Assembly (NCBI RefSeq): GCF_010183535.1
Contig: NC_071333.1
Location: 10,104,587-10,168,586, forward strand
Source of the DNA: Caenorhabditis remanei
Taxonomy: Eukaryota > Nematoda > Chromadorea > Rhabditida > Rhabditidae
DNA: 64,000 nt
Direction of reading: 5' to 3'
Positions 1 through 64,000 of this stretch are shown in pieces (position 1 is the stretch's first letter; the number at the start of each line of letters is the position of its first letter). The position numbers were made by a program, and so were the translations under genes. The notes beneath the pieces are model-generated. The model worked only from the letters and a program-made list of their open reading frames with translations, had not been told where the DNA came from and did no database searches.

Positions 1-678
1 GACAGTTGTGTCTCAGTCATCACCCTTACGTACCTTGATGAATTCGATCTCGGCGACACGGTGCTTTGGCGGATGATTGTGCGTGCCCTTTGTGCAAGCC
101 TTCCCGTTATCCATCGTCGTTTCGGCGCGACACTTACACCATTGTCCATCATCAGGCATCTTTTTAGCACAAACACATCGCCAAGATTTGAAGTTTCGTT
201 CTGGAACGACCTGAAAAAACAACTCGTGATGAACGTCACTTTTCAGGATTGGTCTATGATACCTGATAGATGTTATATCTGTATCCTTGGAACATCAACT
301 TTTGGTATCCTTTGAATGAAGTGACAATTTGTGGAATATCTGGGTTGTACCGTACAAATGTTATCTGAAATACTACCATGTTTTGAGGTTTGGAAGGTGG
401 TGTTGCTCGGTGTCAGGTTGTTTTGAAATTCGTGTAGGAAGCGAGCCACCTCTAATAATTTCCGCCTGTACAAATACAGTCAACTATGCAAACGTTCCCT
501 TTCAAAACTGTGTTTACCTTTCGGACAGTCCAAACAGTTATCTCAAAGTACTTACCTTTTTCTTTTCCTTGTCCGGTGATAGTGGCATACTGCTCACGCT
601 AATAGGTGAGATGGCGGAAGTATCAGTGGAGGAAGACGAAATGTCTGAGGATCCTGGCTTTTCAAGACCCAACATTGT
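1..678 (-). CDS. FLYWCH-type zinc-finger protein, incomplete (runs off left edge)
   Basis: Two exons are visible, 678-556 and 210-34. The second carries a Cys/His-rich block of FLYWCH type: SWRCVC, then WCKCRAE, then [11 protein letters not shown], so the W-x-C, C-x-C and H-N-H ligand positions are present. FLYWCH proteins in Caenorhabditis (the FLH and PEB-1 group) bind DNA and act as nuclear transcription regulators; that role is inferred here. The exon phases join cleanly (phase 0). An ATG lies three bases after a TTTTTCAG acceptor at 679-681, which suits an SL-trans-spliced start ([11 protein letters not shown], Ser-rich), but an upstream exon is also possible. The frame would stop at 15-13, yet a strong donor (AAG|GTACGTAAG) ends the exon at 34, so I expect the protein to continue outside the window. 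It resembles PEB-1 in outline, but I do not assign the name. Confidence 0.72.
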
Positions 679-1469
679 CTGAAAAATAAAAGTATGATAA
701 CATGTGAACAGGAGGAGAAGAATATAGAATGAGCGAGAAGATAGTGAATGACCTCTGATGAATTAGAAACTGAACTCAAACTAGACAGATGATAAGAGAA
801 TAGAAAGAGATATGACCATGGAGGAGATGTAACAAAAAACGAGCGGACCAGCCGGTGAGAAGTGAGCGAGGTTCAGACACCTAGAATCAGACGACTTTTT
901 TTCTCATCTTTCTCTCCGCCCCAGCCCTGGCACTATCAGTTGCTTGGGGCGGACAAATCAGCTGATGGGGCAGTCGAGAGGCGCGTGCCATTTGAACTGA
1001 TAACCTATCGTGGCAGGCACCAACCGGCTGCCAACTAAGACGTTGAATACTGTTATTTGGATGAGGCGCGCGAGAACGAGAGTGGCGAAGAGATAGAGGA
1101 TGAGTGACCGACAGGAGGCACAACTGTACGGAAATTGGGGAGAAACATGCGTCGAAACGAGATTGACACATTCACATCATGTTCGATTTTGGGTAAATGT
1201 GGTCGTGTGGTTAACAAAGTTAACTAAATTGAAAAAAGATATGTAAAGTATCGAAAAGGGGCGAAGAACATAAGAATGTTTCGGTTAATTCACTTGGAAC
1301 TTGAAAAAAGACGATAAGAGAAAACGTTGATACGGGGAGTATAGGCCAAGCCGAAACAATCGGAAAGTAATACAGTAACCAGTTTCGATGGCACATATTC
1401 CGCAACATGCGGCTGTTTTTATCGAGAAATGGTGGTGCCGGCCGCGGCGGCTGACTTCGTTTGACCCAC

Positions 1470-1526
1470 AATCCCTTCTTCCGCCAGCTTGATCATAATA
1501 CTTTTTTGACCGCCTTTTTCTTCCAT
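1470..1526 (-). CDS. Candidate 5' coding exon of the FLYWCH gene
   Basis: An ATG at 1526-1524 opens a 19-codon stretch (MEEKGGQKSIMIKLAEEGI) ending at a GTGGGT donor in phase 0, which matches the phase-0 start of the exon at 678. Without splicing the frame runs on to a stop near 1421 (IVGQTKSAAAAGTTISR). The codons look protein-like. The donor is weak, no acceptor was recognised upstream, and no homologue is known to me, so this is only a candidate. Confidence 0.28.
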
Positions 1527-2647
1527 TGAATATTCCGAGGATGTTGTGGCGCGAGAAAGTAAAGGCAGAGAGGTATAACTAGTACCGTTTCGAGTTTCAC
1601 ATTTTGTTTTTGTGGCGGCGAGGGTCATCGATGAAGTGAAAGTTAGAGTAAAAATGACCAGAAATGGACCAAGTTGTGGTAAATAAGCACCAGAGACTGT
1701 CGAAGCTATTAAGTTCGGGCCATAGGGAAATGTGGGAGTATGCCAGGGGTGATTACCAGAAAAAGGACGCGCCGACGCCCGCATGACCTGGCGCGGAAGA
1801 CACGGATTGACACCGGATTGATGGATTCGGGAAAAAAAACCGCAAAATTAGGTAATTGACAGGCGAGAGATTGGGATCATGTTGGCGGAAGCCGTTGGCT
1901 TGACCGCTGCGCTTGGCACCGTCCCGCGCAACCTTGGAAGGCACTCTTACTGTTGCAAAATCTCCGCTGCCAAAGTGCAAGGTCCTTTCTGACGGCGTAC
2001 AACAACGGCGACAGAAATTTATTTCTTCTTCAGAACGATACGCCACACTTTGTCTTGGCGGTCAAAATTAAAGTGTCTAGTAATCAGTGACCGCCAGCAC
2101 AAACACCTCTTATCAGTTTGTATATGCTCTGTTCAGCGAAAAATTGCATAATACCGATCCTGGAACGGTCGGGCACCAAATGGACAACAAAAATATTTAC
2201 TTGGCACGCACATGCTGATAATTCCTATTTTCGTTATACAGGATGGTGTAATATTGAAATGTATCGAAGTGAGGGCGAAGAACACCAGCGAAGTTTGGAA
2301 CATAAGGAAGAAACCGTATCATTCGGGTGTAGACAGGAAGACTGTTAAAATGTGGAATTGGTGACAAAAACATTTGCATCTACTGTGATCCTTTCTCAAC
2401 TGGTATGCCTAAAATTCCAATGGCGTCTGGTGGGGGCGGTCCAGTAAGGAACGGGGTCAGGTTGCCTGCCACGACGAACCGCGAGTAAGAAGGCCTTTTG
2501 CCTCCTCCTACTTCTTCAACATCTCTTTCTACTTCGTTTCAATCGGCCGCCCCTAAATGAACAGCCAACCGCCAAAACATCCGCGATCCGATGGTGTGAG
2601 GCACGCACGCGCACGTCGTGCCCTGAACCATTAGTAGCCCGGCGTCG

Positions 2648-2665
2648 GATGATGATGATGATGAT
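2648..2665. repeat. (GAT)6 microsatellite
   Basis: Six uninterrupted GAT triplets, followed by GAG, in non-coding DNA. Confidence 0.85.
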
Positions 2666-4293
2666 GAGGAGCGAAAACGAAAATGAAGCGTCTAACGAAG
2701 GAGAAGACAATCACAGGGGCAACCAAGAAGAGGTGAAAAGCGTACGCACATAAAAACAACTCTCGAAATCCGCCTTGTCCGACTTGCCTCCAAGTATGGT
2801 AACCGCATCGGCAACAGCAATTTAGCGCCAGTCGCCGATCCACTCTCACTTGGACGTTTTGCCCCCAATATGGGCGTTTTTTGCATCTAATTATTTGACC
2901 GGATGTACAAGTCTATCAAGTCAAGCTTCAGTGAAAAATATAAATCAAGAAAAGTTAGATTAGGTAAATCTAGAACATGCAGATTCTGTTTACCTAAACA
3001 CTTTTCAATTTACTGAAACCGCGTGCCAGCTTTCGGCTTCCAATTAGTTACAAAAACCGCGCCACTGGCATCTGGGGTTGTCAGGCAAGGTGATGGATGG
3101 ACATCACTATGGCAATCGGGAGGGTCACCGAACAAAGCAGTGCCAGCCTCGGATCAGTCAGATGGAATCGTTCAATATCTATTTCTCGGGATTTCGCAAG
3201 CGTCAATGATTAGTGGATATCCAGAATAACTGATGATGATATCATATGGAAAAAATTGCCAAGAAAATGTAAGGTTCAAAACTTATACGAACGTGGAAAA
3301 AAGAAAACACCGAAGTTTTGGAGTCAATCTTGTCCAGAATGAGTGAAAGGCGATTTTACTTTCTATAGCTGAACCTTGATTTGGAGAAAGTGAAGGAGGG
3401 GGCATCAAGAAGCTTGGAGAAAGGAAAAAGAAGAAGAGTGGGCATTTACGCCAAGAAAAAACTGAACACGCAAGACTGGTCACTTCGTGAAACAACATCT
3501 TCTGCTTCCAAAAACTGAAGTGGTCTAGAAAATTAAGCGAGAAAAATCAAGAGTGTGGACAGTGAACGGGTTAGGGCACAGTATGAGTAAAGTGCGGCAC
3601 CTTCGCTCCACCCACGAATTCTCTGATGAAGAAGTGACCCCTTCATGGAAAATAGAAAAAGTAAAAAAGAGGAGGAGATGATTGTAAGATTAGGTCGGAA
3701 CACTAGTACATGCCCTGGTACAGAGGACAACATTAGGAGAGAGATCGGTAATTAGGATATAAAATGTAGATAGACGCATCACACTTCCGAAGGAAGACTG
3801 TCAGTTCAAGACGAGACTGGCAAAGTGAAGTGTAAGAAATTGTGAGATCGGCTTGAGCCAAAATGGAAATGGGCGGGTTTCCGAAAAGGGGTTTCGACAG
3901 TGGAGGAAGTGGAAGCCATCCGAGTTGTGACAACCACGGTGGCGGGTGCCCGGCCGGAAGGAAGCACACATCAAGAGTACAGTACGAAAGGTCTTTCCGC
4001 AAAGGTGGGGGGTAAACGGCAAACAATGACCCCTTGGGGCGTGTATATTGTGCTTCGCATCAGTTCGACCACGTCCCGCGCAGTACGGAGAGTGGCACGT
4101 AACGCCACTGACCAGCCAAGTGCAAACTTGTAGACAGGCATCACAGCGCCGAGGCACTCCTCGAACCCTTAGTACTGTATTTGTTGGTTCTCTGCCTTCC
4201 ACAACTTAATCTCTCTCACACTCTCGAAACCGCCGTGGCGCATTTTGTATAACTTATTGGTTTCGCCATTTCCTTCCGCATCATCTGAGAAAC

Positions 4294-4551
4294 ATGCATC
4301 ACAGTCTAGGGTGGAAATATCAAAAGATGTTGGTTTTCAGATTTTTTTCACAGTTTCCAATCAAAAAGTTTTCGGACGACATAAAGAAGATGGCCGAAGC
4401 TGCAAAGGGTATCATCGTAAATGTTAGAGATTGGCAAACGGACAATAAACATGCGGTTACGCAACAAAACTTTCGCGCATTGGTCATGACCGGGCGCCTA
4501 GCACCGTCAGGGCTCGCGCAAAGGTCGCGGCGCCTCAAAATGACTCACTAG
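4294..4551 (+). CDS. Uncertain small ORF (85 codons)
   Basis: An open frame runs from ATG at 4294 to a stop at 4551. Its second half is unusually protein-like for this region (KFSDDIKKMAEAAKGIIVNV, then RDWQTDNKHAVTQQN). A TTTTTTTCACAG acceptor-like string lies inside it, so it could be a terminal exon starting at a FPIKKFS segment. I recognise no family and see no partner exon. A chance ORF in a GC-richer patch is the likeliest alternative. Confidence 0.15.
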   Translation: MHHSLGWKYQKMLVFRFFSQFPIKKFSDDIKKMAEAAKGIIVNVRDWQTDNKHAVTQQNFRALVMTGRLAPSGLAQRSRRLKMTH

Positions 4552-7500
4552 GCGGCCCATTGAAGTTGAGCAGAGGCAAAATGGTACTGTCCACTGATAT
4601 GTTGATTTTTTAATCAAAACCTGAATGGCACTGGTACACACCAGCACTACCAGTTGATTCAAGGTTGGCTCACCCATCTCAAATTGGAAGAGAAATGTTA
4701 AGGTGACATTGAAAAAAAAATGGAAAGAGACTGATAAAATTAAATGGAAGACCTGATAAGTAGAGGGCATACCCATCAATTATAAACTTCACTAGAAAGA
4801 TTACCTCTGCTGGAGAGTGGAAAATTCAATGAAAATTCAAAGAAGAATCGTACATTAAGTAAAACTGAACAATTCGTATATAAAAAAGAAGGGTACCCGA
4901 TGCCATCAATTTCTGGGTTCCTCCAACTTTAGTTCTTGAACTACACTACTAGCAAAAGAAGACAATGATAGATGGAAAATAGAGTCACGTCAATTAATAT
5001 TCTATAATAAAATTATTTCGTACGGAAAATTTATCTAAACGCGATGGCAGGAACCAAGTGTAAAATAGAGAGAAAAAATAGTGGAATAAGAATCAGATAG
5101 GCATTCAAATCGGAGGTATGGTGTGAAAATTCTGATCATTCTGAATATTTCTCACAAATAAGCAGCGAGGTCAGTCAGTCACAAAACCGCTGAGAGACGA
5201 GAAAACAGTTGTGCAAACTCAAAATTTTTCACTCATTCTGAAAAGCCATGGTCATGTACATGGCTGAACAAACTTACAGCGGTTATCTAACTGGTCACTC
5301 ACCTGTTCAAGTCGCCAACAGTTCGAATTCTTTTCAGTCGTGGTCATCATAAAATATGAAAGTCAAATTTGGCGTAGGATTCAATATCGTTTCGGTTTTT
5401 GATTTCTCTTTCTCGTTTCTGTAAAGAAAAATAGGGTTGGGAAAGTACAAATACACAAAACGAGAAAAGTGCACAAGAAGGGGCCGGTGCCATTCAGTGA
5501 TATATGTACTTGATGGTTTCGGTTTTGTGGTCATTAATGAGGGTACCATTTATTATGAAAAGAATATAAAATACCTATTCTAGAATAATTAAATGAATAA
5601 AACTGGTGGAAACAGCAAAAAGATGTATAAAATTATTAATTCGTACAGAATTATATAAAACAAACTGTATGGAATTCCCAAGAACAAATGTTAAGGGAAT
5701 TATGAAAACTTTTAGAAGGTGCCTATAATAATTCTAACCTATTCAAATGTATGACACCTAAAAAAGGATAAACTGAAAAAAGCACAAAAAAGAACGGTGA
5801 GTAAGATGTGAGTAGATGGTATGGTGACGACGTCTTCGCCGGACGCGGATTGTTGTTGTTTGTGGCAGTTCCGCGCGGATTGAGTGAATAGTATGCTAGC
5901 GTGTAGATGCGCAGGTAGATACAAAACGCGGCGTGCGGGCACTAAAGTTCGTGACCTGTGATAGGTCGCGGCAAATTCGGAAATCGAGGGAAAAGGAAGG
6001 AGAGGCGGAAAACCAAAAACGGGCCGCATCGCGAGAAGGCTCAAATAAATGACGAGTCGAGCGGAATACGTGATTAAACTTTTCCATACAGTCTCAGTTT
6101 TTTCTGCGGCGCCGGCGCCAGGCCCTCGATCGTGAGACACTTCTGTACTACTTTGTGAATCCGGCAAACTTGAGAAGTGTGCTGCTGACCCGAATGTTTA
6201 AACTCTAAACCACCCACGGACTGGACAAATGATCAGGCTTAAATTAAAAAAATGCGAGGATATATAACATGCCAAGGATATATTTGTACAGATAATGATT
6301 AAGAAATAATATCTGAAATTGTGTTGACCATTTCCCATGTGTCTTCTTTAAGTAAGCCGAGGAAGTTCAGTACTGCCGACTTCTGAATTTCTGCCAACTG
6401 GGAAAGGTGGCGCAATTTGAAGAACTTCAATCATTTGAATTACCTGAAAATTGCGCGGTCGTCATTTATCTTATCTTGATAGAACAGTAAGTCTATCTAT
6501 CTTTGTTGTCGCAGTGGCCGTCAGTACCACTTGCCGTGCCGATCTGGTGCCGTCCAGTGTTTCGCATCAAATTGACCAGCCAAAGGTCGTTCATTCATTG
6601 AATCAAACTGTATTATGGCACGACAACGAATTCATGACAGAAAGGGAGATTTCAAAAAAATCTCGTTGAATTCGTTTTTTGAATTGGAATAGATTGATGT
6701 TGGGGTCGTCATGTTTCAGCAAACTGATAGAATATGTATATCCTTTGTTTATTGTATGCATGTGGATTTTGTTCATCATCATTGTTAATAATAATAATAA
6801 CTGTGTAGTTCTAATATTTTGAGAAATGAATCTGTCACAATTCACTTTATGATTGAGAGTTATGGTGCCTGTATGTCCTCACGCACTCGAACACGGAATC
6901 CGGGGAAGAACTTTCAAGTAGCAGTAAACACAAAGATGGATACGGTTTCGATTTCGCCTTCGCATCCAATTGGTCACTCGCCCAACAACAAATGAAAGTA
7001 GTGGCGAGCCAATAAACAGACAAACATAAATTGAATAACTATACGGTTTCGCATCTGGTAGGCAAATAAGGAGCGACGACCTTTCCTGTCGCCTGTTCTG
7101 TGTGGTCAGAGTGCTCTGAGACGCCGTTGTGTGGACCTTCGTGACAGCGCCGCCGACCATCACTGTGGCTCCGCGGCCATCCCATCGCTGGAGCGGCGGG
7201 ACCTCTTCTGTTTGCCTTCTCAATTATTCTCGCTTACTTATTTGGCTGCTCTCCGCAACGCGCACACCACTATACGTACGTGGTGTTTGTCGAGCCGCAC
7301 CAGACTGAATTGTGCCAAAACCGTGCGTCAACGAAACGTAGAGAAGACAGCGCTCGCGCAAAAGTTTGAGCGCCGTCGTCTTGCGGCTCTTTTCCACACA
7401 ATTTTACTTCCTTGTTTCACTTTTGGGAGGCTCCCACTGAGCCGCTTGCGTCTCCGATTTGCCTCAATGCAAAGGAAATACGATCGAATGACAGTAACGT

Positions 7501-9680
7501 GAAACGGTTTCCCTATTTTGTAGTGGCCTAGAGAAATAGTTGTATGGGGGGTCAACCAGTTGAGAAGAAGAAGGAGAAGAAGACCTTTCAATTAAGTCTC
7601 CATCACCGCAGACGTCCTTCGGAAGGGGGTTTTCGCAAATTGTGTACTTCTTCATACTTGCCACCCGGTGCTAAGTACTGACATACTTTTTTCGTCAATC
7701 TCGTATCGGTCACATCTTCCGCAAAACGTTGTTGGTCTTACGTAATCTACAAACTGATTACCCTTCACGCCACACTTTCTCTAATCACTTTTTGAGAAGA
7801 AGTGGGTCAATTGAGAGATTGTGACATGACATCAAAAACTATCAGAATTGCATGAAACCTTAAGATCCCTTACGTAATACGGGAATGATAGTTCCAGTCA
7901 ACTAGCCATCCTAACAGTGTCCTATCCTGGAAAACAAGACTTATTGGCAATTGAGACCACTTGACAAATTGCCAAATGTGAGCTAAATAAACAGATCAGA
8001 CATGTGTCTGACAGGCGCTTCCTACCTATCTTTTTCAAATAGAGCAAAGATAAGCAACCCACTTCGCGCCAATTTTCCAAAAACGGATGAGGAATATCTG
8101 AGGATACTTCAGAGTGAGTGTAGTCTGATGACTAATTAAGACAGAAGCTTATGCACCGTCCGATTTGTAAAACACTTGCAAAAATTTTAGTACTGAAAGA
8201 ACAACGCAAAGTACACTCGGATTTAAAATAATTTCTGGATTCAATGAATACAAATTCGAACCTTGGTTCGATAAATCACAGTTTTTTTTGGTGGCATGTC
8301 CTGGCACCGTCATGAACCAATTCATTTGTTCAGCTGCGGATTGTCTCACCTTTGAAATGTTACGTGAGTATTCAGTTGTCACCGATTTGAGAAAAAGGGA
8401 AGCACGAAATATAATGTTTTTAAAATTAATTATTTGGGTGGACAAAATGGAATTTTCTATAAAAATATTACATATTGAAAATCGTTCCACATTTTTACAG
8501 GATAACTTATAGAGATATTTGTTGTTGGTACGTGTTAAACCTTCTGAAAGCATTCAAATTTCTTTTTCTTATAATTTTCAATAAATTCAGCTGTATTTGT
8601 TACAGTACCCCAACAATCCTGCCCTGCTCCAGATATACTCCAGATATTTGTATGTGATATTTTTTCAATGAACATTGTTCTGTCATTCCCCGTTTGATTT
8701 GGTTTCTAAAGTGTTTGATTCGCCGGAAGAGAGAATATTTTCCAAGTGCAGCACAACACAAAAAGTTGTTGCACAACATGCTTATGTGCCAGTCTAGCAT
8801 TTATGAGTCAATGATATGCCGTGCCGCGCGGCAAGCTGTGTGGCCACCGGCAACGTCAAACAACCTCAGAAGACGATATGAGTGTAAAAGTGGCGAGTTG
8901 TGAGAGGCTCACGCAAAAACGGTGTTTGTGCATTTCTTTTTTGTTGTATAAGTGATGATGAAGAATGAGAATAAGCCAGAGGAGCAACGGAATGTTTGAG
9001 TAAGAATGTTGGGAGTTGGGCTCCTGCTGACCATTACATATTTTTGCAAGTGGCAAGACAGGAATATGCGGTGGCAGTTGATCAAGCTGCTCGCTGAACT
9101 TTACTACAGATCTTTGACTTCAACACAACACTCAATTGACTGCTGGCGTTAAGGATATCGAATGAACAGTCGAGCAAATAAGGAGTTTATGGAGAACTGC
9201 ATCCAAAAAATTTGTTTTCACAAAAAGATTTATTACACTTTGATGGGTTTAGCAAAATAAAAATGATTCTGGAAATAAAGTCTGCTGTATTTTTTCCACC
9301 CAATTTATTCGTTTTGTTAACTTTTGGTTACTATTGAACGCTGAATATTTAAGTTTTTCTAACTCCCTTAGCTACGATTCAAAAAACTTATATTTGTACA
9401 CACGTGAGATTACGTGTAATCAACACCAATCATCCGGTCTGTTAACTGTCTGTGCGATCTGCCAATCACGTCAGTAAACCTTTCTCCTCTCCTTCTATCC
9501 ATTTTTTCGTGTGCCTTCCGGTCATCGTTTACATTGTGTTGTTGCTGCTCTTGCTCAACGCCTTGGGGCGGCGCGAAAATGCGGGAGGCGCAGAACCGGA
9601 ATGATTGGCACTGTATTATAAAAGTACGAGCAATGTTCCGACGACTTGGGACATTCTCGATTACACATCAGTTGAGCATT

Positions 9681-10409
9681 ATGTGGAAGTGCGTGGTTAT
9701 CTTTTCAGCCGTTTTCGTGATACGTGAGTTTATTATGTTAATCTGTCTGTTAGCATGTTTCGTTTGTTTCAGAGAATGTTGACGCTGGTTTCCAAATTTC
9801 AAAATTGAAACCAATGTACAAAGAAGATAATATAACGATTAGCGAACTTTCTTCTGCTCTTGGAGCTGCCTTCCCACCATGTTGCTCTGATATTATCTCC
9901 AGTATTGCTTGTAGACGACTTCAACAGCATAACCCATCAAAATTCCTTGACAGGTGAGTTTTTATTCAAACTGAAATAAAATTCATAGCATAAACAGTTT
10001 TGATATTTTTATTTTATTTTCAATTCTAGATGTGCCACTGATGCTGATTTTTCTCTTATTCAATGTTGCAACACATGTGGATTGGAAAGTGCTGCTGATC
10101 GTTACGAGCTCATCTTCCAAGCTGGACACAAGTCCAACCAATGTTTTGATAGACATGGACCAGAATTCTGCAAGAGGTTCTTGAAGAAAGAGGATGTCTG
10201 GGGAAAGGTATGTTTTTTTTCATTCTTATATTAATTACACCGTATTAACTTTTCAGTCTCAATGGTCTTGCGATGGATCGACAGCTCATTTGGCGTTCCG
10301 CATTTGCAGAAAAACTTGCAATTTCTGCCGCAGAGATATTTATCGCACCCCACTCGGACGTTTTGAGCCGGTGACCTGTGGAAAGCCACCAGTGCTTATT
10401 CCGATCTAA
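9681..10409 (+). CDS. Secreted protein with two ShKT-like Cys-rich domains
   Basis: Four exons (9681-9723, 9773-9953, 10030-10207, 10257-10409) give a 184-residue protein with matching phases. Residues 1-18 form a hydrophobic signal peptide (MWKCVVIFSAVFVI...DA). Two cysteine-rich segments follow. Residues 51-91 hold paired cysteines ending QCCNTCG. Residues 113-158 fit the ShKT pattern, with Cys at 113, 122, 139, 151, 155 and 158 and the hallmark CRKTCNFC end. ShKT domains are abundant in secreted nematode proteins, some of them enzymes or toxins-like peptides; no enzyme domain is present here, so the function is unknown beyond secretion. An AATAAA lies 176 bases after the stop. The next gene on the same strand begins about 430 bases downstream, so an operon is possible but not shown. 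Confidence 0.9.
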
Positions 10410-10584
10410 ATTAATGACATTATAATTTATTTGTTATCTATTTAACCGCTTATTTATGTATTTTTTATCTCCTCTCTGTAATTTTTTATTTATTTCATGA
10501 CGAACGTTAACGCGATCTCGATCGAACCTTTTCCTGTGTCAATTCTTTTCTCAATGTTTTTATTTATTTTGTTTTCGACAGTTC

Positions 10585-10590
10585 AATAAA
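10585..10590 (+). terminator. Polyadenylation signal of the ShKT gene
   Basis: AATAAA, 176 bases past the stop codon, in a T-rich 3' UTR. Confidence 0.75.
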
Positions 10591-10836
10591 ACATTACAAC
10601 CATCTCATGGCGAATTCACTATCTTATCAAGATGCGTTCTATTAAAAATGCAATATTGGAGACTGACAGACTAGTACACATTTCAGAGATAACAAAAAAT
10701 AGAGAGGGCAATCGACATTATCTTTTCTTTTCATCTTTTTTGTCATATTGATTTTGTTCGATAACCAAAGAAAGTAGTGTGGCAGACAGTACATGCCACA
10801 GTTGAAGACGAGACCTTTTACTCTCTATTTCTCACC

Positions 10837-13800
10837 ATGTGCACTCGTTTTTTCGGTCAGAAACGTGCATTTTCTAAATTTCTTCAAATTTCTTCTCAAG
10901 TGAAGGAGGCATTAGCAAATGGAGAAGGTGTGGTTGCTCTTGAAAGTACTGTAATCACTCATGGATTGCCGTATCCACATAATTTGAGGTAATTTGTGTT
11001 GCTTTCCATTTATATTTCAATTTATAATGTTTTCATTCAGTACTGCAAAAAGTTTGGAACAGAAAGTCCGATCTTCTGGCAGTCATCCAGCTACAATCGC
11101 ATTGTTCGATGGAAAAGTTAGTTATTAAATTTTTTTTTATCCTATTTTCACTTTTCTAAAACTCAGATTCATGTAGGATTGGATGACGAAAAATTGGAAA
11201 AACTTGCATCAAGCAAGACTGCAGTGAAAGTTTCCACTAGGGATATTGCAAAAACTCTAATTAGGGTGAGTCAACAATTTTCCATTCTTATTTTCAGATC
11301 TCTAAACTATTAACTTTAAGAAAGAAGTCGGTGGAACAACTGTTGCATCAACCATGAAAATCGCACACGCTGCTGGAATTAGTGTTTTTGCAACTGGTGG
11401 AATTGGTGGTGTCCATCGAGGAGCTGATCAAAGTAAGAGTCTATTCAGAGAGAGCATTTATTAATTTTTTGCAGCATTCGATATCTCTGCGGATCTTCAG
11501 GAACTTTCCAAGACTCCTGTCTGTGTAGTGTGCTCCGGCGTAAAAAGTATTCTAGACATTCCAAAAACCGTTGAATACCTGGAAACTCATTCTGTGAACT
11601 GTGCGGTATACGGAATACAAAACGATTTTCCTAGTTTTTTCACTCAAAAATCGGGAAGCAGAGCGCAGTTCAGTACAGAAAAATTGGAAGAAGTTGTGCA
11701 ATTGTTGAGTGAGTAAATTCAATGACTGTTCGTATTTATTTTCACGTTTCAGAAACATCGAAATCTCTTGGGCTACCATATGGTACTATCTTGGCTTGTC
11801 CGATACCCGAGAAATATGCTGCAGATGGTGATGTGATTCAAAAAGCAATAGATCAAGCTGTACGAGAAGCCATGTAAGTTTTATTTTTATTTTTTTATTA
11901 TGTCATGTTTCTTGATTTTTCAAATTTAACTCGGTTTTTTTCTGCAGAGAACAAAAAATTGCATCCCAAAGCGTAACCCCATTCATTCTATCCCGGGTTA
12001 ACGAACTCACACAAGGAGCTTCTATGAAAACAAGTAATTTTTTTTCCATTTTTCCACAATACCCCATATTTTTTATCTTCAGATATTGCACTTCTGGAAA
12101 ACAATGCGTCAATTGCGGGAAGATTAGCTGCCAAACTAGTGGATAGAAGACCAATTACAGTCACTCATTCTCAACCTTCTACATCTTCTCCAAGAAAACC
12201 AAAAGTGGTGAGTCAAAGAGAACACACGGTTTTCCTCATTGAAGTATCTTTTTTTGTCCTTTACTCCCTCAAATCCTTTCTGTCGGAAAAGTTTGAAACA
12301 ATACCAACGAGTTTAGTTTTGTCTAGACAAATAGTCAACGCCTACCAGTTTCAATGACATTTATTTGTATTTGCAAAACAAATCACGAATGTTTTCAGGT
12401 ATCTATCGGAGCAGCTATCGTTGATTTTGAAGCGATCACGACCGAGTATTTGAAGGTGAGAATGAAACAAAAAAACGAGAGGTGTCAAAGTGAACTACAT
12501 AGAAACTGAGAGGGAGAATCGGTAGAAAAACAACGAAAGAGGGAAATGTTTCAGGGTGGCTCGAAGAGCTTAAAGAAACAGAACACGTACATTTTTGTGA
12601 TGAGGAAGTTATCAAGATTGTAATGGAACTTTAGTTGTTGAAAGGTTTTCTTCTTTTTCATTTGTTTTGAAAAAAAAATTGTTTTAGGGGTTCAAGTTCC
12701 GCCACAACCTTGAAATAAAGGAATGAGAATGGTCAAAAAAGTAAAAATCAAACCGTTAATTAATCTTGAAGAGTAGCGGTTTCAAGTTGTCTAGCATTAT
12801 GTGCAGCAATAGCTTGTTGTAGTTCCTCTCTGATTTCATCTCCACGAACGGTAAACTCGTTCTCGACTTCCTCAATGACAGAGTGTTTCAAGAATGGAGA
12901 ATATCCAGGGAAGCTCCGAACACGGCTCACTCTTGATGATTGCGTTGAAGTGCTTTCAGCCAAGTTCGCATTGCTCTTGAAGCTCTCAATGTATCCATCT
13001 CCGTGTCGATCGCTGGAAATAATAGTGATAAATTAGACAAAAGTATTAATGCTTACTAGTCATTGATCATTTGCGAGTAGTATTCCAATTCAGCCATCTC
13101 TGTCTCGACTTTTTCAATATCCTTACGAAGAGCAGCAGTCATGAAAAGTTTCACGGGGGCCATGATACAGAATGCCAGACAACCAACGATTTCGGTATTA
13201 GAATGGAGCCACCTAAAAAAACTAAAATTACGGGTTTCATTCTTGAATGCTTACTTCTTGATATGAACATGACAATCGTTTGAATTGTCGATCGGACAGA
13301 ATAACTTGGTGATGTTGAGAAAATCTAGAAAAAAATCTGTTTGACGGCCGAGTTGAAATCATATTTGTACCTGAGCAGGTCTTCAGAACTTCTGTCGGTG
13401 GGCAGCAGGTCAAAGCTTGATAGGCGTTGTCCCAGACTGGACAAAGAGTTTTCTGGAAAAAACATCTTGTGTAAAAACTGTCTGTAAGTTCTATTTTTGC
13501 CAAATCGTTCTTTCGATTTTTCACTATACGATTTACTTTTTTTGCAAACTTACGCTGCTCTGATGGAGTACTTGAATGTGGGAATGGAGCGAAGTGTGCG
13601 CGGTGGACATGAGATTTGCGAACACGAAAACCATGACGGCATCGATTACCAGTGTGCAACATGTCAACCAATGACAGAAAACAACAATGGCAATTTGTCG
13701 TTGTCGAATGGCGACAATTGATGAGACACAAAGAAAGGCCTGTAGAAATTCAAATGAATTAAACATCAAAAAGTTCACTCTTACCAAGCAAACATTGATG

Positions 13801-15978
13801 AGACAATAACCGATGACATACGGGTCGTACTTGTGAATTGGGATCAATACGAACAGTGGATTTGTCAGCATAAAGGTGGTAGCCACAAGAAAGAGAATGA
13901 CAGATATGAGAAGTACCAAGTTACAGCCGTAAAGCCAAGCAGCTTTGCCGCACCGCATTCTGAAAATGAAAAGAGAAGTTGCGCTCAATGATAAAAACTG
14001 TGAAAAATCAATGGGAAGGTTTTCAAAAACATTAGGAAAAACTTGGAAGAGAAAAGAAGGAAGAACGGAAAACACATATGTTTGTTTCTTCTTTACGAGG
14101 AATGATTTGCGAGAGAAACAGTGATGATGGTTCTCTCGTCCTATCTGATTGAAAAATGGAGGGGGGAGGAAAAAAATAGATGGGAACTGTGTGGAAGCTT
14201 CCGGCACTGCCAATCGGGAGGACAGCTTTTTGATGCGTTGATATTTGTTCAAAGTATCAAAGTGGCTTTGTGTCACACGTATGAAAAATCGCATCAACCA
14301 AAAAATGTTGTGAGAACTATCAAAAAGTTTTCTTTTCAAAAAAATTCCGTTCTATTTTTGTTTTCAGGAGGATGGCGCTTCATACAATGGTCAAGTGGTT
14401 CAACGAATGGGAGGAGTGGCAAGAAACCATGCAGATGCGCTTGGCAGGTTAGTTACAATTTTGAATGAATGGAGAAAAGTAGTGAGAGAGAAAAAAGAAA
14501 TTACCAAAGTGCGTGTTTACTCTATAACTGTTTTCGAATTCGAATGAGATGAGATTTTGACTCATTTCAAAAAAGAAAGAAAGGAAGAATAGAGTGCGGC
14601 AATAAACGACTATTGACTTTTGGTTAATGAGATGTCGTCATTTTGTCCAGACATTCGAAAAAAGTTTTTGAATGAAAGAAAGGGAACAGCAGAGAGCGAT
14701 AAGCAAAAGATGAATGCATACACACTTGATTCAAATGATTCACTCTTTGGAGTAAAGGTCACTGTATAAGATTCTAACCTGATTGATTTTTGATGTTTCA
14801 ATGTTAAGCAAATGTTAGTTCTATATCGAAATGCTTAGTTGTTGTATCTGATGTTAAAAACTCAAAAGGAATAAGAAAGAGTTTTGACAAAACTCTTAAA
14901 TGAATACCATTACAGATTGGGTTGCGATTCTATCTTTATTTCTGCAATTGGCGACGATCAGAATGGACAATTCTTCCGACAACATAGTGACAGATTTGTG
15001 TGTGCATCACATTCGTCTTCGCTCTGTTGATACATTCTATGATAATATTTTCAGGACACCAATAGAGTGAAAGTGGTACCTCACAAACCAACATGCACAT
15101 ATCTAGCCGTGAATGTTCGAGGGAATGTGAAATATGGTATTGTGACTTGTGAGCCTCTTCTGAGTTGCCTCACCCCGTCATTGGTAAGAAAAGCAATAAT
15201 GAGAATACGAGAATTACTGTTCTTAAATGTAGATTGAAAGCAATGAAGACGCTCTAGAATCAGCTGACTTCATTCTTCTCGATGCTAACTTACCAGTTCC
15301 AGTTATGACCAGAACTTTGGAAATTGCGAAGAAACATGAGAAACAAGGTATTTATTGTTTAATAGGAAGAAGTGATAGAATAAATTTCACAGTTTGGTTT
15401 GAGCCAACTGATATCGAGAAAACGAAGAAAGTGTTTGACACCGGCATGGTTGGAGCAGTAACAGCCGCGTCACCAAACGCCAATGAGTTCCTGAAATGGG
15501 CAAAGCTCTGCCATGTATCTGTTGATCCTTCCGTCATTGATTCCGCAGATAGTGTACTTGAACTTATCGAAAAAGAAAAAACGAAATTGCTCCTGAACAC
15601 CTCGGTGTTTGTTGTGACACTGTCAAATAAAGGATCAGCAGTGGCATACAGGTATTTTGTACATTTTTTAATCCGGCAACCAAACTAAAACTGTTTTCCA
15701 GAAACAAGTTAGGTCAGCTGGAGTATCAATCACTTCCTCCTCCGCTTCACATGGATAAGATTATTTCAGTTTCGGGTGCTGGGGATAGGTAACTTTTTTC
15801 TTTTTCTGTCAAAGAGTCCACATTTTTTGTTTTCAGTTTCAACAGTGGCGTTATTGCGGGTTTGGTCCATAATAAAACAGTTGTCGAATCTCTTCAAATC
15901 GGCCAGGAATGCGCTCGGCTCACTCTCCAGTCAACATTGGCTGCATCTGAAGCAATCAGTTCACATCTATTGGCATAA
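10837..15978 (+). CDS. Bifunctional pseudouridine-5'-phosphate glycosidase / pseudouridine kinase
   Basis: Sixteen exons join in frame to 651 residues: 10837-10988, 11041-11116, 11167-11265, 11321-11432, 11475-11708, 11753-11873, 11948-12033, 12083-12207, 12399-12455, 14368-14447, 14916-14997, 15055-15183, 15233-15347, 15393-15651, 15702-15788, 15837-15978. The N-terminal half is PsuG/IndA-like: [61 protein letters not shown] and [10 protein letters not shown]. The C-terminal half is a PfkB sugar kinase: [15 protein letters not shown] (GG...N sugar-binding motif) and VSGAGDSFNSG (GAGD catalytic motif). In this family the kinase phosphorylates pseudouridine and the glycosidase splits the phosphate to uracil and ribose 5-phosphate. 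The first 20 residues are basic and amphipathic ([15 protein letters not shown]), so mitochondrial import is possible. An upstream in-frame ATG at 10777 is the alternative start. Intron 9 (12456-14367) contains the tetraspanin gene on the other strand. Confidence 0.93.
12760..13958 (-). CDS. Tetraspanin, nested in an intron of the opposite-strand gene
   Basis: Six exons (13958-13785, 13739-13554, 13452-13371, 13324-13255, 13212-13057, 13012-12760) give 306 residues in frame. The ATG sits one base after a TTTTCAG acceptor, as expected for SL trans-splicing. Four hydrophobic segments lie at about residues 12-31, 43-66, 72-98 and 179-196. The large loop between the third and fourth has the tetraspanin-like paired cysteines, but as CCPPTE rather than the usual CCG, plus further Cys residues. 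The tail is long (about 110 residues), with a charged coiled-coil-prone stretch ([15 protein letters not shown]) and a Ser/Arg-rich part. Tetraspanins organise partner proteins in plasma or endosomal membranes; partners here are unknown. The gene lies wholly inside host intron 12456-14367, in antisense orientation. Confidence 0.88.
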
Positions 15979-16030
15979 TTATGTTATTTTCAAGTTGTAT
16001 TGTTATCTATGTCCTGTGGAAACTATGTTT

Positions 16031-16036
16031 AATAAA
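16031..16036 (+). terminator. Polyadenylation signal of the pseudouridine gene
   Basis: AATAAA, 53 bases after the stop codon at 15978. Confidence 0.8.
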
Positions 16037-16056
16037 CAGGAGATTGTATTCAAATC

Positions 16057-16062
16057 TTTATT
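16057..16062 (-). terminator. Possible distal polyadenylation signal of gap-1
   Basis: TTTATT on the plus strand reads AATAAA on the minus strand, about 520 bases beyond the gap-1 stop and 20 bases from the plus-strand signal of the convergent gene. I saw no closer canonical minus-strand signal between 16063 and 16584, but variants may be used. Confidence 0.45.
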
Positions 16063-16584
16063 CGTGGAATCATTTTGTTTTATCAGACAATATTTCAACA
16101 AATTTCAGAGTTTACGGTTTCGAGGAAAGCAATTATCAAAAAAATTCAAGTTGTGAGATCGACAAGCTGAAAAATAACAGGTTGTTGTTTATGGCGTAGC
16201 TTTGGCCTGGGTGAAAAATACTATGATGAGAGAAGAAGGTGTGAAGTTGAAGTGCTTGATAATAAAAGTGTTTTCTCATAGTCTTTTGGTGGAACACTTT
16301 GGTCGGGGGGAAAACGGTTTGAATCACAAGTTTTAAAGATCGATTTGATATGCGCACCGGCAACTACAGAGGGTATGTTCGGGATGGTCTATTATGTCAT
16401 ATAGTTATGTGGTGCTGAGCGTGAAGCGAAGCGACAAGTATTCGGGCTTTTTGGGTAGTACAATTTAGAGTCAATGGGTCGGATTATTGGGTTTACAGAA
16501 TAAGTGTAGAATTATGTTAAGTATTGGGAGAATTATGCCCCTATTGTTTGTATCAACTATAATATATTACGCCATCAGACATCA

Positions 16585-19500
16585 TCAAGTTTGTTTTTGA
16601 CTGCACTCCGCTGGAGCTTCCTCCATCTTTATTTGACCCTGAAATATAATACTTTGGTTATTTTTTTCCCTTTTAATTGGCTCTATTCACAACTTACTTT
16701 ATTCTCTTTCTCGTATTCTTCATGTGCTAGTTGAATGGCATCCGTGACGTCGATAGTGGAACAGAGGGTAGCAATAAGTGACTCTTTGTGCATTTGTCTT
16801 TCTCCTTCGGCTACATAGCTCGCTTTGAGCAGTTCCGGTGCAGTTTTTTCATCTAATTCGGCATTTGACTGCAGTTGGTCTCTCCATTCAATCATTGTAT
16901 CACGATACTTGTACAATAGATTCTAAAAGATCAATGATTAGTTTGAGTAGAAAAGACAAAGATCAGAACGTACATGAATTTTGTCCACATGTCTTTCAGC
17001 GTCAACAAAGAAGTGCTCTCCTGGTTCTTCTGCGGTCTCATGAGTTGCACGGTTACGTTGTCGTTCAATAGCGTTCAACCTGAAATTGAAAACGAATTCA
17101 TAATTATAAAGAACAGTTTTACACGTACCAATCATTTGCTTCGACTCCTCCTGGTGCTTCGAATTCAACTTGAGAAGTCTCACAAGCAATAGTGATGATG
17201 TTCTTGTTATCAACAGTGACTGATTTAATATCTGACAACAATATAGTCCCCTTTGGTGCACATTGAACATCCTTCTGCCAGATAAGATTGCTATCAGTCA
17301 GTTGGACATAACGCTTCTTGTAGTGCAGTACTTTTTTCCAGGCCAAACGGCTTCGGTCAACTTGTTGGAGGTTTCCGAACTGTAAGAGAAATATTTATGT
17401 TAATTCTGGAGAATACGGTAAATACCTTAAAAACTGTGCATTTCGGTGGTTCAGTACGATCTCCAACCAAAGAAATGTTGTCAAGGAAGGTAGCCATAAG
17501 AAGTTTGTGTTGTTCACTTGTCACTGTTTCAAACACTCCATTCAGCCAGATTTCCTGAATTTATACCATATTTAACCGTTTCACAGTAGCCATGTACTAC
17601 CTTTGAAGACAATGGTCCCTCGCTAACACTACAGTTCGACAATCTTTGAAGAAGTTTTGAGAGCAACAAAAGAGTTCTGGACACACGGAGATCTGGTTGG
17701 TCCTTTCGGATCTCAAAAGCTTTTGGATTTAGAATTGCGGCGGCAAAGAAACGCATTATGACAAATGATGAGACGGCAAGACGTTGAACACCTGGACGGA
17801 CTGGAAGATAAATCATTATTACACTGCTGTGACTGACCAGTTGACTTACCACTATGAGTTCCAACAACATTTCTCAAGTCATATAGCAGTTGTTTGATAA
17901 GATGTGGACAGTCAGAAGAGCTAGTTGTGACACGTTCAAACAACATTTGGAAGTAGACCAACAAATTGTTTCTGTTCTTCTCCAAGGATGCTCCAACAAC
18001 GACTCTAGCTGGGTCAACTTCGCAATTCTTACGCTCCTTGTAGATCTAAAACAGAAATTTTTGTGTCAATAGTATGAATAAAACCACATACCTTATCGAC
18101 AACTGGTTTCAATGTAGTGATCAAATACATTTTACCGAATGTAGTCAAGATCTCGAACAACATCTTTCCAGAAAGAGATTGTCCACGGAACAATGTATTC
18201 TCATCCCTGTTACAAACCACAGTTACGTCTTTACTAATTGAACAATGACTCACTGGCACTTTAAGATACTATTGACGTAGAGAGAGCTGAGAACTGGACG
18301 AATACGATCCGTTTGTGCCATGAGTTCAACCAAAGAACGGGATACTGGTCCGAGTTCAACCTTCGGAAGAGCTTCAATGACAGCAACAAGTGATGCCGTG
18401 AGTGGTTGAACATCTCCAGCCGAGAAGAGGAGATCGAGAAGTGGTCTGAAAATGGAATTGAGTAATTTGGATACATTTGTTCATATCTTTGAAGGTTATA
18501 GAAATAAACTCACTTGTACACTTGCATGCGTAGAATATGATCAATTTGATAGGTGGTTCTTAAAGTGACTTCTCCAATATCTCCACCTTCTTCACCACTA
18601 TCACCTTCCTCATTAGTTTTCGCACGCAAGTAGAACCACTTAGCTGGTCCAGACTTCCAGTTCTCGTCCACGTCAACTCGAACTTGACCGTGAAAAACTG
18701 AATTGATGCCCTTTAGGAGATCCTGCCAGAGAGTCAATTTTAACGAGAGCATTCCTTCAGCACATGGCATTTCTAACCATTCCTTGCTTCGCTTTTCGTC
18801 AGCGTCGATGGACAGCTTGCCCACTTCCTAAAAGAAGAGAGTTTTTTTCCCAGAAAAAAGAGGAGCCTATTCAAAGCACATGAAAAAGGAGAAAAAGAAA
18901 AAGTACATACGCTGGAATTGTTGATTATGGACACGAGTAGGAGTAGAGATTGATTCTCTTTGAGTTTCAATCCACCGTAGTCGACGACTCTGCAAGACAT
19001 AAACCATTGTTTGAGGAGATAACAAACCACAGAGATGAGTGTTGCAAAGAATAAGCCAAAAGTACAAAAATTACAAGCTCCCACACAGAAATAGCTGTAG
19101 CCTAGACAATAATCGTTTTTCTCAGAAAACAAGCATAAGAATGTGTAAGAAACATCTTGTATACAGCATCAATGTTTTGTTGTACTCCAATTTCTATTCG
19201 CACATTGCTTACCCAACGGCTTTGTGCAAAGCAAAACGGATTGTTTACAAAATGACGTTGACGGAACGTTCTTTTTTTTAGGCTTTGGCAGCGTTACAGA
19301 AGTGTCTAATTGTAAAGGATGAATATAAGATTCTACTAATTTGCGGAGTCTTTTGTTCATTAGAACTCGATCAAGGAACAAAAAGAAGGGACAAAATGGA
19401 AAAAGAAAAAAGAGTGAGATGTTCCCACTTCAGACAGCGGAAGTGGTGGAAACTAAGTTGAGTTGATCATATTTAGTGAGTCAGGCGCACAAAGAAAGAA

Positions 19501-22500
19501 CAAAACAAGATTGAATATTCAATGAAGACGAACCCTTCGAAAACTGAGACATCCTCCGAAACTGAAATGCTAGATTTTGAAATTCGCATTATACTAGGAT
19601 TAGAATTTTAAAATTTCTCTTTTCTGAAATGCAGAGTTTTCTAGTTCATTTTTGAATTCCGACTCTAATTTATAGTTGAATTTGAATACGTTGTAAAGTG
19701 TGGGCGGAGATGTAAAGGGTCTATTTATAACATATTTTCATAGCGCCGTCTGGACATACTAGTGCTCAGGCCGCTCTTTCCTGAACTGCTACAATTTCTA
19801 ATGAGCGCGGGCGTACTACAATTTTTGAGACTGAGACAAATATGTCGAAAACGGAAACTGAGAAGCAGAAGTAGGAAGCAAAAAAAGGCGGGGGTGTCAC
19901 CAGATGAAATATAAGAAGACATGTTTGTTTTCTTCTGTAACGGAGAACAGAATTGAAACAGAACATCGTGAATAAAAAACCCCGAAGCTTATGACTGGGA
20001 GGACCAGCGCATGAATAAGTAATGGATGACTAATTTTATTAGTGGTACGCACAAACGTAAACGTCAAACAGCATTTGCGTGCAGCAGTTTTTTTTACAGC
20101 AGAGGTGTAAAAATACGACAATGTGGATCCATCTGGCATTTTCTCTTCTAAAAAAATTAACACAATTTTTATGATCCCACTCATCCGTTCAGTTTCGCAG
20201 AAAAAAACACATACACAAAGAAGATCAGAAAAGTACTCAAAAGCGTCTCGTCTACCAGCGGGGGTGGTTATTTGTACAGTTAGTGTTGTCGGTGACAACC
20301 GCCCGGCTGGATGGTTCTCTGTTGGTGCGAGGAGGAGGAGCAGAAGAAAAGTAGAAATGAATTGAAGATTTGTTACAAAAACACTGCACAAAGAGATACC
20401 TGATGTTGGTAATTCATTTTCACTTCCGACGCAAAATTAAAACCGAACGAAAACTAAGAACGGGGACGTTTCCCGCACAATGTGTTTGCCATTAGATTAA
20501 ATTTATAGCAACGCAAAAGTCGGCCTATTTGTTATTTTATCGATGGGTGATGGGGGGTTGAGATGATGATGGAGGAAGAGGAGAGAATGAGTTTAGAAAA
20601 TGGAATAGTTATCTTATTTCAAAACAATTCAAGGAAAAATTTGATCATTTTGCTTTGTTTTTCTATTATTACTATTATTTGGAATTCGATACCAATAGCT
20701 TTGATAGTTGTTATAATTGTCTTTGTTCTTAATTCAATTTTTCAGAAGCTACAACACCGATTCTTCAAAACGGAACAGAGGCACTCACTGCGCGAAGTCA
20801 GACTATTTGACTCAGAGACAATAATACTCGGACACAAAAACTATTCAGCTGCCTCTCGAAATATTTTGAGCAATCATATGGTTTGACCCGTCTTGAGAGG
20901 GTGATAAAGAGAAGCCAAGATCAGAGTGGTGGCGGGAAAATGAGTGAGTAAAAGAAATTGAGGGAGTGAGAGAGAGCGCATCTTCCAGATGTGCAACTGG
21001 GAGTTCCGAAAGAGCTCAATTTAACGGAGGCAAAAAAAGTTTCAAATTTCAAAGATGAAAGATTCATTCCCGGCAAAAAAAAACAGAAGGGCAAGAAAGA
21101 GCAAAAGAACATAATTGCGAGACTAAGGATACGAGAAAGTTGAGAAAAATGACTTTCAGAGAGACGACAATTAACTTCCAGACGGATGGTCCCTATAAAA
21201 TATTTAGAAACGACTGGTGTGGCAAAAATTAATTGAATGTCATATGAGCTTGAAAAATAATTCATGAACTTTTTGCCAACTGTTGGTCGGATCACAGGGT
21301 CCTCCCAATCCCAATGAAAAGAAAAAGAGAATTTTTGTTTCTTCCGTTAAAAGTTGTGCTCTCATTGAATGCGAGAAAAAGAATGAAGAGATGAGATAGT
21401 GAAGTTAGACTTCCGGGGGCCCACATTTAACAGAACTCTTCTTTTTCTTCATTTCAATTCTTTGCCGACAAAAGATGCAATGCAATTGAGCCGAGTACAA
21501 GGTGTAATTCATATTTTATTGCGCTCTTCCTCTTTTTCTCTATTTTCACGCCAATTTGTTCCTTGCAAATTGCCGCCTTCTTGTCTTCACAACCCCCGCC
21601 TTCCTTTTACTTTCCCTCCCTCGAAGAACTTGAGGTCATTTAAAAAGGAAAACGGTGTGTTTAAAATGGAACAATTAGAAAAAGATAAGGAACTCCCACG
21701 CAGGTGAGACGTTTCGCCTTACGGTGATCAAGAGTTGGACGCATGCCAAACAGCTGTTTGCTCTCTCTCACGGGTAGCTCTTGCGGTGCAATGTCACCTT
21801 CATTAATATCACAATATCAGTTGAAAGAGCAGCAACACGCTACCCACGGCTTCCGGTCCCTTCTTTTCTGTTTCTTCTTTTTCTTTTCTCCGCCACCAAC
21901 AATCCAAGTATTTCGGGGGTATATCTCATGGAAAAAGGTCGAGAGAAGGAGAAAGTTCGCCGTTGAGTGATTGATAGTCAGTACATCAGAGAATAAAAAT
22001 GAGGCCATGGACTACTCGATATTTCAAAATAGTGGGTATAATTGGATTTCGAAACTTTTTTCTTGTTTTCCTATAACATGGTCATACTGAATATGAATAA
22101 TAAGAATAATAATAGAAACTTATATCATTTTTCTTCCTCCTACGCATCTATCTCATTTTCTTCTATGTTTTTCTCATTAACGGTTGATGGCTATCTTTAG
22201 AGCAGAAGTGCCAGATTTGCGTAAAGAAAACAAGACCTCTCACAACTTGTCAGAGAAGGAACAAGGAAATAGAAAAATACGTTGAAAACTGAGAAGAACT
22301 GCTGGAAAACAGAATCTGGAAAGAAAGTTATACATAATGTGGGCGTTGAGCTATTCGAAATCCGGCATGCCACCCACCAACCGACAAAAATAGGAATATG
22401 ACAGGTCAAGCAGAAAGAAAAACATAGCATAGAAGTGGTATTCGGAAGCAATAATGTTCGAGCACCAGACCTGCCGTTGAAATAAGTGTTTTCTTTTCTT

Positions 22501-25500
22501 TGCGATTTCTGAGATTTCACGATTTTTATTATCTCATCTTGAAATTTTTGTTTTGAAAAGAAAAGAAAACACATCCATGTGCCTTGAAATTTCATGATAT
22601 TTTCACAAGTCAAGAGTTTATTAGAAAGATTGTCAAAGCTCACCTGACCAACTGTTTTTTGAAAAGAATTTTTGTACCACGGGAGCTGAAACCATGAGAT
22701 GCGGGGTACCCTACCCAAATTTTTTTTGAAAATTAGGAACTTTTACAAAATACAAATTCCCCTTGTCAATCTAAAACTTTAGAAAACGCAGCAGAAGAAG
22801 ACGATGAGAAATGGGTGAGAAGATTGGCAAGAAAAATGGCGAAATAGAGGGGTGAATGGTGGTGGGAATGACCTTTAGTGTAAGTACTCAAGTGGTGATG
22901 CAGACGTTCGTTCGACGAAGTGTACGGCGAAAAATGAAAAAAGAACAGAAATGTGGAGAAAGGATTAGGGAAACAAGAGAGACTGGGTGTACGCGTAGGT
23001 AGTATAATCCTAGGGGTATTGTTTGACAGCTCAATGATACTAATAACTGTTTGGTTGCCACTTTTATTCTCGCCCGCTCCAGAAGTCAAAAACCAAATAG
23101 AAAACGTTTTAAATGGGCTGATAATGAGTCTATTGGTTTTTACACTAGACTGATTGTAACGGTTTTGATTGCAGGAGAATGTGAAGTTTTTGTTTGCAAA
23201 TTAAAACTTGGAATAAGAAGATGAAATTAGAGACTTTTGTAAATTAGAACCTTTCATGGCAAACGTAGTTATTCCAACTAAATTAGGCTACATGCATCCC
23301 GTCTTCAGTTTCAATTGAAAAAAAAAAGAAAATCAGTGAAACCGCCACCAACATTTTTCATAAAGATGAGCTACGCTCGGTTAAACATCAATCAATGGAT
23401 CTCAACAAAAAACAAAAAGAATAACGTAAGATGTTTGAACTTCTCTCGGACAAAAAAAAAACACTCAGCTCTCATTGAATCAAAGGTGAAAAAGTTTTCG
23501 GGAGAAACGGAAATCAGTTTATAAATGAAAATAGTCAGGAGGGGTAAGCGATTGATAAGAATAAGACGGTCTGCAAACAATGAAAAGTTTGAAACAAGAA
23601 AAAAACATGTGCTGAACACGTAAAACGTGGGTTTTCCGGTTTTTCAACGCAAGTGTTTCATAATTTTTCAAAACCACCACAACAAAAAGAGTTGGTCTTT
23701 TGACTGGAAAATTGCTTTTCCATAGGTGAAAGTTTAGGTACGACTAGTCGTTACTCGAAGAAAAACTGATTCAATGGTAGATTGAATTATGACATTTTTT
23801 GGTTTCTTTACCTTCAGTAAAGCAACTATAACTGAATATCATAATTCAAGTAAATGAACGAAATTGATGTTAAGTAGATGGAAAAAAAAACTCACCTCAA
23901 AGAAAATGAGCCCGTCCGACGACGGATATCAATACAAATTTGACCACAGAAATCAGGATACTTGGACACGGCGCACAGTTTCAAAGTCTGTTCGAGTGGA
24001 GCTCCAACTTCAAGATCTTTTCTTGCAATCGACACCTTTCCCACGGGACGAGCCACTTTTGCTTTTGATCCTGTGATGTTTGATGATCAAAACTAGTTGC
24101 CGGGAGGGTCACAAATTGGGTTTTTGGCGAAAAGAAGGATCAGAACAGAATACCAAATACAAAAACTATTCGGTTCTTTTTTGCCCCTCTCAATTCAATT
24201 CAATTCATTACGTCACAGGTACAAACCCGACCGCGAGTTGAATATTCAACACTCTTGAACTTGACCAAAATTTGCATAACAATTAGAAAACTGAGAGAAA
24301 AGTAATTTAAAGGGCTATGAATTCTAATTTTATCTGAATTGAATGCAAACAAGTAGTAAACAAATGGAAAAAACAACAAACCTTCAAGGAAGACAAGATG
24401 CAAGTTCGAGAACGAGTCGGTTGTTTCGACGGAGAAGTCGTGTGCAAGATTTTCGCTGAAAGAAGAAATAATCGTCAATACACATATACAATTGCCTTCA
24501 ATTATGCATATCATCATTTTTGCTGTCAACACATTGCTTTTCTCAGCCCATATTTCATATCGGTCATTTTTGGAAAAGTAAAGTGAGGAGAAAGAAAAAT
24601 AAAGAGAAGAGAATGTATTCACAATAAATAACGCAACAAAAACATCGAACATTGAAGAAAATTGGGACAATTGTGAGGTGTGGGCGTACCGATAAATTTA
24701 CTGCTTTTGTTGAATGCGTGGGAACGCTAATGTTGCTATTCGGCGTGAAATTGAACGAGGATATTTTGTAAAGAAGAGGTGAATGAAAATGCGCCAATTC
24801 TATTAGATGTATAAAATACTATAATTGTGTTTTCACGATTCTATGATCAATTCGGAAACGAGCTTCTATCATGAACCTGATGTCATTTACAAACTAGGAT
24901 TTTCAGTTCCTTATTTGCAAAATCAGAAGTTTTTAGATCTACAAACTAGACGACTTACTTTCGAAGCTTCGAAGAACGATGCACATCCTTTCCATCAAAC
25001 TTGGCCATCACGTACAGAGACTTTTTCGGCTTCCGAACAAATTCCACGTTAGCAATATTGACAGTCACAACTTCAAATGTCCGGTTTGTGTTGAGTTTTG
25101 GCTTGTCACCCTCTATCTCCACCTGCAGGAAAGTCAGATTTGATTCTTTTTTCTCAATCGTTATTGTTGGCTGCACTAATAGGATTTACTAGTAAGTCGC
25201 GGAATATTGGAACTGAAGTATATGGACTTATGAGTGGGTTTTATTTTATTTCAGTTCAATTTACAGACGCATAACTAGATTTGACTCGACTATTTGAGTT
25301 CTATCAGAGATTATCAAGTTTTTGCACCTCATTCTAAAGTAATCTGTCACAGACTCACATTAAATCTATTGGATTATATGATAGTTTGTAAATGGAACGT
25401 TCCAAAGTTCAGTCACATGAACGATTCTCTGAACTGTCGAAATTTTTTTCTTTTTTTCAATGGGATTTGGTGACATCTCATAACATCCACCCCCGCTAAA

Positions 25501-27801
25501 TCGAATGATTTCGGATGATCAAATGGAATCCATAAAGATGCATTTTGGGGTGCTAGGAGGCAATGTAAAATGCTTTCGAAGCGGAAATTGGTTGTTTTTT
25601 CTTTTCGTTTTCTTAGCATTCGCTCTATTCGGATAAAAAAGAATTGTATTTCCGTTCCAAACTACATCAATGCCCCATTAGACCAAACAGTGAATACCTC
25701 AAAAACAGAGTCCTCGGAAAAGACGTATGTGTCAACGCTTTCAGTGTCAGACATTATTAGAGAATGACAAAATATGTTGGTAGCACTAAAAAACAGACAG
25801 TAAAAAGAGATTGAATCTAATAGACCAAAAAGTGCGACTCTAAATCTCTCCGATCCCCAAAATGTCTTCCGTCCAGCTCTGACCAGAACTACAAAAATTT
25901 GTGTTTGGAAGACTACAAAATTCTTGTTTTCAACAGCTTTTTTACTGATTTACGGTCAGTTCTGGCAAAACAAAAAGCGAGCAACAAAAAATACAAACAT
26001 ACATCTACTGGTTTCATAATATTCACAACCAAATTTTGTGAATTCATGTTGGGAGAACTGGCCGACCCTTTGAGCATTTGTTGATTGGTTTTCTTTTCTT
26101 TTCGGCTCTGAATTAGTTTCAGGTTTCATAAATATAAAAACAAAATTTTGAAACAAACCTTTGGTTTCACAATTGGAGATGCCACTGGAGAAGCGGTTTC
26201 AGCCAATCCTTCACTCAAACGAAGTTTCAAGTTAGCTACAGCTGGTTGAGGTGGTTGTTCCATAGACAACTCGGATGAAACGCTCGGCTGAAACAAAAAC
26301 ATATCCATTATTTGTATTGAATTCAGATCACAACATCACTGGTCGTTGTTGTGGCATCATTGGATGGAGAACGTGATGGTAGGAACGGATGAATTTTGGT
26401 TTCATGAACCCGCATTTCCGGTGCTGAGCGAGAGTTTTTGACGAACATCTGAAATACAGAAAATGTGATGAATATGAAAAGAAAAATAACTTTGAAAAAA
26501 AAAAGAAACGCGTGTTTTGCAGTTTTGAGCTCTGGAGGTTTGAAAAGACGAAGAATTATATAATGGTTGCGGAGAAGCACGGCCTCTCCATTTTAGTGAG
26601 CAAAGTAGGGTCAAATTGACCTCTTTCTAAGACGAAAATGCATTTGAAGAACGTCTACTCTGAGAAGTGGCAGCTGAGCAAACTGACACTGACCTGAACA
26701 TTTCACAAATGTCTTTTCTAGGAATACACATCTTTTTGAAAAATTATGATTTCATGTTACAAAATTCAACATGACATGTTTTGTAACATTCTTGAATAGA
26801 CAAAAAGTACAAACCTTTTCAACTGGTGTACACATCAAGGAACGTTGAGTCGGCGGATCAGTGATATCAAAGCAAGAGTTGTCTATGGAGAAATGAGAAA
26901 TCGGTCGACGGAACGAAGCAATTGAAGATGAGAACAGGCTAGTAGACCTTGAATCATTACTTCGGGCTCTCTCGTGACCGGATATAATTGAACGTCGATC
27001 ATGTAATGTGGCATTCTGCAAATTTCAACTGTTGATCACTGAAGTTTTTTGCTGTTTTTTATTCAAAATTTTCAGTCACAGCTCATCACTACTCACACTA
27101 GACACACGTTGTCGTACTCGATGCCCACCGGTACTTCGTGATGATTCTCCTCCTTCATCCAGTCTCAACTGACCAACTTTTCCAAGACCAAGATACCGCT
27201 CGTTAACGACGTCATCATCAGAACTGCACTCCGTATCCAATACAACGCTCACATGATTCGGCTCATATTGCTTTTCTTCAGCATCTCTGACCGCTTCCTC
27301 AATTTCCTCTAGAATGCCATCTTCATCGGAAAACTGTTGTTGGGTCAGATCTTCTGGCACAGTTTCACACTTTTTCAGATACACTGAACTTGTCTCGAAC
27401 AACTTATCGAACAATTTGGCTTGGTTCCCTTGAGCCAGTTGTGCAGTCATATATGCGTCGTCCGCCAGATGTTGAAGTTCGTCGAGAGTTCTATCGATAT
27501 CCTCCAAATTTCTTGATGGTTTCCGCTCAGAAGTTGTTGGCTGAGTTACACTGAGGCAGTTGACTTCTTCTTTCGATTTCTCAGATCCACCTGGACTAGC
27601 ACTCAGACCAACATCAGGAGTTGGTTCATTAGGTTGTTTCTCATCAGGAGCTATCTCATTAACTTCAATCACTGGTTGCGGTACAGCTCCAGAAGTTCCT
27701 TCACGAGACTTCTCATCATCAAAAGTTTTTAAGTTTTTGAGCTCTTCGATCGCTTTCTCAACTTCGTCAGTTTTTTCATTGTTCTCGTTAGACCGACTCA
27801 T
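16585..27801 (-). CDS. gap-1: Ras GTPase-activating protein GAP-1 (C2-RasGAP-PH), long isoform
   Basis: Eighteen exons join in frame to 1157 residues: 27801-27097, 27015-26815, 26448-26332, 26287-26159, 25170-24959, 24455-24382, 24070-23896, 18989-18911, 18827-18514, 18445-18254, 18206-18092, 18045-17850, 17800-17601, 17554-17426, 17379-17129, 17079-16974, 16922-16698, 16638-16585. Residues 1-384 are acidic, Ser-rich and probably disordered. About 385-560 is C2-like (KKSLYVMAKFDGKDVHRSSK, HLVFLEG, GQICIDIR). The RasGAP domain follows, with the arginine finger in DENTLFRGQSL (Arg-740) and the FLR-type motif VIMRFFAAAILNP. A PH domain covers about 958-1035. RasGAPs speed GTP hydrolysis by Ras; in C. 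elegans GAP-1 restrains LET-60 signalling. The domain order and X-linked neighbour pdf-2 support the name. The exon 26448 ATG follows an acceptor directly, and a 4.9-kb intron (18990-23895) could hold another promoter, so shorter products are likely. Confidence 0.9.
18990..23895 (-). other. Large gap-1 intron, no coding exon recognised
   Basis: A 4.9-kb intron splits the C2 coding region. It is far longer than the other introns of the gene (mostly 50-400 bases), so it may hold regulatory DNA or an alternative first exon that would encode a product lacking most of the C2 domain. I found no ATG-plus-donor of the required phase by eye. Open frames inside it are low-complexity. Confidence 0.5.
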
Positions 27802-27806
27802 TTCAT
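27798..27806 (-). promoter_or_regulatory. Minimal uORF overlapping the gap-1 start codon
   Basis: Reading the minus strand, ATG AAA TGA (27806-27798) overlaps the main start (ATG at 27801-27799), because the stop TGA shares bases with ATGAGT. The uORF begins five bases after a TTTCAG acceptor, so it is present in any mRNA spliced or trans-spliced there. Such start-stop arrangements can reduce or reinitiate translation; the effect here is inferred. Confidence 0.55.
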
Positions 27807-27811
27807 GTTGA

Positions 27812-30800
27812 CTGAAATAGACAAATGATAAGCGACGAAATGCTTTAAAAAGTTCAAGACCACAAAGACAGAATAAAAAGACAGGAAATGCGATAAAAAA
27901 AGAGAATTATAAAACAAAAGAGCAAGAAAAAGTGAAGAGATCAGAATCAAATTGAAAAGAGTAGCCCCCAAAACCTCCAGAAATCCATTTCAGTGCATGA
28001 AAAGGAGTTTTGACCAGATTGATATTTCCAAATAGACAAACTCAATTTCAAGAATGAAGCAAAATTCTTCCAATCTTCTCGGAAAATCCTATCCTCATTT
28101 TTTTTTGGGGAGTGAGGGTCAGTGGGCAAAAGGATATCTGCAAAAAGGAGCGGCAGAAGAGAAAGAAGGATCTCAATTCTTAAGAAAGCGATAATGGAAG
28201 TTGCGATGGGAGGAGGAGAAAATGAACGAGCGGAAACGGTTTGCATCTTCGGATCGCCTACGAGAAAGGCATTTCGTAATATATCAAACGGTGAAAAGTG
28301 GCCGAGTTTCCGTTGGAAACGGGCTTTCGAGACACGGTTTCCAATGGTTTCGTGTAGAGACCCGATAATGTGAATAGTCCGAAAATAGAGTGGTCATAAA
28401 TTTTAGTATTAGTCTGATTTATGGATAAAACGGAAACTTTTTTTAAATGAAAAATTGAAGTAGTTTTTGATTTATTATGACTTTCCCGTTTCCTCGTTGA
28501 AAAATTATTTTGGGACTTTCATGGTATGGTATTGGACGAATTTCAAAAAGAAGTTGCGTTTTTCAATTACTGTGAATAGTTGACAACTAGTAATTAGCAA
28601 TCAAATTACTACCCGAATTGAACATTTTCGGTTGACTTCCATGATCTCCAAATTTTTAATAATACCTTGCGGCAATTCTCAGTTATTCAAAATTTTCAAC
28701 AATTAAACACCGTTGAATGAGTCTGATAACTAAAGTAGAGATGCGAGACAACGGAAATGAGATGCATCGTTTTTTGTTGATGTCCTCGAACAGGATTTAC
28801 TCGGAACACAAGCGAATGGTATGCGAAGAATGAGTCTAAATACATTAACCGCCACTAATTGGAAGAATGAAGAACCTGACATGAAAAAAGGGAGTTAGAA
28901 TGACAGAAAAACGGAAAAAGGTGAGGAAAAGAAATGAAAGGTTGAATAAGAGAATTCAAGAAAACGTATAGTGGCGACTCTCCAAAAAATGAAGGAGTTA
29001 TAAAACAATCGAAGACGGAAGTGAAATAAATCAACGCTGTCAGTCAGATGACGCGGGTCCCGAGGATGCGATGATGAATTCTTTTAATTGAGCCCACGTC
29101 AAAATGTGGTTTAGAATTGACTTGGCCATTTCGGAGTTCTTTTCGAAAAGAGAATGATGTTATGAGAGATCGAGAAGACTATGAGAGCTACAAATGGTGG
29201 CTACTATGAAATTCTGAACGGAGAGACCAAAGCTAATTGTGAGAAATATTCCATGAAAAAAACTGTGGGAATATTTGGGTATTTATATTCTTAAGACTTT
29301 TGGTATTATAAAATGTCATTCGATTTTATATAAAGTTCAAGGGACCATTATTTTAAAAAACAGAACTTGTGCTGAGTTTTCAAACTTTTGTCACAATACA
29401 ATGAGAAACCCTTTTTTTCAACACTCTAGCTTTTATTTCAAACTTTCATATGACATTCTTATAAAGGCCAATTCAGTAGAAGGAAATGGCTACTTTTCTT
29501 TGATAAGAAAGTCACATCAGAAACTGTCAATTTTCTGCAACGTCTTCTTCTCATCAATTGTTTCGCATAGATAGTATGAATAAACAATGTGTGTGGGGTG
29601 AAAAAAAAGTGATGAGAAGAAAAAAACGAATCAGAAAAAAATTCTTTTCTTTTCTCACTTCCATATCTGTCCTTCTTCTCTCTCATACTGTATCGTGCTC
29701 TCTTTATCACCGTATTGTATTTTCTTTCTCTCTATCACTAGTACCTCGTTTTACCGTCTTCGTCGGTATCTCTATCACTCGTATCTTACGACCACCCCAA
29801 TCGTCATTACAACTCTGATGCGTGCGCTGTCTAGATATCTGATGCGTAGGTCGCGCGAGGAGGCGAATAAAGGACCTCCACTACATCTTCAACCTTTCTT
29901 CTCCCATTCTTTTTTTCTTTTTACTCTCGAGATTTCAGCTTGCATTCTCTCACCACCGCGCCAAAAACGACATTTACCGTTGTGATTTGTCTTCTGAACG
30001 GACACGACACGACTGTCCAACCTTGCGAATACTACTGATAGAAACACATCCCACACAACTTGATCGGCCTTGAAACTAGGCGCTCGCGGTCCGTATATAA
30101 TGTCGGTCTCAGGCGATTTTCTTCTTCTGTGTGATCTAAATCATCATCAAAGCCTTCAATTCGGTCACCGCCATGCTAGACAGTTTTGCGACCGACTTTG
30201 TTTTCCGCCTACAATCATCACTAAATAAACTTATACCCTCCCAGCCTCCCACTTTTTGAAAACTTTTAAAGGAAATTAGATGACGATTGATTGATTTAAT
30301 CGCAATCGGAAGTGAAAAAGGGCAAAACATAGATTGCACTAACAGATGATGAAGAAGAGAATGGAATTCAATGACCTTATCAGTGACAGCCCACTATTCG
30401 TCTGTATGGATGTTGAACAATGAAACAATAAAAGAAAAAATAAATGTGGTAGACAAGAATGTGATTTTTAAACTGCATGAGTTATATGAAACCATCTGTG
30501 AAAATACCTGCACAATTAAAATATTAGTTCAAAACTGCTTGAGAGTATTATTCTCAATTGGGAAAATATACATTTTTCTATACATTCGCAAAAGTTAATA
30601 AATACCTTTCGAAGTCAAATATATTTTCTTCTTGTAGACAGACTACGTCAAATAGCGGTTTCCAATTTCAACTAGTCATTAAAATACGAAATACCACAAA
30701 AACGCACTGGACAACGGTTAATCATAACAATATCAATAAACCAACCGATCAAAATCTAAAAATTTACAATGACCTAACATTCTCTCTAGATACAATACAA

Positions 30801-31365
30801 TACCACACGGGTATCTGAAAAATGATAATCAAAGCTAATCAGTGAAGAAAATCATTTGAACTGGTCAAGTTCTGATTAACATCGTAAATGAAATGAACAA
30901 TAGTCATTGACCCTCATGTGAATGGTATCGTTGACGATTTTCAAGGTTCCCATGACGATCTTATTTCTGCTAAGCCCACCATTCAAGTGGGTTCAATGAG
31001 GATTATCGATGGGACCTTTTCAAAAAACGACCCTCTCTGCAAAATGCCAATCAATCGTTCTCTTGTTTTTCCAGAACAATATAACGAACTGCTTTTGTGA
31101 TTCATATTTCACAAATTTTCAGTCACATTTCTAGTACACAGCGTTTTTGACACAACCCATTCCAATAGTTTCTTTGTGTGCACACCAAGTGTCGTCAGAT
31201 GTGGTGTCTTAGGTGTGCGTACACTTCTCGGTCCGCAATACACGTTTGCCTAGGTTTCATCGATTCGGTTTTTAGCTTTTTATGTTTTTATTTGTTCTTC
31301 CCTGAGCATTAGTGTTTAAAATGAAGAATGACAAGTAAAATAATTGTAATTTCGTGTTTTTCAGG
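27812..31365. other. Divergent intergenic region between gap-1 and the RDD gene
   Basis: This stretch holds the 5' flanks of gap-1 (minus) and the FAM8A1-like gene (plus). It is AT-rich, with T-rich runs near 29640-29800. No gene is supported. A protein-like open frame without ATG (30897-31100) is discussed as a finding. Confidence 0.5.
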
Positions 31366-32715
31366 ATGAATACCGACGCAACGAGATTCAGAAGGAACCG
31401 GGCGCGTTTTATTGAAGAGTATGGACTGACGACTATAGAAACAGACTACGGATCACAGCAGAATTTTGCGGACGCGCACAGAATGTATTTGGAGAAAGTA
31501 CGACGACGGGACGCTGCTAGAGCACAACCACAAGAACACAGTGGTGTTATTCAATGGGTATGATTTTTTTTTAAATAGAATATAACAAATCATTGGAAGC
31601 ACACATAAAGTGTGAGCACGAAAAAATCAATAGAGTGGTTAAAGCATTTCTATCGCTTACTGATTTCATAACCATGAACGTAGGACCAATATTCCGAGAA
31701 TTTTATGAATAATCAAATAATATTTCGGAGCGAGCAACCGTTTTACAGTTTCGAGAAAAAACTCGCACCTTTCTCCAATGAAAATCAGTTTTAAAATTCA
31801 AGGCGAATAAAGCCAATCTTAACAACCACCACTAGGATGCTCTTGCCGAAAATAATTGAATGATTTATGTAATTAATACTGAGAAAAACTTTTCCAGGTG
31901 GAAGTTGTACGAACATCAATCGTGTCCGAAGGAGGACCACCAGAAATCATCCCATATCCACGACCACAACAGCAACTACCACCAGAATTGGATACTTTGC
32001 AATTTGAGTTAGTCTTTTTTGTCATTTTAATGAGTTTAAAACCAGTTTTCTACAGAGCAGCAAGTTTCATGAGGCGATTTCTTGCTGAAGTACTCGATTT
32101 TTTGTTTGTGATGATGTTCAAACTGTTCGTGTTGGCAATGCTCGTGGAAGTCGACCTTGTGTAAGTTTCGAAAGGATTAAAGCATGAAACTAATAGAGTG
32201 TTTCAGAGATTTGTCTTCTTGGGGAGGGACACTGGATGATGAACAAGATGTGATGCAGGTTATCAATCTTGCTCAAGAACTTCTGCCAGTGGAAATCGCG
32301 TGTAAATTTATTTGCTGTATATTGGAAGTGAGTGTTCATTGATAGGAAAGAAGAATAAACATCCGTCTTTTTCAGGGAGTGTTCATGTCGTACAGGATTG
32401 GTGTAATAGGAATTGGACAGACACCCGGAAAATTCATGTTGGGAATACGAGTGATTTCTTGCCACGATGTCCTTGCCGCCGATATTCCCGGTCACATAAT
32501 TGTCCAAGGTCCGAACTTGATTTCACTGCAGCAGTAAGTACTCAATCTCTACTGTACTCAAATAATTTATTTTCCTCAGATCTCTGAAACGATCCTTTAT
32601 GAAAAATGTGGTGGTCAACAGCCTGTTTCCATTGAGCACTGCTGCTTTCCAAGTTCACAATGGACGTGTTTTCTACGATGTGGTTGTTAGAACAGTGGTT
32701 GTAATGGAGCTTTGA
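31366..32715 (+). CDS. FAM8A1-like RDD-domain membrane protein
   Basis: Six exons (31366-31557, 31898-32007, 32056-32160, 32207-32327, 32376-32533, 32580-32715) give 273 residues in frame. The start ATG lies one base after a TTTTTCAG acceptor (SL-type). The N-terminal 100 residues are charged and then Pro/Gln-rich (PRPQQQLPPEL). An RDD domain follows: ASFMRRFLAEVLDFLFVMM as first membrane segment, then KFICCILEGVFMSYRIGVIG, then the conserved GQTPGKFMLGIRVIS motif and a last hydrophobic stretch. Animal FAM8A1 is an endoplasmic-reticulum protein that joins the HRD1 ubiquitin-ligase complex in ER-associated degradation; the same role is inferred from family membership. It ends convergently with the downstream minus-strand gene, and the two share a polyadenylation region. 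Confidence 0.87.
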
Positions 32716-32829
32716 GTATTTTGCTACTCCTAGAACTTGAGCGTTGGTATTTATTTTTGTCGGTGTAATTAGTAAGTAGTTTCATATTTATCGTTTGCCT
32801 TCATAAAGGTCACAAATGTTCAGAATTGA

Positions 32830-32845
32830 AATAAAACATTTTATT
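32830..32845. terminator. Bidirectional polyadenylation signal
   Basis: AATAAAACATTTTATT holds AATAAA on the plus strand (32830-32835) and on the minus strand (32845-32840). It lies between the stop of the RDD gene (32715) and the stop of the convergent membrane-protein gene (32912), and can serve both. Confidence 0.75.
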
Positions 32846-32911
32846 CATTGAAAGAAATTAAAACACACGTTCTAGAATCTAACCGTATTCTAAGACACAC
32901 AAATTTTCGAT

Positions 32912-34689
32912 TTAGGCGGAGGCATTTCTTCTGAGCGGTCTCCAGTAGTAGACTGCGCCTTTGTATCCAAAGAAGCCGTAGAGACAGCACTGGATCAGAA
33001 AAATGAGAGAGATAGCAATGAGAGCTACGATCAAAAATGCACGCTTTGAGGGAGTCACTGAAGTGATAGAAACTTTGCTATCTGTTTTAGAAAGTGGTAT
33101 GATCACAGCGGATCGAGGCTCGGCACGAACAATAGTTGAGTCTTGCGGTGCTGGCTCATCAATTTTCTGTTCTGGTACAACAGACATCACAAGCGGTTCA
33201 TAGTTCACTGGTTCCGATTCATTCCCATCCGAATCGAAGAGGATGAGAACTTTTTCACCATTAGAGCTGACATTAGATTGTAATTCTGTTGCACGAATGT
33301 CAGAACCAGACTTCAATGGACGTTGAAACTTTTTGCGTTGTTCTATTTTTGTGTCTTTTGCTTCTTCAGAAGTTGTTCCAGAGCTCTCGATTTCTTCGAT
33401 TTCGACCTTCATGTCTCCAACATCAACATCTTCAACATCAATAACAGAATTCAAAGCAGTATTGAGGGACGTAACGATTGTATCTTCTGATGATTCAGCA
33501 TGTGGAGGAAAATTGACATGAATGACGGGCTCATCAGGGTCCACAAAAGATAGTTTCGACTCGTCGAAAGATGAGAGAAATGACGCACTGCCATGAGAAA
33601 ATTTGCTCGTTGCTCTGAAAACAAACATCCGTAACTCATTATATTGTGTTGGAATTATTACTTATCACAAATTCCAGCTACGTCGCAAATTTCCTGTAGA
33701 TACGGATAGATCTGCTCAACGCGAGTTGACTCATTGTCATCTGAAATTAGTAGAATGACTGTGAATAGAAAATAAAGTTGGTGACTTACTAAAAGTGGTG
33801 TGCCCAACGTAGATTCGTCTTTCATATGTGATATCAAAAACTGGACCTCCGGAACCATCAAACAACTGTTCAGTGCACATTTCCTCCGAGATATTTTTGC
33901 AGAAGTTAACCTGGATTAAATTTTATTTTTTCGTTGTGATAGCGTGAATGATTCATACATTGGTTGTGATGTATTGCTCAACAGGAACAGTGGGGTTTGG
34001 CTTGGTGATGACTTCTACTTTGTTACCTGCTTTGATCTTGGTGCCTGAAATATTCTTTTAAGACTTTTGCCTGTCACACTAACTAACCAGGCAAACAGTT
34101 AAAAACTAGATTCCGGAGGTTTGGCAGAGATTGCTCAAGAATCACAAATCCACGTGGGACGTCATGTTCACAAAAACCAATATAGTGAGCCTGAAGCAAT
34201 TTTTACGATTGAGACAAAACTACTATAAGAACAACCTTCAACTCTTCGTTCAGTTTTCCAAGCACATTTGGTGTTGAGTTGATTTTGAAGACTTGGATAC
34301 TGAATAATGACTATAAAAACTGAAGGATTGCATCTGTTCCTACTTGTTTTTGCACTCATCCTTATTGTAAATGAATCCCAACAAGTTTGAGAGTGGAGAT
34401 AGGATGATATGTCTGGTGGACAGTGCTGTTAGATATTTCGAAGAGGGATAATTGACCTTCTCTTTGACAACAGTTTCTCCATTCTCCAAGTCCCTTCTGG
34501 AAAAGTGTTAACTACTCCCCGTTTGTCACAATTCACTCACAGATTGTGGACTCCACAAACATCCATTCGTTCCTCGTTCTCGGCTATTGTGAGTTTACCC
34601 ACCGTTGGCTTGTAGTTGGAGAACGATTCAGAGAAAGAAACGAAAAAGACGATCGTAACTAAAAATAAACCTCCGGTGGGGGGATTCAT
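32912..34689 (-). CDS. Type I single-pass membrane protein, family not recognised
   Basis: Eight exons (34689-34541, 34496-34344, 34299-34236, 34190-34088, 34044-33959, 33910-33790, 33740-33662, 33614-32912) give 485 residues with matching phases. Residues 1-24 are a signal peptide (hydrophobic FLVTIVFFVSFS). Residues 25 to about 270 form a folded-looking ectodomain with scattered cysteines (MDVCGVHNL, GFCEHDVPRG, VNFCKNISEEMC, EICDVAGICDK) and an N-glycosylation sequon (NIS). Residues 270-440 are acidic and Ser/Thr/Glu-rich (VEDVDVGDMKVEIEEIESS), likely an extended stalk. One membrane helix lies at about 444-466 (FLIVALIAISLIFLIQCCL), followed by a short basic tail. I know no named family with this layout; a nematode-specific receptor or adhesion protein is possible but not shown. 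Confidence 0.82.
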
Positions 34690-35325
34690 CGTCAACTGAT
34701 TCAATATGTGCCGCGATCCCGAAGGGCGGAACGAAAAGTTCGCACTGCATCATTAATCTTATCCGTGCTTTCCACGAAAGTTTCGTTTCGGGACACCTGA
34801 CCTACCTTTTTTTTTGATTAATCCGGTGGGCTACGTGGCGACTGAGCAACTGCTGGCTTGGGCAAAACGTTTTCTTCTAAAATCGCTTTCATCTGTTAAG
34901 AAGCACTAGAGTAAATTTTTTGAGATCAGCTAGAGAAGCTTGAAAATTTTTATGAAATCAACGTGTGCCTTTTTTCTGTAATTTTTGAAAAAGAAGGAAC
35001 ACGATTTCTGCAACAATAGAATGAGTTTATTCATTACGGTTTTTACTTTCAACAGATTTTGTGTTGTCACGTGGACAACGAAGGATCAGCACAGTCATAC
35101 GGAAGAGGGTGTAATGGATAGGAAAGGGATAGGAAGGGTAATTAAAGAAATGAATTTGAGAATGGAGAAAAAATATATAGAATGGCAACAGTATCAGTGA
35201 GCAGGCAAAGAGAATAAATGAAATTGGTCGGAAATTCAAGTTCACACATTGTTATTCAACGGTTATAGGTTATTGGATGTAACATAAGATGCAAAAGAAG
35301 TGGTGCTGTCAGATTCAGTCCACGT

Positions 35326-35700
35326 CTACTTGCCAACGTCTCCGAGACGGTCCAATGCTCCGAAGTTCTTGAGGATGTGGTTGACGACTTCGGCATTATT
35401 TCGTTTGTTAAGTGGAGCGAACTGTAAGAAGAATCAATGAACATACTACTAATTACTGGTTTTGTTTGTTTCTCACCTGTCTGGAGTTGTAGAAACGGTA
35501 GAGAACGTGTGGTGCATACGCTGGAAGCGAGTTTCCGTAGCGCAGCTGAAAAAATTGATTAGGTGTCAATATTTCCCTTGATTTCTGATCCTTACCATGT
35601 TCCCTTGTGGTCTTGGACTAGCTTCAACAACATTGCTTGCGATGAACATGGTTGCTACTGCAACAAGTAGCAGGAGAGTGACCGAAATTCGAGAATTCAT
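35326..35700 (-). CDS. pdf-2: PDF-2 neuropeptide precursor
   Basis: Three exons (35700-35596, 35545-35477, 35421-35326) encode an 89-residue precursor. The ATG directly follows a TTCCAG acceptor, so SL trans-splicing is likely. Residues 1-27 are a signal peptide (ISVTLLLLVAVATMFIASNV). A Lys-Arg site (LNKR) precedes the mature peptide, which starts NNAEVVNHILKNFGALD and ends LGDV followed by Gly-Lys-stop; Gly supplies the C-terminal amide. This is the C. elegans PDF-2 (NLP-37) peptide as I know it. PDF peptides act through the class B receptor PDFR-1 to control locomotion, roaming and mate searching. A middle segment (LRYGNSLPAYAPHVLYRFY) between signal and KR may be released as a second peptide. 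Confidence 0.96.
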
Positions 35701-36130
35701 CTGGAATGAGCAAGATGAGATGTTGTGATGTCTCTGGAAAACGGAGACGATCCCGAGGGGGCGGCTAATGAGCACTTCTCATGGATGAGCGAGTGTTGAT
35801 TAAGAGGGGACGGAGAAAACAGAAACTTTTTTTTCATCTGACTCATTTCATATGCTAAAGTGTTTTCTCTTCAAAAAAATGAGAGAAAAATGAAGGGAGA
35901 AAAAGTGAGAGGAGCAATTGAAACTGGCGTTTGCCAAAGAATGAGGGTAGATGAGCCCGCTAGCTGGATAAGCCCCGCCCCTTTCTCGAAGACAAACAAA
36001 GCCAATCAGGTACGCAGAAATGTACAGCTTCTGATTGAGCCAATGAGAGGAGAGAAAAAAAATAAGAAAAAAGCTATCGTTGAATAGTTTATGAGAAAAT
36101 GTGAGACGTGCTAGAGGGTACGCCCACAAG
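35701..36130 (-). promoter_or_regulatory. pdf-2 upstream region with GC box and GATA motif
   Basis: Some 260-300 bases upstream of the pdf-2 ATG (35955-35990) a short GC-rich block stands out from AT-rich flanks: GCCCGCTAGC, then GGATAAGCCCCGCCCC. It combines a GATA-type core (GATAAG) with an SP/KLF-type CCCCGCCC. Function is inferred from motif likeness only. Confidence 0.35.
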
Positions 36131-38205
36131 GATCCGTAATTAGAATGTTGTTGCTACAGCTTCATTATTATTTTTGATGAGTATCGGCGACTCGGAGAAG
36201 AGCGAAGAAGTCTCTAGAAAACAACTGAACTATGCAACTTGGGAATTGAATTCTACGAATATGGTTAAAGTAATTTAGACGGGCAACACAAGATCGTCTG
36301 GCCACATAACACATAGTTTCTGATGTTCTCAGAATACACATTTCATTCTACTTGCAACGAAAAACAAGAACATTGGAGAAAGATTCCCAGCATGTGATAC
36401 ATGTGATAACTACATTTTCAAAGATTTAAAACTATAATTCAAAGGCACGAGTTCCATCGAAAAGGTACATATTTCAGCTTTTTTCGTATTCTGAGAATGC
36501 AATCAAGAGAAAATTCTGAAGATTTAATCTGCCCAACAAAACGAACCTAGTGTGTTTTCCAGTAGCGGATTAAAGAAATAAGAACGTTTTTTATTCTTGG
36601 GAAAAAGAGACGTGAGAAACGCTTTTATACTCTTCCAGCTTGAATCGGAAAGCCAGACAGACCGGCGGGACCAGATAATATTCCGAAATATCGGAAGAAA
36701 CAAGATGTATTGGTCTGCATTTCAAACATGCGAGACTCTTTAAAAGGTCTTTTTTAAGCTTCAGGAGACTTGAAGTACATTGACCAAAAATAGGAAGCCA
36801 TTCATCACAATTCTCCTTAAACGAGCTTTTAAAAACGGAGAACTTTGAAAGTCCTAAAAGAAAAGTCAAAAAACACGTCTAATCTATTTTCCATCAGACT
36901 CCAATCAGCACATAAAACGAACTAACTAGCTAGAAATGTTCTTATTGGTTGTCCTCATTTGGAAACAAAAAAGTTCAAAACGAAGTTTCGAACAAGTTGA
37001 TTTCATTAGCATTGAGTAACCCAAACGGCAATGCCAAACTGAGTCAGGAGTCGCAGAAAAAAACTCCCTCAATGTGAATGAAAACATTCGAAAAGATTGT
37101 AGTGAACTTTCTAGAATCGAGGAATATTGAGAATAACACGAACTCCTTTTATACTGACCCAAAATTGTTCAATATAGAAATTCAACCGTAAATCAACAAG
37201 AATGATGAATTGGAAAATGTAAGATTCGGGAAAATCTGAAGGAATTTTCATTTGGTGCCGGAAGTATCCGTGGGATTCATTCAAATTTCTCATTTAATCT
37301 GAATGCATCTAGCTTTGATTAAAAAAGGGATGCGTTTCTTGAATGAGAATAAAACAAAAATAACCAAAAAGCCAAACAGCGACTGATTGGCAAAATCTAT
37401 CTTGATGAGTAAGATAAAAATAATTGTTTATATGTTGAATGTCAACTGAGTCAAACGAAGTTAATTATGAAGCATGTCATTGTGTACTTGAGCAATGATC
37501 CGAGTGACGTGTAAACTGCTAATTTCCGTGTTTCTTTCCGAGAAAGTTAGGTTTAGAAGTCAGGAACTGAATATTTGATACCATGAATATTTTACAGGGT
37601 ATAATCAATCATATTTACCTATTTTTAGCAAGATACAATTTCTCCAGACGTAATTTATGTTTCAAGACGAAGGATACTAATTATATGACATTTAGAATAC
37701 ATGAAATGATTTCTGAGCTTCTGTCTGTTTTGATTAACAATGGAAAAAAAGAAAGTCTATTGTTGTGTTGAGAATTCAAGGATTGATAATGAGTTATATC
37801 TGCAATTCTTGTGATCTGAATTGCAAAATATTCAAGGGAACATGATGTTTGACGCTTTACTTTTAAAGTTTGGGAAAATGGAAAATAACTAAAACCAGAG
37901 AATAACCTTGAAAGTACAAAAATTGGTGAGCTCTTTGTTGATTGATGTTCAAACACCGTTACAGCAATGAAAATTAAAACAATCGTCTGAACGAAAATGA
38001 GGGAGAAACGGAGGAAAATGTTGTTTTGCATTTTGAAACAATAATTAAGATGTGTGAATAGACAAGATAAAAATAATGACTCAGTTCTTTATTTTGATGA
38101 AAGTTTCATGAGAAAACTATTAAACGGCATATTTAAAGTTTACTGATGGTACCTAACTGCTTTCTGCTTGAATCAATATTGAAATTGCCAGAATAGTTTT
38201 ATACC

Positions 38206-38862
38206 ACACAATCTCCCAGCCTCCGAAAACGAACTGCAAGGAAATATTTGATCTACCCTCATGAAACGAAAATTTTGAGAAATATATTTTTTCAGGTCGA
38301 AATCGCAATTTTTCATTTCGATTTTGGAAAAATCTACAGGATTTGTTTATTTCTCAACATTATCCAACGAATAATAGCTCAAAACGTGCTCCGGAGATTT
38401 GTACACATTTCTGTAGGGCGGTTTTTCAATTTGCTCATTAGTTTTCGAGAAATCGATCAAATTCTGTTTTTTTCAATTTTTTGTTATTTTCTCGAAAACT
38501 AATGAACAAATTAAAAAACCGTCCTACAGAAATAAGAAAAAATCTCCGGAGCACCTTTTGAGATATTATTCGTTGGATAATGTTGAGAAATGAACAAATC
38601 CCGTAGATATTTCCGAAATCAAAATGAAAAATTGCGATTTCGACCTGAAAAAATATATAAAACCATGATTTTTGGATTGAATGAGTGGATAATGCTATCA
38701 GAATAATTCTAAAACTAAAAATTTCTTACTTCTGACCTTGAGCTTCACGCTAAAAATTATAGAAATAATGTTCTAGACCTGCTAATTTCTCAAATTTTTC
38801 GTTTCATGAGGGTAGATCAAAAATTTCCTTGCAGTTCTTTCTCGGAGTCTGGGAGACTGTGT
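38206..38862. repeat. Inverted-repeat element (non-autonomous DNA transposon-like)
   Basis: The left end (ACACAATCTCCCAGCCTCCG) matches the reverse complement of the right end (ACACAGTCTCCCAGACTCCG). The two halves stay complementary inward through GATCTACCCTCATGAAACG, GGTCGAAATCGCAA and CTCATTAGTTTTCGAGAAA, around a loop near 38450-38485. A 3-bp ACC flanks both ends and may be the target duplication. The right arm carries about 130 extra bases (roughly 38658-38785) absent from the left arm. No transposase is encoded. Confidence 0.85.
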
Positions 38863-41800
38863 ACCAGTCATTTAATGATAAACCATTTTATATATGTGAA
38901 GAATGCAATCTTTCTTTCAACCTTTTACTTTAGAAAACTTCCCATCAATCCTTCTATCTTCTGATCCCGGAATTGTTGTGTTTTTCAATCTTCACCTGAT
39001 TGGAAGCAGAAAGTGAAATGCGAAATCATTCTCATTGATAACAAATAATGTGAAATGGTTTCAAGTTTTGATTCGTATCTTTTGAAATGTCCACAATCCC
39101 ACAATATAAGCCTCCGATATATCTCATAACCAATTAAAGTCATCAGAAGCAAATTTGTGGCCTACCAACGCCACGAGTCTTCAGCGTCCTTTCTTTCACA
39201 CCAAAATTACTACTAGCTTTCAGTGTTCGTCATTATCTCTGTTTTTGCCTGGCTTTTTATGTTTTGTTATGTTATTCTGTTTTGATGGTATGGTACGCAG
39301 TTATGTGTTGTGACCATATCTTTTTCACATCCTGTTTATTTTCTGTCATATCAAACGCTTTTCCTAGAACTTTGCCTTGTATTCCGCATGGTTCTGTTCA
39401 ACTGTATTCAGTTACTGTAATTCATACCAACACTTTCTGATTATTGTGGTTTGTTTTTGGCTCCAGTCCCTCGAATTAATTTTTTTCAATTGTTGCTGCC
39501 GTTCTGTTTGGACCTTTTTTGAAGTTTCATTCAATCTTCTTGGTCTCATTCTAATTTCTAAGAGATTTTATGATATAACAAATGCCAATATCGCTATAAA
39601 TTTTATTTCTTTCTACTATCTGGAACCACTATGACAACTACTTTCAGTTTTACTTTTTCTTACTTTTTTTTACAAGAGACATCCGCTTCTAATAGTTGAG
39701 ATATCTCACACTCTTTTTCTTCTCCAGTAAAATGATGTGATGCCAATTTTACTAACTATTCTATTTAACAAAAAAATTGAGTGTGTGGGTAGATGATTCA
39801 CATCTCATCACAATCACAACAAATCGCACTTCATTAAATTAGGTTAATTATATAGCTGCCATTTTCTCTTTTAGGCAACATCGACTTCACTTTTTTAAAG
39901 GGAAACTTGTGGAAAAAAATGGGAAGAGAGATGGAAAGAATTGTAGATGAGAAAAATGTGAAATTACAGTATACAGCTATATTCAAAGTTTGAATGCTTG
40001 GTTTTATTCAATATAATTTTATTTTAATAAGATATTTTTTGAAATTATAAGTTGTGTTCTATATTTTATGCTTTTCCATTCTTTACTTATTGTAAAAATA
40101 ATAATTGGATGACAAAAGTAAGTCTTTGTCTTTTTTTCTACTGTAACGGTTTTCTTTTCTGATTTATTCTTTCTAATGAAAGTTACTTTCATACAAATAC
40201 ATGGCAATAGAAATTAAAAAGTGTAACAGAGAACATGCAGTTATGATTTCGATTTCCACCGCAATGAGCCATTCCTAACACACTACTAAGCATCCGTGGT
40301 CTGCCATCCATCGAAGCTTTTATTTTCATTTTCGCCATAGAAAGAAAAATGAATGAAGACTGGTTCTCGAATGAGAGTGAGATGAATTACGCAACACGAT
40401 GATTGTTTATTTTTCGAGGACTTTATTAGTTCGGAGATCAACATGTTGCTAAATGTCTTAATGTGTCTAGTATGGTTGTAATGGAAAAACTGAGATCATT
40501 AGATCATTAGAATTAATAATTGGTTAGTTATTTCATGTTATAGTAAACTTTAGATTTAAAAATACAAATTTCTATGAATCTTTCACATATCACTCACGCT
40601 TTCACCGCCCTGTCTAAAGAAGAAAAAGAAACGATCGTCATCATATACATTCCCAATGAAAAATTCCGCAAAGGCTAAATGATTGTATATCTTTGATAAC
40701 AGTCGTGTTATGATAGCCCGATTACGTACATTAATCTATCGTGCTGCATGACAGTCATTCTTCAATGCGGAGGTACATGCCAAACCAATCACACTTCATT
40801 TCGTAGTTTTCAGGAAATTCTTGTGTGGCGTCAGAAGCCGATGGCAGAAGTTGCGCCTTGCGCCATGCGACGCATTTCCTGCGGGCCGGTGTTCAAGGCC
40901 GATAGAACTTTAAGAGATCATACGTTTTAGCTAATAATGCGTTTTGTACAATGAACATGGAAATTAAACGCATTAAGTGGATCTCACGTCCGATAATGTT
41001 TTGTTCGAGAACGTTGTGTAACATGACTAATGGGCATGTAGGTGTGAAAAAAGAGAAGCAAAAGATATGCTGACTAACGGCATTAGAAGTGGATTTCAGA
41101 AACTTGAATTATAGTTATACAAACATCAAAAGTCATCATTTTGAACTCATCTCTCGGTCTAGATTTTGATATTTTGGATGATAAATATTCTCATAATTTT
41201 AAAATTTTATGTTGTACTTAAATTTCATTACTTTGATCACTATTCATGAATTTGCACGTTTTGAAAAGCTCATAAAGTGAAAGTGCAACAAAATTCCATC
41301 ATAAAATCCTGACCACCGGAAATTATTTGGAGCATCAAAAAAGTAGCTCCTCTCAATATTCAGCCTTGACTTTCAATTTTTGAGCTCACTTTTGTTCTTT
41401 TTGACTCACTAGAAGTTCGTCATCTAGTCTATCTCTCAACCTACAAAACAATCAAATCTTTAAAAAACTTGGCGCCAAATGGAAAGTTTCATTACACCCT
41501 GGCGGTCAGGTTCAACACTCTTTCGACCAGAATGATACTTTTTTAGACCTAGGATCAGCTTTCAGTTTCTGTACCGCTTCAAATGTTTACGCAATCTAGC
41601 AACTTTCCTACAACCACTCATCAGTCATTTTGGGCGAAACGCATCCATGACCAGAGAAAAAGAGAGTGAGATGGATATGCATCTCAAATGTGTCGGGTGA
41701 GAAATTACACATAAAACTTGGTTAGATCCTTGTTTTTATAAGAGTTTACCTCCATGAAAGTGAGAAATATACAGTGTGTAGCGGAGAGTAGTTGGGAAAG

Positions 41801-42100
41801 AGTAATAAAGGCGTTTTTTCAGTAGATATGTCTGACAAGCCTAGCGTGAAATTTTCTCACTACGGAGGGTCACTAGTTTGGATTTACACTGATGCGAACA
41901 CAGATGATACTATCCAAGATGTGGCTTTTCTACTAGATTTTATTTTCTACTAGGTTAGGTTAACGTTTTCGATTACTATGCACGCTTTCAATTTCCGTTT
42001 TCAATCTACCGTTTTCCATTTTAACTAAACAAACATTCATTTTTTGTTATTTTCTTCCGTGTTTAAAACTTCAAATCTTTAAGTTTTCAAGTACAGTAAC

Positions 42101-42122
42101 GAAGAAGAAGAAGAAGAAGAAG
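42101..42122. repeat. (GAA)n microsatellite
   Basis: Seven GAA triplets in a row, in intergenic DNA. Confidence 0.85.
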
Positions 42123-42720
42123 CAAAACCCCTTATTCAAGGTTTTGGCATACTACAAACAACTACACGTCTTACAAGCGGCATTCCTTTGTGACTTTTCA
42201 TTTTCGATATTCGAGCTTGTAGATCAGAAAGCATATTAAACTTACCGCCCATTAAAAGAATCTGTGATTGATGGCTTCACGTATGATCCGTCCGAAAAAC
42301 CTGCGTGAGGCATGCTGCAAAACACACGGGAAGTGCTTTATCAACGGCGGTTTAGTTCAAAAAGGTTTATAGGTCCAGTGGTTTTATAATAGAATTAAGC
42401 GGAAATAGAAAGATAAAGAAATATTCTACGCTAAGCGAAATCTATCATGGTGGCGGCAAATGTTGAAAAAAAGAGGGAACGACAGAACAAATTGAGGTGT
42501 AAATGATAGATGATCGGCGGCTTTCACACCTTTTTGCTGTGAGATCCCGTTCTGATGAACCTACAGAACACCGGGCGTAGACCTAGCGGAGACTTCATTT
42601 TTTCTATCGTGTGATCTTATCCAATTTTTTTTTCGTTCACGTTGTGATTGAATTGTGATTATATACAAATATCAATGAACCACATTTACATAAGTTTTGA
42701 TGCTCTGTGCTTTTTTTGTG

Positions 42721-42846
42721 TGAGAACTTTCGTGCCACTATTCCGTTCATGTTCATAAAAACTGTGAAAGAGTTTTCATTACCTGAGAATTTCTGTGCCA
42801 CTATCTCATTCAAGTTTATAAAGAATGGGAAAAATTCCTTTCTCGG
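42721..42846. repeat. Two diverged 63-bp tandem units
   Basis: Unit 1 starts TGAGAACTTTCGTGCCACTA at 42721, unit 2 starts TGAGAATTTCTGTGCCACTA at 42784. The similarity continues through TTCATGTTCATAAA versus TTCAAGTTTATAAA. The 63-base period preserves reading frame. Confidence 0.7.
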
Positions 42847-44879
42847 TAACAAAGCCGCGTGTGAATTTTCAATATGGTTCTACTTGCTTTTTCTGTGCAA
42901 ACAGTCCCTCATTTTATACTTGAACCTTCTTCCTTCCGCTTGACACACCAAACTTCAATGTACATACCTACAGTCATATTCTCATATTCTTGAAATAGGC
43001 ATATGTGACATCATGACCCATCAGCTGACTCATGTAGATTTTCTGAAACTATTCAGCTTCTCGCACGCCATTAAGAATTAGTCATGTTCACTTTTCAAGT
43101 AGACAGTTCATTTGTCCTCCGCTACATTGTTACTCATACATTCCCAAATGAAAGTATGATCGAGACCTACTTATAACCGTTCTGAATGCCGCTAGTTTTT
43201 TTTTTCATTCTGTCATCGTGTCATCTTCATTGTGTCTGCCTTTCAGGTGTCCAGAAATGCAACATTTTTGATATCCGAACTGACAGATCTTATAACAATC
43301 AAAACATTTGGGGATAAAGATCTGAACCCTTTTGTATTCTTTTTGTTTTCCAGATTTCTTTCTCATTTTATCGAACCCCATTTGAGTCCGGAAGCTTATA
43401 ACAAGAGTTTAAGGAAGGAGATGGCGTGCAGAGCTTTTGGAGGACGCACGTGGTTTTATGAGTCCATAAAAATGCTGGTTTCTGTTTTTTTCTAAGATTT
43501 TCAGTTACTAGGTTACTAGAAATTGGCTTAAAACTTACAACCCCCGCATTCGTATTTTCCGAGTGTGCTTATGTTCGTGTTATGTTTCAATCTTCCAATC
43601 TCTAGACATCACAACATCACTAGCTTTTACCTGTCTCTCTTCCAATCATCTCACTTTCAGATTCCATTATAACTTTTGTCTCGTTTTTCTCTCCCGTTAC
43701 AACACCATCTCAATTCTTTGATTCCCTTTAAGAAATTGATGTTTTTGTTGGAAATCGAAAGTAGGCTTTGAGACCGGACAACTCATTGTAGCTTTCACTG
43801 GAAACATGGCAAAAGGCACTTCCTTCTATACTCACACATTCCGAATCTTGGCAATTATCGAAAAGTGAGAGGTAGGGGGGGGGGAGAAGAAAAAAGGGGA
43901 AAGAGATCGGTTGCGCAACATGAAGAATAACTGAAAACGAAGTGTGAGGTGAGGTGTGAGAAAAACGGATGATGCCCCCTCTTATTCTGCCATTCATTTC
44001 TGGTGTCGACGGTGCTTTTAATATGGAATTTCTTGGCATTTCTTTCTGTTTCGTCTTCTTCCTTAAAAACTAGTTAGTCGCTCGGATAGCCTCTATATCT
44101 TTTATGTACATATGTGTGTATAGCGGCCAGATGTAGTCTGTATTTCAATGGATTTCACCGCACTTTCATTCGTCCTCCCACAAAACACATCCCATCTAAC
44201 TATTATTCACTAACAACTTGTCCTTCCTGCCAATCGTCTTCTCCAATTCAGCCATACTCAATGGCACTGCATTTAAATCCTTTCTTTCTAAACCTTCTTA
44301 TCATTCCGACTTGAATATCATTCCAATTGCATGTTTTCCTTTTATCTCGGATTACTGTAGCTAAGCATTCCTATTTATATTTTTGTTTTACCAAGATCAC
44401 TGTTATAACAGTTATCAATTTTTGCAAAAACTGTGAATTTTTAGAAAAAAGTTCAATCGCTTTCAAGTTTCACTCGGATAAAAACTAATTACTGCTAAAT
44501 TTCTATCCTCCGAATTTTCACTGATCTCTAAGAGTTTTTGGTTCTACACTAGTCACTAAGAAACCGACATCTAACATGACGTTTTTTATTGGGGAGCTCT
44601 ATTTTGGGATTTTCTTTTCTTACATACTAACCTCAGCTCAACATTCATATCTCCTGTAGTTTGACCTCTTCCCTGAAACACTATCTGCCATCGTTATTGT
44701 TCTTGTTCTACTTTGTTCATCATCACAATCATTGTCACCATGATTCCTCCCAACGCGTTTCTTTCACTAACCACCGTTCCGTTTCTTTCGGAACATCGAG
44801 TGTAAATGTAGATCGCAGCAATTCTGAAATAACTAACTAACTACTGCTTTCATTCTCATTCTCTCCCGTGTTGCATTCT

Positions 44880-45020
44880 GCCCATTTCTTACTCATGCGC
44901 GGATCAAGACGAGATATAGGGCAATTGTGGCCTTAGCGGTCGGCTGGTATGTGCAGGCCATCGTCATGGGGGTCCATAATCTCTTTGTGGGCAGGATCCG
45001 TTGGAGACAGAAGACCAAAC
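44880..45020. other. GC-richer island with overlapping open frames
   Basis: This patch contrasts with AT-rich flanks. The plus strand has an open frame containing TRYRAIVALAVGWYVQAIVM, and the minus strand one containing PFGLLSPTDPAHKEIMDPHD that ends in a stop. Neither has an ATG with matching splice sites. It could be a stray exon, a structured RNA or a regulatory element. Confidence 0.35.
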
Positions 45021-47884
45021 GGCTTCTTCTAATCGTTTTCCAGTGCTAACCGTCTTCGCTTACTCTACAGTTTTTCGCTTTTGGATTAAGCTTGTGAAGA
45101 TTGAGAAAAATCCACTGGTCAATTTCGTAGATAATTCTGAAGGCGTTTTTTCAACTAACCCAGCCAACCAGCCGAATTCGATAAATCAGTGTTATCTAAA
45201 CAAAAACGACGCATTATCTAAATCAACATATCCGCTGACATTTAATCTCGTTTTCACTCTTCTCACTTTTCAGCCTATCGGTCATACATACGGGCCTGAG
45301 ACTGTCAAAAATCAGGTAGCCGTTTTCTAATTTATATATTTGATCGGATCATGTAAGGCTTATAGATATGGAAAAGGGGGGGGGGGTTGTGTAATTGTTT
45401 TGTGGGAGGCAAAGCGCCTGATTGATTGTTATCTTTATACGTTTAATCTTCATATATATTTTTGTTGTCATCAGTCTGCGTCTCTTCATGCTACAGTATC
45501 ATTAGCGAAAAGGTGTGGAAATTTTAAAATTATCGCAAATCTAGCTGAATTTTTCGATAGAAGAAAACGAAAATGAAAATATTATCGGGCACCACATTGC
45601 GCAACAGCATTTTCACTTCGGCCTACATGTTTGTTTTTCCTTCCTCTTCATCACTTTTTCCTTTCTAACAGATTTTTGAAACTCTGAAACCAGATCGTTA
45701 ATGTGAAGAGTTTCATTTATGAATGACGCAATTCAATTCTCAATTCAAACCGATTGTAGTCAATCTAAAAGCTTCCGATGATCGATCGAGCCACTTCAGA
45801 TTCAAATTCTATTCACTGATCCCTCTTTCTTCATATGTTTCTCTCTTCCCGTCGCTTCAATTTTGATTTCAAAATTTTGAACTGAAAATTTCATTCTTCA
45901 AACCAGATTCTAAATTTGCTTGTATATTTTTGTGATTTTTTTCCGTCTTCCTTTGTCTTCCACCATTTTTTCATTATTCTTTCATTCCAAAACCTACCGG
46001 CTGACCACACTGTAAAACAACCCAAAATATGTGGAGTAAGCCTTTCTCCCCCCTCTTCTTCCACAAATAGCGGGGTATATAAAACATGTCATACTGTAAC
46101 TTGGTGGTTGTCTTCTGATTTGTTAGAGGTCCCTTCGTCTGTATAATCAAACAATCTTGTTTTCAGCCTTTTCTATTGTTCCCATTCCTTCTCTATTCCA
46201 TACCACCAAATAATGTGAAGAAACAGATGATGGACAGGAGAGGGGGGAAAGAATAGTGGAAAAGGACAGCTATAATGGACAAATGGACACCATATAGTTT
46301 CATTTCTCAATCACTAATTTCAATTGTTTTTTTATTCCTATTTTTATTCTTTCTTTGTGACAGATTTTTCTTCTCTTCAACCTTATATTTGAATAGACCT
46401 TCGAAATTCGAACTAATAACATTTTTATCCGAAGTTAAGAAGTGGAGGTGGAGGAGTTAATCCAGGAATTCATCGGATAACTGATTTAAGCTACTAGCTC
46501 TAGCTGTAAGAATAGACCCACCCTACAAAGATTTTGCGCCCCCATCTATGGCAATGAAAATGATTTTGAAAAATGTTATAAATCTAGATCATATTAAATA
46601 TTTATACACATATGTTGGTATAAAAGAAACAAGGGTCATATCTGGAGGATTTCTTTCATACATTGAAAGTGATATCCTATACCATCACCTTAATACCAAT
46701 TTCTCAAAACGTTGGTCACTGATTAGTTTCCGTTTTGCCATTGCCCCAGTAGCATCTCTTTATTCTGTCTTTTCTGTTTCTCTTTTTCTCCGATTAGTTC
46801 GTTTTTTCTGATTCTGTTTTCTATCTCTTTCTCTTCCAGTTTCGTGTTGTTTTGCCCGCGTTTTCATTTTTCCCTCCTTCTTCTCCAAATTGCCATAACA
46901 GTAATATCCTCACCAGGAGGAGAAGAGGCTGAAGGTTGTTGATCGAACAGTTTTTCATTATCGCCAATTAGGGAGCGGCAAGAAGCAGGAAGTGGCAGTA
47001 AATATCTCTTTATCAGGATGATTTGGCTGAGTTTTTTTTCGTTCATCTGGACGGCTACGAGTCCTTTATCACTAGCATTCGATCCGTATGTCTACACGCG
47101 ACGCGATCTCGCTTCCACTGTTTTTTTAGGTGCCTTTGTTGTCTTCTAAACCGATATGATTTCGTCTCTGTATCTCAATATATTCATTTCTCATTCGCTT
47201 TTTGGTGCTTGTTCTTGATACATTTGATGAACACTCACTAATTTGATCTGACCGTTTGCTCTTTTCATCGGATACGCGATTATCTCGATTAACAATCTCT
47301 TCGAAACTTTTCATATGTTTATTTTCGAATCTTAATAGTAAATGTAGTGCTCACTTTCGAGCATCAACCGGATGCGCGTAAAAAACTGAGGGGGTTGATG
47401 ATGCAGTTAAAAATGGAGCAATTTTGCTCATTTGATTTTGATCGCATTCCTATATTTGCAACTTTTGCATTTAAGTATTTCTGAATTCCTTTCTCCTGAT
47501 ATTTTGAAATTCCTCTACATCACGAATTCAACATTGATACTCCTATAATTTTCATATTCCTTGTTTCTAGCAACCGCTTTTCTTCATTCCTCCATAATTA
47601 CAAAACCACGAAACCAGATGACGATCAGAAACGGCGAGAAAAAAACTGAGACCGATGATTTGCCTGAAACATAATACCAGAGTATTCGGCAAGAATTGTC
47701 AAGTTCGGCATAAATTCCCGTTTCGATTATCTCACGTCCGACTGATTCAATTCGTAACTTTTTGTTTCATCTCTTTCTCTTATGAATTCTTCTGATTTAT
47801 CCATTGGTTTTATACCAGTAAATGCATTCTTACAGCTGACCATTTCATTTCAATTTATACCTGCATTACTACAAAGACGCTCCA

Positions 47885-49560
47885 ATGGATGAGCCGGTCA
47901 TTGATACGTCAACTCCAGAAACGCTGGAAAGAGATTTTATGGCCTGGCTGAATGTGAGTGGTTATTCCATTTCTAGATTGAATGAGTTTCTATATCTGTG
48001 ATTGTTTTCAGAGTGATCCGACAAATACCCCAATCCGAAAAGCTGTGTTTCACGGTTTGGATTCAATTGCTCCAGCATTGATAAACCAGTTCACGGATGC
48101 ATTCGAAGTAAGAGAACTATGAATATTAGGGAGATCTCACACAATCAGCATATAGGGCGCGGTTACCATAAAAATTGTATTTGAGGTGCCCCTTTATTTG
48201 AAGTGCCCCTCTAATAGTGGTGCCCTCTGATGGACCCTTTGAACAATAGAGTTGCATGCACCTCAAATACAGTTTTTACGGTATTTTCCATTTCTATTTT
48301 CCAGGTTGGCATGTACAATCCATACTACTATCCAGACACATCGGATAGTGGGTCACCTTCTTCCTTATCCTGTTCATCCCTAGATTATGATGTGCCACCC
48401 CCACCACAATATGAAAAAGATGTGGCCCGCAGTTCAGGTTAGTCGGATTTCAAAGGTCAAAAATGTTATTAGAAATGGATTTGCATAAGCGAGAGTACTG
48501 ATTCTTCCTCATATCTCCCTACCACTAATTACTTTCCATTGTGATACAGATCACTGTCTAGACCTGTCTATTACAGTATATTCTTTTTATAAACCAAAAA
48601 AACTGTTGTTAAGTGCCGACTGTTATAGAAAGCAGTAAATCTTCACACTCATCAGACTTTGTCCTAACTACAGAAGCGGTGACATCAATCAAAATAGAAA
48701 AAAGATAGACGAGTTGTTCACAACAGAATTCAAGTGTTTCATTTATTGCCCTTCACTACCGTTTTTTTACATGCACATTGAAAAGGAAAGACAAGGAGAT
48801 CCAACACTGATATAAATATATCGTCTATCACTATGACATACCGCTGACGGGATTTCTCTTTTATCTGTCTGTCTAGCTATATGTGATTGTCTGATTTGGG
48901 AGATTTGGAAGAATCGAATTGAAACGTGATTAATTTATATGTATTTGATTGTTTTCTAGGACGAAATCAACTGGGAAGGACGTATAGCCCTGGATTGCCG
49001 TTGTCGATGTGTGAACGGGAGGAGATCGTGAAGTTATTTCAAGTTAGACCACCAATTTTCTCGTTTCTTCATAGTAGTAAACTGGTTTTCAGGGCGGTTG
49101 GAAGATCTGCGACATTTCGAAACGTCTTTGTGTCACCCACAGTTGTGTGAGCAAAATTCTCAACCGGTGAGTCACAATCAAAATCTATTTTTGTTCTATC
49201 ACAATGATGTATTTCAGATATCGCCAAACAGGATCAGTAAAACCGAAAGATGCCAAAGAAGGACGGACGGAATCTCCTTTAGTGTTAGCTGTAAGAGATT
49301 ATCGGTAGCAATCCAAAAAGATTTAACAAAAGTTTTTGAGCTGTTTTGATTCAGATCACGACTCGGAATGTGTCGACAAAGTGAAATTCGTGAGCAGCTG
49401 ATAAGAGATGGCATTTGCACTCGGGACAATGCGCCATCAAGGAGTAGTATAAATCAGTATGTTACTCCTAATTGAATTCTTGAAACATCAAAGTGATTTC
49501 AGCATTCTACGGACAAAACTGGATATTAAGCGACGGAAGAAAAGTCTTGCCGACGATTAA
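47885..49560 (+). CDS. Paired-domain (PAX) transcription factor lacking a homeodomain
   Basis: Eight exons (47885-47953, 48012-48107, 48305-48437, 48960-49042, 49093-49166, 49218-49304, 49355-49456, 49503-49560) give 233 residues. Residues 1-99 are unique, with a Tyr/Pro and Ser-rich part (MYNPYYYPDTSDSGSPSS). The paired domain covers about 100-222. The PAI half begins GRNQLGRTYSPGLPLS and holds CDISKRLCVTHSCVSKILNR. The RED half is RLGMCRQSEIREQLIRDGI, then APSRSSINHILRTKLD. The protein ends 11 residues later (KRRKKSLADD), so there is no octapeptide or homeodomain. It is a DNA-binding nuclear factor of the paired-only type, like nematode pax/npax genes; I do not assign which one. Exon 6 has a second, stronger-looking donor at 49291 that would truncate the RED half. 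Confidence 0.9.
48164..48283. repeat. Short inverted repeat in paired-gene intron 2
   Basis: TACCATAAAAATTGTATTTG..GGTGC at the left pairs with GCACCTCAAATACAGTTTTTACGGTA at the right. Between them are two near-copies of a (G)GTGCCCCT motif. This looks like a small MITE-type insertion. Confidence 0.7.
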
Positions 49561-49848
49561 TTAAACACTTCCAAAGTCAAATGCCAACCGATGCGGCTCA
49601 ATTACTAGTTAAATTCTATTCTTAATCCTCAATGCCCAAACTTTCCGCCTTTTATTAAAAATTAATCTCTATTACACCTAATTGTTTTAGATCTCGTGGT
49701 CATCATCCTGTAATTAGCTGGTATAATTTTTCCCACACAAACCGGCGACACTTTCCTCATTTATTTCCGTCTGTAGTCTGAGCATCTCTCTGTTTTTCTC
49801 ACTTTTTCATTTAAACTTAACCAGTTCATAATTTGAAGAGTTATGTTT

Positions 49849-49854
49849 AATAAA
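49849..49854 (+). terminator. Polyadenylation signal of the paired-domain gene
   Basis: AATAAA, 289 bases after the stop codon and about 100 bases before the large palindrome. Confidence 0.7.
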
Positions 49855-49960
49855 TCGTTCGTGTAGATCTCTCAATATTTCAAATGTTTTATAACCTATT
49901 CTCTGTAAGACTCGAGCAACGTGGGTACTAGGGATTTATTTTTGTATTAAAATGTATACC

Positions 49961-51033
49961 AGGCCATCAGTGACTCATACCATAATTTTTGGGCCCCGGC
50001 TCCGGGCTACGGTAGTACGGTAGGTGCTCAAAGGTCAAAAAATTTATTTTTTTGTTTTTCATTTTTATAAGCTGATTTTTTTTCAACAAAATATGCACAA
50101 TTAGTATATACTTTTCCCAAATTATCAGACTTGAACAACTTTTTTTCACCGAGTTGACACCAAAATACCCAAAATTTTGAGACATTTTGACAGAAAATCA
50201 AAATTTTCGATCCTTATTCAAAAAAACCCCACGACAAAACTTTTGTTTTTCAAATAAGAATTGCAAATTCTTTGATTTAAAAATATATTCGTTCAAAACA
50301 ACCTCTGAGCAGAAACCCAAAAGTGCGTCTGACTGAATGACAAAAAAATTTTTTAGACGAAAACCAAAAATTCTTTATTGATATCGTAAGATCGTGTTAT
50401 ACTGAACATTTTTTGTACTGACACTTTTTTACCAAACTAAGTCCATCTATGAGAAAATCATGTTCAAGATGAAACCAACGCAAAATTTCTCGTTTCGCAC
50501 TGCGCATCAAAAGTGTTGTTTTCATCTTGAACATGATTTTCTCATAGATGGACTTAGTTTGGTAAAAATGTGTCAGTATAAAAAATGTTCAATATAACAC
50601 AATCTTACGATATCAATAAAGAATTTTTGATTTTCGTCTAAAAAATTTTTTTGTCATTCAGTCAGACGCACTTTTGGGTTTCTGCTCAGAGGTTGTTTTG
50701 AACGAATATATTTTTAAATCAAAGAATTTGGAATTTTTATTTGAAAAACAAAAATTTTGTCGTGGGGTTTTTTTGAATAAGGATCGAAAATTTCGATTTT
50801 CTGTCAAAATGTCTCAAAATTTTGGGTATTTTGGTGTGAACTCGGTGAAAAAAAGTTGTTCAAGTCTGATAATTTGGGAAAAGTATATACTAATTGTGCA
50901 TATTTTGTTGGAAAAAAATCAGCTTTTAAAAATGAAAAACAAAAAAATAAATTTTTTGACCTTTGAGCACCTACCGTACTACCGTAACTCAGAGCCCGGG
51001 CCCAAAAATTATGGTATGGGTCACTGATGGCCT
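49961..51033. repeat. Near-perfect 1.07-kb palindromic element with 8-bp flanking repeat
   Basis: The left end AGGCCATCAGTGACTCATACC is the complement of the right end GGTATGGGTCACTGATGGCCT with one mismatch. The arms then mirror each other base for base with few differences, down to a spacer of about 45 bases near 50475-50518. AATGTATA occurs just outside both ends (49951-49958 and 51034-51041), an 8-bp target-site duplication of hAT type. Both arms carry the same outward-reading frame (SQNFGYFGVNSVKKSCSS) simply because they are copies. No transposase is present, so this is a non-autonomous palindromic transposon. Confidence 0.93.
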
Positions 51034-51655
51034 AATGTATATGCACATGCAATTTTTAATCTGTAACATCAATACAGGCCGTACGCCCCTACCTACTGTG
51101 ACCATGTTCGACTCTTACAGAGAATAGGTTTTATAGGACAGGTGTAATATTCTTCGGGATGTGACTTTGCTAGAACTGTTGTTTCATGCTTCAAACACAA
51201 TTCGAAGACTAACTTTAAAATGTCTGAACGAATTTCACATAATTTTTGTACGTTTTCCATACCAAAATGTCTTTCATTTTGTAAAAAACCCAAAATGGTG
51301 ACCGCATGAATCATGAAACTTTGATTGAATAGAGAAAACAAAAACAAACTGCAACAATATTTGACTTTTGTCTTCATTCATAAACTTCACTTTTCTTTTG
51401 TTCTCATGCTGAATTTGACCAACAACTAATAGTGATCTGTTCACAATTTGGAACGAGTTAGTCATGCATTGTTTTGTTTTCTAACAGAAGCTAAACAGAA
51501 CAATATGAGGGGTTTTTATTTTCCATTTATTAAGAACTTCCCAAACTTTTTTATCCAGCTTAACTATAGCATCACTTCTATCTCTCTTTTTTCCATAGTT
51601 AGTTCTCGCCCAAAAAAATATGAACACGCTGCCTGTGATATGAGAGAAAATGTTT

Positions 51656-52625
51656 GAGACGCAGACAGCTAGAAACTATGCGTGTTCGAAAGTGAAAGTG
51701 TTTCAGTTGGTCATATTTCGCAACATGAAAATTGAAAAGGAAGAAGATGAACACTTCGTGCACTCAGAAAGAATATAAGACGCAGTTTGACACAAACTTT
51801 GAGAATTTGAAAGTGAAAAATTTCAACATGATATAACTTCACAGTACTTTGATAATGATACAGTTAAGAAAACAGATATTGATATAACTAAAGAAATATT
51901 TCGTTTGAGGCACAGGAAATCAGAAACTATTCAAGTTGAAAAGTGAAAGTGTGTAGGTAGATGTTTCCTGCAAAATTTGGAAAATGAAACAGTCATGAAA
52001 AAGAATTGCGGTTGAACGCAGTTTTGGGTACGAGACACAGCGTGCTAGAAACTGTTCGAGTCGGAAAGTAAAAGTTGCTGAGATGATAACAAAACGGATA
52101 CCAATAAATTAAGAAAACAAAACTAGAGAGAGCCACTAAGATTCATTTATTTGAAAGAAGCAGAGAATCAGAAACTATTCGTACTGGAAAGTAAGAATTG
52201 GAAAGTACACTATTACTGACACTGAAAACCTGGCCCTGTTCACCAAATATCTCTTTGAGACGCAGCGATCTAGAAACTATCCAAGTTTGAAAGTGAAAGT
52301 TACTGATATGATAACAGATGGGCTACAAGTTAACAGAGAAAACAAAATTGGAGAGAGCTACAGAGATACATTTACCTGTAAGATGCCGACAATTAGAAAC
52401 TGTTCGTGTTAGAAAGTGAAAGTTAGAAAAATAAAACTACAACCAAAATAACACCTTTGACGCAATTAACAAAATATTCGAGACGCAGGAATTTAGAAAC
52501 TATCAAAGTTTGAAAGTGAAAGTTACCGATTAGTAAACATTTTGCAGTACATCACCGAGATAAATAATATCTATCTCTCAGACGCAGCATGTTAGATACT
52601 GTTCAAGTTTGAAAGTGAAAGTTGC
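51656..52625. repeat. Dispersed array of about nine units with BLMP-1/PRDM1-like motif
   Basis: Units start near 51656, 51776, 51902, 52031, 52157, 52257, 52380, 52480 and 52580. The shared core is GAGACGCAG, six variable bases, TAGAAACTATTCAAGTT, then GAAAGTGAAAGTT; unit 5 and the second unit are more degenerate. Spacing is 100-129 bases, and the DNA between units is unrelated. The terminal part matches the known PRDM1/BLMP-1 binding consensus (AGTGAAAGT). The array ends about 460 bases before the collagen start codon, in the same orientation throughout. Confidence 0.85.
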
Positions 52626-53085
52626 AAGTTATAATGGTTTTTCATTATTCCAAAGTGAAAATCGGTACAGTAATCTTTGCTTTCAAGTACCTACTTGTGC
52701 TCAAAATGAAAAACTACTATCACTATTTTGCGACACCTGTTCTTGCAATTTTCTGATACCGGACTATTTGTAGATTGGAAACAATGAATCTTTTATATTA
52801 CCAATTGAACACTACTACTACTCCAATTCACACAGACCTTCGGAATTTCTCATTATCTCCGTGATCACCACGGGAGGAGTACAATCCATTTACCCGTATG
52901 AAAGCGAAATCTTGCGGAGATACTGAGGATAGATAATCCAGGTCACTCCTTTGTTATCTAATTAGGTCACATTCACTGATATATATGTGTACAATAAGAA
53001 AGTTTTTCTTCATTTTCTTTTGTACTATCGACTAGTTTCTTTTTTCTTCTTCTTGGTTTTCCACTTTTCAATTGTTTTTACAGAT

Positions 53086-54044
53086 ATGGAGCAGAAATGC
53101 GCCCCACGGCGCTCTCTCCGGCTGCTTGCCATTGCTTCGGCAACTTTGGCTATCGTTTCTATGCTAGCTACAGTAATAATTGTTCCTCTTGTGTACAATC
53201 ATGTGCAGCATCTTCAGTCGGTTATGAACAGTGAAGTGGATTTTTGCAAGGTAAGCAAATTTCCATTTAGCGCAGTAAAATAACGAGCTAAATATTTCAG
53301 ACCAGATCTCGTGACATGTGGCGTGAGATGGTTACCGTTCAATCTGTTTCTGGGGGAATTCCAGCTCGTACCGCCCGTCGTACCCGTCGTGACAATTACG
53401 GAGCACAACCAATTGCTGCCAATCCACCATCATCTGCTGCGGGATCTTGCTGTACCTGCCAAGTCGGTCCACCAGGACCACCAGGACCACCAGGAAGAGA
53501 CGGTCGGCCAGGAGCACCAGGACGTCCAGGAAATCCAGGACCACCAGGAAGAGACGGAGCACTTCTCCCAGGACCACCACCAAAGCCACCATGTCAAAAG
53601 TGTCCACCAGGACCACCAGGACCAGCCGGACCTCCCGGACCAAAAGGTCTTCCAGGACCACAAGGAGATGCTGGTACAGCTGGACAAGATGGTGTTCCAG
53701 GACTTCCAGGACCACCAGGACCATCCGGACCACAAGGAGCGCCAGGAGTTCCAGGAGAGAAGGGACCAACTGGAGAGCCAGGAAAGGTTATCAACGGAGC
53801 TCCACCAGGCCCACCAGGACCACCAGGACCACCAGGACCTCAAGGGCCACCAGGACCACCAGGAAAGGATGGACAACCAGGAAAGGCCGGGCCACCAGGA
53901 CTTCCAGGAGATCCAGGAGAGAAGGGATCCGACGGACTTCCAGGACCACACGGAGGAACTGGACCACGTGGACCACCAGGACAACCAGGATCATGCGATC
54001 ATTGTCCACCGCCTAGAACCGGACCAGGATATGCCAGACGTTGA
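53086..54044 (+). CDS. Cuticle collagen
   Basis: Two exons (53086-53250, 53301-54044) give 302 residues. The N-terminus has a basic patch and a hydrophobic segment ([20 protein letters not shown], about residues 14-36), as in the nematode cuticle collagen family with its signal-anchor. A subtilisin-type cleavage cluster (RTARRTRR) precedes the collagen part. Gly-X-Y blocks are split by short breaks and bordered by paired cysteines (CCTCQVG, CQKCPPG, CDHCPPP) that form interchain bonds. The chain is assembled in hypodermal cells and secreted into the cuticle at molts. The ATG is two bases after a TTTACAG acceptor. The upstream repeat array suggests stage- or cycle-controlled expression. The member of the large col/dpy/sqt group is not identified. 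Confidence 0.95.
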
Positions 54045-54086
54045 AATTAATCTCATTTTACTCAGCAATGTCCCCATTCTTTATTC

Positions 54087-54092
54087 AATAAA
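54087..54092 (+). terminator. Collagen polyadenylation signal
   Basis: AATAAA, 43 bases past the collagen stop codon. Confidence 0.85.
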
Positions 54093-54099
54093 CCTACTG

Positions 54100-57000
54100 A
54101 CAAAAAAGATTCGAGGCATACTAAGAATTCTACAAAACATATGATTTCGTTTCACCTGTTTTTCTGATTAACGGTTGCGCGGTTTTTAGTCTTGATGCTT
54201 GCTGGAGTTACCAAAAACGTCATCAGTTCTGACTTCGACTGTTTTTGCTTGTGGTTTTTTGCCGAGCTTTCTTGAAAACTTCAAGATGTGTATATACGAA
54301 GTTACAAAGGGTCAACCATGTGACCGGCAAAAAACTTGATTGACATGAATGACACAATGAAAATATTATATTCTGAATGTGAGTTATATTCTCTGGTCTC
54401 ACTTCTCTTGAGGGTAAAAAAAGAAGTTGGTGAAAAATCTAATGCACATTATTTCGCATGAAAGCTAGCGCGAAATCTAACAAAAAGCTCATCATCTAAC
54501 TTCATCTTCAGCTCATTCTGATCCTCCCTTCTTCCTCTTTTCTTCTGCGGCTCTTTGTGGTCCGTCTTCTTTTTGCTCCTTTTTTTTTGCTTTCATTCTT
54601 TTCGAAAGTGTCTATTGCTTTGCCGGTAAGTAGGATACTAGTGAAAAAGCACTCAAGCGAGGAAGAAAAAGAGAAGAATTGAGCAAAATGAGGAGGAAGT
54701 CAATCTTTTGCAAAGAAACTGTCGAACGGTGAACTTTCCTCCGCTGAATAAACACCTCTCACCCCATACGTTTTACTATTTGTAAACCAAAACCACCCAC
54801 CGTTTTTGTTGTCAAATTTTCTGAATTTTTCAAAGCGAAAATGATTTTTTTAATACTGAAAGACATATACTTTAAAATAGTAACCCTATTCTAACAGATA
54901 GTGCAAATTTCTTCATTTCCCGCTAGCGATCCTCTTATCATTTGCTCTGTTAAAAACTTCTTATTGGCAGATTACCACAGTTCCAAATACTAGAACATTC
55001 ACTGTCCATTTCACAGTGATCACAGATTCCTTTGATTGACACTTTCTTGATTTATTGCTATGTAACAGTTTACAAAGTGAAGAATATTTGATTGACTCGA
55101 ACACACTTTCCAAATTCTTTTAAGCAAATGCTCTCTCGTTTTCGTTTCCGATCTTATGACCGATCACTTTTATACACAAGAAACATTTTATTTTTCTGTT
55201 CGGTCATGACCCCTCAAGTGTAATATTTCATGTTTCTGTACTTTTGTTCCACAGTCCTCCGAGGAAGATAGTAGTCGTAAAACACTGGTTGAAATGTCCT
55301 TTCACATGTGGTTTCTAAATTATTGCGTTTCATTGGCTATTTCCTCTTCTTCTTTCTTAGTTCCTCAAATTTTCTTATTTTCTTTCTTCCAGAGGTTGAT
55401 TTAACAAATTGTGTTTTTCAATTTATAACTCTCGAGTTTTTATTACACAGATTGTTATCTTTTATCAATATGATATCTATCCAAAACTCTATATTTTTAT
55501 TAGTTTCCCATCAAAAACTGTTTACTTTGTTATCAACTGTCTTATTCCTTTACATTGTTCATGATACTTTGTTATCAATTGTTTTCCGACACCTCCACGT
55601 TATGTACTCATTATAAACCCTCTGGTTTTGTGGTCATTCTTACTCCAATTATGTTTTTTCACTCCTTTTCTTGATCGTAGGAAAAATGATGTGGCTGTGT
55701 ATCCGTGTTTACGTGTAAGTGGATATGGAAGAAATCAAAAAACAATAAAAATAGAAACGAAGCGAGCAGATGTAATTTTACATTCAAATTGTGTTCGGTA
55801 GCTACATATATGGGGGCCAGAAAACCGCTTTTGTTACTACTTCGTCGTTTTTGCGTTGGCCTCCCATACGCTGGCTAATTTACATTCCATACGCACACAT
55901 AACACGTCAAACCACGCTGCTACTGAAGCGCCGTTCGAACCGATTAGCTCGTTGCGGCCAAACAAATAGTTCAACCACAAAATTAGCATAAATTTGATTA
56001 ATGTCAGCGTTTCCTATTGATATTCGGTTTCTTCGTGTTGTCAAGAATATGAGACGAAGCATGCTACTTCTATGATTTTATTCTTTATTCTATTGGAATT
56101 TCAGAGTCCAAAAGTTGATTAAATAATCTGAAATTGTGAAAAGTACATTGTTAACTACATAAGACGCTTTAATATAGCTGAAGAGCTGCCAGTTATGAAA
56201 TTTCAGAATTCATTTTTGATTACTTAACTTCTACTTCCAATCTAGACAAAACGACATTACAACAAACCCATCTATTGTCAAGAATCATTTCGAATTTAGG
56301 TGTAAAACGTGGTTGTCATAAATTTACCGCCATCAGAAGTGTAAAAATATAAAAACTGATTTATTCTTCATAACTTCTTGTGATCAATTCACATGATCGT
56401 TCAAACAAGAATCGCATGTTTCTTCAACTATTATTGTATGTTACATTTACAATTTATCCTTGAATTGAAGCTTACATATGAAAACTATCTGAAGGACGTT
56501 GTAGTGACCTTCTGTTTTGCATAAGAAATATGAGAAACCTTTTTCATAATAACATTTTTCTTTTTCTAGTGACGTCAATCCTCCTACCTTTATGAACACT
56601 GTTTGATAAACGAACGAAAAAACATTCTCTTGGGATGATTTTCGGTTTAAATGCGTATTATCATTACGAAATCTGTCTCAGGATGATATCTAGTTTCGCT
56701 ACACCTTTATATGTCACTTGTCAAGTCATAAATCCTTTTAAATCTTCGTAAATTTCCAGTTCCAGTGGTTTCTTTTTGGAGTAGTTACTTACTGAAGAAA
56801 AACTATTCGTAGATATAAAATGATAGCTAATAACACTTTTAGACTCTCAAGTTCATTCAGGACAAGAATAGTATCCATTCAATGGAAAATACGAGAAAAT
56901 AATTGCAGCTTATTTCCCGTTTTTAACAAAGAACTGACATGAATAGGAGCCAATTACATGGATGTGTAAAAGACATGAAGATGCTAATTTAACTCCGTTT

Positions 57001-59940
57001 TTTGTGCACCCGTCGGTTGACACCATTTGGAAGAAAAAAAACTAGAAATCGATGAGAAGTAGTGTGTCACAAAGATGTGCGAATTGAGGGAGAGGGCACT
57101 CAAGAGACCCAGATACATCTAGTGACCACAGCGCATAGACAAAATTTGCCTCTTCTTCTTGTCTCGGCGGCCCCATCTTCGCCCCCATTTTTGCGCTTCT
57201 TTTACGTGTAATCGAGGACTTGCCGTAATACGGATGTAATTCGGGACCATTATCCGCCCAGGTTTTTCTTCATCTTTTGTCTTCATTTTCTTTCGGAGAC
57301 GTGAGTCGATTTGATCCTCCCAAGATTATCATAAATCCCTGTCAAACAAGATTTCTGTCACTTAAATCGCGGCAAGAACCCTTGTTTGACGTGTTTTGTT
57401 TATCTTTCCACAATATAATATCATTGATGTTCTTATTTGGTTTTGCAAAACGTTGTCAGCGAACACGCGTCGATGTAGCAACATTCGAAGGCAAAAGTGT
57501 GATAAATTACCCGATCTATTGCGTCTCCCCTTCATCTCATTCTGTTAATGATTTTAAACTTCCTGAATCTACTGACTCATTCCTCCTCCATTCAGATCTT
57601 ACATTTAGTTAACATCAAGACGAATTACATCTCAAACTGTTATTCTCAAGTTTTTCTTTATTTATTTTCAGTTTCTCATCCACTTCTAAGAAAAAAAGAC
57701 CTAGACATATCACGAAATGTATCGAATTTCAATTCTCCTTCATTTGGTTTCAAATTCAATATTTTCTTCTCCGCAAGAAAAATATCTCTCTTATGAAGTC
57801 TCTAACCACAAAACATCACCATCATTGCTATAAATTCGTTGTTCTGTGAGTAACATAACAAAAACTTTCTTAGCTTCTCCAATGAGTGGTAAAAAGAAAA
57901 CAAAAAGAAAAAAGCATTACTTCTCAAGCAATAATCCGTGTAGTTTGTTAGTTGCCAGTCACAACAGCAGTGAAGTTTTTTTTCAAGTGGGTGCGCTTTC
58001 CCCATTTTACTATTTTTTATTTTGATAAGTATTTAGTTCACTTGAAAAACTCTGTAAAAATAGTAGTTTGTAGTTGAATTTGTTCCAACACCATTTTCGT
58101 TCACTATAAGTTCTAAATTCCTATCTGGGGAAAATGTTGATTTAGCAATGTGACTCACCTTATATATCTGATTCATATTCCGCCATCGATTCCGATTTGA
58201 ATTCCAAGCTACTTTTTGGTGTCTGATCGTTAGGTCCCCCTTCTTTATATTCCAAACTTTTATACGACATCATATGAAGCGGAAACACATGTTCTCAACA
58301 TTGATTCTCTTCAGGAAAAAACTGCGAGTGATCAAATCTGATCTCTCAAGTGCTCCTCTCCTCACTTGACTTTTTCAAGAAAATAAGGGTCCCTTGAAGA
58401 AAACATGCGAGGATTTTCGAATCGAATTGAACTTTTCACTGCTTTCTCATCATGTCGCCATTTCCTGCTCCTCCACGACAGTTGTTGTTCGGTCCCTCCC
58501 TATCTCATCAGTTTTCTAACTGATATCGTTTGTCTTTTTCGTGATTTTTTTGCTTGTTTTCTCTTTTTTTTCGTGAAAAGATCAAGAATATAAAGACGAA
58601 AAAAACATTCGGTCAACTATGCAAATGTTCAATCGCTTGTATTGAAATCCGAACACAATAGAGACCTAACCTTGACACCTTCTGGCGACATTCGTTTTTC
58701 CGGCGCTCATAGATAGTAAAAATAGAAATATACCTGATTGACCTATTCCGAAAACTGAAAATTTGGTATTAAAACAGTAGTATATGTTTATGAACTTTGA
58801 TTTTTCACGTTTTTTGCAAATTTTGGAGCGGTGTTTCGAAATAGACGCATTTGCAGCACACTTCTAAAATTTGACTAATCTGCTCTCGTCATATTCGCTC
58901 TTTGTTGCACTATTTTTTTAAACTTGCATCATTTCCAATACTCCAAAATTGAAATTCAATTTCAAAAACAGACAGACAGCCGGACGATTGAATTTTTATT
59001 GTACACCAGTTTACCACTACTCCGGCAGCCGTAAATGCCATTTTAATAGCCACCCTGGCATGTCTATGAGCGATAGTCCTATCTGACCTTGGTTTTGGTG
59101 CAACGCAACCTTTTCCTCATCCTACTTCCCGATTTATCTACATCGGACCATTATATGTTCTCAAAAAATTCAGTTTCCTGATGACTTTTGCTGTTTTCAG
59201 TCTATTTCAAGTCTCATCAGATAATCCACTTAAATCAATCTAACAAATCTATTTTAAAATTCTGAATTCACACTGAAAATTCTTGATCTCTCCCATTCTC
59301 ACCCTTCACCCCTCTTTTTCGTTTTGTCCTCAATCCACACATTTTGTTTGATTTCTGTTCTGCCACCACATACAATCCAAATAGTATTTGTGACATTCGT
59401 GTGGCTGTCCACCCCAAATTTGGAATAAAGCAACCAGTGGTGGTAATTGGAAAACGATTGAACAACCAAACACAAAAAAATATTGCATTTTCTGAAAATA
59501 TGGCTAGGTTATGACTTGTATCAGATTGCTGTTTTTCACTATTTCTTGCGGTTTTGTTTGCCATTTGCTTCATATTTTTTCTTTATTTTTGCTTCCAAGT
59601 AGATTGAGTGTCTATGCCACTGCCCATTTTCCATCAAAGAAAAATCTAATTTCTTCCTACTATGGCAACCTCTCGCTCCCTTATTCACCGCTCGAATGTT
59701 TTTCGTCCATTTTGTCGACCAACCACTTCTGCTTCTTTTTCTTTTCCTTCTCAACTTTAAATTCTCGGTTTCGCATTTGGTTTAACGAATTCCATCATGA
59801 AATCCTAATTTTCTGTTGGCTCCGGATTTGCAGGAGAAATATCGTGAGAAACTGCCATCTTGGCTTTTTGTGTTTTTCTTTAAATGTCTTTTTTTTTAAG
59901 ATTTTCAAAATGTTTAGGAAATTTGAGAAGTGAAATTCAA
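54100..59940. other. Intergenic DNA, no supported gene
   Basis: Nearly 6 kb of AT-rich sequence with T-rich and A-rich runs. Open frames are low-complexity Phe/Ser/Leu-rich translations of pyrimidine tracts. A slightly GC-richer patch lies at 55780-55990, without splice-bounded coding sequence. Confidence 0.5.
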
Positions 59941-60015
59941 ATGAGTAACTCTCAAAACCAGACAGGTCCTTCAGAACCTTTGTTTGATGAGAAATTTCTG
60001 TTGGTATTACTTCAA
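59941..60015 (+). CDS. Candidate first coding exon (partial gene)
   Basis: An ATG opens 25 codons (MSNSQNQTGPSEPLFDEKFL, then LVLLQ) that end exactly at a strong donor (CAA|GTGAGT), phase 0. A T-run ending in AAG upstream could be the acceptor of a 5' UTR. Composition is unlike the surrounding pyrimidine-rich noise. No following exon in the right phase was found before 62170, so if real the gene has long introns and continues right of the window. Confidence 0.35.
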
Positions 60016-62169
60016 GTGAGTGTCTCTTTTCATGCTCTCTTTCCACTTCATTAAATTAGAGACCATCTTTCAATAAAGAGAAAAAGAGAATAGACGCTTC
60101 CACGCAATTGTTTATGTGGCACAGATTCATCAGCTGAAAATTTGATACTTTCGAGTATTTTGCTCCGTCACTTTTTGCGTTTCTCGCGCTTTCTTTTCAT
60201 TTTGTTCTCTCATTGTTTACTTTTTGTTACTCTCTTCATTCGATTATATTTCTATAAACTGTGTTTTTGCATTGGTCTGCAAATGATGAGCAATAGTTTC
60301 CGGCTGTCTCGGAGCTTCCTCTTGCATTGATGGACTTTACTGATCTGAAGTGAATTTTTCTCTTTCCCATAGCATTAGAATCGTTGGCATTTGACAGGTG
60401 AATGTTCTTAACTCATAACCACAAGGAATATTTCCAAAACATATTTCCAACATGACTAAGAATTTAACCAAGTTTATGCATCTTCAAATCAAACTTCCTC
60501 TTTTCATAGACTAAATTTTAGTCTTCATTCAACAAAACTGAACGCCCGGAGTGCGTTTAATAGTCCTAGACATTGAATGCTGCCCCTTCTCTTGTGAAGA
60601 CTCAAGGGACCACCTCAACAAGCGTTGCAAATTCATTTCTTTCCGACATCCGGCTCTCAATCCAATAGAGAGAAACTAGGATCCGTCATTTTCAGACTTT
60701 TCTTCTTTTTTTGCTTTTCAGTGATTCATCTCTCCATTTATCTCTATTTTTCCATTGTCTCTTGTCGGCTGGTATAAGTTTTTTTCAGTTTGCGAATGAA
60801 AACAAAACTATTTTTTGTCTAGTGGAATTTCAAGAATCCTAGAAAACATTAACACTGAGGTTTGAGATTTGAGATTCGAGATTCGAGAATTTGCCAATTA
60901 GCGAATTCCCAAATTCGATGCGCTCTTCCTCCGCTTCTCATCTTCCTCCCAGACATCGTTGGATTCTGATGTTTGATTGCGCAGTTTTTTTTTCGTTGTT
61001 TGACCGTTTCGGGGAGTATTCTCTCCCACACCCCCAATAACCCCACCCCGTCTCAACAGTTCTCCCCAAGAAAACCGATACCATATGTTTGCCCTCTCGT
61101 CACCTTTCCCTCTTTTATTTTTTCTTCTCCTTCTCCTCAATTAACTGTCACTTTGCATGTCCTGGTTATCTTCTCCGTTCATTTTTTCCTCTCCTTTCTT
61201 TGGTTGATCTGTTTTCACGTGAAATATATATTTTGAATCCAGTTTCAAACCCTTGTGACTCATTCTCGGTCTGGAAATGCAATAAGGAAGGGTGAAAATA
61301 AGTTTTTTCCGTATAATTTTCTAACAATCATTGCCAATTCCTACAATCCCAAAGGCCAACGGTTGTAAATCATGTTCCCCTTCTGCCAACGGCCATCGTC
61401 CATTATTCAACCTTACACCTCCTCCTGCAGGCAATCTATCCGGAGAACAGTGTAAAACACACGTGGTCTATAGTAATATTCTTGTATTTCTCTAAAGTTT
61501 TTATACTTAAAAATCAAAATCTAGAAATTTAAATTTAAAAAAAATCCTTTTTAGCACAATACTAAAAAACTTTTTTTTTAAAGTATTTCATATTCCACTA
61601 TGTTGTTTTAGCAACCGGACAGTTGTTTATTTTTTAGTTCGTGATTTTATTTTTTATGATAAAATTGGTCACTGTCCACCAAACTTTTCAATAGTATTTA
61701 TTTCGAAATTCCGCCTGATTCATAGGTGTGAGTACTCGCGTCATTGAATACGCCAGTGTTATTTCCGATGATATTACTTGTTTTTTTTTTTTTTTGTTGC
61801 CTTAACCTGGCTGCTGTTCGCTGGGATTACCATGCAACAATGACTGAATTTTGTCACTCTTCATAGCGGATTATATGACCTAGCCTGAGGCGATTCTTCT
61901 CTTCTTTTTTGAATATCTCTTTCTCGACCTTCTTCCTCCGTTTTTTTCTCTGACAAAACGTTAACCTAGAAGCAATATTTCCTAATGTTTCCACCTCACT
62001 GAGTTTAGTCTCTTTTTGCCCCCGCAACATCCAACTCAAAAGGAAACGCGACGACAAAGATACAAGAAAAAATTGAGAATAGTCAAAAGACAAGGGAGCG
62101 AAAAACTCAAAGTCTACAGGAGTCGCTCAATAATGAATAAATGAGCTTCCACCTCACTACTTTTTCTAG
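60016..62169. other. Non-coding stretch, possible intron
   Basis: AT-rich with many pyrimidine tracts. Several CAG acceptor-like strings exist, but none leads into a convincing exon. Confidence 0.4.
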
Positions 62170-62282
62170 ATGTGTTTTTCTGCCAAAGGCTGAGCTCATC
62201 TGATGTGCAACAAGACATCAACAAAAGAGTGAGTATGATCGATTCTGTCGGTATAAGTACATTGGGAGACCTCCTTTTCCGC
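62170..62282 (+). CDS. Candidate internal exon with two donors
   Basis: A TTTTTCTAG acceptor is followed by the only open frame (VFFCQRLSSSDVQQDINKR, then VSMIDSVGISTLGDLLFR). It has two good donors: AGA|GTGAGT after 62228 and CGC|GTAAGT after 62282. The entry phase needs one base from the previous exon, so it cannot follow the candidate exon at 59941 directly. No family is recognised. Confidence 0.33.
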
Positions 62283-64000
62283 GTAAGTAGCTGCGGTCTT
62301 TTCCTCGCTCCGCATTTTCCGCTTTCCTCTTTTGCCACACTTTTTGCAGCTCGCTGAGCATTCATTTGTGCCGCGGATTCTCAATTTTCTTATACCCTAT
62401 CCCATTTCGGATCGACTTTTTATTTAGTTTTTTTTCACAACTAAAACCTCATTTTGTGAAAAAAAGGTAGTCGTTTTCCCATTACTTCCGCAATCACTAA
62501 CCGTAGAAGGCATAGATTCCTATGTTGATTAGATTCTTTTTATTTTAGTTTTGTTCCTTGTTTTTCTGAAATTTACTGAGAATTTTCATTTGTTTTGTGG
62601 ACAGCTTCAGTAATTAGAAAAAATCTGAAAGAATTCTCTTAGGATACGCCTACTGTTGTTTTGAACGTTATTTGAACGGAGCCGGCGACAAGAATTGAGG
62701 TTACCAAGAAATAATTAATAGGGTAAAAATAAAAATACAATATCGTGTTTTTCTAGACATGGATTCAAACACCATATAAATAAAATAGAATCTAGAATTG
62801 CTTCATAAATTCAGATACCTATTTTTTGTTGAGTTTAAAAATATTTTTTTCAATCTGAACCTATTTTTGAAAAAACAGTTCAAGAAATCAATTTTCTTTC
62901 CGCAAAAAACTTACCACTGTGAACATACGGTTTATTCATAATATTCTATTGTTGTGATTCTTATTCGGCAGGTTTGTTTGCCTATACGGCCGCATCAAAA
63001 AGCTGAACTCTCTTTTTCTTTCCATTTTCGATTGAACTAAGAATTAAATTGATTTGCTTTTGACCATCACATTGTTTTCATTTTTCCATACATTTTAAAG
63101 ATTTCTTAGGTTTTCAAAATTCAATGTTCTCTCTTTTCTTTTTTCTTCATTTTCTTTTCTCTTTGTTTCTTTCATTTCCGACGTGTTAGTCGTTGACTCT
63201 TTGTGATCGAGGACAAAAAAGAGAACAAAGAATATTCCAGCCAAAAAGTATTCGAGCATACATGTGGTATGGAGTTGAGTGAAGATTCTGTTTTTCTATG
63301 CTTTCGTGTTTTTTTGTGTTACTTGTTTGTGGGGGTGTCGACGAAAGAAATCGGAGCGACGCAAAAAAAGAGAGAAATCCATGAATTTTTGAAGCTTTGT
63401 AGCAAATCTCGGTCTACTTCAAGAAGTACTTTTAAAAATCGTGAGAGAATATTTTGGTTTCTGGTTTCCGAGTTACTCAAGCAATTACAGTTTTGTTCTG
63501 TTTGTGATCTTTTTTTTTCGCTTCTTCATAACCAACAGTGCTGAAAAATCATTATCAACAATTTTAGTTAAAGTAGTGACAAAAACGCTTTTGCATAAAA
63601 TGAAAAATCATGGTGATGAGTTGTTTTTGAATAGTTTATCTGATTGAATGATTTTCGTGGCATATCACTTTTGATCTTTCCAAATTTTGTGGCTTTTACA
63701 TCATTCATTTCTATTCTCTAAACAACAAATCTGACCTATTGTTTCTGTGAAATATCAATAGTAAACTTCCACAGCTTCTCACGGTAAATCTTTTTTTAAA
63801 GTTTTCGTCCACAGACAAAAGGAAAAAGCAGGAAGAAATCATTGACAAAAAAAGCGCTAAGAAAGTGGGTTCTCACAGTAAATCCATTCGAAACGTGCCT
63901 TTTCGGTTCAGTTTTTCGATCGAAATTCCATAAATCTCGTGACCAAATGGCCATCCTCAGCTTCATCCATTTTTTCCGGAAAACCCACAGGACATGTCCC
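62283..64000. other. Non-coding right end of window
   Basis: AT-rich DNA without recognisable exons. One open frame at 63203-63544 lacks splice context and homology. Confidence 0.4.

Follow-up and report, generated by a model that had tools for sequence, protein, structure and literature searches.

A cuticle-collagen gene of Caenorhabditis remanei is preceded by nine units of about 50 letters, all in a single orientation (51653-52625, + strand), as was detected by matrix search and alignment in the 64-kb stretch of DNA that was analysed (hereafter, the window). The locus raises the question of whether such a series of units acts as a control element of the neighbouring gene or is a product of duplication and drift, and of which sequences it was assembled from. 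The reading we favour, with about even confidence, is that the array represents a promoter-proximal composite EOR-1/BLMP-1 enhancer of the collagen starting at 53086, multiplied by local duplication.

Structure of the array

The alignment of the nine units is gap-free across 50 columns, with 18 of the first 48 columns being invariant, and gives the consensus T.t.AGAcgCAG..a..tAGAAACT.T.c.agTT.GAAAGTgAAAgTt. The units start at positions 51653, 51774, 51904, 52029, 52152, 52254, 52377, 52477 and 52576, all on the + strand, i.e., at successive intervals of 121, 130, 125, 123, 102, 123, 100 and 99 bp, and the collagen ATG (53086) is located 462 bp past the end of the last unit. An earlier note on this DNA had described about nine units of the same orientation, spaced by 100-129 bp and ending about 460 bp before the ATG; all nine indeed align gaplessly on the + strand, the measured intervals (99-130 bp) agree with the claim to within one base, and the distance to the ATG is as described. 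The units and the candidate sites in them are the following (letters matched to the EOR-1 and BLMP-1 consensus are given in brackets):

51653..51702, +, unit 1: EOR-1-like 51656-51665 (GAGACGCAGA, 10/10); TAGAAACT 51670-51677; BLMP-1-like 51688-51699 (12/12)
51774..51823, +, unit 2, the most diverged: EOR-1-like 51777-51786 (8/10); BLMP-1-like 51809-51820 (10/12)
51904..51953, +, unit 3: EOR-1-like 51907-51916 (7/10); BLMP-1-like 51939-51950 (11/12)
52029..52078, +, unit 4: EOR-1-like 52032-52041 (8/10); BLMP-1-like 52064-52075 (11/12)
52152..52201, +, unit 5: EOR-1-like 52155-52164 (8/10); BLMP-1-like 52187-52198 (9/12)
52254..52303, +, unit 6: EOR-1-like 52257-52266 (9/10); BLMP-1-like 52289-52300 (12/12)
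52377..52426, +, unit 7: EOR-1-like 52380-52389 (7/10); BLMP-1-like 52412-52423 (12/12)
52477..52526, +, unit 8: EOR-1-like 52480-52489 (9/10); BLMP-1-like 52512-52523 (12/12)
52576..52625, +, unit 9: EOR-1-like 52579-52588 (8/10); BLMP-1-like 52611-52622 (12/12)
52652..52660, +, extra AAAGTGAAA core outside all units

The matrix built from the units scores them at 48-73, values that are high by construction, the matrix having been made from those same units, and no other place in the window scores above -0.8. The 3' string GAAAGTGAAAGT, with at most one mismatch, occurs eight times in the window, seven of them in the array, while 0.94 occurrences are expected and none of 100 shuffles reached eight. 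GACGCAG alone is not uncommon: it occurs six times in the window, five of these in the array, vs an expectation of 3.07, and 11 of 100 shuffled sequences contain six or more. Loose EOR-1 and BLMP-1 strings at an offset of 32 were found ten times on the + strand of the window, every time in the array, and not once on the - strand. The repeat finder lists eight of the units, unit 5 being missed. As to a tandem satellite or minisatellite, Tandem Repeats Finder at score 40 has no entry at 51653-52625. Helical phasing of the units received no support (P 0.15).

Some shorter words recur within the array. GAAAACA is present at window positions 51868, 52113 and 52338 (spacers 2, 4 and 6), that is 94, 84 and 84 bp past the starts of the respective units, and the array contains four GATAA; these words could be either residual homology or additional sites. 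In front of units 4 and 8, about 20 bp before their EOR-1 blocks, stand the extra words GAACGCAG and GACGCAA (window 52014-52021 and 52459-52465), which are perhaps remnants of additional half-units.

The collagen gene and its surroundings

The gene beside the array contains one 50-bp intron and ends with a stop at 54042-54044. Its domain matches (PF01484, 44.3 bits; PF01391, 84.2 bits), i.e., Col_cuticle_N and collagen repeats, agree with the cuticle collagen named in the earlier note. The features between the array and the end of the gene are:

52853..52985, no strand assigned, proximal promoter-like stretch: GATA-type words 52853, 52932 and 52954; GGTCA 52941 and 52965; TATATA 52980 (word matches only)
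53086..53250, +, collagen exon 1 with the Col_cuticle_N domain, its ATG two bases after TTTTTACAG
53301..54044, +, collagen exon 2 with Gly-X-Y repeats

Judging by its letters, TTTTTACAG may serve as a trans-splice acceptor, and the GATA, GGTCA and TATATA words between the array and the ATG would fit an epidermal collagen promoter. No close second copy of the collagen was found in the genome, where the best-scoring paralogues are 36-38% identical and shorter matches reach up to 48%. These best-scoring paralogues form a six-collagen cluster on C6, the contig of the window (C6:12929329-12971676, 12.93-12.97 Mb), and its fetched upstream regions (L033-L038) hold no comparable AAAGTGAAA array. Seven relatives were found, none of them labelled Caenorhabditis, with those of Ancylostoma, Aphelenchoides, Ditylenchus and Meloidogyne matching at 47-62% over the N-terminal part of the collagen.

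The window also contains a foldback element (49933-51061), composed of two 547-nt arms that are 94% complementary and separated by 35 nt, and for the left arm three further sites of C6 hold relatives of full length (98-100%), while less similar relatives are spread over several chromosomes. A PAX (paired box) gene is located at 48960-49290 (+; PF00292, 60.2 bits from joined exon pieces), and a RasGAP exon at 17532-17873 (-; PF00616, 44.9 bits).

Conserved blocks of the unit and their occurrence before other collagens

The 3' block had been equated in the earlier note with the PRDM1/BLMP-1 consensus, which we take to be GAAAGTGAAAGT. Compared with these letters, five of the nine units match at 12/12, two at 11/12, one at 10/12 and one at 9/12, so that the equation holds at 11/12 or better for seven candidate sites. 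BLMP-1 is reported as a regulator of several collagens (PMC9772317), the cuticle barrier is stated to require six collagens and BLMP-1 (PMC9015713), and oscillating accessible sites are described as enriched for BLMP-1, among other factors (PMC12673066). A literature search for BLMP-1 combined with TTTCACTTTC found no paper.

For comparison with other collagens, the best 80 of 149 collagen-domain matches by domain score were used: two of the 149 were dropped as lying on small contigs, upstream DNA was taken for 80 of the other 147 (L024-L103), and the region of the array itself was taken from the window; two pairs among the 80 regions have exactly identical last 300 bp. The 2.5 kb of the array contain eight AAAGTGAAA cores, and the other 80 regions at most two each. 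Before these 80 collagens the core is not enriched (0.237 per 2.5 kb vs 0.238 for the window without the array), nor is it concentrated near their starts (two within 450 bp, 3.4 expected). Among the 45 other places of the exact 13-mer GAAAGTGAAAGTT, a single one is found at most 3 kb upstream of the collagen nearest to it, and a second, by coordinates, precedes a neighbouring collagen by about 1.3 kb.

The 5' block GACGCAG, left unexplained at first reading, is by its letters part of the published EOR-1/PLZF consensus and can now be regarded as a predicted site. GAGACGCAGA is called fully identical to the EOR-1/PLZF consensus of C. elegans, its mutation led to loss of reporter expression in HSN neurons, and the abts-1b promoter is described as holding one full and six similar EOR-1 sites (PMC5962631); GAGACGCAGASA is likewise likened to EOR-1 in another paper (PMC10472662). 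That the reporter support is neuronal (HSN) counts against the reading we favour. In units 1-9 the consensus is matched at 10, 8, 7, 8, 8, 9, 7, 9 and 8 of ten letters, i.e., at 8/10 or better in seven of nine; matches of this quality number eight on the + strand of the array and 51 in the remaining window on both strands. The middle block TAGAAACT is conserved as well, without a nameable binder.

Within 450 bp of the 80 other collagens GACGCAG was found 13 times in 12 loci, while 4.5 would be expected from its 25 occurrences in 2.5 kb (P 0.00012). It ranks first among 210 permutations there, though narrowly (13, the next being 12, 12 and 12; mean 2.16), and only tenth of 210 over the whole 2.5 kb. 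Some GACGCAG of the collagen regions lie in repeats, including, by eye, one of the 13 within 450 bp (L094, in the dispersed-repeat family described below). GATAAG is likewise concentrated within 450 bp of the collagens in the 80 regions (42 of 134, 24.1 expected), and the clustering of the two words hints at an EOR-1/GATA promoter code.

Pairs of EOR-1 and BLMP-1 sites at most 80 bp apart number 13 in the 80 other regions and are spread over 12 offsets, and looser pairs at the offset of 32 amount to five in 405 kb of strand. Because the BLMP-1 core is not enriched, the pairs are few and their spacing is scattered, the array is a peculiarity of one gene among the collagens sampled.

The joined unit and the dispersed repeat

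The genome searched was an assembly of 130.47 Mb in 186 contigs, with the window on C6, and common words were skipped by the search; the whole DNA of the array found no match in it except itself. The 31-bp pattern of the middle and 3' blocks, with at most three mismatches, recovered seven units and no other place in the genome, and the corrected 5' pattern of 31 bp recovered seven units and three other places, these at three mismatches (control 0). Units 2 and 5 were missed by both patterns because of their 5-7 mismatches each. When the 10 bp between the blocks were left free, 57 places were obtained, seven in the array and 50 elsewhere (control 26); the six places with at most one mismatch are without exception units, the 50 elsewhere have 2-3 mismatches, and 16 of the latter can be sorted by eye into five groups of look-alike sequences. 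GACGCAGN5TAGAAACT with at most two mismatches occurs at no fewer than 574 places (control 320). The joined EOR-1/BLMP-1 unit thus occurs solely in the array at the thresholds used, and not at many unrelated loci, the outcome that the genome scan proposed in the earlier note had been meant to detect.

The three places of the 5' pattern that are not units all read GAGACGCAGAC.GTTAGACACTCT and are members of a dispersed repeat. Its 22-mer GACGCAGACAGYTAGACACTCT is present at 148 places of the genome with at most one mismatch (control 0), and exactly at 26 places on C1-C5 and C19, mostly on C4 and C5 and none on C6. Six fetched copies (L104-L109) read GAGACGCAGACAG(T/C)TAGACACTCT, followed some 6-7 bp later by TCTGCG, and four of the six terminate in the exact inverse TCTGCGTCTC, so that EOR-1-type sequence is found at both repeat ends. 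This dispersed repeat of about 40 bp, GAGACGCAGACAGYTAGACACTCT...TCTGCGTCTC, with EOR-1-type sequence inverted at its ends, could be a wide source of EOR-1 sites. Five loci (L017, L054, L081, L089 and L094) carry related GAGACGCAGAGAAG..., in several of them followed by CTTCTCTGCG, and appear to be variants of the same repeat family.

The 5' 22 bp of the unit, i.e., the EOR-1 block plus TAGAAACT, resemble the left half of the repeat: its first 22 bp agree with unit 1 at 21 positions and with the others at 18, 18, 17, 17, 17, 16, 15 and 14, whereas matches elsewhere in the window reach 15 at most. The remaining 23 bp of the unit (the BLMP-1 half) have 1-8 matches to the repeat copies. On this resemblance, common ancestry of the 5' half and the dispersed repeat is likely, though not proven, and the EOR-1 match may therefore be inherited rather than selected. 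The alternative of transposon fragments, mentioned in the earlier note, accordingly finds partial support, in the 5' 22 bp but not for the joined unit, which the genome searches found nowhere else.

Growth of the array and probable selection on its cores

Spacers 4 and 6 are identical at 55 of 75 positions, and among the 28 spacer pairs compared the pairs 2/3, 1/3 and 2/6 also have P below 0.015, their similarity being weak. The clear pair delimits a block duplication:

52029..52476, +, duplicated block: 52029-52253 containing units 4-5, and 52254-52476 containing units 6-7; spacers 4 and 6 are homologous

Since the spacers are partly homologous (4/6 clearly, three other pairs weakly), the array expanded by local duplication, and the description of the DNA between the units as unrelated has to be qualified.

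This mode of growth brings forward the most serious rival of the enhancer, a neutral array, in which a repeat fragment lying beside a BLMP-1-like stretch was locally duplicated and has been drifting, the copies adding no function; we lean against it as rather unlikely. The likeness of the 5' 22 bp to the dispersed repeat, the partial homology of the spacers and the lack of such an array in the 80 other collagen regions are all in line with neutral growth. Moreover, in the clear duplicate pair conservation of the cores (37/48 and 36/48) barely exceeds that of the spacer, and this near-equal divergence counts against selection on the cores. The distribution of changes along the unit speaks otherwise: minority letters per column have a variance of 3.33 vs a mean of 1.59 in neutral simulations run at a uniform rate on the tree of the nine units themselves, none of the 5000 simulations reaching the observed value, and invariant columns number 18 vs 11.5 in the simulations (P 0.025). 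A free 5-bp linker sits between conserved blocks of the unit. Units 6 and 8 retain 90% core identity with spacers that can scarcely be aligned, and it is the block unlike the repeat, GAAAGTGAAAGT, that is kept at 11/12 or better in seven units, both of which argue against drift alone. Selection on the unit cores is consequently likely, not proven. The earlier preference for selection over slippage stands in so far as the cores are unevenly conserved, and fails in so far as the array did arise by local duplication.

Proposed function and alternatives

In the composite enhancer that we favour, each unit would comprise an EOR-1/PLZF-type site (GAGACGCAG), the second block and a BLMP-1/PRDM1-type site at fixed spacing, the first two blocks having probably descended from, or being co-ancestral with, the dispersed repeat with EOR-1-type ends, and the BLMP-1 part having presumably been added to the repeat-like half at this locus. 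EOR-1 would recruit SWI/SNF and, together with BLMP-1, open chromatin in the larval epidermis; nine copies would make the opening surer and the output stronger at every molt, and the GATA and GGTCA words by the TATA-like box may determine tissue and phase. What we infer for this element comprises binding, opening of chromatin, expression that is epidermal and rhythmic, action on the collagen, and descent from the repeat. In C. elegans, EOR-1/GAGA, BLMP-1 and ELT-3 are the three most informative motifs for the change of accessibility from embryo to L3, and EOR-1 and SWI/SNF interact genetically (PMC5741055).

The same architecture might be an enhancer array read by other factors, e.g., by another C2H2/PRDM protein at GAAAGTGAAAGT or by one long zinc-finger protein reading most of the unit, which we judge quite unlikely. 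All blocks keep a fixed spacing in nine units, the conserved middle block lacks a nameable binder, and BLMP-1 cores show no excess upstream of the other collagens, as such a reading would have it; against it, each of the two outer blocks fits a named C. elegans factor with a motif tied to larval chromatin opening in the work cited above. Service to another gene, such as the PAX-domain gene with its last exon ending, by eye, near 49565, is very unlikely: enhancers can work at a distance and this gene is located about 2 kb upstream of the array, but the array lies 3' of it with the 1.1-kb foldback element intervening, and the collagen ATG is only 462 bp off. We take C6 to be probably the X chromosome, and rex sites, at which X-chromosome dosage compensation is recruited, have clustered motifs, with a species-special motif being conceivable. 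GACGCAG also has CGCAG in common with the C. elegans MEX sequence (PMC10076027). A rex site is nevertheless rejected as extremely unlikely, as the CAGGG core common to C. elegans MEX, MEX II and C. briggsae MEX is present in none of the nine units, and C6 does not have the joined unit scattered along it.

A cluster of small RNA genes, suggested in the earlier note and matched by the shared orientation of the units, has a practically negligible chance, there being no Rfam match in the window, no consensus structure, and fold z-scores of -0.60 to 1.61 in all nine units. A hairpin in the middle block was also dropped, as it is kept in some units only and RNAalifold predicts no pair. On the whole, the PRDM1/BLMP-1-like 3' block, the adjoining cuticle collagen and the unevenly kept cores of the first reading survive; its small RNAs do not, and its unrelated spacers do so only in part.

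Returning to the composite enhancer, a bolder version of its history is that the repeat with EOR-1-type ends gave half (EOR-1 plus TAGAAACT) of a new element, and that this element, once combined with a BLMP-1 site, was multiplied nine-fold to yield an adaptive enhancer serving a single conserved collagen; we offer this version tentatively, as a doubtful proposition. If true, a composite enhancer of pioneer factors would have been born from a repeat at this locus, and would offer a natural series of copy numbers. Should the enhancer reading hold, cooperation, spacing and copy number could be tested directly on the nine graded copies, and the birth of an enhancer would be linked to repeat DNA through the resemblance to the dispersed repeat.

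Comparison with known systems

We know of no natural locus in which EOR-1 and BLMP-1 motifs are locked together and repeated. The closest known arrangement of EOR-1 sites is that of the abts-1b promoter, which likewise holds multiple sites and has the same EOR-1 letters as unit 1, seven of the nine units matching at 8/10 or better; in the array, by contrast, each EOR-1-like copy stands at a fixed distance from TAGAAACT and a BLMP-1-like site. With target promoters of the BLMP-1/PRDM1 molting programme the array shares a PRDM1-type block before a cuticle collagen, but it repeats the site nine-fold in one orientation, whereas the 80 sampled collagens have 0-2 cores per 2.5 kb. As to the dispersed repeat, the left 22 bp are alike (21/22 in unit 1, 14-18 in the others) and the right half is unlike. 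Homotypic clusters of transcription-factor sites that arose through duplication are a general known kind of element, and the array similarly gathers many similar sites in about 1 kb with partly homologous spacers; it differs from such clusters in that what is repeated in it is a composite of rigid layout and half repeat-like.
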